Assembly: GCA_947179485.1 (NCBI GenBank)
Contig: OX359247.1
Coordinates: 49,015,131 to 49,079,130 of the forward strand
DNA from: Allacma fusca
Lineage: Eukaryota > Arthropoda > Collembola > Symphypleona > Sminthuridae
Direction of reading: 5' to 3'
Length of the DNA: 64,000 bases
Part shown: positions 1 through 64,000 of the stretch, one piece after another
How positions within the stretch are numbered: position 1 is the first letter of the stretch
Layout of the letters: every line of letters begins with the position of its first letter
The notes under the pieces: model-generated
Told to the model about the DNA's origin: nothing
Database searches by the model: none
Seen by the model: only the letters and a program-made list of their open reading frames with translations
Translations under genes and position numbers: made by a program

Positions 1-3000
1 ATCAGCTAGATTACGGAGGTAAATCAAGAATTAGACGCCTCCTGAAGGAAGTGTGTCAGTTGTGAACGGATTGCTAAAAGTGTTAAATTAAATACTTAAA
101 TATAGTTCAGTGAACTAGTGAGTTGTAGATTTTGACTTGTAGTGGCTTAACCTTGAATTTTAATGTGAAGATAGTATAAATTGAACTGCCTTTGCGGGAT
201 TTGCAGTAAAGAATGATAGTATATACATTTTTAGTGTCGGCTGCACAGTTTTCGTTTTTTTTTCGAAATGTTTTCGGATAGCTTTCCTGTTGAAATATGT
301 TGAATACTTAATATTGTAGTTCTAAGGCAATCAAATATTTAATTGTAAATGGTAATAATAATTATTTGAAGAATCAACGTAATAATACCTATGTATTCAC
401 GGTATGGAAAAAACAAGAGTTCAAATGAAAGCTAAAAATGTAGTAAGTTACTTGATCACGTCTTTACTTTGTACTGCATAAGAAAGTATGGGTAGTAATA
501 TCTTTAAGCTTTGATATTCAGATTTGGTTTTATGGTAGTTGTAATGTAATAAATGGATGACAACTGTTACATTTTTGTTAAAGGCCAAAATAATTGTCTT
601 CTCCCGTAAGCGTTCGGGTAGTTTCTTCTACACACTATACCTTAAATGCTGAAAAGTTTCAGCCCCAAATTTATTTAATGCATCTTTTCGTTAAATTGTT
701 AATTGTATGCATTGTGTTACGACAGCTCGGCGATTCATTGTTTATTCTTATTCTTTCATTAGAATTCGAGTTTGGGTGCTCTGGTTTCGTCTTCTAAATT
801 CGTTTCAGTTTTAATGTCATTGAGTTTTTTTTGTACGCATTTAAAGTTCAGATAGGAGATTGCTGCATTAAAAGGAGTCTCGTCTCAACACAGCCCCAAA
901 GCGATCATTAGACTATTACGGGTTATCCGTAATTTTGTGTAGGCTTTACATACCTTCCTGAAATCTTGTTGCAACCAAGGAAGCTAGTATAAAATTACTG
1001 TGGACGTGCGGTCAACTGTATTTTTAAGGAAGGTTTAAGGTCTTGTTATATTTATGTACAGCTGTGAAAGACAATTTTGAATTACCCAAATGATTTACAA
1101 GACCTAGTTTTTTTGGAGGATACAAATTAAAAGCAATTTATTATTATCTGGCAAACTCAATGGATAAACAATACAATAATGTTTTACCCTTGTCTTTAAA
1201 TTTCTCCCATTATTTAAAAATGTACTAAGGACATCATAATTACAGTGACTCGAAAGCAACAAAGATGATTTAAAATATAAACATTTATGGAACAAAGCGA
1301 AACATCCAAGCCTTTGAGAGTGCAAAAGCAATTGATTTGTTAACTACAAAAGGAACATTTTGCATTTATAATATCATTGACATTATAATATATTTGTAAA
1401 ATTTGCGATGAATAATTTGCTTATTGCATTAATTACCTACTTTGAGATGCGGGCTTTTGCCGGTTGATTTCTACAATTCAACGGAATCCTGATAAGTCAC
1501 CACCGTCTATATTCTTATTCCTGTACTGTCTCTTCTTTACATGACAAGAGCTTGAAGTAGCCAACTATCAGCAATATTCTATGGGACAGCGATTGTCTAT
1601 TTAAACTCATTCCAAATGTACAAATTTTACGTGTAAATTGCGTTTTAATTTTGGGGTAGATGACAGGTCACTGAATTTATATTCTGAGTTTACACAATTT
1701 TAAATGTGTCTCGAAATTTTCCTCTAACATTTCCCAAGGATTTTCTTCTCTCTTCAATGATGCAAATATTTATGTAATATTTCCCACAATCTCCTGCAGA
1801 ATTGAGCACAAAATGATTACAGAAGTTTTCGAAATTGCCTATAAAAGGTTTTCTACACTACAGTAAAAAAGTCTCAGAGCGATTTCTCCAGGAATTTGTC
1901 TCCCAGTGTTGTAAAATGTAGGTATCCGAATTTAAGATAGGAATCAATTTAATTCTAATCTTAGAAATGCATTCACTATGCTGTTGATATAATTACATTA
2001 TAATTAGAATCTAACTCAATTATTAATGGAACCGATTTACTTGAAATTGACTAAAATATTTAAAAAAAAACAATAAAAGTTTTCTCAGATTTGTGGCCGT
2101 AATGTAATCTGATTATGCTGGTATAAAGGTCAGCTGCAACCATATCCCCAAATTACACGGGGGGAGGAGAAAATTCTGCGTCTGTTCTGGTTTCTGAGTG
2201 AGAGCTCGGACCTAACTCCAGACCCCAGATCCGACATAAAAATCAATCAACTCCATCCAGACGTCTTCACCGCCAACCATAACTTCCAAGGCGTGGGAAT
2301 TGCCGGTGTTAAATTGATCCTAGTTTTTAAAATTTATACTGTATTATTAATTTTAAATTCAAAAGAAAGGTAACTTTCCGGTTATTTCTCCGAAAACTTT
2401 GTTAGAATCCACAGTTTATTATACACATAGAATTTAATTAACCACGTAAGCCAAAAAATGGAATCTATTATAATGGCTAATTGTTTTTAGGCTCCGCTTT
2501 TTACTCTGCATGGAAAAGATGTTATTACAGTAGTGATGACAGAAGCCTTATATATACATAAATAATTTTAAATATACATTATAGCGATAAATGACGCACT
2601 TCCAGAGAGGTACACACTGTTTTATTCAATTTTGCAATACTTAACTGTGGATCGAAATTGAACAAAGTAAATTAACATCTAGAATAATTATGACTACATC
2701 CACATAGATAAACTTTACTTAATGCATACATCTGTACATACTTGTGAAGTATTTTTAATGTTGCTTTATGTACAATTTTGACTAGATTGCACTCATTGCA
2801 GTTCAGTAGGCCGCACAGGCAGATATGGCCGTGGGTCACTGAACGTTAGAAACGTTTAACCAAAAATAGAATTCAAAAAAAGATTTTTTTTACCCTACAT
2901 AGATTGAATACATATTATGTACATACAATTATTAGTATTATTATTATTATTGATACTACGAGCGACTGCTTACCCTTTTGTCTCAAGTTTTCTACAAGTT

Positions 3001-6000
3001 CTCAGCTGCAGAACTGTAACATGGGGATCGACTATTTTAATGGGGCTCCGGATTTAGTGGTACCGACGTCTGGTATTTCTCTACTACAAGCGTCTTGACG
3101 GTACCATCTATTATGTATGGCTAAATAGATATCGAATATTTATTGTACAATTGCTTATATATTGCTACACAGCGCAGTTTCTACCATTTCCGCTTCATTC
3201 CATATTATAGCATTCACCCCGACACTAATTGTAAGCACATGAACAACGAGTTCTCGACTCAAGACGCATTCTTCCAAGTTCCACCCTTTTTTTTATATAC
3301 TTATTCATCTTTGATTGTTCTAACAGGAGGAGTTGAACCTGACATTATATGGGAGATCATCTCCTCCAAAAGTTAACCATTAGATTTCCCTTAATCGCTA
3401 TAATAATATAACTTGCCTTGATATTTCTCTTATTTTATTTTGTAACCGCCACGAAAATAAGTATTAATGCCTATAGTAAAATATTTTGTCCAAAAGTAAA
3501 CTTTCCATTACTTTGTCATGTCAAACAACATTCATGAATGCTTACGCTTACCGACCATAATAACACAACACACGCAGAGTCAAAACTTGGATATACACGA
3601 TCTTACTTTGTATCTGTATTGTATATGTATGTATGTAGGTAACTGTTGGGAAAGTTTCTCCCCACCAGCCATATTCGTCCCTCTGTGTCGTAGTTCCAGA
3701 CTGGCAGATCAGATGATGAAGTATAATTATACATCTACTATGTCCCTGTTAACACTAACTCCAACTAACTACATTTTAAATAGCACGACTCACCTTAGAT
3801 AATAATAGCATCTCTTAAGACTAAAACCTTAGCAATTGACAAAACTCACTACATTTTTGAAACCCCGTTTTTACACATTCTGTTGTCCCAGCAAAGGGAG
3901 TAACATTGTTAACTATATATGGCACAATGTCAAACACGGGGCTATTGTAGTAAATTACAGATAGCCATATATCCTATAGCCAGATATATTTTTACAAATT
4001 TAAATCTTAGCGTTCTTCTCATAGAATTATAAGTGAAACTTATTTTAAATAGATAACTTGACTGTGCTGACCCTCGACCTGAAAAAGGCAAATTAATTAC
4101 ATTGAGCTATCCATACGACCAGGGAACCAATGAATTACTCTACTTTTAGTTTCCTATACAATATTAATTATTACATTTGTAGATAGATTTATATACTTAA
4201 TTTGTATACAGTGTACAAATTATATTTAATATGCATAGCTACATATAAATATATAGTAATAATAGAATCAAATATATTTAACCAAAGGAGGGAACTCTGG
4301 TAACAATTGAGAACTTCAATAATAATTTATTAATGTTATTGTCACATCTATTTCTGAAGATAAGAACTTCATTGAGGACTATGTATGTAGGTATAGGATT
4401 TGAACATAATTAGGAAGGGTGAGTAATGAGCGCACCTGAACATGCTACCTACAATATAAGTACAGTACCAATAAACCACAAAAATCTTGAACTAGAGTAT
4501 ATAATTACTTGCACGCTACTTAATTACTCAACATTGGTGACTCTGATGGGAGTTCCGGACGTAAACTTCGTCATCTAGAAGCCTTCAATGTGCATTCACA
4601 ACCTCTTTGGTGTATTGCTGCCTAGACAGGTTACCTTTGTTATGAATTGCACAGACACTGGCGAGTGTCCATGATTCCATAATTTAAGTGCTGTCTTGTT
4701 ACTCTAGTACAACAATATATTACACTATGTATAAGTATACCTCTATTGCAATTATTATTTACAGCCGTATTTACAACTATATTCATTAGGGTGCTATGCA
4801 CTGTATGTAGTCGAGGAGCTCATTAATTATGGGTCACGACAATAATAATTGTACACACAATTAGTACTACACCAAGTTCGACAATGAGTGAGAGATTGCG
4901 GTTGTCCGCTTTCTCCCAACTTTCCCTCCTGTCGAGCTGATACAGACATAATTACAGGAACGAACTTACGATTTAGGTCCAGGCTCTAAAGGCAGACTAG
5001 ACTAGTCCACATTCATAGTATGCAAACTTATATGAGATCTATTAATGTCTTCAGAAATTATCCTTCCTATTTCCTTTGGTAACCCATTCAAATTTGTAAT
5101 ACACATTTATAATAATTACTATTACTATAGGTGTAAATAAAATAAATGAATCCATAAAATATCTAAATAGAAATAACATCAAAGCTAATTACATATACAT
5201 ATATCTACACGCTTTAAAATATTTCCGTCCGGTTTAGCAAACAATCACAATTCCAAAACTAGGAGAGTCAGAGGTGGAGAAATTCAAATAGGGAAAGTCA
5301 TATTGTGTAACTAGCCATCACAAAAAAATTCTCTTAATATTGCCTGAACCTTTATTTGTACACACACTCAGCATAAATACCTTCCATGAGAGGTTGGAAA
5401 TAATATGCAACATATCATAATATACATATAATATAATATGTAACAACTTACTGCTCCTGATTCCACGAAAATAAACAAATGATTTTTACAGTAAGGAGTC
5501 TCATAATGATACGTCTATTGGGAAAAGTAGTAAATACCTTTTTTATTCCTCTATTGCACCTTTGTCCCTTTGCCTTGAGCCAGTTCCGGCTACAGGTGTC
5601 CTAAATTTTAGCGTAATTTACCATAAACCTATACGGTCTGGTTTCACATAATTATGCAAAGCACCTTTCCACGTACAATCATATTAGCACTATGAAATAG
5701 TGCATAAAATAACAGAACATGGTGATTTACTACATAGCTTAAGACGTCTGTTTACTTTACTGCTACGAGTTACATTGTGTGTACCACGAAGATCGATATA
5801 GATACAGATACACATAATACCATTGATAGCGAGTAATTATACGATGACTTGGTTAAAAATATGACTGAAACCATGATTGGCACACAAGAACAAGAAATAT
5901 TGTGTTGTGACGAAAATATTACAGAGCTACTACATGTGTATGTAGGTTGTTCAAAATGCGTAGCAAATGAATAGGACAGGTTGGACAAGAGAGGCGAACG

Positions 6001-7103
6001 CGTCTATTTACGTAAGACGAAAGAGTGAAGAGACCACATTGATCATATGAGCACTGACAAATTTATGATTAAGGTTACAATTTACAGTGTCCAACAGGAT
6101 CGAGTTGGGGAAACGACTGGAGTTCCTCCCAAAACTGACCCTGTGGACGATTTCAGTTGTGTCTCTAAAACCTGCATCTTAACGACTACGCATTTTTTCA
6201 CTAAATTATATTTGAAGGTCATTAATTAGGATCAAAGTTATTATCGCTAGTGTAACATTTATGTACAGATAAGATATGGGCATTTGATAACATTCATCTC
6301 ATGCACGATTTTCTTTCGTGGAGAATATCATCATCGCCCAAAAAGAAATCAATCCACAAATACAATGAAGTCAGGACCACAAAACACAACAAGTGTATAA
6401 GCTTCCAACTTTTCAAACAAAGCATTTCCAGGGGAAAATTCGTTGGTTTCAAATCGAAGCATATATGTTCGTTTCATTGTTGTCATTAATTACCTATAAA
6501 TCAAATCAAATGCCCACTTGCACTCAATTATCCTACACACAATACTATAGACAGGTAACTTACAACGACTTTTAGAATGACATCACTACTACTTCCGGAG
6601 CATCGATATACCAGTCAGGAGACAATAACAGAACTTTAGCATTCCTATACCCCAACAGTTTCAAACCCTTAACTCAGTCAGTCAAAAATGAGTTATACGC
6701 TCTTCTGCCCATAATACAAACAATAGTTCCGGCGTAGCTTTCTGACACCTCTTAGCTTTTCCAGCAGAACAATTTTTAAGATATTTTGTTTTTACAGATA
6801 TGCTTAGGATTTATACCCACACGCAATTAACACAAATCGCACAATGACGAAAATCAGCTTAATACTCTTAAATAGTTCTCCTTTCTACTCACTCCAGACA
6901 CACGATAAATATATATATATTGTATATAGACGCACATGAGTAGCAATACGAATCAACTACAACAATTGACAGGCTCTTAATCTAGCGAGTTCTCCTTGGA
7001 CTAATTATAAGTTGACCTGCTGATGAGACAGTTAGAATTTCTAGTAATATTATAATTAACATTATAGTTACATTGGAATAATTACTGACAGACTATAGGA
7101 GAG
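1..7103. other. Non-coding stretch, probably intergenic plus stoned 3' UTR
   Basis: I see no exon here that I can support. The open frames are short, AT-rich and without recognisable protein character on either strand. The right-hand end, just below 7104, must hold the 3' UTR of the dicistronic stoned transcript, which runs leftwards, but I could not fix its poly(A) site. The left edge could be the 3' UTR of a plus-strand gene beginning outside the window: an AATAAA occurs near 549. That is only a possibility. Confidence 0.5.
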
Positions 7104-10100
7104 TTAATCATCCGAGAAATCCGAGTCATCATCAGCTTTAGGTTTCTCGGTAGGAAACCAACTATCCGTTGGGTCCGCAGGAGGAGCAGTCTCTGGAGCA
7201 GCGGGTTCTGGTTCCTTTTTCACTGAAGCAGCGAGGTTGTAGGTTGCGGGGGCGAAACCTTGGGTATGCTCAATCTCCACTACGTACTCATGACGAGACA
7301 GATATCTGACACATTTTTCCGGCGGGTCATCACATGATGGTACAGCTATGGATCTGCACACGGTGTGGGACACCGTCGTGTGCGGCATTGTGAACTCAAG
7401 GTAACAGTACTTGGACAGATTTTCCGGGAGCTGCTCATGTGCTTGCATTGTTATATGACAAAAGAAGGAGTGAGTTGTGTAAGCCCCTGTAAACAGGACA
7501 CATTCCAGTATTAAAATTTCCCAAAAAATTCATCCTACAAGTACATAATAAGAATATGAAAAAATTATTTAGGAACACATTTTGAAGGAGGCGAAATTTT
7601 AAAACCTCGTTTTTGTGTGGGCCTTAAAGGCGCTTTAACAAAATGTGATGGCGCATCACATTTTGTTTGGTTTATATGGTGAATTCCCCAAAATGCTCCA
7701 AATAATAAAATAAATTCTTGATACTAAATTTATAATTACATATATAGTATGTAAAATAATGTATATTGAAGAATCCTAACCAAATCAAATTTGCATACAT
7801 TTAGCTCTAAAATTTCTAATAGTGTATATTGCAGTGAGTATAACGTAAGATTTTTTAAATTTTGTTCCGAAGGAAATTGTTTTATTTGCATTCCTCATGT
7901 CGTATGCTCTGAATCAAACATTGCATTTTTTTCCTGGTTGTACCGTTTGATGTATCCTTTAATTGGTTCTTTTTTGCTATCAGAATAAATGTGCAAAAAT
8001 CGTCGAGTCAGGAAATCAAAGTAGTAGTGGGAGTCCGCTGGGAATTAAAATATCCGAAATCGAGTGAGTAAGTACATGTCAATGAATACAAGTGTTTTTA
8101 AAAGTGATGTATCTACATATGGGCAAAAAATCAAATGGAGCTTAACAGTTAGATTCCCATGGGATCGACTGTAAAAGAGTGCCGTTCGTAAGAATAACAT
8201 AGCCAATGGATACGCTGGGAAATTTGGGGGCTCTTATTATTATGTTCAATAACACAGTCAGTCGTACCTTGGCCCTCCTTGGGTAGCCTGGCGATACGCC
8301 ATACTATTGATCGATGCTGATGCTCGTACTTTGCTTGGCCTGAGGTGACTTCCATTAAACTGTGTTCCACTGCCTCTACCGCTCCGAGAAATCTTTCAAT
8401 CCCTTTTACCTTCCCACTCCTAGCCGTCAAAACCAACAAAAACATCAAGAACATTTTCTTCACCAAGTCAAACAGATCTTGACGTACTTTAACTTCAATC
8501 GCCTTCATCTTGTACATAATCACAAAGTACTATTACAAATTACAGCATATTTGAGACGCATTGAGTTAGCTCGTTACAGAAAGTCAACTCCTTAATTAAT
8601 TAGTAATTCAAAAATCATTCGCTATTGAATTTCTTGGAAGTCGAACATCAAAAGAGATCTTCCTAGTAACTTGTCAGGCTAATAAAAGCTTCCCTTGTCA
8701 CTTTAGTATGACGTATAATTTCCATAAAGCTCAACAGAATATATTATCAACTCATACAACATTGCGAAAAGGTATAAGTTGATTATGAGTGAAGGAACTT
8801 TTGGAGTGAAGGCTTCTGACTCCCTTGTTTGTACTCGCTTACATTTGCGAGACACATTTGCGAGGTAAATAATTACAGGACTGAGTGAGCAGACAAGGTT
8901 ACCTTCGGTGTGCGGACTTGACGGAACCATATCGAAAATGCTTCTCCACCCGGAACATATAAATCCAACATTCAGGAATTGGGAAACGAACCATCACATC
9001 TTCACAAGGAATTTGACCCAATTTACGACTTGTGAATCCAGGCACAAGGATGTCACTTCGTATCTCCACCCTCTGACCTGTCGTAGTAAAAACTGTCTTC
9101 ACTTGAAGTGGCAACTCACGATGACGAGGGGGCCTCACACGAAATCGGAGCAGTTCTATGTAAGAGGCATCCGGTGGCTTGAACCTGGAACGCAAGACCC
9201 AAATATCATTAGATGAAATTGCAAAGGCGACGGTAATTTGTGGCCCAAGCCATCCATGCCGACACTGGAGGAAATAGCGAGACAAAAGAGGTTCCCTTGT
9301 AAATCAAGTAACCCAATTACGCCTCTTAACGAAGTCATCGTACTTCAAAAGAAACGACTGAAATGAGATTCACAAAAGTGAACATAACTCTTCTTTCTCT
9401 ATCGCAATTTCAGCTCCTTTTGGAAATGAACCCAAGAGAGCATTTTAACTCATTAGAAGCATCTATATATAATAATTACGCTGGACAATGCCAGCCGGAG
9501 GTGTTCAACATGAAAGAGTCTCTTAATGGAAGTGCATTCTGATTGGGGAAGAAATCTAATCAAAATGAGATAAAAGAGACGAGTGAGAATAAAAATGTAG
9601 TTTTGAATCTTGTAGAGTTAAAAGGAAATGGTAACTGCACATACATATAATTATATATATATATATGTATGTAGTAAAATAAAGTGTGTACTTGATTGTC
9701 TGAGTTGCTTCGTATTCTTCCATTTGGACGCAGTTACTGAATTCAATAGCTTCAGTTCGGATCCACTCTTCGGTAGCTATAGGAATGATATCATGTCGGC
9801 CCACAACTTCCTTCCCTTGACGTCTCAGATCATTCAGCCCCATCTCCACTTCAGCAATGCCCGATAGGAATGAGAGGAAGAAGAGACGAACTCGAGCAAT
9901 CTGCTTCGTCACAACACCATAAACGTCTTGCTCCGCATGAACCTCGTCCACCAAAGTCACCTGAACTTCCTCTGTTTTGTATGTAATGGCACGGTCCCGA
10001 TGGACATTCAATCTAAATAGAGCCTCCTCAATACACACACTGAATTGCTTCATCTCCTCGAAAGTCTGAGTTCCTAGCTTGACCAGTTGGGAAATCTGAA

Positions 10101-13100
10101 ATAATCATTTCCTCCTATTTACATCTCACCCCAATGGACAGGAGAGTCGGACACGGGGACACAAATGCTCACAGGAAGAGCACACATATTACATGCAATT
10201 TATCCACTACAAGAGCATAATTGACAATGAAAAGTGATCTCCTTACTTGTGGAGCGTGTTCCAAGGGCAAGCCCAGTTTCTTCAAGTCACTCCCAAACTC
10301 TTTGACGCCTTGATAGTCTCCTTGGATTGCATAGGCTGCAAATTGTGATAACTTATCGGAGATTCGACCTGCTTTCGAAATCTGACCTGGTCGAACTCCT
10401 GGACGTTCTTTGTAGAATACGTACTGGATTTTGATTGTGAAAATCTTCCCATATTGGTCAAATTGTTGAGCCCCTGCAAAATTCATTTAACTTATGTAAG
10501 TGCAAAGTATTCAAAAAAAAAAACCGAAGAAAATTCCACCTGTGATAGCTTTCACTCGGATTTGATAAATTTCCGAACATTCTTATTTTTGAAATTAGAT
10601 TTCAGTGCACTTTGAAATATAATATCTCCCCACTCACAAAATTCTAGAACTATATCAAAAGAATCCAATAATTGATTTATACCCAAATGACGTTGTCACG
10701 TACAGTTCATAATAAAAATGAATATGTAGCGTCATATGTCATGTAATTTTACTTCATTAATTCTTTTTTTTACCCACTCACTCCCGTTCCTTTCATCTTT
10801 CAATTGGGAAAAGTGACTCAAAGATTAAAAATCTTTGACAATTTTTACTAAAATTCTAAATTGCTCCTTGAAACTGTCAATTGATAAAAGGGATTGAATA
10901 AAGACAGGAATTGTACGGAGGGTTGATTTTTAGTACCTATGTCAGATACGGAGTAGCAGGGTTGTAGAGGAATCTCTTGGAAAGGGTCCTTATCGCCTTT
11001 GTTGCTGAAGATGTGAACAATGGGCACATCATTCTGTACCACAATACGAACATGAACTTTCTTCCAGAAACGCTGACCCGTAATTTTTTTCTTGTTGGGA
11101 TGTCGCATGTGCATCTCCCAACCATCTCCGTCGAACTTGGTTCTTGGGAAATCTTCCAAGGGTTGGGACGTGTCCTCTTCAAATAATGGTGTCTGTGGGG
11201 TTTCCTGAGAATCCGTTCTATTTAGCTGTGTGGTCTCTGCGGCTGCATCGTAAGTTGTATCGCGTGCGGATGATAGGAAAGGAACGAATGCCGTGTTCGC
11301 ACTGTCTTCACTGTACGCCGAATTGGTGGAAATGGCCGGACTCTTTGGAGGTGGGGCAAGTGCAGGGGCCAAACCAAAGTTCAATTCATTTTCTCCCTTC
11401 GGTCTGCAAAAAAAAAACACAAATTTAGATAAAAATCTTGATAAATCTTCTCTCCATACTCTGTAGTCGAATTGATGTTGTGAGGGAATTTACTTCTACT
11501 GCAAGAACCACATTGCACCACTACTTCCCACTGATTCTCAACTTGTACTTAAAATCCCGAGTACAATTAATGACCGAGTTCTGACAGCTCCAACATACCT
11601 ATAGATACCTAGAACTACTTAATTCTCTGGTTGGTTCTAATTTCACCAACGTTTGGGAAAAAAAAATACTTGAAATGTGTAATAAATCCAGAATATATAT
11701 CTGACCCTGTTAGAACTTACACCTGAAATCTTACGATCGTAGTAAAAACATTTTAGATCTATCCTCGTCACTATAAGCGGTCCGAAAAGAAACATGTTCC
11801 ATGTCTAATCCATATATGTATGTTTCGAATTGTCGTCACGGTAACCAAAACACCTATGTATGTTTATATGTAACCATGGCTGGAGGAAATTTGGCCTTAG
11901 TAGTGGAAGTTATGCATGTGAAAGAGGGGGAGGAAGAAATAACCACTTCACAATGTGGGTCTCCTCCAGACTGACTTCATCATGCAGTGATCAAGTCAGT
12001 AATATATGTTCAATAAGATTCATTTGAAGTAAATAACTATACTAATAAAAATGTAATGACAATTTTGTCCTCCGCGCGGGTCAACAGCAACAGTTAAGAC
12101 TATGAAAGTTGGAACTTGTGTGAAAGCAATTTCTGAATTTGGGAACAAAAAATCCTGATATTGGTTGAGATTTTGATCGTAAAGGTTGTCTCAGATACCC
12201 TAAAAATGTGCTAAATAATTATTGCACTCGCAATAAAATCTCAACCAATGGAGTGCCTCAAACCTCAATATTTAATAACAATACCTATTATTGTACAATA
12301 TTTTCACTTCCAACTGTGAACCAATCAATCCAATGCATATAGTCCTGATTCTGGCCGTCTCTCCTAAACTGAGCTTGAAACAATAAACACACATATCTTT
12401 TGCTATTCTTTGGGAGTCATTATTTTGTTTTCTGAGTTGGGAACTATTTATTGAGCCACTAAATCGTTCCTTACAGTACATATGTAATTATATGCATATG
12501 ACCAAGGAAAGAATGTTTCGTGGGTCTTGTAATTACTAGAAGCAATACCTGTTTTAATCGTTCACTTAAAAAAGGTAAGAATATAACTACAAAGATGCGT
12601 TATCTAACAATCTTGTGGATTTTTTACTTCATTAGACAAAATATCAAATCCATGCAGTGTTTAAGGAGTAGAAAAAAATATTTGCATGTTGTAAAGGATG
12701 CTAATGAAGGCACACACGGGGGAATTCGCCCAGTGTTTGGTTTCTCCCCATTGTACATGGTACATGAAAGGTAGATATGTATTGCACAAAGTATACCTGA
12801 TAAATATTGACAAATCCTGATCGGTCTCATCTTCATCCCCATCGTCCCGTTTAGTCTTTGCAGGAGTACTTTGTGGGACTGGAGGAGGTTCTGTCATTTG
12901 CAGGAAAGAATCAAAGCCTGAGTCTGCACCGAAGCCTGCTCCCGGGGCGTCGTCGAATCCCCCGGAGGAACTTCCCCATGCTGCATTTCAAAGTCATTTT
13001 TCGATTTAGAAAACCAACCCTCAACGTTCCATTACTTTAGAAACTTTCCCTGTGCTTTTCCTATTATATTCTTATTTTGAAAGAAGTAATTACTTAAAGC

Positions 13101-15383
13101 GTTTTTTTTTGTATCAATTGTGATTGTGATAGATTAGACGGTTTATATTGCCCACGCTGCTTTTGGTTCCGAGACTAATTTGTAAAAAATTAAAAATAAA
13201 CGTACAGGAAACAAGACATGTATTGCAGTAATAATTAGACTTGCTCAAGTAATATCTCCTATATTAAAATATTGTTGTCACAGTGGGCTTAAGGCATGAC
13301 AAAGAAGTAAGAATCGAGTTATTAAAAGAGTTACTCTCTACTGGAGAAAATATAAGGTAATCTGTCAAAGAGCTTTGCAAGGAAAGAAAGTCTAGTACTA
13401 AAACCCAATTTAATCAATTGTTTTCGAGAACAAAGTATAGACGAATTGTGGGAAAGTGAAAACCCGAAAGTAAAGTACGTAGAAGGGGGATTTTATTGGC
13501 TGACGGTTGAAAGGAGATAAATATTTATTGCTTTGCGCTGTCCATACTTTGGAATCATGATTATTGTATGGATGAAAATAGGAAATCTACTGTGACTTGC
13601 CTGAGTCGGTGACTGGAGCTGCAGACGATGCGCCTCCGCTGAAAGGATCTCCGAATGCATTAGTGGAAGCACTTTCTACCTCACTAATACTATTGAATTT
13701 GGCATCAAAGTCGTCAAAAGCGCTTGTAGCCTTGATCTCATTGCTGTTGGGAGGTTGAAAGGCTGGTGGATTAACCACAATATCTGTTCCTCCAAATGCA
13801 GAAGCACTTGCGAAAGGTGCATTACTCGAGGATTTCCCAAAAAGATCAGCGGGTCTGGTAATAATTGGTTCTTCCTCAATTAGAGAAGACTCAGTATTAA
13901 CAACAGTAGGTTCTGGAGCTGCAGTCGGAGGAATAAACGGCTGAGGAGTAAACGAAGGTTTGGTTGGGGTAAAAGGAGCTGGTGGATGAGAGACGTGAGG
14001 TTGAGCCGGGACTGCTGGGGGTGGGGGATGGGGATGATGAGGGACAGCAGGAGGAGGAGGAGGATGTGGCGGATGAGGAGATGGAGGTAGATCCGGTTTT
14101 GCTGGAAACATAGGTTGAGGAGGGACAGCTGGAGGAGGGCCGTGAGGTTGCGGCGAAGCCCTTGGAGCTGGCGGGACGGGTGGAGGAGGCCTTGTTGGGA
14201 AAGGTTTGGTCTCATGTACCGGGGATCGATTTGGAGGCGCCGGAGGGGGTTTCGGTCGCTCGGGTGGAGGCGCTCTTGCTGGGGAAACTGGCTCTTGAAC
14301 GACGACACTTGGGGTCGCCTCAGGACTAAGCACTTGAGGTACTAGATGGGGTGGTTCCACCAATGGTGGTGGTTCAACTTTTGCTGGTGTAAATTCCATT
14401 GGTGCGACATCTACAGTCGGACTCACAACACTAGCACTGTTGTCCATGAGATTTGGAGTTTCTGTGGGGGTGGGACCAACCATTGGTATTACAATTTCAA
14501 GGATCTCTGGTGCTATGGGCTCAGACTGCATTGGGATATAAGATGGCGCTGTGGTAGTGGTTGGAGGGGCAGAGGGCACCACTGTAGTGCTTCCAGTGTA
14601 GTAAAGGCCAAGAATATCCATGGTGGTCTTAGGCCCCGTGGAAACTGGCTGGTCAAATATGTCTAGTATGCTTTCAATTTGGTGTGGAGACGGTTGTAGG
14701 GGGTTGGCAGACGATGGTGGCGGAGGTGGTGGCTCATCACCCAACAAATCAGGAGAGGGCGACCGCGGCGAGGGACTTGGACTCGGTGCCAAGTTAATTG
14801 GACTAGGTTGTGTTAGTCTTAAGCGGTCCATTAGGCTTTCCGAATTCGCTTCCAAGGCCCCCGTCACAGAGTCCAATAACTCCTTCGTTGTTTGAGGAAC
14901 GGTGGGTGGAGGGGGTCGGAGAGGGCTATCATCCCCAGAAGGTCCCGAGTCAAATAAAGATATTTGTTCATCTGGGCGTGTGTCCATCATAAAAATTTGT
15001 TGTGTTACTGGTGGTCCTGGAGCGGGTGGGGGTGGGGCGTCCCAGAGTCCACCAGAGTCAGAGTCAACTGCTGAGAAAGGACCATTTGATGAGGTATGTG
15101 TTGGGGCTGGAGTTGGATCAACAAAGGAAGCAAAAGGGTTTCCAGCACCAACATTTGAACTTGAATCTGAAAACATAAAGGCCGCAGCAGAAGGCGCGAC
15201 AGTAGTTGTAGGGGCGGCAGGGGCGCCGAAAGGGTTGAAAAATGGATTGTCATTTCCTCCTGCAAACGGTCTTTCCGGAGGGGCACCGAAATCTTGAAGG
15301 AAAGGATTTGAAGGGGCTTCAGATGGAGCTGGAGCATTATAGTCCGCGTCTGAGAGGAAAGGATTGAAACCTTTCGTAGCCAT
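7104..15383 (-). CDS. stnB: Stoned B (stonin-family endocytic adaptor), second cistron
   Basis: Stoned B is a clathrin adaptor that sorts synaptotagmin during synaptic-vesicle recycling. Coding exons are 15383-13601, 12980-12797, 11403-10937, 10473-10247, 10095-9692, 9184-8903, 8419-8268 and 7486-7104. All phases join to give 3882 nt and 1293 aa, close to my recollection of the Drosophila protein. The N-terminus (exon 1, about 594 aa) is disordered and proline-rich. It has NPF motifs, which bind EH domains, at residues 7, 26, 46, 50 and 82. The stonin-homology domain starts near residue 751 (GWEMHMRHP) and the mu-homology domain spans about 890-1240, with FRVRPP, DILVPGFTSRKLGQIPCEDV and VEKHFRYGSVKSAHRR. 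The tail is acidic and ends SDFSDD. The ATG at 15383 has a good context (AAAATGG). A TTG nine bases upstream is not needed. Intron 1 needs a GC donor. There is no separate promoter: the cistron follows stnA by 170 nt. Confidence 0.95.
12158..12251. repeat. Inverted repeat in stnB intron 2
   Basis: ATTGGTTGAGATTTT near 12158-12172 returns as its reverse complement AAAATCTCAACCAAT near 12235-12250, 15 bases perfect with about 60 bases between. The flanking intron also holds a CG-rich patch (CCTCCGCGCGGGTCAACAGC, about 12070-12089) unlike its surroundings. It may be part of an old mobile element; the family is not identified. Confidence 0.45.
12981..13600 (-). other. stnB intron 1 with GC-AG boundaries
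   Basis: The only donor that keeps the frame is CAG|GCAAGT at 13600, a match to the GC-donor consensus. The acceptor is AATGCAG at 12981. Exon 1 ends at phase 1 (GAC TCA G) and exon 2 supplies CA, making an alanine codon followed by TGG GGA AGT. GT donors tried nearby put exon 2 into frames with stop codons. Confidence 0.8.
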
Positions 15384-15553
15384 TTTTAGCAAGATATTAG
15401 AAACACCTTTTCCACTTAATTTTTTATAGTTTTAATCTTTTAAATCAATTTGACACAAAGCAGATTGAAATTAATCAAGAATGTCACTCAATTGCTTTGA
15501 ATTTTGTATTACTTAGAATAATTGAAAGCGTCTTTCCGAATATAATGTCTGAT
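15384..15553 (-). promoter_or_regulatory. stnA-stnB intercistronic spacer (170 nt)
   Basis: This lies between the stnA stop (TAA, 15556-15554) and the stnB ATG (15383-15381). Read on the minus strand it is strongly AT-rich and has no ATG in any frame. It also has only one YAG trinucleotide (CAG at 15551-15549, directly after the stop), so it offers almost no 3' splice site for cis- or trans-splicing next to stnB. The layout fits translation of stnB from a dicistronic mRNA by reinitiation, leaky scanning or internal entry. Which of these operates cannot be read from the sequence. Confidence 0.75.
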
Positions 15554-18500
15554 TTACAAAAGTTCTGCTTCAAGTTGTTTTAATTCGGCTTTCCCGGGCA
15601 ATATATCATCCGCAGCTGAAGTGTCAAATGGATCTAAGTCAGCAATTTCAGAAGTCTTGATGGGAGCAACCGTTTGGGGGACAAGCGGTGCAGTTGGAAG
15701 TGTAGAGGTTGCTCTTGGGTTGAAACCAGGGTTGGAAAATGAGTCGCTGGCTAGTTCTTTCTCCAATATTTTCAACTCTGCTCTTCCTGGAGCTATTGTA
15801 TTAGCAATGCTCGTGTCGAAAGGATCATCAAACACAAGAGATTCTTGGAGATTTGATGGCGTCAGAGGTTGAAGTGGTTCGTGTCCTCCTCCAAAAAAGT
15901 CTTGGTCTTCGTCCAATTCCAGGGGATGTGGTTCCCTAATTTGCTCAGGTGTTAGCGGTCGCTCCGGTTTTGGAACCTGAGGAATTGCAGGTAAACTCGG
16001 GGGCTGGAAGTCCTCAATGGAGTTCAAAAGTTCCTTTTCCAAATACCTGAGCTCGGCTTTTCCCGGGATATTTTGGTTGACAAGATTGGAAGTGTCAAAA
16101 GGGTCTTGGAAAGTGACGTCTTCTTTTTGATTGATGGTTGGGATGAGTGGTTTATCTTTGCCCGGATGAGAGGGCGAGTCAAAAATATCTTGTGGAACCG
16201 TCTCTACCAGGGAGGCAACAGGAACCTCTTCGGCTTCCCGAGGATTAAACTCTGAAGTCTCAGTTACACACGCGGAAGAAGAAACACTTGGAATGACAGC
16301 ACCAGCAGAGATAGAAGTGTCCTCCACTAACTCACTCTCGAGTAACTTTAATTCGAATTTGCCCGGAACAATTGCACCGGATACACTGGACGTGTCAAAG
16401 GGATCGATTTGGTCTTGAAAGTCAGTGATTTCCGTCTGGGGAGTCAAAGCTTTGATCTGGGATTGAGATTCGTCAATGAGATCCAAAGGATGGATTTCAG
16501 GTACTTTTGGCGGTGGAGGTCGTCGAGGAGCAATTGGTTGAGTAACAGTTACGCTTGGGTTCCCTAGTCGGGTCTCATCTTTCCGAGGATCAAAATCATG
16601 AAAATCCTCATCTACAACTTCATCACCAGCTAACAGTTCTGCTTCAAGGAGTTTTAGTTCCGCTTTCCCTGGAAGTAAATTCTCTACAACGGAAGTGTCA
16701 AAGGGATCATGGATCTCTGTCTCAATTAATCCGTTACTTTCCGGTCGAATAGGATCTACAGCTGACAGACTACTCAAATCTGAAGAGCTCCCACCCAAAA
16801 GATCTCTCCGAATTGGTAAATTAGTTTGTAAATTTTGAAAGCCAGGCTCTTCCCCGGCACGGGGATCGAAATCAAAATCGTCTTCCTCTAAAACTTTACT
16901 TTCCGACTCGCAGTCAAGCAATTGACTTTCCACAATCTTTAACTCGGATTTCCCCAAAGGAATGTTCGTCACAAATGTTGTATCAAATGGATCGTCTTCG
17001 GGTTCCTCGACGGCTGGAGTGACTGGAGGAGGTGGTTTGCTTGGTGGAGGTGGTCGAGAGGGTGCTGGTGACTGTGTCGCACTTCTTGATGAAGGTTCCT
17101 TATGTAGAGATTCAGCAGCTAACGCAGCAAATTCATCGTCCCAGTTATCTTCTAACTTTGGATAAACTGCTGGCTCATCAACTGCACTTATTACATCGAA
17201 CTCACTCAGAAGTTCATGAAGATTGAGGTTCGTTGGATCCGGCTCATTAGACCTTCTGTCTTCTTTCGAGGGAGATACCTTTTTGATGGGGACAGCTACT
17301 ATGTCACCCGCCTCAAGAGGAGATGTCTCAAGGAGCGTGTCAAAGAGATCTGCTGGTCGCTCTGATGATGTTGGATCTTCCTTCGGTGAGGTGTTTGCTG
17401 GTGTTGGGTCCGCATCAAAATCTCCCAAGAGATTGATATTTCGTGGTCGGGGTCTTCGGGTACCTTGTGTTACGTCCTTGGTGACGCCTTTAACTGTGGC
17501 TGCTTGAGGATTGTTACTGTCCTCGAGGGGTTTCCCAGTGAGAACGTTGACAGCAAGTCCGAGGTTAACTTGACGTTTCTTCTTCCGCTCTTCCTCTTCG
17601 ATCTTCTTGACCACGTCAGCGACGGCGGAGGTGTCGAATGGATCGTCCCCCTGCTCTTCCTCTGTAGGACTGTCGGGGATGTAGGCTAATTTTATTTCTC
17701 CAGTGGCAACTGCATCCACAAACGAAGTGTCAAATAAGTCATCGTCTACAACTATTGCTTCAACTTCTGGACTCTCTGGCTCTTTCTCCTCTAACTCGCA
17801 CTCCCCAGTTCCTTGCTCGCCCGGGCCGTCAACTGTATCCTCCTATAATAATAATCAGTATCGAGCATATTTATCAGTGCTACCCAAAGAAGCATTTACA
17901 ATGCACATAGTACACTCTCGCATTAAAAGTCCTTGTGTTAGAAAATTTAATGTAACTATACCCGTAGACTCTTATTTAAATAGGAGGAAAGTAGTATATG
18001 TGTAAACAAATATGTGTTTGAATGCTCGATTGGGGATGGTTAATCTAAAAAAAAACACTCTTACGAAGGGGGTCTAACCTGTGCGTCAGCATGAAAGTAA
18101 AAAAGAGTTATGGCTGAAGGTCCCTATTAGAAATTATGAAAGGCCTGTGGTAGGAAGGAGTTTTGAAGAACAAATCTTGGGAAAACACGTTGCTTCTACT
18201 GGTATTTGTGGGTTGGAAGAAACTATCCTTGCATTTTGACTGTATTGCATGGATGGAAGGTGTTATCTCGTATAATTTGGTCTTGGGGACAGTAAATAGT
18301 TATGACAATGGAGAGACTGTGAGTAAACATTAAATGGAAGCGAAAGAGTAGCATGTTCCTTCCCATGCACAGGAATGTAATGAGGATGTTTACGAGGGAC
18401 GAGAGCGGGACGTGAGTAAACAAAAGTACGGGTAAATGACAGTCAAGTAACGTCATCAGCATGAACACATGCTGAGAATGAGTGCATCGGGAAAGGGAAA

Positions 18501-20055
18501 ACTGGCTTCCAGGTAAGGTAATGAGTCGGACCGTATCCTGTTTCCCCACTCAAGTGTACTTTCTCTGATTGAAATATCAACAAATGCAGGTAATGATGCT
18601 CGTCACTGAGGCAAAAGGACCTTGACAAAATCTCCTCTCTTCCACTTTTCTGATCTTGTCAGATACGTGGCTTTCTCATGCTCCGTTTCCTACCTTTACC
18701 ATAATAATAATTACGTTTAGCACGGCCACAGCGGTTGTCCGCCGATTTCATTCGAAATTCCATTCAAACCTCACAATGGATTCTTCATAGGTGATATTAG
18801 GATTGCATGTATAGATACATACAAACATACTTTTTATCACCAAATTTAAGAATTATGTATCAGTCGAATACAATGAATTAACATGTAGAGGCTGACGCGT
18901 GTGACAACAAATTATGCACACACGCAATTATTTGGAAATTATTATAATATCAGATCAGAATGAATAGAAAAATAGGCCACGACCTAAAAAACCAGAGTTC
19001 CAATGAAAAACTAGCCCTCATGAATGATTATACCTTATTAGTTCACGTTGGGAAACGTTTTTACGGTTTTAAAAATTCACGAGTCCTTTTAGTGCCCCTG
19101 GATTACAAAAAAACATTCGGGAAGGGAAAAAGTATTCGAGGCTGGCATGGCCAATACAGTAGAGCTGTAAAAGTCCTTAACTCTCAAGATGGCGGCTAGT
19201 ATTAATGGTAATTAATTGATGGTGTAATGGAAATTTGTAAAATGTAATTATGCCATTGTTCTGTGGAAAAATTTTGATAGGCTTTCCAAATGTTTTGGTT
19301 TTGTTCCTTCGAATATTTATTTCCAAGACAAGTTGGGAGTTGGACTGTGTATGATTTCATGCAAACTTTGTTGGATAAGTGACTGGTTCAAAGAGATACA
19401 GAAGACAAAGACTGCCTTTCAGAGTGAGTAGTTGTATGTATAGAATGCCTTGAGAAAGTTTAGGGGAGTGTGGTTAATTGTGTTAATGAAGTGATTGGTT
19501 GTGTTATGAGTGAAGGATTGAAGTGGAACGGATGTTTACCTGATGGGACTCTTGAGGGTCTTCCTCTTCAGACTGATGACCTGTCTCAACGTCAACCCAG
19601 CGGGGCCCTTTCTTTTGCTTCCCTTCCGGTGTAGCTGAGGATGGTTGAGGAGCACTGGCGGGTCTGGCGTAAGCACCTGATGACGCAAGAGCTTTGGATG
19701 AAGTAGGAAGGATGAAGGCAGGGTTGGGCTTAGTTCTCTGGAAAAAGCTAGTGGTTTTGATTCGGTCGAGATCACCTGATGTTTTCTTGAGGACACTGTC
19801 GATTCCGGAAGTGAGGAGTTTGAATTTCTGCCACTCTTCGTCCTCCTCGTGAGCTTTTGTGGTCTGAGACTCAACCTCGTCTTCAGGGTCAGGATTCTCA
19901 AATTGATTTCCTTCAGCAGAAGCAGCAGCAGCGGCGGCTTCCTCTAGCTCTTTTTTATACTTTGCCAACTGTTCAGGATCAAATAGATCGTCTTCTTTGT
20001 CTTTGCCCTTCTTCCCTTTGATTTTCTTCTTGATGCCTTTCTTGATTTTGTGCAT
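15554..20055 (-). CDS. stnA: Stoned A, first cistron of the dicistronic stoned mRNA
   Basis: Stoned A is a synaptic-vesicle endocytosis protein that works with Stoned B. Exon 1 is 20055-19540 and exon 2 is 17842-15554, both at phase 0 (CAG|GTAAAC donor, TTATAG acceptor), giving 934 aa. The N-terminus is very lysine-rich (MHKIKKGIKKKIKGKKGKDK), then acidic, with an EEWQKFKLL segment near residue 75. Exon 2 carries eight D(P/L)FDT motifs. The last six are full modules of the form DPFDTS, a short spacer, PGKAELK and LExELL, and the final module runs straight into the stop codon. DPF motifs are known ligands of the AP-2 alpha ear. There is no methionine after the first. The family has no enzymatic domain. 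The start was chosen because it gives the conserved lysine-rich N-terminus. A 5' UTR intron is possible: CACTAG lies 3 nt before the ATG. Confidence 0.95.
17843..19539 (-). other. stnA intron 1 (1.7 kb)
   Basis: The intron has a GTAAAC donor and a TTATTATAG acceptor and joins phase-0 exons. A 79-codon plus-strand open frame at 18960-19199 lies inside it. I regard that as chance, because it has no recognisable domain or splice context. Nothing else is evident. Confidence 0.8.
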
Positions 20056-20069
20056 ATTCTAGTGGAAGG

Positions 20070-20075
20070 CTACAT
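20070..20075 (-). promoter_or_regulatory. Possible start-stop uORF (ATGTAG) before stnA
   Basis: On the minus strand an ATG is followed at once by TAG, 14 nt upstream of the stnA ATG. It is in the mRNA only if the 5' UTR extends through this point. A splice acceptor at CACTAG (just before the AAT that precedes the ATG) would remove it, whereas an acceptor at TTTCAG near 20087 would keep it. Confidence 0.3.
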
Positions 20076-23000
20076 ATGAACACTCTGAAACCACAATTAC
20101 ATGGACAGTCCAGGCATTAAATTCCTTCCACCACTCCCCAGCTCCACGTGACCATCATTAAATCCTATGCCTTCCAAATCCTCGACGTAGTTACTCCTGC
20201 AGTAGCATTACTGTCCTGGTACACGAGGCTTGGACTTGGACAGGTGATATATGAAAACCCGCTTTCAAAAGCATTTTTTTGTTGATGAAAATGCCAAGGA
20301 TGCGGCCTTTATATCCGTCCACTCATCGATTTTCCCCTCTACTTTCATAACAGTCTTTACACTACATACATAGACATCATAAAACTGATCCGCTGTAATC
20401 TCTTTGGTGCACTTGCAACTGGAACATCCACTTGTGTACATATCTTTAAAGACTAGAACACCCCTCCTTTCTCCACACCTTTTTCTAACATCAACCTCAA
20501 CGAGAAGCTAGCCTGCATTAGCACAACCAATCCCACCATTAGTATTATTTATAGCCTTTCCCCTGTATTTTGAAAATTAATAGTATTTGTTCCTTTGAAC
20601 AATTTCTATACGTATATTAGTGAATCTAATTAAGGATCTCCAGTGGAAATTTATATACAGGGCGGAATTCCTTGCACACTGAAATATTCTCAATATAGTT
20701 TTGCAAAAATTCATTGCATTTAACTGCCAATATTGTAGTTCACTGGGCAAAAATCTGAATAAAATTCAAATTCCTTGCGATAACAGTAATTATGTCTGAG
20801 ATACAATTCACACTTTTCCTCAAGCTTATTGTGACGACATAAACTTCATGAAATATTGACCTCGGTAAGGTGTAGGTGGAATTCCTTTTTAGAAACAGTC
20901 AGGGTGAAGATCTAAAGGGATACCCGGGGACCCTAAGGCGTACAAATTGCTTGGATTTGGTATGATCATTTAATTTAATATGTTTTTCAAAAACGTCTAC
21001 CTAATTGGATTTGTCAGAAGAAATTGGATCGTGGTAGGGCTGGCAACAAGCCCCTGGGTGAGTTTGCATCGTTTGTGTTTAATGAAGTAACCTACGCAGC
21101 AGGCTTCAGGAAAACAACAATATTTCCTTAAAAAAGAAACTATACAATCGCTATAGGCGAGCCCTTATTAGAGTGTGTTTCCCATTTAAAATTATTTGAG
21201 TTCATTTCCGTGTACTAAGAATTTCTCCTCATTGATGAGTACAGTGAGGGCAAGAGTTTTCTCCTAGAATGTCATATTTGACTCCTTTCATGAGTGGTCA
21301 CGTGCAAAGAGTGTACTGTACCAAATTACGTCCGTTTACCTTATTTACTTAATATCAAAAGCAGATTTTTCCCTCCTGGCAAGGAAAATGTTCACAAAAT
21401 ATTCAAATATTCTCTGTACTTACATTTGATTGCCTGTTTTTAAATTTAGCCTTCACTGTATCAAAATATGTACAAGCTCAGCCCTTGGTTGTTTTGGAGG
21501 AGGCTGTGGGTTTCTGTCCCTATGGACTTACTATAATTTTCTACATGAATTTTTCATTCAGTAAATACAGCGTATAAAAAATTCCATTAAGGACTAATAA
21601 TAAAGAATTTTGTTTGAATGTTTACGGACTACACTACACACTCGGGTGTACATTGCTTCCAACAGGGTTTTCCTAGTTATTATGCCTTTTTGTTGATACT
21701 CTTCAATATAGCGAGTAGATATTTTATTTCTTCAACAGTTTTCTCTGACAATTTATATATTTGTACGAATTCAGAATTGAACTACAATGAACCCAATAAT
21801 GTTTTTGGAAATGCATTTTTGGCATGGGAACTCCTTTCACTGACATTGTAATAATTGAAGGTGTATTTAAATGGCTGCGTTAAAAAAATTATTTTATATG
21901 CAACTGCTATGGTAGAATAAAAGCCCTACATGTGCACATGTACTAATGACACCCATAGCTTTTCCAGGGAAAAAAATATGATTACTTGAAATTCAACCCA
22001 CATATTTAACGGGAAGAGGAACAGTCTCATTGAAGTTGACATACGATATCCCACCGACCCCAAACTCATCACAGTAATTTGGGATGAGTAATAATAATTA
22101 AAACAACTTTGTATTTTCTCTCTCTCTGTGAATTCTCTAATTAACAGGCGTGACTTGCCAGCACGGCACAGTAGGCGTGACTTCCTGCTCAATGCTCTTT
22201 TTCCTTGAATCAACCAAATTCGACTATCCTGGCGATCTCCATAACTGTCCAGTTGGGTCGCGTTAGTGAAATTGGGAAAAAAAACTATACTTTGACAAGA
22301 GATGAATTCGTGTTGCATGGAATTTTATATAAACTCTAGAGGGATATTTGGCCCTCAAAATTGAGCAATTGAATTATCCGCTGAGATAGAGCGGATACTA
22401 AAAAATGGAACAAGTACTTATCTCAGAAAAACTGTCCTTTCAGGTATTATGTAGGTAAAAGGTTGGACAGGGTCCTTAAGCTGAGTCCCTCCATTCATTG
22501 TAAATGAGGATGTGACAAGTTAATTTGGTGAAACCTCGAGAGACCTTTCAACGAATGACTGCATCTTGCACGAATTTCTCTCACATACACATCCTCCTTT
22601 ATTGCTTTCCACTCTCCCTTTAGTTAAAGTGGTTTAAGAGAGGGAGGCTATAAATTCATCCGTACCACTGCAGATGCATATATTCATCCTAGTATAGCTA
22701 TTCCTCTTCTCCCGAGTCTCTGTACACTCCTGGAATATTACCCATCTCTTTGACTACGGGAGGAAGGAATAACCTCATGAATGGAAGCTTTAAGCTCCTT
22801 TCGCTTGATTGAGAATTTATTGAGATGGCTCTCATCAAAAGGAGTTCTGCTTCTACTGGCAGGATGAAAGCCGAGGAGAAAATCTACTTTTCTCCAGATC
22901 TAAATCCAACATTATACGATCTCCAAGTAAATGTTGTAATAGCAGAAAAAACTTTTAATTCCCCTTCCAAACTTTAACTCTTTAGGAAATTTCGAGTGCC

Positions 23001-23497
23001 AGAGCCTGAGTATGCTCCAACTCATCCCTTTAAAGGTAACGTAATGACCCCGGAATTATAATTCCCATTGGTTCAAAGTTTCTGGATAAACTGACTCTGT
23101 ATCTAATTAAGTGCAAGCATGTTCTGATTATAAATATAATGAAACAACTGAAGGGACAATCGGGGGTTGTGGTCTTCTTACAACCATATTATTGACCACA
23201 CACAAGGATCCAGTAATAGGAATAGCCGGTAGGGTGGATCGATCCGTCCAGTCGTAAAAGCCTATAATATTGAAGGATGTACATATACAGAGATAGGGAC
23301 ACGTCAAAACTCTCTGGTTGAGACAAATTACTCGGATTATTGTCCAACATCAACACTGTGCACCATAGTATGGCACAGGGCTAATTACCGTAATTGCTTG
23401 CAATAATGCAGTGTAATTACATTACATAAAGACAGCAGGCGCGAATGTGAAAATTAGTAAAATAACATTTGCTAATATTACTGCAATGGACTAATGT

Positions 23498-23525
<28 letters not shown>
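23498..23525. repeat. (GA)n microsatellite
   Basis: About 14 uninterrupted AG dinucleotides in the intergenic region upstream of stoned. Confidence 0.95.
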
Positions 23526-23528
<3 letters not shown>

Positions 23529-24572
23529 AGCTTCAAAGAGCACCTTGGCATAGTTTTCCCAGATACTAAAACAAGGGAAGAAACATCTCTTTTCAAGAAT
23601 CACCTCCTCCACAAATTCTGATAATTACGACATGCGAAACCTTGTATTATGGCTGCTTCATCGGTAATGTCAGAAGGAATCGGAGTACAGCGAGGGAGTT
23701 TCTAACTGGGAGGAAGAAAATGACGGAGCAATAGATATATGAATGTAATACATACATGAATCAAATATAAGTGATTTAAAGGAGAAAAATTGTTACCTAT
23801 TCAGGCATAGTTGCATGACGATGCTTCCATCAAAAGAGCCGCATTTCGTTCCAAGACAAAAAATAATAATTCAATGTCACTTTTCTTATCCGCAGAGACG
23901 CAGATTTTTTTTTTTCTAGTACATTGAAAAAAATAAGTGAGACTATGATTATATACAAGCTCAACACAATTATCGAAGAATGAGTGGAGTGTCTGTGTCT
24001 GTGTGTGTGTATGTGTTATTATGTGTACTTTACATATGTATATGTGCACGGATTTCTATTTACAGGTTCGGTAGCAGGTTCTAGAAGTGCACTGCGGAGC
24101 TGATGGATATTTGTCGTTGAAGATGACTCCAAGACTTTTTTTTATACGCTGGGACTGCACAAGTCACTCCGATAAGTTGTTTGTCCTGGGAGCTTGGAGA
24201 AGAAAAAGCGTGAGGGAAAGAAGAAAGATTGGGTGAGAGAAAGTTGAAAGAGGAAAGAAGGACTTTTGTTTTTGAGTTTTCGCCAGTGAATCTTGGGCTT
24301 GTTTTGGGGCCAGTAAATGTACAGAAGAGAATGAAAGTAATGGACTATTACTGAGGGAAGGTAAATGTGTTTTCCTGGCCTGCAATGAGTGACTGGAAGT
24401 GAGGTGGACTTGTGCCCTGTCTCGACTCTCTCCTCTCCACTCTTGTCTTGACGTCGTCAACGCTACACAATCCTCCTTCCTTGCACTACGAGAAACAGAG
24501 AAAATCGATAGAACCGAAATAAGGGCATGGCGCATACCAATACCATTACATGCTCCCTTTTCTGCACCGTTC

Positions 24573-24573
24573 C

Positions 24574-24629
<56 letters not shown>
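24573..24629. repeat. (CT)n microsatellite
   Basis: A CT tract with two short interruptions. On the minus strand it reads as GAGA and lies in a purine-rich block of about 500 bases. It is a possible GAGA-type promoter element for the leftward stoned gene. Confidence 0.95.
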
Positions 24630-24630
<1 letters not shown>

Positions 24631-27600
24631 TCTCATCCGACCCAACAATCGTAGAGGTTGCTCTGGAAATGTACACATGCTAAAAAAGAATGAATGTAAG
24701 CGACATCCAATACCACATTATGAGTATTTCGGTTGGCAGCAGAAATCAAACGCCAGGGCATAGATACATGCTAGTAGTTGGAGCCTCATATTGTAACGCA
24801 ATGGTTCGCAAAGTAGAGACACGCAAGGAGCTCACACCATGTGTGTGTGTACAATAGTATAATTTTTTAGTACAGTATTTTGTATATATGAAAGAGGGTG
24901 CTCAAGCATTTCATAGACAGTGCAATACTCACAATATGCTCCCACAAACCTATCACTTGAATGCTGGAACTATACTATACTCCTCGTTCCTCTTGTTGTA
25001 CTATCGTACTCAAGGAGAACCACCTCAAGTTTACATGTCCTCCAGAAGGGAAATGAGAGGATTGTCGATGCTCCACATACGCTCACACATATGTATGCAA
25101 TGCACTCTCCTGGTCCTATGTATGTACTTTTCAGCAAGAGTCGTTCCAATGGTTGCCCCCATCCACTGATTCCCTATGCATTCTCCGGCTCCTTTACTGT
25201 AACATACAGTCAAGAATACCCTAAGCAAATAGTAGAACTGGGAAGGGGAAAGTAGGAAATGGAGAGACCGGACCATTCTCTGCTATTTCATGCTCTGGTC
25301 CTCCTACGCCTGCAACCAGCCCGTACATACATATATGGATAAACGGAAAGCGTGTGTATAGTAGAATGGTGGAGGCTCTCGACAGCGCAACTCCGCCATG
25401 TCTGTCCCACTGTTCGTGTCTTATCGACCTCGGGAATTCTAGAAAGTCACTCAATTCTTGAAGGATTTTTTTTCCATGAGGGTTTTACACAATCGAAAGC
25501 CCTAATCCGGGGCACATGCCCGATCCTAGATATGTCATGGGGGAGTGAGTACTGACCTGAAGTTCATATGTAATCAGAATGACTCCTGTACACTACAAAT
25601 ACAGATAGTACATGAGATACAAGTTTTTGCTGTACTTCATTTGATCTTATTACTTTGCCTTTGGCAAATATATCCCTACTTTTTTACTCACACCCACGAG
25701 CTTCTGCACAAGTTTGGTGTGGGATTGTGCCATTGCTATGTCATATATGTATGTATCTATGTATAACAAATGTCAGATTTTATGTGACGAGAATTGTATC
25801 ACAAGCATCTATATACAAGCTAATGCTACACATTATATGTATACTATTATTTATAGGAAATTTACTCGAGAGATTGTAAAGCTCAGCTATCCAGCTTGAT
25901 TTGCTTCGCTGTCATAGATAGCTTTCCCTCAGTCTTGCAAAAGTACTTTTAAATCCTTGTATTGACTTAGATACCCATACTTATAAGCGTAACTTTGGGA
26001 GACACGTAACACCTCCGGATTTCTGGTAAGAACGGAAAGAATATCCCTTACTTGAGTAAGTTCATTGAAGGAAATAAGAAGACTTAAGATCAACTAATGC
26101 AATAAGGATAAGTAGATATATATGTATGCTTGCAAGATCAAAAGCAAAAATAAATCTCTTGAAGCTTCACATAAAAGAAAATGAACTGATTGGTTTCAAA
26201 AGGAAACTGGTATTTTTGTCTTTTCAGACACCTCTCTTACAATAGCACCTACATATATTTTTGCTTTTAGCCTAATGCACTCAACGATATAGGCTCGACT
26301 CTCCCCCCCCCAAGGTACAAATTATCTCTTCAGATATAAAAATCCATATTTGGAGTAAGAGCAGGGATATCCGATGAAATTATAAAATAAAGCAAAAACA
26401 CTGTCGGCCGTATGAGTAATGTCTGGAGCAAAAATGTTAAAAAAATGGGGGAGGGTGGACTCCGGAAGTTTAAACCTCTATCACTATATGTTAGGGTAAA
26501 TCCATGCAGTAGTTGTCCCAACACTGATTTAAAAAATCCTTTAAACAGCACTCCGTTAAAAATCAATTCTCTCTTAATATCACTTTGAAATAATAAAACC
26601 CGGAGCTTGAAACTCCTCTAGTGAGATTCGTACATATCAGAAATTATATGAAATCATCGATGAATAAACGAAAGCTTGAAACAAGGGCAATCTAGTAATC
26701 TGCTGGAGTTGGGCGCGAGTGAGTAGAACTCCAAGTGCATGCAAATGACATTAAAATGAGAAAGTTACGGACGCAGTTCAACTTGCCATTCATACCGAGG
26801 AGGGGAAAGGACTCATAAATGCAAGCCGGGTTGGATCGTTGGATGAGTTACTCTATGTATGTGTATACTCGGTACATTTTTATTTCCTGGGAGATTCCGT
26901 GACTCCCCATCATCGCTACTATGACTCACCCTTGAGCGTCTGATTTTAATGGGACTGCTACCCGCATAGTGCTACAACCGTCATTCATTCACTAGGCAAC
27001 GTGTGTGTACAAATACAGGGGTACATCGGCACTTGTTAGGTACTTTCCTTTATTTACTCTCAATCCCGGGGCTGACATATCACGTTATTATAGTAATGTG
27101 AGGGCTCCAGTAGGGTCCAGGATTTTCCGGAACGATGTATGTAATTATGTACATAAGCCTTGCAGAAGATGAAAACTACCAACTTTGTGTAATCCAAGGC
27201 TTCACCAATTTTCCAAGGAGTATCTATTAAAGAGCCAGAAGTACAAGGGAAGGGAAGACTCATGCCCACATATATTATCTGATAATTATGTTCAAAATAC
27301 ATACTAATCCCAGCCATAATAACAGATTTGTTTGAACAAACTCTTTGACTGCTCCGCATAGCCAACATATATATGCTTCCACTAGCCAAAGCTGTGGTTG
27401 GGATAAGTGCCTAATGACAATAATTATCATTTGAATGTCTAACGTTAATATAGTAAACAAAAGTAACCTCCGAAACTAACAAAAGTTGAGTAACAAAAAA
27501 TAAGAAAATTCTGAAATTAGTGTGATTAGTCATTCAAAGGAGGTATAGTTATTAGAAGTGACTATAGATACTAGGGATAGAGTATTGAGATTAGGTGTGT

Positions 27601-30529
27601 ATAGATAGTCCCGGGGCATTTTGTAAGTATTAGTCATTAGAATGAGTCACATATTTATCATATAAGTACTTACTACAGTAAATGCAGGGTAGAAACAATT
27701 TGATTTTTTTTGCCAGTGAAAATATGTCGGAAGAAGAAGACTTCAGACTGGATGTTATTGTAATGAATACGTTTTATTTGAGGTAACTCCGAGAGATGTT
27801 AGTCCTATTTGTGGATAACAGTGGTTTTGATGTAATTAAAAGGTGATAGTTGTTTTGCAAGACTCTACGTACTAGTTAAATGCGGGTTCACAACAGTTGT
27901 TTTTTTTTAAATTTATATGGAGACATCAATATATATGTATGTATATAGTGCGCTTGTAGACTTACTTTATTTTTTTTTATTCCTCATAATTATCTAGTTA
28001 TTGTTAAAATGTATCATTCTCTACTTAATTCTGCTTGTGGTATGAAGGCTTATGTAATTGATTAATAATACCCATGATTTCACACTTGTTGTCTCATCTT
28101 TCTTGTTCGAACCCTCTCAATTTTTTGACATGGAAATTATTAGAAAAAATGTTGAAATTCCTATGAAGTCACTCGCATTTTGATTGTAGGGTAATAATTG
28201 ATGAGCTACTCTTCCCGTCCGATATTTCATAGTATCTTCACATACATATGTATTCAGCAACTATAAACACTCTATAGAGAACCTTGAATGTACTACAGAT
28301 GTTTTGGGCTAATTACTTGATACTCCAGATAAACCAATGGTTTCCTGGGATATTATGGGGTAAACATATCCGGAGTATAATAGCAAAAAAACATAAATAC
28401 TTACATACATAGACGTTGTTCAGAAAGAGCTCACCTGAGAATAAATAATGTTCACGTTTGTTTTAAAAGTTAGATGTAATTATACTTAATTATTACAGAA
28501 TGCTTTTTTTTGTATGTATCCATGTAATTAATTACATACATGTGGAAAGCGTAGTCGCGTATTCAATACGAAAATGTTAGAATTAACTTCTAACGAAAGA
28601 TACAAAGAATAATATTTAGCCAATAATATTTACACGTACTTATGTAATTAATTATATTACACAATCATTTTTGTAACTACCAAGTCACTTAGGGCATTGT
28701 TTTTAATGCTCATTTCATATGTTGAAGAGCGGTCACATATATATGTAGTTACATTAAATATTCGCTTAAAATCGTAGATAATTACTTAGAATAACAACGT
28801 ACTAAATGATTGCCATGCGTGTAGTATTTTTATATTTTAATGGAGAATATTTAAGAAATGTTCTGTCTCTTCTCCCTTGTATTAACAATAATTCATAGTT
28901 TTCACAGCTCCCTTAATGCGATATAATAATGTCTTTCAAATAATTACTTGCTCAGGATGAGGTTACTGGGATTGTTGTGGGCCTCAATATTTTTATGCAT
29001 AGGCTAAAACGCAACCACTCAATAACTTTTGTTCCGCGTGGAAATACTTTTGCAATAATGGTTTTCTTTTTTTTTTCTGTAATTATTATTATACATATAT
29101 GACGTGGGATAGAATTATTAGTGCTCTTATTAAGTTGGAAAACAACAGTAATTGGAAGAGTGTCATCAAGGTCACAAGAATGCTCACCGTGATTGGAAAA
29201 AGCTCAATAAAATGAAGGAGGCGTCCCAACTATTTCCAAAATATCCTCTTAAATTTTTTAAATTCGAAAACATTCAATAATTCTACACAAATGTGTCCCG
29301 GAGAAATATGAACTTGCTCACATGTCCCCACAATAATAGTCTGTTCACAGATTCTGTCTGGATGTCTTTACTTTTGTGGAACTGCCGAACTTCCTCCAAA
29401 ATGTTATCTGTCAGCAGCACTACACCCAGAAATTCCAATACATTTTTGAACAAATGTTATTCCTCTGGAACATTGCTGGTTGGAATTTCTGGAAAATTTC
29501 CAATCTCCACATTTTCCAAAATATTCTCTCAAAAAGATACCGTCCACTTACTTTCTTCCAGAATTGTACTACGACTTTCCCTCCTACAATAAAACAGGCC
29601 TCCCAACCTTTTCCAAGTCAGTAAAAATGTAATTATTTATTAGTCTTGGTGAATGTTTGTAAATAATCTAATGTCATTTCCTTTGTCGTTGTAGAACTGA
29701 AATGTACGCATGTATGAATGTACGTTGAGGGTTGAGTTGAGAGAGTATTGCCTGACGATTGACAGAGAATCCGAGGAAAATTCAGGGGATGATGAGGATA
29801 ATATACTAGAGCTGGAACATGTACATATATAATTTGACTACAGTGACTCCTATATTCTAATAAGTACATTTAATTTTTCCCTTGGTTCCCAGGTCCTATG
29901 TATATGTATAGTGATTACGACACTATTATTCTAAATTGTAAGTATTCCAACACACGGGGAGGTCTTATTTTACTCTCAGAATTTGTACAAGCATTTCTGG
30001 TAATAAGCTAATGCTGATTAGGGCTTTTCCCTCAATTACGCTATAACTCTATTATTCATAGTAATCCTACCCTATTTATGGATCTAAGTCAACAAGTATT
30101 TTTTCAATATTTCATAAGACCTGCTCAGCAGTACAGAGCTCAGCAATGTTCAACAACGGAAATCAAAAACAATTATATGTATTTAGACTGTCGAAACTTG
30201 ATAAATCCGTATCCCTGTACAATAGTAACTATGTATTTATTTATTTGTGTACGTCATCAAATGTGAAGGACCATGCAACACGCTCTCGATTATGTAGTCT
30301 GTTTTTTAAAGAATGTTTCTTTTTTTTTTGAAGTTATTATGTAACGACAACAGCCATGAGGATGAAAAAGGAATACTTACATAATTGCTTTCTACTACAC
30401 TAATAATTTTTTGTAGTATAGCAACTGTAAAATTTCACACTCTATTGCTCTATAGGGCTGAAATTGATTCGAACAGGTTATAACTGTGATAGGCACAACG
30501 AGCATGAAAAATGACGAAAGTGAAACTTC

Positions 30530-33500
30530 CTAAGGATCATCCTCATTGTTATCTTGAACCTCTAGCTGGGCTGACAGTGACCCGGGTGAGGGAGGTGGTT
30601 CTTCCTGCACACAATTTCAATAAAAAAATATCAGTCAGAGTAACACACACATACTCAGATATTGGTAATTACCCAAAACTACATTTCTTACACTGTCATG
30701 GCCATTGATACCAGTACTATATAGACTTATAATTATGATAGAAAAAAAATCGAAACAATTTTAGTAATATCATTGAAAAATGTTCAGCTCAAAGAAATGA
30801 TTGAAACAATAATACGGAAGAATCTTCAAGAATTTCTCTTCTTACCTCACATTTTGGACAAACTTACACGAGTATTCCATCATGGTAGGATTATTAACAT
30901 GAGACACAATAAAGTATATTAGAAAGAAGGAAAGAGGATAACACTACCTGAGAGACTACGCTACTCCGATTGCTCCGAACATCCAAGTCCATAGCAAAAG
31001 GAACTTTAGGCAGTTTAAGGAGTGACTCCGTCTCTTCATCACTACCTCCGTTGACCGGACCGGTAGTGTCTTGGGAAGAATCACTGCCAAAACAGATTAC
31101 ATCTTGTATTAGATTTCCGTCCATGAGACACCCGAGGGTTTCCTATATATGCTATTTTCCTAGGACATGGACTGATGGAACTATTAAATTTTATTCTAGA
31201 GACACAAGTTGTTAGTTTTTTTGTATTCAAGGAGAATGGGAAATGAGATACCTATGATATGCAGTTGTGTCATCGCCACCATTTTCCTCTCTCATTCGCC
31301 TTCGGATTTCCCTCGGACTTCTCAGGCCCATTTCCGCGAAATCTGTCCAACTTGTGGGTAACTTCTTTTTGGGACTTTTGGGTCTCGGAGGAGTGGACGA
31401 GTCAGGTAATGAGTCATCTCTGGGTAAATTAATTTTCATTTTCGTGGTTACATCAGACTTACTAGGGCAGTTGGAATTATTGTTGGGGGCGGGAGTGCTG
31501 GAGTAAGCGATGTAATCGTTAAGAGAGGCAGGATTTGGTGGTCGAACACATCGGGGTCGTTGGGTTGGTTTAGTGGTTACCATCGCACCCAGTCTTCGCC
31601 GTTCTTTGATAGGGATGATGGGCACCACGACAGATTTCTCGAGTGGCAGTGTAGTTGGCACGTATGGTAATTCGTCATCATCGTCATTCGAGTCTTCATG
31701 AAAGAATCCTTTTGTTTCCATCGGAACATCCTCAACTGGGACAAAAGCATCTTCGCTTATCTTCAGCTCAGTCGTGATCTCATCCTTTTCCAAATCCCTA
31801 CTAGTTTCTAATTGGGCACCGGCTTTTGGAGCCTTACCACAGTCTACCTGTCCGGTGGATTTTACTTTGTTCCCTCCTGCATTTGCATCTTTTTTCTCGG
31901 AAGATTTCTCACTGCCGTCCTTATTGATTGAAGTCTTCGCGGCGTTTGTCTCCTTTTTGTCAATGGTCTTGGGATCCTTCTTATCCCCTGTCTTTGTAGC
32001 ATTTGCAGCCTTCTTTTCCGGAGCCTTTGAATTTGCGTCCTTCTTTTCCGGAGCCTTTGCATTTGTGTCCTTCTTTTCCGGAGCCTTTGCATTTGCGTCC
32101 TTCTTTTCCGGGGCTTTTGCATTTGTGTCCTTCTTTTCCGGAGCCTTTGGATTTGTGTCCTTTTTTCCTGAAGTCTCCGCACGTACGTCTTTCTTTTCCG
32201 AAGCCTTCGTCTTCGGATGGGCTGACTTGACTTCTTGAGCAAATTCTTTCCCTGGGTTCACCTGCTTATCTTTTGGGCTCAGCACTGGCTCAACACTTTT
32301 GTTTCCTAAGGAGCGCTTGCTTAGTTTCGGTGTTTCAGCGACCGCCGCTGTCCCACGTTTCATCTCTTCCAGCACTTTCTTTTCCTTGTGAGCCGGGGGT
32401 GATTCTGGGGATTTGACGGGGTCCCTGCTCATCCTGAGCTGAATAGGACTCCCCCTGGAATCTTTCTGAGAAGACATTGGCGGTGACCATGTAGGATGTG
32501 TTATGGCTGCAATTTCTGGAGGCAACACATTATGTGGTGGTTTTGGACTAATGGGTCTCCAATGATCTGAAGATTTGGGAGAGTCAGGTGAGGGGAATTG
32601 GGGTAACGTCCAAGATTCCCCACGAGGGGATATTTGTTGAGTTTCTATACTTGTAATGGGGTGGTCGTGATGATGTACTTGTACTGTTGTCAAAGATGTT
32701 AATTTTTGGGGCTTGTGACTCTCAAATGACGAATCTGAGCTAAGCATCCCGACGTTCTCTGTGGTTTCTCGCCCACGGTCTTTTCCAGGAGGGGCTCTGG
32801 GTGGGGAGTCCAAGTCCATACTTGGAGTAGGTATCGGTTTACTTCCACAAAATGACGTTTCCAGTAGCATTTTGTGCGGAGATGCCGAACGCCTGCCGTC
32901 TGAAAGAGTTAAGTGTTATTAATTTACTCCTTAATTACTCCTTTCACATAAAATATCCATGCACGGGTACATTCTCGAACGAGTAATCATGGAACAATAA
33001 TAGCTAAATTAAATTAAAACTGTTCATCCTCACGAAACCGCATTCCATTGAGAGTGGAGCGGAACCAAAGGGAATAGCAATGCATATACAGTGAGCACAA
33101 TATATTTATCCTCCCCTTGTGTACCTATTATATTTTCAACAACGGGGAACTTCTTGCCCATGTTACAACCGTTATTATATCTTATTATACTATTATATCT
33201 ACCTTTTGATCAAATAAAAAGTTATGTGGGTTGGTGGAGTCAACCAGACGCGGGCTTACCAAGTTTACCCTCCAATGCTGATCCACTATAGGGTAGTGTC
33301 ACCTACTCAAGGTAAGTTTCAATGTAACAATTTTTTTGAACCCCCTTACGTTGAATACACTAAATCAAAGTTTTTGTGCAGATTTTTTAATATTGTATTT
33401 GGGTGCCCCCAGGGTGGATTTAATAATGTTTAAGCGTAATTATTTCCACAAATACCCTAGTTAGCCCTTTCTTGGGGCATGGGTGACACTTAAATTTTAA

Positions 33501-34816
33501 AATTTTCTGAAATGAATTTCCCCCCTTTATATAGCTTCTGTAAGCCAAATACTAGCCAGAAGCTACAATAATAATTTTTTCAGGGCCCCTGAATTAAGGG
33601 AGAATATACGTTTTGCGGCATTTTAATATGATGTGTCGCTTTGGCGGGGCAATAATATCATTAATTATTGCACAGAAATAAATTGTTCATATAACCTACA
33701 ATTTTAGAACATTTAGAAGCATTAGATGTTTCCTAGCACATGGGCAAAAAGTTCCTCGTTGTTGTAAATAAACCACACCAGGGGAGGATAAATATATTGT
33801 GCTTACTGTATTTACCGTTAATAAGAATGAGACAAGAGAATGATTGTCCTTGCGATGGAATAATAAACAAAACACTGGAGTAAATGCGCCCTCAAAGTGT
33901 AATGTCGAGCAATAACACTAAAATTAATAATTACCAGCAGACAGGGATGAAATGGCTCCTGGTCTCTGGCGATCTGATGAGCCAAAGGACGAGTGTCTGC
34001 AGGGCCTTGGAAGAAAACCTTCGAGGTATAAACTATGAGCTGAAGGTTTACGTGTGAGAAAATCCTCGTCCGTTGGAGTCATTGAAGCCTTTCTCTGGAA
34101 GATATTTGCTGGATGAGACGCCCGGCGAAAGGGATCATCAGGCTCTGCCTTTGTCTTCTTCTTCTCATCATGGATGTCATCATCCACTCCGAATTCAAGT
34201 TCCTCTGTGCTGGACCTCAGGTCATCAGCACCCTCCTCATGAAAGGACAGTCCCAAACCCCCTTGGAATAACTCTCTCTCAGAATTACTTTCTTCACTGG
34301 GAGGGGTGCTGCTACTGGCACAAGAGATGTCTATTCTTGGTGTTGAAGGGGTTTGAAGTCCGGATGTGGGGCCCGACGTCGGAACTGAAGATGAAGACGC
34401 GATCGTGGCCGTGGTCGAAGGTATAACTGTGACTTCCCCAAACTGAAGATTCCCGGATTCTTCTTCCGGCGTTCGTACACCATCCTCTTTTATTTCTGGC
34501 ATTGGGTGTATCTTGCCTTCAATTTCAAAATCCCCAGCATTAATTACTTTTTTACGATATGGTAATAATAATAATAATACTACGAAACAAAAAATAATTA
34601 CTAAAAAAAAAAGATAAAGTTGATAGAAAAAATTGAGAATGTTTCCTGTTCTTTATCCTTACTTTCATGACCTGGAGGACTAGCGTCATTGTCATCACTA
34701 AGATCCTCAAAGGAAGCAAAGGGTGCGGGTCCTAGTTTTTTCTGACGGGCGGGGAAACTGTGCGGAGGAATCATTGCAGCCTCTCCTGTCCCTTTCCTAG
34801 TTGCCGTCTTAGCCAT
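30530..34816 (-). CDS. Unrecognised 864-aa disordered protein with 10-residue repeats
   Basis: Five coding exons join in phase: 34816-34663, 34516-33935, 32899-31252, 31083-30948 and 30604-30530 (TAG stop at 30532-30530), 2595 nt in all. The ATG at 34816 has a good context (ACAATGG). The chain is rich in Ser, Pro, Lys and Asp, with no membrane segment, signal peptide or folded domain that I can see. Residues about 182-252 hold five basophilic sites (RRAS, RKAS, RKPS, RHSS, RRSAS), candidate PKA/Akt-type phosphosites. A stretch SPHKMLLETSFCGSKPIP at about 252-269 looks conserved in style. Residues about 490-542 are KAPEKKDxNA-type repeats. A WTDFAEMGLRSPREIRRRM segment lies near the end of exon 3. 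The C-terminus is acidic (NNEDDP). The acceptor of exon 2 (TTGAAG) is weak, so that junction is the least certain. I do not know its function. Confidence 0.75.
32011..32190 (-). repeat. 30-bp coding minisatellite
   Basis: Five near-identical 30-base units (32011-32160) and a sixth degenerate unit lie inside exon 3 of the 864-aa protein. Each encodes ten residues of the form KAPEKKDxNA. Successive units alternate between GAC ACA and GAC GCA codons (DT, DA, DT, DA), which suggests duplication as a 60-base pair of units. Confidence 0.9.
32900..33934 (-). other. Intron 2 of the 864-aa protein gene
   Basis: The donor is GCTG|GTAATT and the acceptor CTTTCAG, phase 1 (GAC formed across the junction). 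The sequence is AT-rich. I see no coding content. Confidence 0.7.
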
Positions 34817-37800
34817 TGTACCCTCTTCCAACTTCCGGTTCAGTCAGACTCGTTCTTCTCCTTTGGAATCTACATACACATTTCAGACAAGAGACCTCAA
34901 ATCACATACCAGAAAATGTTATGACTTGTTTATGAAAGTACCCTAGACGTATTCATTACTAGAAGCTAAAATGACCTACATACTATGCAGATAACCGCAC
35001 ACTTAAATGAATGAGCTACTGAATAATTCATCCCAATTTTGCAGATATTGACTTTTGTGTACACACACGGGAAGAATTTGTTTAGACAGAAACCAGATAT
35101 TTGACCCCGTATTTTCTCAATGGGTGAATGAATAAGACTAATTTTAAGGTTTACATGCGGACAGGAGTGTAACATGTATAATTATTATGTATCCTCATGT
35201 GTGTGTCTGTGTGTATCTACTTATTTATGAATCGTTTATAGAAGGAAACGTTCCTTTCATGTCCATTTATAGTATGCATAATTATGACGTGTGTAAGTTT
35301 GGGTTTAGTACCACTGCCATTTCACTTCCATCTGGATTTTTCAAAAAGAAGGGAAACATCTACGAGGGTTTCAACTCTTTCGGATGAAACTTGAAAGAAC
35401 TCTCTGTTGAGCAATGTGAATAGTAATTATGACCACACATAAAACCCAAGACTCTTCATTTGGCATGCCTGGTGTGAAGAAAGAATACAGTTTACTTTCA
35501 TCCCGAACCCTCTGTTTTGAAAAATGTTCAAGCATTAGAATATGCAGCAACCAGGTATATACATAATTATATACATACAAGCCCTCTGGAACAGAGGGAA
35601 ACAGTGTTCGAGATTTTTATTTTGTGGGCTTTTTATAATACCTCGACGTTCTCCCGAGTACAGTTTTTGCAAATGAGGACTGGAACGACCATGTTATGTA
35701 TACGCTGACCATTCATCGCCCATCCTGCTTTTATGCTCGTAATCTATCTAACCAGAATATAGTGGGGGAAAAGCTTGTGTGAAAATCACTGTAAAGTGGG
35801 ACAAACAGCCTTACTTCACAACTGTAACCTGAGTTACAACAGGAGTTGGAGGAAAAACAGAATAAATGTAAAACGGGTTGGAAGGTGGGAGTTTCGGGAG
35901 GAAAATTATTCACAAGTTTTTATACATACATACTTACACCAATAATATTTACTGAACTCAAAAGGAAGCACATGCGTTGTTGTACATCATCAAAAATTTA
36001 GGATTTCCCTGACAACTGCATTACTACCAAGGTTTATCCAAATTACGAATTTATGTCCAGCGATTTATAGAGTAGCAATTTCAAGAGGAAGACTCCAAAT
36101 GGAAAAGTTTCCTTCATCACTAACGGCCCACATCCCTTCCCCATCGCTATGAACATCTCTAGTTCATTTCTATACACACACTATATATATATGTAATATA
36201 GTCATACAATTACTCTTTGGAACTTGCAAAAGAACGGAGATTTCATCCAAAGATTTGCAAGTAGGTTGGTTAGTTACCAGAATTGGGATTGTGACCAACT
36301 CCAACTTTCTTCACTTAGAATTAACTTTGTCCAGATACCAATAAGGTCAGAGTCAAACTTTGATAATGGGAGATAAAGTCTTAAACTCTAGTAAAAACAT
36401 TTTGTTTTTGAAGTCAAACTTAAGAAAGCTTGTAAAAAATTGTTCAAAATAACAACATTGTTTTTATTGCCTAGGATGTATTTCTAGGAAATCTATTCTG
36501 GCTTCAAACAAATATCTAAGCCTATTCAAATTAACTGGGTGGGATTTTATAAATCTGTCAAAGCCCAGCCTGGTGCAAAATTTATTCGCATTTCCCTGAT
36601 AAGTACTTTGACGAAAATCTTTGCAATTTTTTTGTGTGGTGCTGTAGAGATAAATATGTGCATATAAAAATAAGCCCCATAAAGCGAGAGGAAATCTGTC
36701 ATGCACACGAGAGGTATTTTCTTGGAGGTTCTCATACCACGGATATGATTGATATTGGCTTGTGGAATCCACCACACACAAGTAAAATCAAAAATGTATG
36801 GTGTCTCACGTGCTCATTGCCCTATGCAATAAAAAGAGGCATGGGTATGTGGAGAAGTATGAAAAAATGATTACAGACGTGGAGCAAGGGATTTGTATTG
36901 GGAGGAGCTTGGGCTGAAAAATGAGAAAAATAATAAAACGTGAACAGAAAATGAAGCTGGAAATTTTCGAGCTATAATAATTCATGTGTGTGTTGTGGAA
37001 TCCCTATCGTTAAAAATTAACTGCATAGTAAAACTACTGAAGGGAATTGCCCATTCCAGAAAAAAAAACTATTGCCAGAGAGCTCTTTGATGTAGATGGA
37101 AAAATGGGTCTAGTCTAAAGTTTTTAAATTAAGCAAAGGCAGAATTAGCTCCTTGCTGTTTCATGTCATACTCTCAGAATCAGTCTTCAATAAATAATTC
37201 CCACGTTATCCTGTCACAAAAACTTTCACCATGCTTGCTGTAGTCAGCTGTGTGAGAGGTCTGTCAAGACCATGACTATGCATGTAGAACTTCATTTTTA
37301 CATTTATTCCTTTCAGCTCCAACCAAATACCCACACGAATTACATCACATAATTCTTCACACTTCATCACCATAATTAATTACTAGAAGCAATCTTGTAT
37401 TTATTTATTTTTTTCAGAAATTTTTGGTTCTTTTTCGGTGTCCAGAATAAAACTTTAGGACGTCTCAGCTTTAACTGGTCCATTAACCTATATGCCCTTT
37501 TAGTGAACATTATGGAAATCATTAAAAAATGTAACTACGGGTCTTAAGTTGAGATAATGCTATTGTATATAATTTTAACTGCCACCCTCTGTTTTGATTA
37601 GAATTTCAGAGTCACAGGGGAAAAATGTAACTCGAAAATATTTTTTGTAAAACAATGGCTACTTCACTATTCATCAGTCGTAATTTCTGTTAGGGCATGA
37701 AAGAGGACAAGGGTGAAAGAAAAACGTTAAACAATTTGATGAGTAATTACTATTCCTAACATAAATAAATAAAATATTCCTAAATTAAAAAGTCGTTTCA

Positions 37801-39629
37801 AAATCAATAATTTATGAGGGAAATAAGTATCAATAAAAAGATAAAAAATTCCTTACAAGCAAATACATTATATGCTCATTTGGCTCACAATGAAAAAAAA
37901 ACCATTTGGGATTTTACATTGAAGTGACATTTTAGGTGCTGTTAAAATGTCAACAACCATGTGATGATTTTACGCTCTATACTAGTAATTTTTAGCAGTG
38001 CTTCGGCGACGCAATTACAAAGGAATAGGTACCTACCATATTCCATGTACAAATACATACGTCTGCTATGCTCACCAGACGAGTAAAAAAATTGCTGAAT
38101 AATATTTATATTGACAAGAATGCGGGGAAACCTTTGTTCTTATGTACTTGGCATATGTACATTTCTCAATCGCAGGATTCCCATATTTAAACGACAATCA
38201 TAAACGATTACCGATAATTAATTATTAAAACTATGGAAAAGATACGACATTCAAAACACAAAACCACTATAATTTTCTCACACTTTAGTTTACAAGATTC
38301 ATTTTCTTTATATTGTCTAGTTCTTTTGCCAAATTGCAAAAAAAAAACCTTCAGCACAACACAGAGCCGCTCCTTTTACTCCGCGCAAATTCTCCTACAG
38401 ACCCACAAACCAATTTGACCATTCCTGAGTTACTTCTTTAGAAATCGATAAATTATACGGATGTTATTAATATGAGCATAGCTCTACGAATACTATTTAT
38501 TTTTTCAATCATTTGTAAATGAATTAATATTACTAACATATTATCTGCAAAGAAGGCATGTTATTTATAAAGGCATGGTAAAAAAAACTGAGAAGTAGAT
38601 ACACTCAAAGTAATAAATTGGCATTAGAGAAACCCTTGAGATTTCAATGTAAAGATTATATACTTGATTTTTCTATCCAGAGAAAAATTCATAAGCAATT
38701 TTAAGAGTGACAAGCTCAAAAGACGTTTTAAATTCCTACATACCAAGACCAACTATTTTATTTGAGTTCCTCGTGAAAGTTGTTGTTATTGAGAGTTCCC
38801 TTAGTCCTAAAATCATTTGAACCTCTTGTCAATACTCCCAACATATATTTTATGGAGAGGAATTTTGTGAGCAAGCTCAAAGCGGATTCTATCGGTCCGA
38901 CGACACGGTACATAGGAATTTGTCGAATCTAACGATTAAAGGAAGAGTAAAAGACTGGAGCCTTACTTACATATGACCTACATCATGCTCTCTCTCGCTC
39001 GGTGAATATACATACTTAATGCTGGGAAACAATGAGGTTGATCACTTATCACCTGGGCTCGAAAAACACAGTCACTCCCAGAATTGAGTTCACTCCTTAT
39101 GTATATTTTCATTAAAACTTATCGGGAAGTCCACGGGTTCTCACACAACTCTCAACCGTCGTCCAGGCATAGAGGAAATTGCATCGGGAACTGTCAGTTT
39201 GGCCGACTTTGACAAAGCACCGAAAGTACTGACGTTGGAGTAGACTCTAGGATGGAGACGACAGGGATTAAATTCCACTTTGTTCTTTGTAACAATCTGG
39301 ACTGCCCTATTTTGAAATATAATGACATGTTTTATTGTTTCGAGATCACTGTACTCTCCAGCCCTCACGTAAATAACAGTGGTAATAATATACAGTTCGG
39401 AGAGGGGGGGAATGTTTTCCACAAAAGTGTACGCTTATTGTGGGAGGAATTCGGAGGAATTTCCCAATTCGTGTGATATATGTACCTCTGTGTATATGTA
39501 GATATAGCTTGGAGTGAAAGGTATAAATGAATGGATTTTAGTGGAAGGGCAACAATATGACACAAGGACGTGGCTGGGAGGGAATATATAGGTGGAATAA
39601 GCTGGTGTGGAGGAAGATGTTATGAGAAA

Positions 39630-39660
<31 letters not shown>

Positions 39661-42600
39661 TGAGAGAGAGAAAGCGGTAAGTTTTTGAGTAATCGTCAAC
39701 GAAAGGTGAATCGCTGGTTAAGGAACGTGAGTTTAGATTGGGTAAAAGTAAGTTGAGTGTGTCTTGGTGGTATGCATGTAATAGTTTTGCTAAAAGATCA
39801 AGTAAATACGGCTGCCCCACTTTACCGTCCACCAAAACCTCTCTCAAGTCTGTGCCAGTATGGAGAGCTGAGGCTAGGGCTAGGAGGTAGGCAGGTAGGT
39901 AGGTAGGAGAGTAGAAAGCAGGGGAATAGGATACTGTTGTTGGTGATATGGGAGAAGAAACATTGTGGAGTTGGAGGTATACGAGGAGGTCGTGGGGATC
40001 CAGGACGGAGTCGGTGCAAAGGCTTCAATTCCATCGACTCGTCTTCGTTTCTCACCGAGACCAAGTCACCGAGTCGGATGGATGGTAAACCAACTACTCA
40101 ATATATGCATCCTCGAGTTGCATTCCCGATCGTCATTGTCATGATGGCAGGACTGTGCAGAAGAACTGGGTCCGTCATAAAAATCCTACTCCTATATAGC
40201 TATAGCTATAGCTGAATATATACATTTTTTTTACTGATACTCAATGCCTACAAAATATATGCACTGTGCTTGTTCCAGGCTGTGACTGAACATGTGAAAA
40301 TTACAACTCAGCAAGTAGAGTTATGTCGAAGTACTAGCAGGACAACATCCCACATCGTCAAATATAAACGTGCGGAATCGACAGGAGCAAATAACAGTCT
40401 CTTACTCCGAACTTTCCACAACACTATTTACAGCCAGCTCAACACACAATTATCCTATCACCGTAGGTATATACGAAGGGAATGTAGAGATATGTGAGAG
40501 TGTAGCTCCCCATAGGGACACTGCATTTCAACAGCAATTTGGCAATGGCAATATGAAACTTTTCCTTGCATTCATTTCCTTTCTACTCAATCCATATAAA
40601 CCTTTCGTTCTCATTTTTTTTATGTGTGACTATCAATTATTTACAATATACGTATACTCGTCTCGTTTCCAACGAGACTGGAGCTATTCATAAGTATTAT
40701 AATTCAGGTTTTGGATCTGGTTGTTTCGGAAAACCATGCAACAGCGTCATTAGCACCTCCTAACAAAAATATGCATGTTCTTTACAGTAGTCGCACGTAC
40801 ATATATAGATATGTATGTAATTATGTGTGCATAATAATTATTTCTTGGGTTTAAAATTCTACCCTTGTAAGATTAAAACTCCTCGAGGTTTCTCTTAATT
40901 CTTCTTTCATTTGAACATAAACAAGTATGTATGTATGTGTGAGTAATTGCTAAAACATAACTCACAAGGAGAATGTCGCAAAAGTGGACCCCACAGCTTG
41001 CAAAAAAAAAAGTGCATGGGGTGCTACAAAACATTTCCCACACAAGTAGAATATTTCTTAGAAGGGACAGGGATACCAGATATTCATTTTCCCCATTTAC
41101 TAATCATAAATTCTTTTTCAAATTTTCTGATGTTTGTCATTGACCTGTGACAGTATTTGCGGTCGTGGGGGTCGAATATGTGAAACAAAGTTGAGTTTTT
41201 TGGGGATTTTGAAAGAAAGTTGGTTTTCACAGAATTTCTAACCTGAAGTCTTGATTTTTGACAGATGCTGATGGTGTAAGGTGAACACGATTCCTCGTCA
41301 AATTTAGTGCAAATCCAGATTTTTAAAAGAATTTGACCATGATCACATTTGTTATTAAAAATTGCTACAATAGAACTTTCCCTTCTCCTCCATATGTATC
41401 TTCCTCAATGTGACTCGTAAGTGGAATTTCTGGATAGCTTACTCATTTCTAATTTTTCTAGCCATGCGCAAAATTTCAAAAGGAGCGGTCTGTGAGATTG
41501 TTTTCTGAAAAGCTAATAAAATGTCCTACAAATCAGCATCGGTAATAGTTTTAAAACAAATGGATGAAATCAATAATAATTAATATGGGCTAGGAGAGTG
41601 GGGCAAACGCTTTGTGCAGCCTGTATTCATATCTTTGCTATATCTATAATAATTACGCTAACTTGTAAGTCATTGACATTGTTTCTCAACGGAGTTATTA
41701 TTTGCTGACATTGTAACAAGTACTGTTACATAGATGTTTTTGAAAGCGTATTAATGTACAGTTTTTACAAAGATACGGGCAAAAGTTCATGATGCGTCCT
41801 TTTCTGACTACACAATACATGCTAATATGGTATGCCAGAACATGGTCACTTGTGAAATGGTCCGGCAAAACCAACAACTTCTTATATCTAAGTTATGAAT
41901 AAGGAATGTCACTTTCTCCAGACGGAATGTCCTAAAATGGAGAGTAGGGCGATGTACGTATGTACCTTGGTACATGCAGCCGCTCGATTGAACCTAATTT
42001 GCCAAGTTTTCAACAGAATATGCAAAATTTAGGTACTTCACTAAATGCAAAACAAAATAAATCCCAACACAAACATGTATTGAAAAAATGCAATAACTAT
42101 GATCCCGTATTTAAACTTGTTCGAACTAATTATTCTTACCTTGTTTATAGGATCCTTATTAACAACCGGACCGGTAAGAATTATATGACGAAATATATTG
42201 TGAAAATTTTATTCAATAGTGAACGAGAGGACATATTCCTGTAATTGCATAATTATATGATCCGAAAACGCGAAAAGGGCGTATCATCGTCCCCCATAAT
42301 ACTAATGTGGAAAACAGCTTACCAGCCGGACAATGTTAGCTTAAGGAAAAAGAAAATAATTATACGTCTCTTCTATACTTCCAATCCTAATTGAATTTAC
42401 GAAACATTGGAACTATTGATTTTTATATTAGACCTAGAGGAACCACTTCATTCTTTTCTGGATCATTCTTGAAGAGATCTATGTACTTTGAGTTTTGGGA
42501 TTTTTCAGAGTTGCAGCGCCAACTTTATAAATATCAAAATGTATAATAACAAGCTCCATTTTTTTTGTTAGTATTAACTACTTGTGAAGACGTGACTCGG

Positions 42601-44372
42601 AGGTGATCAACAATTGCACATGTACTGTTAGTCCAGAACTGGTCTGTTTCACATACACTGCTTGGTACAGTGAGTTGATCACTTGACCGCCGGAGTATCT
42701 GTCGACCCAACCAATGTGAGACTCTGAAGTTTAAAATCCATTATTATCGTTTATGCACACCCTTTATAACGATTTCTCAACATTACTTATATATTCCTAT
42801 TATGTTTCTCCAGTTCTGCATGATGCTGAACAGCACCATTCAGCAGTTCAGTCGAACTGGTGAACAGGTGTTTTAGAAAGCATACACCAGTGGACGCTTC
42901 CGTTCTACAAAAGGGATAGTCAACATTTCGCTCTGATTTACATATTTCAGTACAATTAGATGATGATTAAATTATATTCCAGATGAAAAAAAAAGTTTAC
43001 AGCAGTCCATTGGTTTATTAATTTGGTTAATTATTACGTAATAACAAAGTTTTGGCTATCAGTTGAAAATATTATGGTCGACTAATAATGAATGATTTCT
43101 CTCACGTATTCTTCCCGACTACAGGTACACTAGCAATATTTCAAAATTACTTCACATTAGGCGAGAGTTGTTATTCGTTACAGTCACCGAATTGTTACTT
43201 TAATTTAATTACATGAATACGCGCGAAAATTTGAAAATCGCTCAACATATGGTCCTAAGCAAATTGAAACTTACAATTTTTTAGATTTTTACCTATTTTT
43301 TTCCGAAGGTTTCTTTTAGCGCTACCCATTACAACATGCGGAACGTAAAAATATTTTACAGATCGGTTTATTCGCGCGAATAAAAGCAGCATTCAATTAT
43401 TAATTTTAAAATTGTACACATAAGCTACAACAAATGCTCCTGTTCAAGATGAGAAATAATAGTAGTGCTCACTCACGCATGCAACTTTGGCCTACGCACA
43501 ATTTACATGGAGCAAGGAAAAAAGAAACGATTCAATCATGAATTCAAATTACATTACGTTACTAATAATCTTCAATAATTACATTATGTTAACAATAGTC
43601 TTGAATTAAATAATTTAAAAACTGAATGCTCAGCTAGTTATCGAATTCAGAGTATAAATCAGCTTGTAACAAGAGAAGAAGAAACTAAATACTCTAAAAA
43701 GGATATCGTAACAATAATTTCGAATAATTTGGAAGGAAACAATATTAAATTCATAATCTTCAAAAACACAGGAACGGCAAGAGAATAAATTCATCAGATA
43801 TCACTTTGTGCATATAAGAACGCATGAAGTGGAGTGCATGCCACTGCGCAATAAAGTCATTTTTCCACCATTCTTCTTCATTTTAAAACAATTATCACTG
43901 AAATGAAGCGTACTTTGCAAATGCGTAACCATTTGCTCTTTCATCGATGGAGAAACTATCTTTACACTCGCACTACATCTGTAGTAATTTAAATTAATCA
44001 GTTTATATATTTTCCGAATCGTATGCACATAACAGACTACTAAACGTTCGAACAAGAATTGTAGCACTATTTTATTCCTGCATTATAAAATTTCACTTCA
44101 ATAATTCCTTGGGATGTGGGTCAGGAGTAAACCGTCCAGAATGTAAATAAACAACATATTCACAAAACAGCTGCACTGCACTACAGTGGTTGCGCGTAAC
44201 CTTACACCATACTGTTTTCTATTTTTAGTCAACCCTTTAATAGGTGGAAACAGTCATTTATTTATTTCTTAGTCATCCGAGGTAATGGCGAATTTTCTTT
44301 TAGTATTCTTGTGTTTAAACGTTGATGTACATTTTACACGTTGGGAGCAAGTTTTTCATGTTGGGCCCTTAA
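34817..44372. other. Intergenic region between the 864-aa gene and Akt
   Basis: About 9.5 kb without a supportable gene. It includes a (GA)n tract near 39630, a run of GGTA/GGCA tetranucleotides near 39889-39911 and a short TATAGC repeat near 40193. The Akt 3' UTR must lie just left of 44373, leading leftwards. A 92-codon minus-strand frame ending at 39141 has fairly protein-like codons but no partner exon that I could find. Confidence 0.5.
39628..39674. repeat. (GA)n microsatellite
   Basis: A GA dinucleotide tract interrupted by GTGAG steps. It is not inside any gene I recognise. Confidence 0.9.
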
Positions 44373-50128
<5,756 letters not shown>

Positions 50129-51130
50129 CTCCTCAACCAGAATTATTCACGTTACTGTTGATTTTTTTAAATGTTTTTTTTTGTTTTGAGGGGGTAGTAT
50201 CTGTAGTAGTAGTAGTAATAGTACGAAGAAGGACGACAACTGGAACACAAAAACTGTATATGTTAAACTCGTTCCCCTTTGCGGATATAAGATGTGGGAT
50301 GCTACAGTGTATATTTATACATCTATGTAAGTATACCCTCACTACACCAGATACTGTCTGGAAGTCTGTCTGGCCCAATAGTCAATGCTGTTGTGTTGGA
50401 GTCTAAAAAGAGGTGTCTGGTTCCGCTCTGGACAAGACCATCAGAATTCACAGGCATGCTATATTATCCCCCGATATATTGGAATATAGTCCATCACAAA
50501 GTTACATCCTCCTTCGAGGAATTTCAAGGGAGACCAGACTCGTAAGTAAGTGCGGAGATGTGACAGATTTGAAGGAACATTCCCAATCAAAAAAACACCA
50601 ATCACTCATAGAACAACTTTAGGGATGGGAACGGCCGGCCATGCACAACCACCGTGATATTTAGTAATTTCTGCTAAGTACAAAGGTCATCGGAATTATA
50701 TAGACGACGACTGGAAGATTTTGGTCATCTAGGAAATTTATCTCAATGATGACAAACAATGATAACTCACACAAATGAATCACTCCGTGGAGACCTCAGT
50801 CTCAGTGTCCGTACCTGCAGGTTGTTGGGGAATAATAGCTGAAGCTGCTCAATGAACAATTATATCCGAAGATTCCCATTAAATAGAGAATATAAGTAAG
50901 TAAATAACTATATAAGAAACAGTCTATGATCTATCTTATTCTTCCGAAGGCTCTCTTTCTGCGTTGTACATTTTCACAGGGTGAATGAATGGAAATATTA
51001 CGAGGAACGAGCCGAGCCGCGTCAACTGCCTGTACAATAATAAACCAGAGACTGGCGATCGAGCTCACGAACGGGGCCAGTGAATGAGGCGTCCCAGGTC
51101 TCCACATACACTACACTATGACTATGGCTC

Positions 51131-51153
51131 GTCTCTCTCTCTCTCTCTCTCTC
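51131..51153. repeat. (CT)n microsatellite
   Basis: A TCTC tract in the Akt/TXNL4A divergent region. A second, shorter one follows near 51236-51252. On the Akt strand both read GAGA. Confidence 0.9.
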
Positions 51154-51546
51154 ACATCTCGTCCGCATAGCACATTGCACTCGCATTGTCGCGTCCTCCA
51201 CTCAGACAAATGCTACGCCGCTATAGAATTCTCCCAGTCTCTCTCTCTCTCGCCGGCTCCCCGCCAACAACCTATACTACAACAGATAGGATACATAAAC
51301 GCAGAGATTGGGCTCCGGCTCCGAAACCCCGCAATCCCCAGACCTCACCACGCACACCTTCTCTTTACTCCAAATTGTATACTACGTCTCAGAATTACGT
51401 CTCATTCCACAGCGGATTGAATGGCCTTTGGCCTTATTTTTTTCTATCACCAAAGTCTCCACCCACCATGGAATACACGTGGCAAACTATGAATGAATTT
51501 CACACTCTTTCCCACTCGTCCGTAGTACCTTCGAGTACATACACAA

Positions 51547-51553
51547 ACACACA

Positions 51554-51604
<51 letters not shown>

Positions 51605-51606
51605 AT
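51547..51606. repeat. (CA)n microsatellite
   Basis: A long CA tract with two CAT interruptions in the Akt/TXNL4A divergent region. It is open on the plus strand as a Thr-His run, which has no coding meaning. Confidence 0.95.
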
Positions 51607-53092
51607 CATCATCATCACACAGCCACTGCTACTCTCACGGAGCATTATCTCATTTCCCTCTTTCTCTCACATCCGGTCCTCATCCCGTCTCTCCTCACTT
51701 TGGGGTGATTAAAGGAAGGGAGTCATAAGGGCCAGTCTCTGTATATGATCATAATAACTCATACTTCATGAGGGGAAATTCTAAAAATCATTTTTCTTCA
51801 GCTATATCTTTGGAAATGCATTGTGAAGACTTGAAATAGCGCTAAAATTCACAATTATCGGAGAAGGGAGATTCAATAATGGCCAGGGGTATATGTTACG
51901 TATAGAGATGCTACGTTCCTTTATACTGTACATTATGTACACGTACAGTGTTGAGTGTAGTGTGTGTGTAAGCGTACGCTCAATGCTTTTTACTTGTTTA
52001 GTCGCTTGTTACTCGCAGACAACTGAGCGAGTACAATAACACTGCAACTGCATGCATATGGAATCAACTCTCACATAAACTCAGAGCAGAGCTATGTATG
52101 TAGATGCAGCATAGCCTTCAGCTTTTAGTTCAAGTATTTCCCGTCAGTCGCTCGCGTGCTCTGGAGTGAGTAAGTACAGTTTTAGTGTGTAGGTCTCAGA
52201 AGTAAACATTTAATAGGAGAAGAAATTATACAGTGATTCTGGGTTTACTTGTAGGTACTGGTTACTTTATTACGAGCTCTGATTTTTTGGGATTGTGACA
52301 TTATTCTGAGGAAAACGTGTAGTAATTGAAGGATTTTTTGAATAGAGGGTGGGTGTCATAGGTCGTTTGAGGATATATTTAGAGGTTGGGGCACTATACG
52401 GGTCGGAGACGTTGAAAGCTTCTGATCAGCTGGAGTTGGACCGCCACTGAATTTGTGAATAGAAGAAGTATCGGTTTTAATTATTCCTGCGAGTAGTACC
52501 ATTTAAAAAGGTAAGGATTGTTGTTCAAAAGGTTGCTATTTGTAATAAAGAATGGATTCCAGTGAAAGGAATTTAAATGTGAGATAAATTGTTTGATTAA
52601 TTTTTTGCTTCATTTATGGGGGGAACGTTTAGGATGTGTATATGGATAACGAAAACGTTCCTGTCAAATTGACCCAGCGTTTTTGTGTGGAGAAGTTAAA
52701 ATAATTTGGGGATTGCGAATTTGCAAATTATATTAGGATTGGCCTGGAGTGTTGAGGATTTTGGGAGGTTCAGGAGTTCCTGTAACTGGTTTCAAAAGAA
52801 TTTTGGGGTTGCTGAATTTTAGTATTTTGAGTTAAATATTTATACGATGGATTTCATTGTGGATAACCCAGCTGTGTCCGTTATTATGGAATGTTTATTG
52901 CCTCCCCCCCGACAACTTGGTAGGGAAAGATGGTAGTAAAAGAAAATGTATAGTTACTTGGGCTGTAGTATTACAAGTGATATGGTAATCACGTACTAAT
53001 TGATTAAATGATTGAAATATTCTCTTCGTACAAATCAAGTTCGATGGGGAAGGATTAATTTGGGTTGTTCCTTTTTTCTTAATAGAGTCAGG

Positions 53093-54467
53093 ATGTCGTA
53101 CATGCTTCCGCATTTGCACAACGGCTGGCAAGTGGATCAAGCCATCTTGAGTGAGGAAGATCGAGTTGTAGTAAGTGAAAAGTTACTTTGGATTTTGGAA
53201 TATTTCTAGTGTATTATGAAAATTTGATGGGGATAAGTTGGTATAGGGGACGTACTTAGAAATAATATTGTAGCTACTTTTTCGGGAGTTGATACAATTT
53301 TTGAGCGCAAACAGAGCAGACAAGGCACAAAGTTACTAGAAAGAATGATCTGGATCTTGTTTCTTTCATTACAATGGAATGGAACATTCTTATTTTATTG
53401 CTTTTGCCTTCAAGAGATTTTCCTGAGAACTGTCCCAGCGAGGTGATTTTAAGGGGAAAAAACAGATATGTAGTAGCTCTAGTTTTGACTAATGTTGGTA
53501 GAAATTTGAGGAATAAAATTGTGGGTGGTTAATTGTTTATAATTTCGTAGGTATAAAAGGTCAGAGGTCAGGTTAAGGGTTTACTGACGAATTGTTTGTT
53601 AAAGAAATTCATTGGAACATTACCTTATCAAAAATACGAGCTTTGAAATATTGTAGTCGGTTAAAAATATTTGAACAAGTTGGAGGTTGTTATTCATTAT
53701 AGCCAATTTTTAAGCGAAGATAAGTTTTAAAAAATTTATAGTCTTGGAAAGTTACATTAGCATTCGCAGAGTTAAGCATGGGTTTGCTGTGAGTCGCTTT
53801 GGCCTTGGAGATCAAGGACTTATGCTTGACTTTCAACGCAATTAATTTTTAGAAGGTATGAATTGTCAGCTGCATGAAAGGTATGGTCGGTAGGGTAGAA
53901 ATTGTTTTTGATTGAATGGTTATTTTTATATGGATTGAAATGGTTGCACTTACGTTGTGTAATTTTAATTTATACTAATCTGGAATGTACTTCGTTATTA
54001 CAGGTTATTCGTTTTGGACACGATTGGGATCCAACATGTATGAAAATGGATGAAGTACTGTACGGAATCGCAGAGAAAGTCAAAAACTATGCCGTCGTCT
54101 ATCTGGTGGATATTACTGAAGTTCCTGATTTCAACAAAATGTGTGTAACTCTATATTCTTACCAGTTATTTGAATTGTTGAAGGTTGAAGTTGTTGTGAA
54201 GCAATTAAAATTGAAATATATTTTTTCAATGAATTTGAATTATTTGAACTTAGGTACGAGTTATACGACCCCTGCACAGTGATGTTCTTTTTCCGGAACA
54301 AACATATTATGATTGATTTGGGAACTGGAAACAACAATAAGATAAATTGGGCTTTGGAAGACAAACAAGAAATGATTGATATACTAGAGACAGTTTATAG
54401 AGGAGCGCGGAAAGGCCGAGGTTTGGTTGTGTCTCCAAAGGATTATTCCACCAAATACCGCTATTAA
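53093..54467 (+). CDS. TXNL4A: Thioredoxin-like U5 snRNP protein TXNL4A/Dim1 (15 kDa)
   Basis: This is a core component of the U5 snRNP and tri-snRNP, needed for pre-mRNA splicing. Exons are 53093-53170, 54004-54140 and 54254-54467; phases 0 and 2 join cleanly to give 142 aa, the exact family length. The sequence starts MSYMLPHLHNGWQVDQAI, continues with IRFGHDWDPTCMKMDEVL, TEVPDFNKMYELYDPCTVMF and HIMIDLGTGNNNKINWAL, and ends SPKDYSTKYRY, nearly unchanged from yeast-to-human members as I know them. It has a thioredoxin fold without the CxxC redox pair, as usual for Dim1. The start is fixed by the invariant N-terminus. Donors are GTAAGT and GTGTGT; acceptors are TTACAG and ACTTAG. The gene is complete and diverges from Akt. 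Confidence 0.98.
53171..54003 (+). other. TXNL4A intron 1
   Basis: An 833-base intron, GTAAGT to TTACAG, phase 0. It is AT-rich with no feature seen. Confidence 0.95.
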
Positions 54468-56625
54468 TCGCCAAAAAAACCGGCCAGATATATTACTCAA
54501 AATCAACACTGAGTCGAGTTCTGTGATTTTACTTTGAAGAACGTTATACACCAGATAAAACCGATATAGCTAACAAGAGGATGACAAATAACTTCTACTG
54601 TAAGCATAACATTTAAAAGTGTTAAATTAAAAATTCTTACAACGAATTCATTTTAGCAATTGTTTGGGCTCTTCTTACTAGTGAATTTTTCAAGTGTGAT
54701 TGAAGAAGAAAAGTAAGATGTTTTGAAGAAATCAAATGTTGGCGTTCACTTCAGTATTTAAACTTACGTAATTCTTTAAGCGGAAAGGCGCACGACAGTA
54801 TATAATAAAAATTGTATTTTTACTTGGTAACCAATGTACTCGATCTTAAACCGACTTTCAGTTTATAGTAAAATTTAATGTTCTCAATAATGCAACATAA
54901 CGAATCTATTGGTGGCACTCATGTAAATGTATGTGTACTCTGATCAAATTCTTGAATGTTTATTTTGTGTAAACGATCAAATTTTCAAATTTTGTCTGTC
55001 TAACTACGTCAGTTGTCATGTTTTGCTATAAATTATATACCTTGTGTTATTCATTGTATGTTTGTACTTATTACACTACATCAACTTAAAATATTGAACG
55101 TTTTATTAAATATTAACACCATGAAATTTTCAGCGTGTTACTCTCAGTATAAAATATCGCTCGTGCTATTAATTATTGAAAAATCAGGTTTAGTAAATCA
55201 TGAAGTTGTAACCCACCGTGGAGAGTGAAATTGACCACAGATAGGTGTTTTTATTGAAGTGAGGATCTTTAAAAGAGCAAAGGAAGTGTTAGTATATAGC
55301 ATTAATATTGTAAAGTGAAAATTCTCGATGCACACCTATATTTGGGAATCCGGAGGAATCAATCATAGGAACGAGGAAACTAACAGTTTTAAAGCAATTT
55401 TAAAACTTTTATGTACACAAAGTCCTGAAAAAATGGGTTTTAGGAACCCAGGTAGTACAAACAATGTAACCTTTGTACAACATTTCCGCCTCACAAATCA
55501 AGTTTTGTCTACCTGGTGATCTTGAACTAATACAAACACAAGGGGATATACAATTGCATATATTTTTATAGTGTAGAATTTGTATACGTTTAGGATTTTT
55601 CCTTCTTATGGACTTTACATTACTAGAGAGTAGTAAGTATACGGGCATTAATTAATATTGCAACAAGTTAGAACGCATATAGAAACTCAACTAAAACAAC
55701 GTTTGAAGATCTAAACGTTTTTCTAAGTCTCCGCATTTCCGTCGTTTATTAACATTTACAGAAAACAACGATTTGCAAAATATACCGATATTCTTTCCCA
55801 GCGACATCTGTATGTATGCTGAATTTTGTCAAAAGATTAATTTTCGCGGATCAATAAACTCAGTCGGTATCAAATAAATTGAACACGATTAGTTCTACGG
55901 TATTGTATCCGTTCACTTTAACCACTGTTCTTCTGGTTGCAGGTTGCAGGTCGCGGGTTCATATCGATTTCAGAGAACTTCATCACGTGCGACAGATTTC
56001 ACCCGGCAACGTAACTAGTAAACATTTCACCGGCATATGTAGCTTCAGTGTAGATTTTATTAGGGATTGCCCTGACTCACGTCTCACTGTGAGAACATTT
56101 ACTGTATTAAAGAAATTCTGACAGTCTCCCATCTCTCCTCTAAAAATTCTGCACTGCGATTGTGTGTTACTATTGCAGTATTTCCTTTGGTCCCATTAAT
56201 TCAAGTTCTCATTAACCCCAACCTTCAGAAATCCCATACCAAAGGAACAACGCGTGTAGAACGATAGCTAAAACACCAGCAGGCTAGAAATTAAAAATTC
56301 TACAACCGAATTTTGCCAAAGACAGTACCAGTAGTACGGCTAAACTTAGTTTGTATTTATAAAAAAAAACAGCGTCTGGAATAATATAGTAGTGGCTGCA
56401 TCAAGCTCCTGATAGGATTTTTATGCAGTACTTATTCCATACATAGGTTAACATGTCCAATACAAAATATTATTTTGATCGTAATTTTTGAAAGATAGCA
56501 AATACTTACTTGCCTTTAATATAAAAGAAGACATGAATTATTAGAGATTTACCCACCTCAGTTCTATCTTAGCAAATTGCAAATTTTAGTCACCGCACTA
56601 AAAAAGGAAAGTTCCTGTGTCTAGC
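54468..56625. other. Intergenic region after TXNL4A
   Basis: It begins with the TXNL4A 3' UTR. The rest is AT-rich with short unconvincing open frames. The poly(A) site was not determined. No repeat or RNA gene was recognised. Confidence 0.55.
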
Positions 56626-58280
56626 ATGAATTCGGAGTTGGAAGAACGGATCTTGTACGTCCTTTCAGCATTGGAGGTAAAACCTGGATTATTTAGAATT
56701 TTGATACTCCAACTCATTCCAGTAATTTCTCATCACTACAGTAATAATCAATGAGGCCGTCTGTCTGTCGTGTGGAATCTGATCCTTTCAAAGGATACGA
56801 AATTAAATATAAAAAAAAATATTTGAAGCTTATCTGAAGTATGAACTTTTTCAGTTATGAATTAGAGAAAATATAACGTTTTTACACCTAGAAAATAAAC
56901 GGCATATATATACATAATCATTTAACGACAGACTTTGACATTTAGGTAATTTGTCTCTTCAAATGTGGCAGGTCTTTTGTATTGATTACTTGTTTTTTGT
57001 TTACCTCTCCTTAAACATCCCAGACTTGTATTGTCCCTTGTAAGGTTGTTGAGGACGAAAAAATAACGTCAAGATTGAGAGAGTAAACAGACTCATTGTC
57101 AGGATTCTTCCTTGCATATGTTAATCCTGGGTAAAGAATCCCTGTCAACTTTCCTTAATTTTTTGAATCTCGTAAAAACCGGCGTTCATAACCAACGTAA
57201 CAAGTAAATTATTGTTGGAATTAGATAGTTCTACAAGAAGTTTTTGTTGTGATTTCACCTACCAGAGCTCTTTAATATCGGCTCTGATTTTTAGAAGTGT
57301 TTCTATCATAGCCATTTGAGCTGGGCAAGCATTACAGTCAACTCTCGCTATAAGGGATGCTCAAGGGACCGGCAAAATCTGTCCCTTATAAACACTAATC
57401 CCTTATAAGAATAGTGTTATACATTGTTTAAATAGGAATCGGGACTGTAAATCCTGATCCCTTATATCGAGAAATCCCTTATAAGGGTATCCCTTATAGC
57501 GAGAGTTGACTGTAGTATAAAATACGGTCCCCGCTCATAAGTATTTCAATACAGGCCTTAGCAGAATATCAGACTCAATTAGTAAGCTTGAGTTGTACGA
57601 TTTTGTTTTCCTGATTTCAAAAGGATTCCCATTTTATAATTTGCCTGTTCATCAGGTTTCCTACTATGCATCCCTTTAAAGTACACTTGTTTGAATATTG
57701 TTGAAAATAGGCAAGTGGAGATGATCGCCCCCATCTGATACGACTATACTGGCATGGCATTCATGTATTTTAAGAAAAGGACACAAAATAAATGGATGGC
57801 AAAATAAGTAGTAGGCAGATAGTTGTTTTCTCCTTGTCTCATATTGTCAGCCTTTACGGTGACGAATACAATACTGTATACGTGCCGTGTTTTGGATGAT
57901 GTAGTACTAAACTCAATACACTTTTATAAAATACCGTGTGCTCTGAACAGGATGCTAATGAAGCGCTAGATAAATGTGATCGGTTGATGACGAGCAAAAG
58001 ATCCGAGGCAACACTTAAGGCCCAACAAGACAAACAAGATGATTCGAAACAAGTGGTAGCAGTGGCTCGCATACCGAAAACCCAACCAGAGGAAAAGCAA
58101 GAAGTTGGACGTGAGGCAGGGAAGAAAGGCCAGAGATTGCATAGAGGGTCAAATGATCGCAAGCCCAAGCAACCGGTTCTGCCCAAGGAGGTGATGCAAA
58201 AAACGAAAGCAGTGCAAACAGAGTGCTCATTCACGACGACAACCAACACACTGATAGCTCAGATCCCTCAGAACGCACAG
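56626..58280 (+). CDS. Unrecognised charged protein, first two coding exons (3' end uncertain)
   Basis: Exon 1 is 56626-56676 and encodes 17 residues (MNSELEERILYVLSALE) ending in GAG|GTAAAA. Exon 2 is 57951-58280, 110 codons, from a GAACAG acceptor to a CAG|GTAATC donor. Both ends are phase 0, so the frame runs on as DANEALDKCDRLMTSKRSEA. The N-terminal 40 residues look helical. The middle is rich in Lys, Gln and Glu (QPEEKQEVGREAGKKGQ). KAVQTECSF near residue 105 resembles TQT-type dynein light chain binding motifs. A possible last exon is 58507-58560, after a good acceptor (CGACTTTCAG), adding 17 residues (FHSYLSSFSSCCSTNNV) and a TGA, for 144 aa. Its composition gives no support, and the gene may instead continue rightwards. 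I do not recognise the family. Confidence 0.6.
56677..57950 (+). other. Intron of the unrecognised plus-strand gene
   Basis: A 1.27-kb phase-0 intron. It carries the 178-bp inverted-repeat element described separately. No other content was seen. Confidence 0.6.
57335..57512. mobile_element. MITE with 24-bp perfect terminal inverted repeats, TA target site
   Basis: The element starts CAGTCAACTCTCGCTATAAG and ends with the exact reverse complement. The inverted repeat is 24 bases without mismatch (to GGGAT). TA flanks both ends (57333-57334 and 57513-57514), as expected of Tc1/mariner-superfamily insertion. The CAG(T) terminus and TA site point to a pogo/Tigger-like non-autonomous element. The interior has no coding frame, but the motif ATCCCTTATA recurs in it several times in both orientations. 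Confidence 0.85.
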
Positions 58281-58583
58281 GTAATCCATAATAACACGCC
58301 TTGAATTTATAATCCATTTCCATAGATCATCATAACCATCTCTTTATGCATATATGTCTCACCCATCAAAAACAACTACTGTACTAATTTGCATTTTTAC
58401 ACCGAAAATGTAACAGCAGTTATTGTGCGAACGTAGGTACAGGGGAGTTATTGTATTATTGGTGCGAACTCTGCATTTTCACTTTTCAATTTTATTCGAC
58501 TTTCAGTTTCACTCTTATTTGTCATCTTTTTCATCCTGTTGCTCTACGAATAATGTATGAGTTCAGTGGAGATGACAATCTGC

Positions 58584-58623
<40 letters not shown>

Positions 58624-59635
58624 CCCTGCAGTAATTATAAGATCAAGCGCTTGCCGTTCAATGTCATTTACGATCCGATCTCTACATAAATATTGAACAT
58701 GATTTACATATGCTCACGTCAGAGATCATAGGAAATTTGACATAATTGGTAATTACTAATTCATACAAAACAGCGACTGGTAGTCTTCCTTATCAGAAAC
58801 AATAACTGGAACCAAATTGCATGCCAATGTAGTAATTGTTTCATAATGCCCATTCTCAACAATAAGGACAACTATTTTTCTTACGACATAAGTTTTGGAG
58901 AATCTATTGGGGTGTTTCGAGTGTTGCTTTTTAAAATTCGAAATTTTAACCGTCTTCACCACCTTACTCCACACCTTTGGATAATTCTGCATAAGGAATT
59001 TTGTTGCGTTGTTCCCAAATATTTTTGTGAAGAGAGGACTGAGAAAAAGTGTTACTTTCCAATGTAGTAGTTGGTAGTCATTGGAGAATTTTAGGGGATT
59101 TCTGAGTTATTCCGATTGTGTGTTTGAAGTTAAGGTTATTTTTTTTGTATTAAAGCTCCTCTAAAAAGTCCGAACTGTCAAGCTTTTCAAAAACTTGCCA
59201 TTATTTCAGCACAAGTTTTGGATTGTGTGGAATGAGGAGGGTGTAAATACACATACAGTATGCAATGGTCGGGGAATGTGCTTTCAATTTGTAAATAATT
59301 CTTTTGTTTTTGTAAGTATTGAAATCCAGTCTTTATTGATTTTCAGTTATAATTTAAAACAATAATAATGCTTCTCGCTTCTCCTCTCCAGAAATTCAGG
59401 TTACAAAGTGCTGGACTTAATAATAGGACTTAATGAAGGTATTCTAAAGGAAAACAAAATGCTGGTAAACATAATTTTTGAGTTAACAAAATAAATGAGA
59501 GTGCAAACTTACTATTCCGATTGAGAGGAAATCGTACCGCTTGCACGCCAAACTACTACAAAGTGAGAGCTCAACAAGGAAAAGTAGATACATATACTGG
59601 TAAGGATTAAATTATGAGAGAGCTATTTGGGACAA
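58281..59635. other. Stretch between the plus-strand gene and the cuticle-type gene
   Basis: It holds the doubtful third exon noted above (58507-58560), a CT microsatellite at 58586-58621 and the 3' UTR side of the minus-strand structural protein gene. No other gene was seen. Confidence 0.5.
58586..58621. repeat. (CT)n microsatellite
   Basis: About 18 uninterrupted CT units. Confidence 0.95.
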
Positions 59636-60644
59636 TTAATATCCGGATTTGACGGCCTTCACAGAAGACACGGTCTTGACGGGGGAAGCATAAGACACTG
59701 ATGGAGGTCCATAAGATGAGACGGGGGAAGCATAGGCGACAGACTGGGGTCCGTAAGATGAGATGGGGGAAGCATAAGCTTGGACTGGGGAAGCATAGGC
59801 AGCAGACACTGGACCTCCATATGCGGACACTGGAGTGGCATAGGCTTGACCCACGGGGGAAGCATAGGCTTGACCCACAGGAGAAGCATAGGCTTGACCC
59901 ACAGGAGAAGCATAGGCTTGACCCACAGGAGAAGCATAGTAAGCAGAGATTGGAGCAGCATGATGGGCATGATGGGCATGATGTCCAATTGGGGCAGCGT
60001 AAGCCGCTTGAATTGGAGCATAAGCCTGGGAAGCGTAGGCATGTCCGACGGGTAAGGCATAGGCGGAAACTGGAGCACCGTAGGCAGCAGACACTGGCGA
60101 AGCATATCCCACAGACTTAGTGGCCAAACCAAGGGCTGATCCACCATATCCTTGATAATGTCCCAAAGCTGGGGAGGCATATCCAATACTTGGACCACCC
60201 GCATAACCGATCAAGCCTTGGGGTACTCCGGCATATCCGATGTTGACAGGGCCTCCGCCATATCCTAAGCTAGCATAGCCCAGACCATTGTATCCACTGA
60301 GAGCCGCAACTTGATGAGGCACTCCTGAAATCCCAGAGTAGCCCGTTGACAAACTTGGAACCCCATAACCAACTCCTGCAACTCCTCTCTTTTCCGGCTC
60401 CTTCTTGTCCTCACCTTCTCCGGCGAAAGCTGGAGAAGCCACGGCCATAACAGCTACTACAACGATCTAATCAAAACAAATCAAATTAATTATACCAATA
60501 CCTCAGGATCTTCAGCAGCATCTAAGTAGAGATTTGCGGTGGGGAAATTTTTAATTATTTATATTTTTTTTTTATTTCAAAAAATAACTCCAAAAATTGG
60601 GAAATCCAAAAAAGGAAATTAGAAAAACTTACAAAGAACTTCAT
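59636..60644 (-). CDS. Secreted Ala/Tyr/Gly/Pro-rich repetitive structural protein, probably cuticular
   Basis: Exon 1 (60644-60633) encodes only MKFF and ends in GTAAGT. Exon 2 (60466-59636) continues IVVVAVMAVASPAFA, making a clear signal peptide of about 19 residues with cleavage after AFA. The whole is 280 aa. The mature chain opens with a charged GEGEDKKEPEKRG segment. GYG-rich blocks follow, and then dozens of YASPV/YGAPV-type repeats, including four perfect ASPVGQAY units and a GHHAHHAHHAAP histidine block. It ends SVKAVKSGY. A short signal-peptide exon split by a phase-0 intron and low-complexity Ala-Pro-Tyr repeats are typical of arthropod cuticle proteins, but no chitin-binding Rebers-Riddiford domain is visible. 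Silk-like or cement proteins are an alternative. A TATA box lies about 120 bases upstream of the ATG. Confidence 0.88.
59838..59933 (-). repeat. 24-bp coding tandem repeat (4 units)
   Basis: Four consecutive units of GCATAGGCTTGACCCACAGG plus GAA (the first with two changes) encode ASPVGQAY four times in the structural protein. A small GGGCATGAT triplication just upstream encodes the histidine block. Confidence 0.95.
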
Positions 60645-60730
60645 GATGGTTTTTGAAATTTTGTTTTTTAAAAAAGCACAATTGATTCAGAAACTGTTGG
60701 TTGACTGTGTTGGTTGCACAAGCTGGGAGT

Positions 60731-60767
60731 GAATGATGGTTTGGAAGGACTGATTGCCCTTTTTATA
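60731..60767 (-). promoter_or_regulatory. TATA-box core promoter of the structural protein gene
   Basis: TATAAAAAGG reads on the minus strand from 60767. About 30 bases downstream TCATTC (60736-60731) fits an arthropod initiator. This would give a 5' UTR of about 90 bases before the ATG at 60644. A TATA promoter close to the gene is common for abundant cuticle transcripts. Confidence 0.65.
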
Positions 60768-63700
60768 TTGGACACTTGACCATGTGACGGTAGGGCTCAC
60801 GAGAAAATCTGAAGGTGTGAGAGAAATGTACGCAGAGCGTACTGTAGTAATTGTTACGCTAGTATTGAGTCCGACAGTAGCCTCTAATATGTAGCATGTA
60901 CGGAGATGAGGAGGTCTGCATTGGAAAGGCTGATGAGGCGGGACGCTGACCCCTTCCCTCTTTTTTCTCTTTAGGCCAGAACTTGTCACTTCCGTCCATC
61001 CAAAGACAGAGAGAAAGAAGTTGGAGGAACATGTCGGCGAGGGTTTGGAAAATCCATGTAACACTCTGTCATCTCAGGGTGTGCACCACACCCTCCACTC
61101 CTACCCCTATATAATGCCTATAACCAGTCTTTACATTCTGTACCACTCTGGGTTGACTCTCGAGTACTTTACATATATAAACATTTTGATTTACTGCGTC
61201 CCAGACCCTCCTGTGATGCAGAGATTCCATGAAAGTCACCTATCAATTGTGGATGTGTATCCCTTCGTTCTTTAAATATTCATGAGGCTTAATTTTATAA
61301 CAGCCTCACTTGATGACTTCCATTCCCCATTAAGTATGAAAATATTTGTAGATTATTCCATTTAAAGTTTGCAAAGAACACTTGAATTGATTGCCCCATC
61401 GAATCTGTCATTTCCCTCACCTCAAAGTGTTCTTCTCTTCACCATACATATAAACGAATGACACAAATTTCGAGAATAGACTGAAGGATGTAAATTAACA
61501 CGTTTCTCATAAACAGTTGTTGTAGTATCCATTACTTAATGTATAGTTAATGGGATTAATTGTATATAAGATTCAGAGTAGTTTCCATAATTGCACTTGC
61601 AGATGACAACAAATGATCAAGTTTTTTTTTTTGGTGCGTTCATCTGTAGCTCTTCTCTTCAGGTTTGGGGCAGATTGTTTATAACTAGTTTATATATATA
61701 TTTATGAACCAATTGAAGGGAAAATTATGGCTACTTTCTACATGTGAGCTACATTCTAATTTCTTCTTAATTAACTTCTCATATATCTTATCTTTAGGTT
61801 TACTCACTCACTCATCATTGTCAGTGTTATTGGTAGCAAATAATAAAAGCGGATCCCGACAATGGGTATAGATACATCCTTCAAGTATTCTCACACTCTT
61901 CCCTTTCTCAACCCTTTTGTTTTTAACAGACGCATCTCCTCTACAGTATGACAGCATCTCTAATATTTTACAAATAAGACCCAATAGTCTGGCATCCCCA
62001 CAAGTACATAATTAATTGCAAGAGGAACTACAATAACTTGTTCTTTAAATTCATGTCTAAATGCTTTGAAAATGGAGGAGATGGAATTAGAAAACCAATG
62101 CACGAGGTTCACGAGCCCAGGCCAATTTTTCGTCATGTAATGGGACATTCCCGTTCAAATTATAGATTGCAAGGAAGAAGCTTGGACTGAAATTCAGTTC
62201 GAGCGAATTGATGGAGTAAAGTATGGTAGGATTTATTACTATAGTAGTGAGACAAGTTACACACTTTTTTCTGCTAATGTAAATTCAAGGAGTGAGACAG
62301 TACAATGGGACCCTTCAAATTGAGAACTTATAAGATTTATACCCACACACTCTTTTTTTAATGAATGACACTGACTTTAGTGCAGAACTTATTTTGCGGG
62401 AAGATGAATGGGCATCAATTAATTATTATCAATGTTGTGGTGAATTTACGTAATGTCGGGTCGGACGTAAACAAAAGCATGTAAATCAATATATATACAG
62501 AGCTTCATGTGAGGTGGCTAATATACCATTAGCAAAATAGTTTTATTCAAGTAACAATACCCATACACATACATTTTTATCTTTTCACACATTACCCAGA
62601 CAGATGTAAACCAAAGCGTTGGAAGAGATTTGAAATACTGATGTAGTATGTACATAAGTCTTGACAATATTTGTGAAAACAAAATTCTGAGAGTGAAATG
62701 AATGAATGATTTGCCCATTGTCAGTCCGTCATTATGACATATCAGTAAGTACTCAAGTCAGTACATATTATGTGTGTACACATGAGTCTGTAGGTTGACT
62801 TTGTGGATTAATCTTTATGAGCGGAAAACTTGTCAAGTACTTCCATTCTAGACTGTAGGTGTGAATTATTTCAAAACTGCAGATGTATAAGTCATCATAA
62901 TTTTTTTTCCGCATTATACCATCGTTTTTATTTTTCACACGTTTAATTTGTAAAATATTATCTTAAAAATTCTTGGGATATTCCTTAACGACACACTGCC
63001 CCCTCCTTTATTTTTTACGCCTTAATGTTGCATAATTTCTAAGAAAAGTGAAGGGAAGTAAAATTTGTGATTCATGAAAGTAATAATTATCCCTAACGTG
63101 CATTTTTTGTATCCCAGCGGACATGCTCTTTATTGCTAGGGCATGTTTCCCTAATACATTTATGACTTGGCTAGAGTCACAAAGAATTTGATTATTAATA
63201 CTGTGGAGCGGATGTGTTGCAAATTAGACTAGACAAGACAGAAGGAATAGGCTTCACGTGAAATAATTAGGAAAGGTAACTGGGATTCATTTTCTTGACA
63301 TTCTTTGAAAGCTGCCTTGGTGGTCTCAAACTCTGTAAGGTTGTCATTACTGTAACAATGGCAGTACAATCATTTACAATAAAGAGCAAAAAGAGAAACA
63401 CATAATTTGGACTGCTATGTATATTACTGTCGAAGTACTCGACAAAGTCATTTCTCTTCCTGTTCCCTCAAATTAAAAACTCAGCAGTAGTTTTTTCAAA
63501 ATTATTTTTTTAAAATCTCGGTTTGGTATTGTGCCAACTGATTTATGCAAATGCAGTGATATGTAAGGATTGTGGCTGATATATAATAAGTTTACGCGCT
63601 GACGTTAGTCATAAGAACGGGACAAAAAAATTAACTTGCTTTAATATCTACTTGGCAATAATTGTCAAGTGTTTTACTACAATAATCCAAATACATATCT

Positions 63701-64000
63701 ATTATTAATTATTGCACATTTACTTGGCACCTTTGCAAGATTGAACTTGTGTGGTTAACCCGGAAATTATGTTCTTATATGCTACCAGTTGAACATTCTT
63801 CTATCCCATATCCTCGCTTTAAGAGAAGCCCTTGTAAACAACGTTTTCTCCACAGCGGCGAAACTATTTTGACAGATTCCCCTAAATTTTGGCACAATGC
63901 CAATTTTTCACCTTATAAAAGTATATCATCAGAATGACAGTGTCAAATTTTGCTTCTGTTTAAGGTGCTCTTATGGAGAGATTGCCCTGTATGTATGTAC
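60768..64000. other. Non-coding right end
   Basis: AT-rich sequence without an exon, RNA gene or repeat family that I can support on either strand. Confidence 0.5.

Follow-up and report, generated by a model that had tools for sequence, protein, structure and literature searches.

Do the two large reading frames at this locus share one message and, if they do, how would ribosomes reach the second? The window (the whole 64,000-nt stretch of DNA that was analysed) holds on its minus strand a complete stnA and stnB pair, and thus the sequence-only reading that had proposed it is confirmed. The models, built by hand from open frames and phase-matched splice sites, give stnA two exons and 934 aa, and stnB eight exons and 1,330 aa. 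All eight introns end in AG and seven have a GT donor, the sole exception being the GC donor of stnB intron 1; seven of the eight acceptors are YAG. The distance of 170 nt that had been claimed between the stnA stop and the stnB start is also correct (15553-15384), and we infer that this stop and this start lie in one exon, with no intron required between them. As stnB starts in frame +2 relative to stnA, readthrough of the stop would be unable to fuse the two frames. The features, in 5' to 3' order along the minus strand, are as follows.

19540-20055, minus strand: stnA exon 1, with the ATG at 20055, the lysine-rich N terminus and two predicted helices; unique genome match.
17843-19539, minus strand: stnA intron 1, 1,697 nt, GT-AG.
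15554-17842, minus strand: stnA exon 2, in which DPF occurs seven times; no in-frame ATG; TAA at 15556-15554.
15384-15553, minus strand: intercistronic spacer, 170 nt, 75% A+T, no ATG.
13601-15383, minus strand: stnB exon 1, with the ATG at 15383-15381 in the context AAAATGG, five NPF motifs and the GC donor.
12797-12980, minus strand: stnB exon 2, from the gene model.
10937-11403, minus strand: stnB exon 3, from the gene model; we place the beginning of a putative stonin homology domain in its second half.
10247-10473, minus strand: stnB exon 4, from the gene model and the genome protein search.
9692-10095, minus strand: stnB exon 5, where the mu-homology domain begins; AP-2 mu chains from the PDB align with residues 892-1021.
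8903-9295, minus strand: stnB exon 6, mu-homology domain.
8268-8419, minus strand: stnB exon 7, mu-homology domain.
7104-7486, minus strand: stnB exon 8 (coding 7486-7107), where the mu-homology domain ends; TAA at 7106-7104.

StnB is identified by its match to PF00928, the domain of the adaptor medium subunit (E=8e-32, strongest over residues 1059-1274). A PDB search returned 13 AP-2 mu sequences at E<=0.01 (best 3e-4), and the N-terminal part carries NPF at 7, 26, 46, 50 and 82. StnA gave no Pfam match above the cut-off, and a 118-residue query from its exon 1 found no match in the PDB; it is recognized by 11 Lys within residues 1-25 and by DPF motifs at 239, 456, 551, 652, 752, 845 and 909, all but one of which precede a (P/L)GK/GR-x-EL motif. 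A single-sequence model of modest confidence (mean pLDDT 61.5) predicts helices at 27-47 and 57-101, the part where a coiled coil would be expected in StnA. Presumably, this N terminus resembles that of insect StnA. Two protein queries were run against the 392.7-Mb genome, a stretch of 503 residues from StnB and, for StnA, the product of exon 1 (172 residues), and each matched at the present locus only. Snapin, the second fly dicistron, had one genome match, over 57 profile positions. Six pattern matches to StnB in viral contigs yielded no confirmed relative.

We consider it probable that this is a dicistronic stoned locus, in which a single mRNA serves both proteins and stnB is reached by leaky scanning past an AUG-poor stnA. 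The evidence that carries this reading is the methionine content of StnA: one Met in 934 residues, namely the initiator, and no in-frame AUG in the remaining 933 codons. Internal Met would be expected 14.7-16.2 times at three background rates (P of finding none 8e-8 to 4e-7), 17-24 times when scaled to Ile+Leu+Val, and 9.6 times by position-specific base frequencies (P 6.5e-5), where all P values are nominal, each being one among several statistics on the same ORF, and the background rates come from 13 stop-to-stop frames of at least 200 codons, not proven genes, in 250.8 kb of DNA (20 fetched stretches and the window outside the locus). This total lack of in-frame AUGs supports selection on the stnA-stnB arrangement. 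The same view had been put forward from the sequence alone, on the different ground that the arrangement had been kept in an apparent crustacean.

In the mechanism we propose, a single promoter upstream of 20055 would give one spliced mRNA, and the majority of ribosomes would initiate at the stnA AUG and make StnA, a putative endocytic protein with DPF motifs of the AP-2-binding type. A minority, judging from the fly, would bypass this AUG and continue scanning. On their way they would meet no in-frame AUG over 933 codons and 15 out-of-frame AUGs with mini-ORFs closing before stnB; after these, scanning could restart, cross the final 200 nt or so, which lack AUG, and end at the stnB AUG, whose context (AAAATGG) is strong. 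The ban on in-frame AUGs would matter most because a ribosome that initiated within stnA would be bound to translate a long frame and would yield a truncated StnA. One message might also couple the output of two proteins that, as in the fly, would both act in synaptic-vesicle retrieval. In the part of PMC11892635 that cites Wall 2005, ORF1 of both stoned and Snapin is described as deficient in internal AUGs and ORF2 as needing leaky scanning; in-frame AUGs attenuate ORF2, according to the corresponding part of PMC3372440, which also cites Wall 2005.

How well does the rest of the path suit a scanning ribosome? After the start codon, AUG is absent from all three frames of the first 616 nt of stnA, where 4.4 would be expected (P 0.002; local shuffling that kept the protein unchanged), and the spacer contains none against 3.37 expected (P=0.011). 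The 15 out-of-frame AUGs compare with about 20.1 expected under synonymous shuffling (P 0.038, 0.0345 and 0.045 in three runs), while stnB shows the opposite trend (46 observed, 37.5 expected). Of these 15, 11 lack both favourable context bases (purine at -3, G at +4), so that four have at least one of them, against 9.6 expected (P 0.0055). The mini-ORFs of the 15 span 1-38 codons and all end upstream of stnB, the longest being 38 codons against 75 expected (P 0.03). It needs to be mentioned that exon 2 alone is not depleted of out-of-frame AUGs (15 vs 17.0, P 0.25) and that over the whole stnA ORF out-of-frame ATG ranks 13th of 64 trinucleotides by depletion; because 12 others are more depleted, we keep this depletion off the main argument. 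Pure scanning thus fails to explain all frames, and 15 out-of-frame AUGs remain in the path. The stnA start, GAATATGC, is not clearly weak either, since it has A at -3, although T is found at -1 and C at +4. The AUG-free spacer, in turn, would serve equally well as 5' leader if stnB had an mRNA of its own.

Among other explanations, the one that survives best, unlikely as we judge it, keeps the single dicistronic mRNA but replaces leaky scanning with reinitiation once the stnA stop has been passed, or with an IRES. On one hand, the spacer is free of AUGs, and its length would allow a ribosome that has terminated to re-arm; on the other hand, ribosomes normally reinitiate poorly once they have translated an ORF as long as 934 codons. 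As for an IRES, the spacer folds no better than shuffled versions of itself, 57 of 200 doing as well (z=-0.59), its comparison with Rfam found no match up to E=1, and an AUG-less stnA would not be required. The literature is divided at this point: the relevant part of PMC4528330 names IRESs, which may be common, and, for "resumption of ribosomal scanning", refers to Wall 2005, whereas the fly reporters are read as leaky scanning in PMC11892635.

It is slightly less likely still that stnB is made mainly from its own monocistronic mRNA, either from a promoter within the stnA exon or with an upstream leader spliced near the stnA stop. The sequence-only reading had argued that there was no room for a normal promoter; this argument is invalid as evidence, because a promoter could sit within the stnA exon, and lack of room thus does not imply a shared mRNA. 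In fact, TATAAA occurs in the spacer, 45 nt 5' of the stnB ATG. This word is also present in 25% of shuffled spacers, and the poly(A) word A[AT]TAAA in 70%, and both were set aside as signals for being so common. An acceptor-like YAG lies 5 nt past the stnA stop and eight more fall within the final 300 nt of stnA, but YAG accounts for only one of the eight AGs in the spacer, as against seven of the eight acceptors in our gene models. FlyBase curators, as reported in part of PMC4528330, found monocistronic forms to be frequent at fly dicistronic loci, with 45 of 159 exclusively dicistronic for both genes. A monocistronic stnB would, however, leave the loss of in-frame AUGs from stnA unexplained.

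Might this loss be a by-product of composition, unrelated to translation? StnA is poor in Cys (0.32%), Trp (0.32%) and Tyr (0.54%), and its DPF repeats are mutually related, so its residues are not independent. Still, Drosophila stoned ORF1 is likewise reported to be AUG-deficient (PMC11892635, in part), and the first 616 nt are unusual with the protein fixed. Moreover, residues 1-752 of StnB, although equally poor in these amino acids (Cys 0, Trp 0.40%, Tyr 0.80%), contain 12 Met; Fisher P values for the difference in Met are 5.9e-5 per residue, 5e-6 scaled to I+L+V and 0.0013 scaled to C+W+Y. We therefore regard a compositional origin as improbable.

A gap of 170 nt would be compatible with an operon. 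That such an operon is resolved in nematode style, by spliced-leader trans-splicing into capped single-gene mRNAs, is nevertheless very improbable: although calanoid copepods are reported to use trans-splicing (PMC4664967, in part), which is also listed for copepods and amphipods (PMC7986045, in part), and the YAGs mentioned above are candidate acceptors, the genome contained no match, at up to three mismatches, to the calanoid leader core of 28 nt or to the 26 nt common to two proposed sea-louse leaders (two kinds of published copepod leader, beside which PMC4664967 proposes three more; leaders are lineage-specific, and the host may not be a copepod), and the loss of in-frame AUGs would be needless.

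How far, then, does the dicistronic stoned locus that we favour reach? The mitochondrial trnL2 position is pancrustacean-like, and the host is thus probably a pancrustacean. The genome has gustatory receptors and insect odorant receptors were not found in it, which suggests that the animal is probably not a winged insect; the crustacean host that had been assumed at first is narrowed no further than that. StnA was called insect-only in two 2012 papers (PMC3393740 and PMC3373503, each in part), and our literature search, whose scope did not extend to protein annotation databases, found no published report of StnA or of a stoned dicistron outside insects. We read the locus as the stoned dicistron already known, occurring together with its translational signature outside the winged insects; a full locus with an AUG-less first cistron in such a host would point to an earlier origin of both. 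It may even be, though we put this at somewhat below even, that the dicistron is ancestral to pancrustaceans and that StnA has stayed Met-free for hundreds of millions of years as ribosomes must scan its whole 2.8-kb frame for stnB. If true, the need to translate stnB would act as a constraint on the sequence of StnA. The scanning model predicts a StnA without internal Met where the genes are joined, and ordinary Met where they are separated.

Compared with known systems, the locus is most readily set beside stoned of Drosophila melanogaster: stnA precedes stnB on one strand, StnA has a lysine-rich N terminus and DPF repeats, StnB has a mu-homology domain (for the fly, PMC3373503 and PMC11892635, in part), and ORF1 has few internal AUGs (PMC11892635). 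It differs in having seven DPF motifs, against four repeats described for fly StnA in PMC3373503, and its spacer is 170 nt long, where the sequence-only reading had supposed roughly 55 nt for the fly; the host, too, is probably not a winged insect. Mammalian Stonin 2 and C. elegans UNC-41 likewise belong to the stonin family, with a mu-homology domain and a role in synaptic vesicle retrieval, but have no StnA partner; the similarity of UNC-41 to StnA is limited to DPF motifs, according to part of PMC3393740. Finally, the green-algal bicistronic mRNAs that use leaky scanning, as far as they are described in part of PMC11892635, are also depleted of AUGs 5' of ORF2, and their ORF2 start context is stronger than that of ORF1. 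Those genes are unrelated to the present ones, and the algal depletion was counted over all frames, whereas here no in-frame AUG is left and the depletion in the other frames is mild.

We rebuilt the models of both stoned genes by following their reading frames and joining these at splice sites, and obtained exactly the limits that the sequence-only reading had given, 20055-7104 on the minus strand, together with the same distance of 170 nt (15553-15384) from the stnA stop to the stnB ATG. The stnA frame has 934 codons in two coding exons and stnB has 1,330 codons in eight, and splice phases agree throughout both models. Their junction and end are as follows.

15556-15554, minus strand: stnA stop codon TAA (rebuilt model)
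15553-15384, minus strand: spacer between stnA and stnB, 170 nt
15383, minus strand: stnB start ATG (rebuilt model)
7106-7104, minus strand: stnB stop codon TAA (rebuilt model)

As the stnB frame is +2 relative to stnA, a readthrough fusion of StnA and StnB is impossible. Seven of the eight introns are GT-AG, the exception being stnB intron 1, whose donor (13587-13601, minus strand) appears to be GC (CAG/GCAAGT); were it retained, the frame would stop at 13589-13587, giving a StnB of about 600 aa that lacks the mu-homology domain. The bases immediately 5' of the stnA ATG (20056-20075, minus strand) include a start-stop element, ATGTAG at 20075-20070, and a CTAG that resembles a splice acceptor and whose end is 3 nt from the ATG; because of these two, the stnA leader may be supplied by an exon farther upstream than the models reach. 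The locus was the only one matched in the 392.7-Mb genome by two protein queries: StnA exon 1 (172 aa) gave one match and 503 StnB residues gave six, all of them exons of stoned. At the DNA level, 401 bases spanning the spacer found, besides themselves, one repeat within stnA.

The short gap had been taken as an argument for a single mRNA. It is not decisive, because the upstream exon could house a promoter, and TATAAA occurs in the AT-rich spacer itself (as it does in 25% of shuffled spacers). A sharper test is the absence of in-frame AUGs from stnA. The only methionine among the 934 StnA residues is the initiator, while background rates taken from StnB, its first 634 residues and 13 pooled background frames predict 14.7 to 16.2 in the remaining 933 (P(0) = 8e-8 to 4e-7). 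Scaling to Ile+Leu+Val raises the expectation to 17 to 24; a position-specific base-frequency model gives the lower figure of 9.6 (P 6.5e-5), and for StnB expects 14.4 against 21 internal methionines observed. One of the 13 background frames, a 234-codon tandem repeat, is Met-free, and the longest run without Met in any of them is 308 codons. Cys, Trp and Tyr are scarce in StnA too. They are equally scarce in StnB residues 1-752 (Cys 0, Trp 3, Tyr 6), which like StnA seem disordered from their composition and nonetheless hold 12 methionines; against these residues the StnA deficit has P = 5.9e-5 when counted per residue, 5e-6 when scaled to Ile+Leu+Val and 0.0013 when scaled to Cys+Trp+Tyr, values that are somewhat optimistic because the StnA repeats are related to each other.

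AUGs were also assessed at the silent level, by shuffling synonymous codons with the protein fixed. Past the start, the first 616 nt of stnA contain no AUG in any frame against 4.4 expected (P=0.002, local shuffle), which none of 2,000 whole-ORF shuffles attained, and in exon 1 depletion is strongest for ATG among the 56 out-of-frame trinucleotides that could be tested (P=0.010). Over the whole ORF the depletion is mild (15 out-of-frame AUGs versus about 20.1 expected; P 0.038, 0.0345 and 0.045; ATG 13th of 64 trinucleotides), and exon 2 alone shows none (15 versus 17.0, P 0.25). The out-of-frame AUGs are weak starts, judged by their flanking bases: four have R at -3 or G at +4 versus 9.6 expected (P=0.0055), and G at +4 occurs in 0/15. 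None of the 15 mini-ORFs runs as far as the stnB AUG; the longest has 38 codons versus 75 expected (P=0.03). In stnB the same shuffle found no out-of-frame depletion (46 versus 37.5 expected). The spacer has no AUG against 3.37 expected (P=0.011), which a separate stnB leader would predict equally.

These features fit scanning past the stnA AUG. On what we infer to be a single mRNA, some ribosomes would miss the stnA AUG, which would have to be leaky and whose context is only middling, and would scan onward through the AUG-free start, presumably resuming after the weak, short mini-ORFs and crossing a last AUG-free stretch of about 200 nt to the strong stnB start AAAATGG. Resolution of the pair by spliced-leader trans-splicing, which passages of PMC4664967 and PMC7986045 tie to copepods and amphipods, competes seriously with this reading should the animal be one of these; however, the cores of two kinds of published copepod leader had no match in the genome, and the AUG-less stnA ORF would be left unexplained. 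It is also possible that a stnB message is made by splicing, as one YAG acceptor-like site directly follows the stnA stop and eight YAG sites lie within the final 300 nt of stnA. An IRES is not supported, the spacer folding in no unusual way and having no Rfam match.

As to the host, a 14,936-bp contig, C91, is the mitochondrial genome (cox1 by PF00115, remaining genes by eye). Its trnL(UAA) sits between cox1 and cox2, the pancrustacean arrangement in excerpts of PMC1590035 and PMC3176236; this marker is strong but not absolute because of exceptions in crustaceans (9/60) and Chelicerata (7/53), as counted in PMC3176236. The host is unlikely to be Lepeophtheirus salmonis or Tigriopus japonicus, since a passage of PMC1590035 describes the mitochondrial orders of both as fully reshuffled. 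On C91 (loci L013, L014; genes by eye), two features depart from the pancrustacean ground pattern: trnD is placed between trnS2 and nad1, while nad1 and trnL1 stand apart. Near-full-length cox1 copies also occur on the large contigs C12, C5 and C8 (L008, L009, L010, L012), with TGA still the sole internal stop. The gustatory-receptor family PF08395 gave at least 53 genome matches (111 of 238 candidates scored). Odorant receptors (PF02949) and odorant-binding proteins (PF01395) mark insects; neither was matched in the genome (0/28 candidates and 0/1), an absence that is suggestive, not proven, because control genomes likewise gave neither. Mitochondrial order and receptor content together fit best a crustacean or a wingless basal hexapod.

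Elsewhere in the window we noted four further features.

46297-47702, minus strand: PH (PF00169) and protein kinase (PF00069) domains in reading frames that we guess to encode an Akt-type kinase
53899-54464, plus strand: DIM1 matches (PF02966) in two frames, which probably belong to a single gene as separate exons
59639-60466, minus strand: glycine-tyrosine-rich ORF with tandem repeats, sole Pfam match DUF3432, perhaps a cuticle protein
31230-32915, minus strand: ORF of 562 codons that includes a tandem repeat region and for which Pfam gave nothing at E<=0.001

In StnB, PF00928 (E=8e-32) identifies the mu-homology domain of adaptor medium subunits. The protein weakly resembles AP-2 mu chains of the PDB, where 13 distinct sequences reach E<=0.01 and the best of them 3e-4, and five NPF motifs lie close to its N terminus. 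For StnA no Pfam family rose above the cut-off, nor did a search with 118 residues of its exon 1 match any PDB chain. Passages of two 2012 papers (PMC3393740, PMC3373503) restrict StnA to insects, and in the literature searched we found neither StnA nor a stoned dicistron in crustaceans or other arthropods, although protein databases may well list such genes. Papers citing Wall 2005 tie the lack of in-frame AUGs in the first cistron to stnB translation in Drosophila, and the AUG-less stnA makes this old mechanistic claim testable across arthropods. Drosophila StnA is described in part of PMC3373503 as a lysine-rich N terminus, a coiled coil and four DPF repeats. The StnA described here resembles this architecture in motifs and composition: 11 lysines in residues 1-25, helices predicted with low confidence at 27-47 and 57-101 (single-sequence model) that may correspond to the coiled coil, and DPF motifs that number seven, whereas the fly has four.
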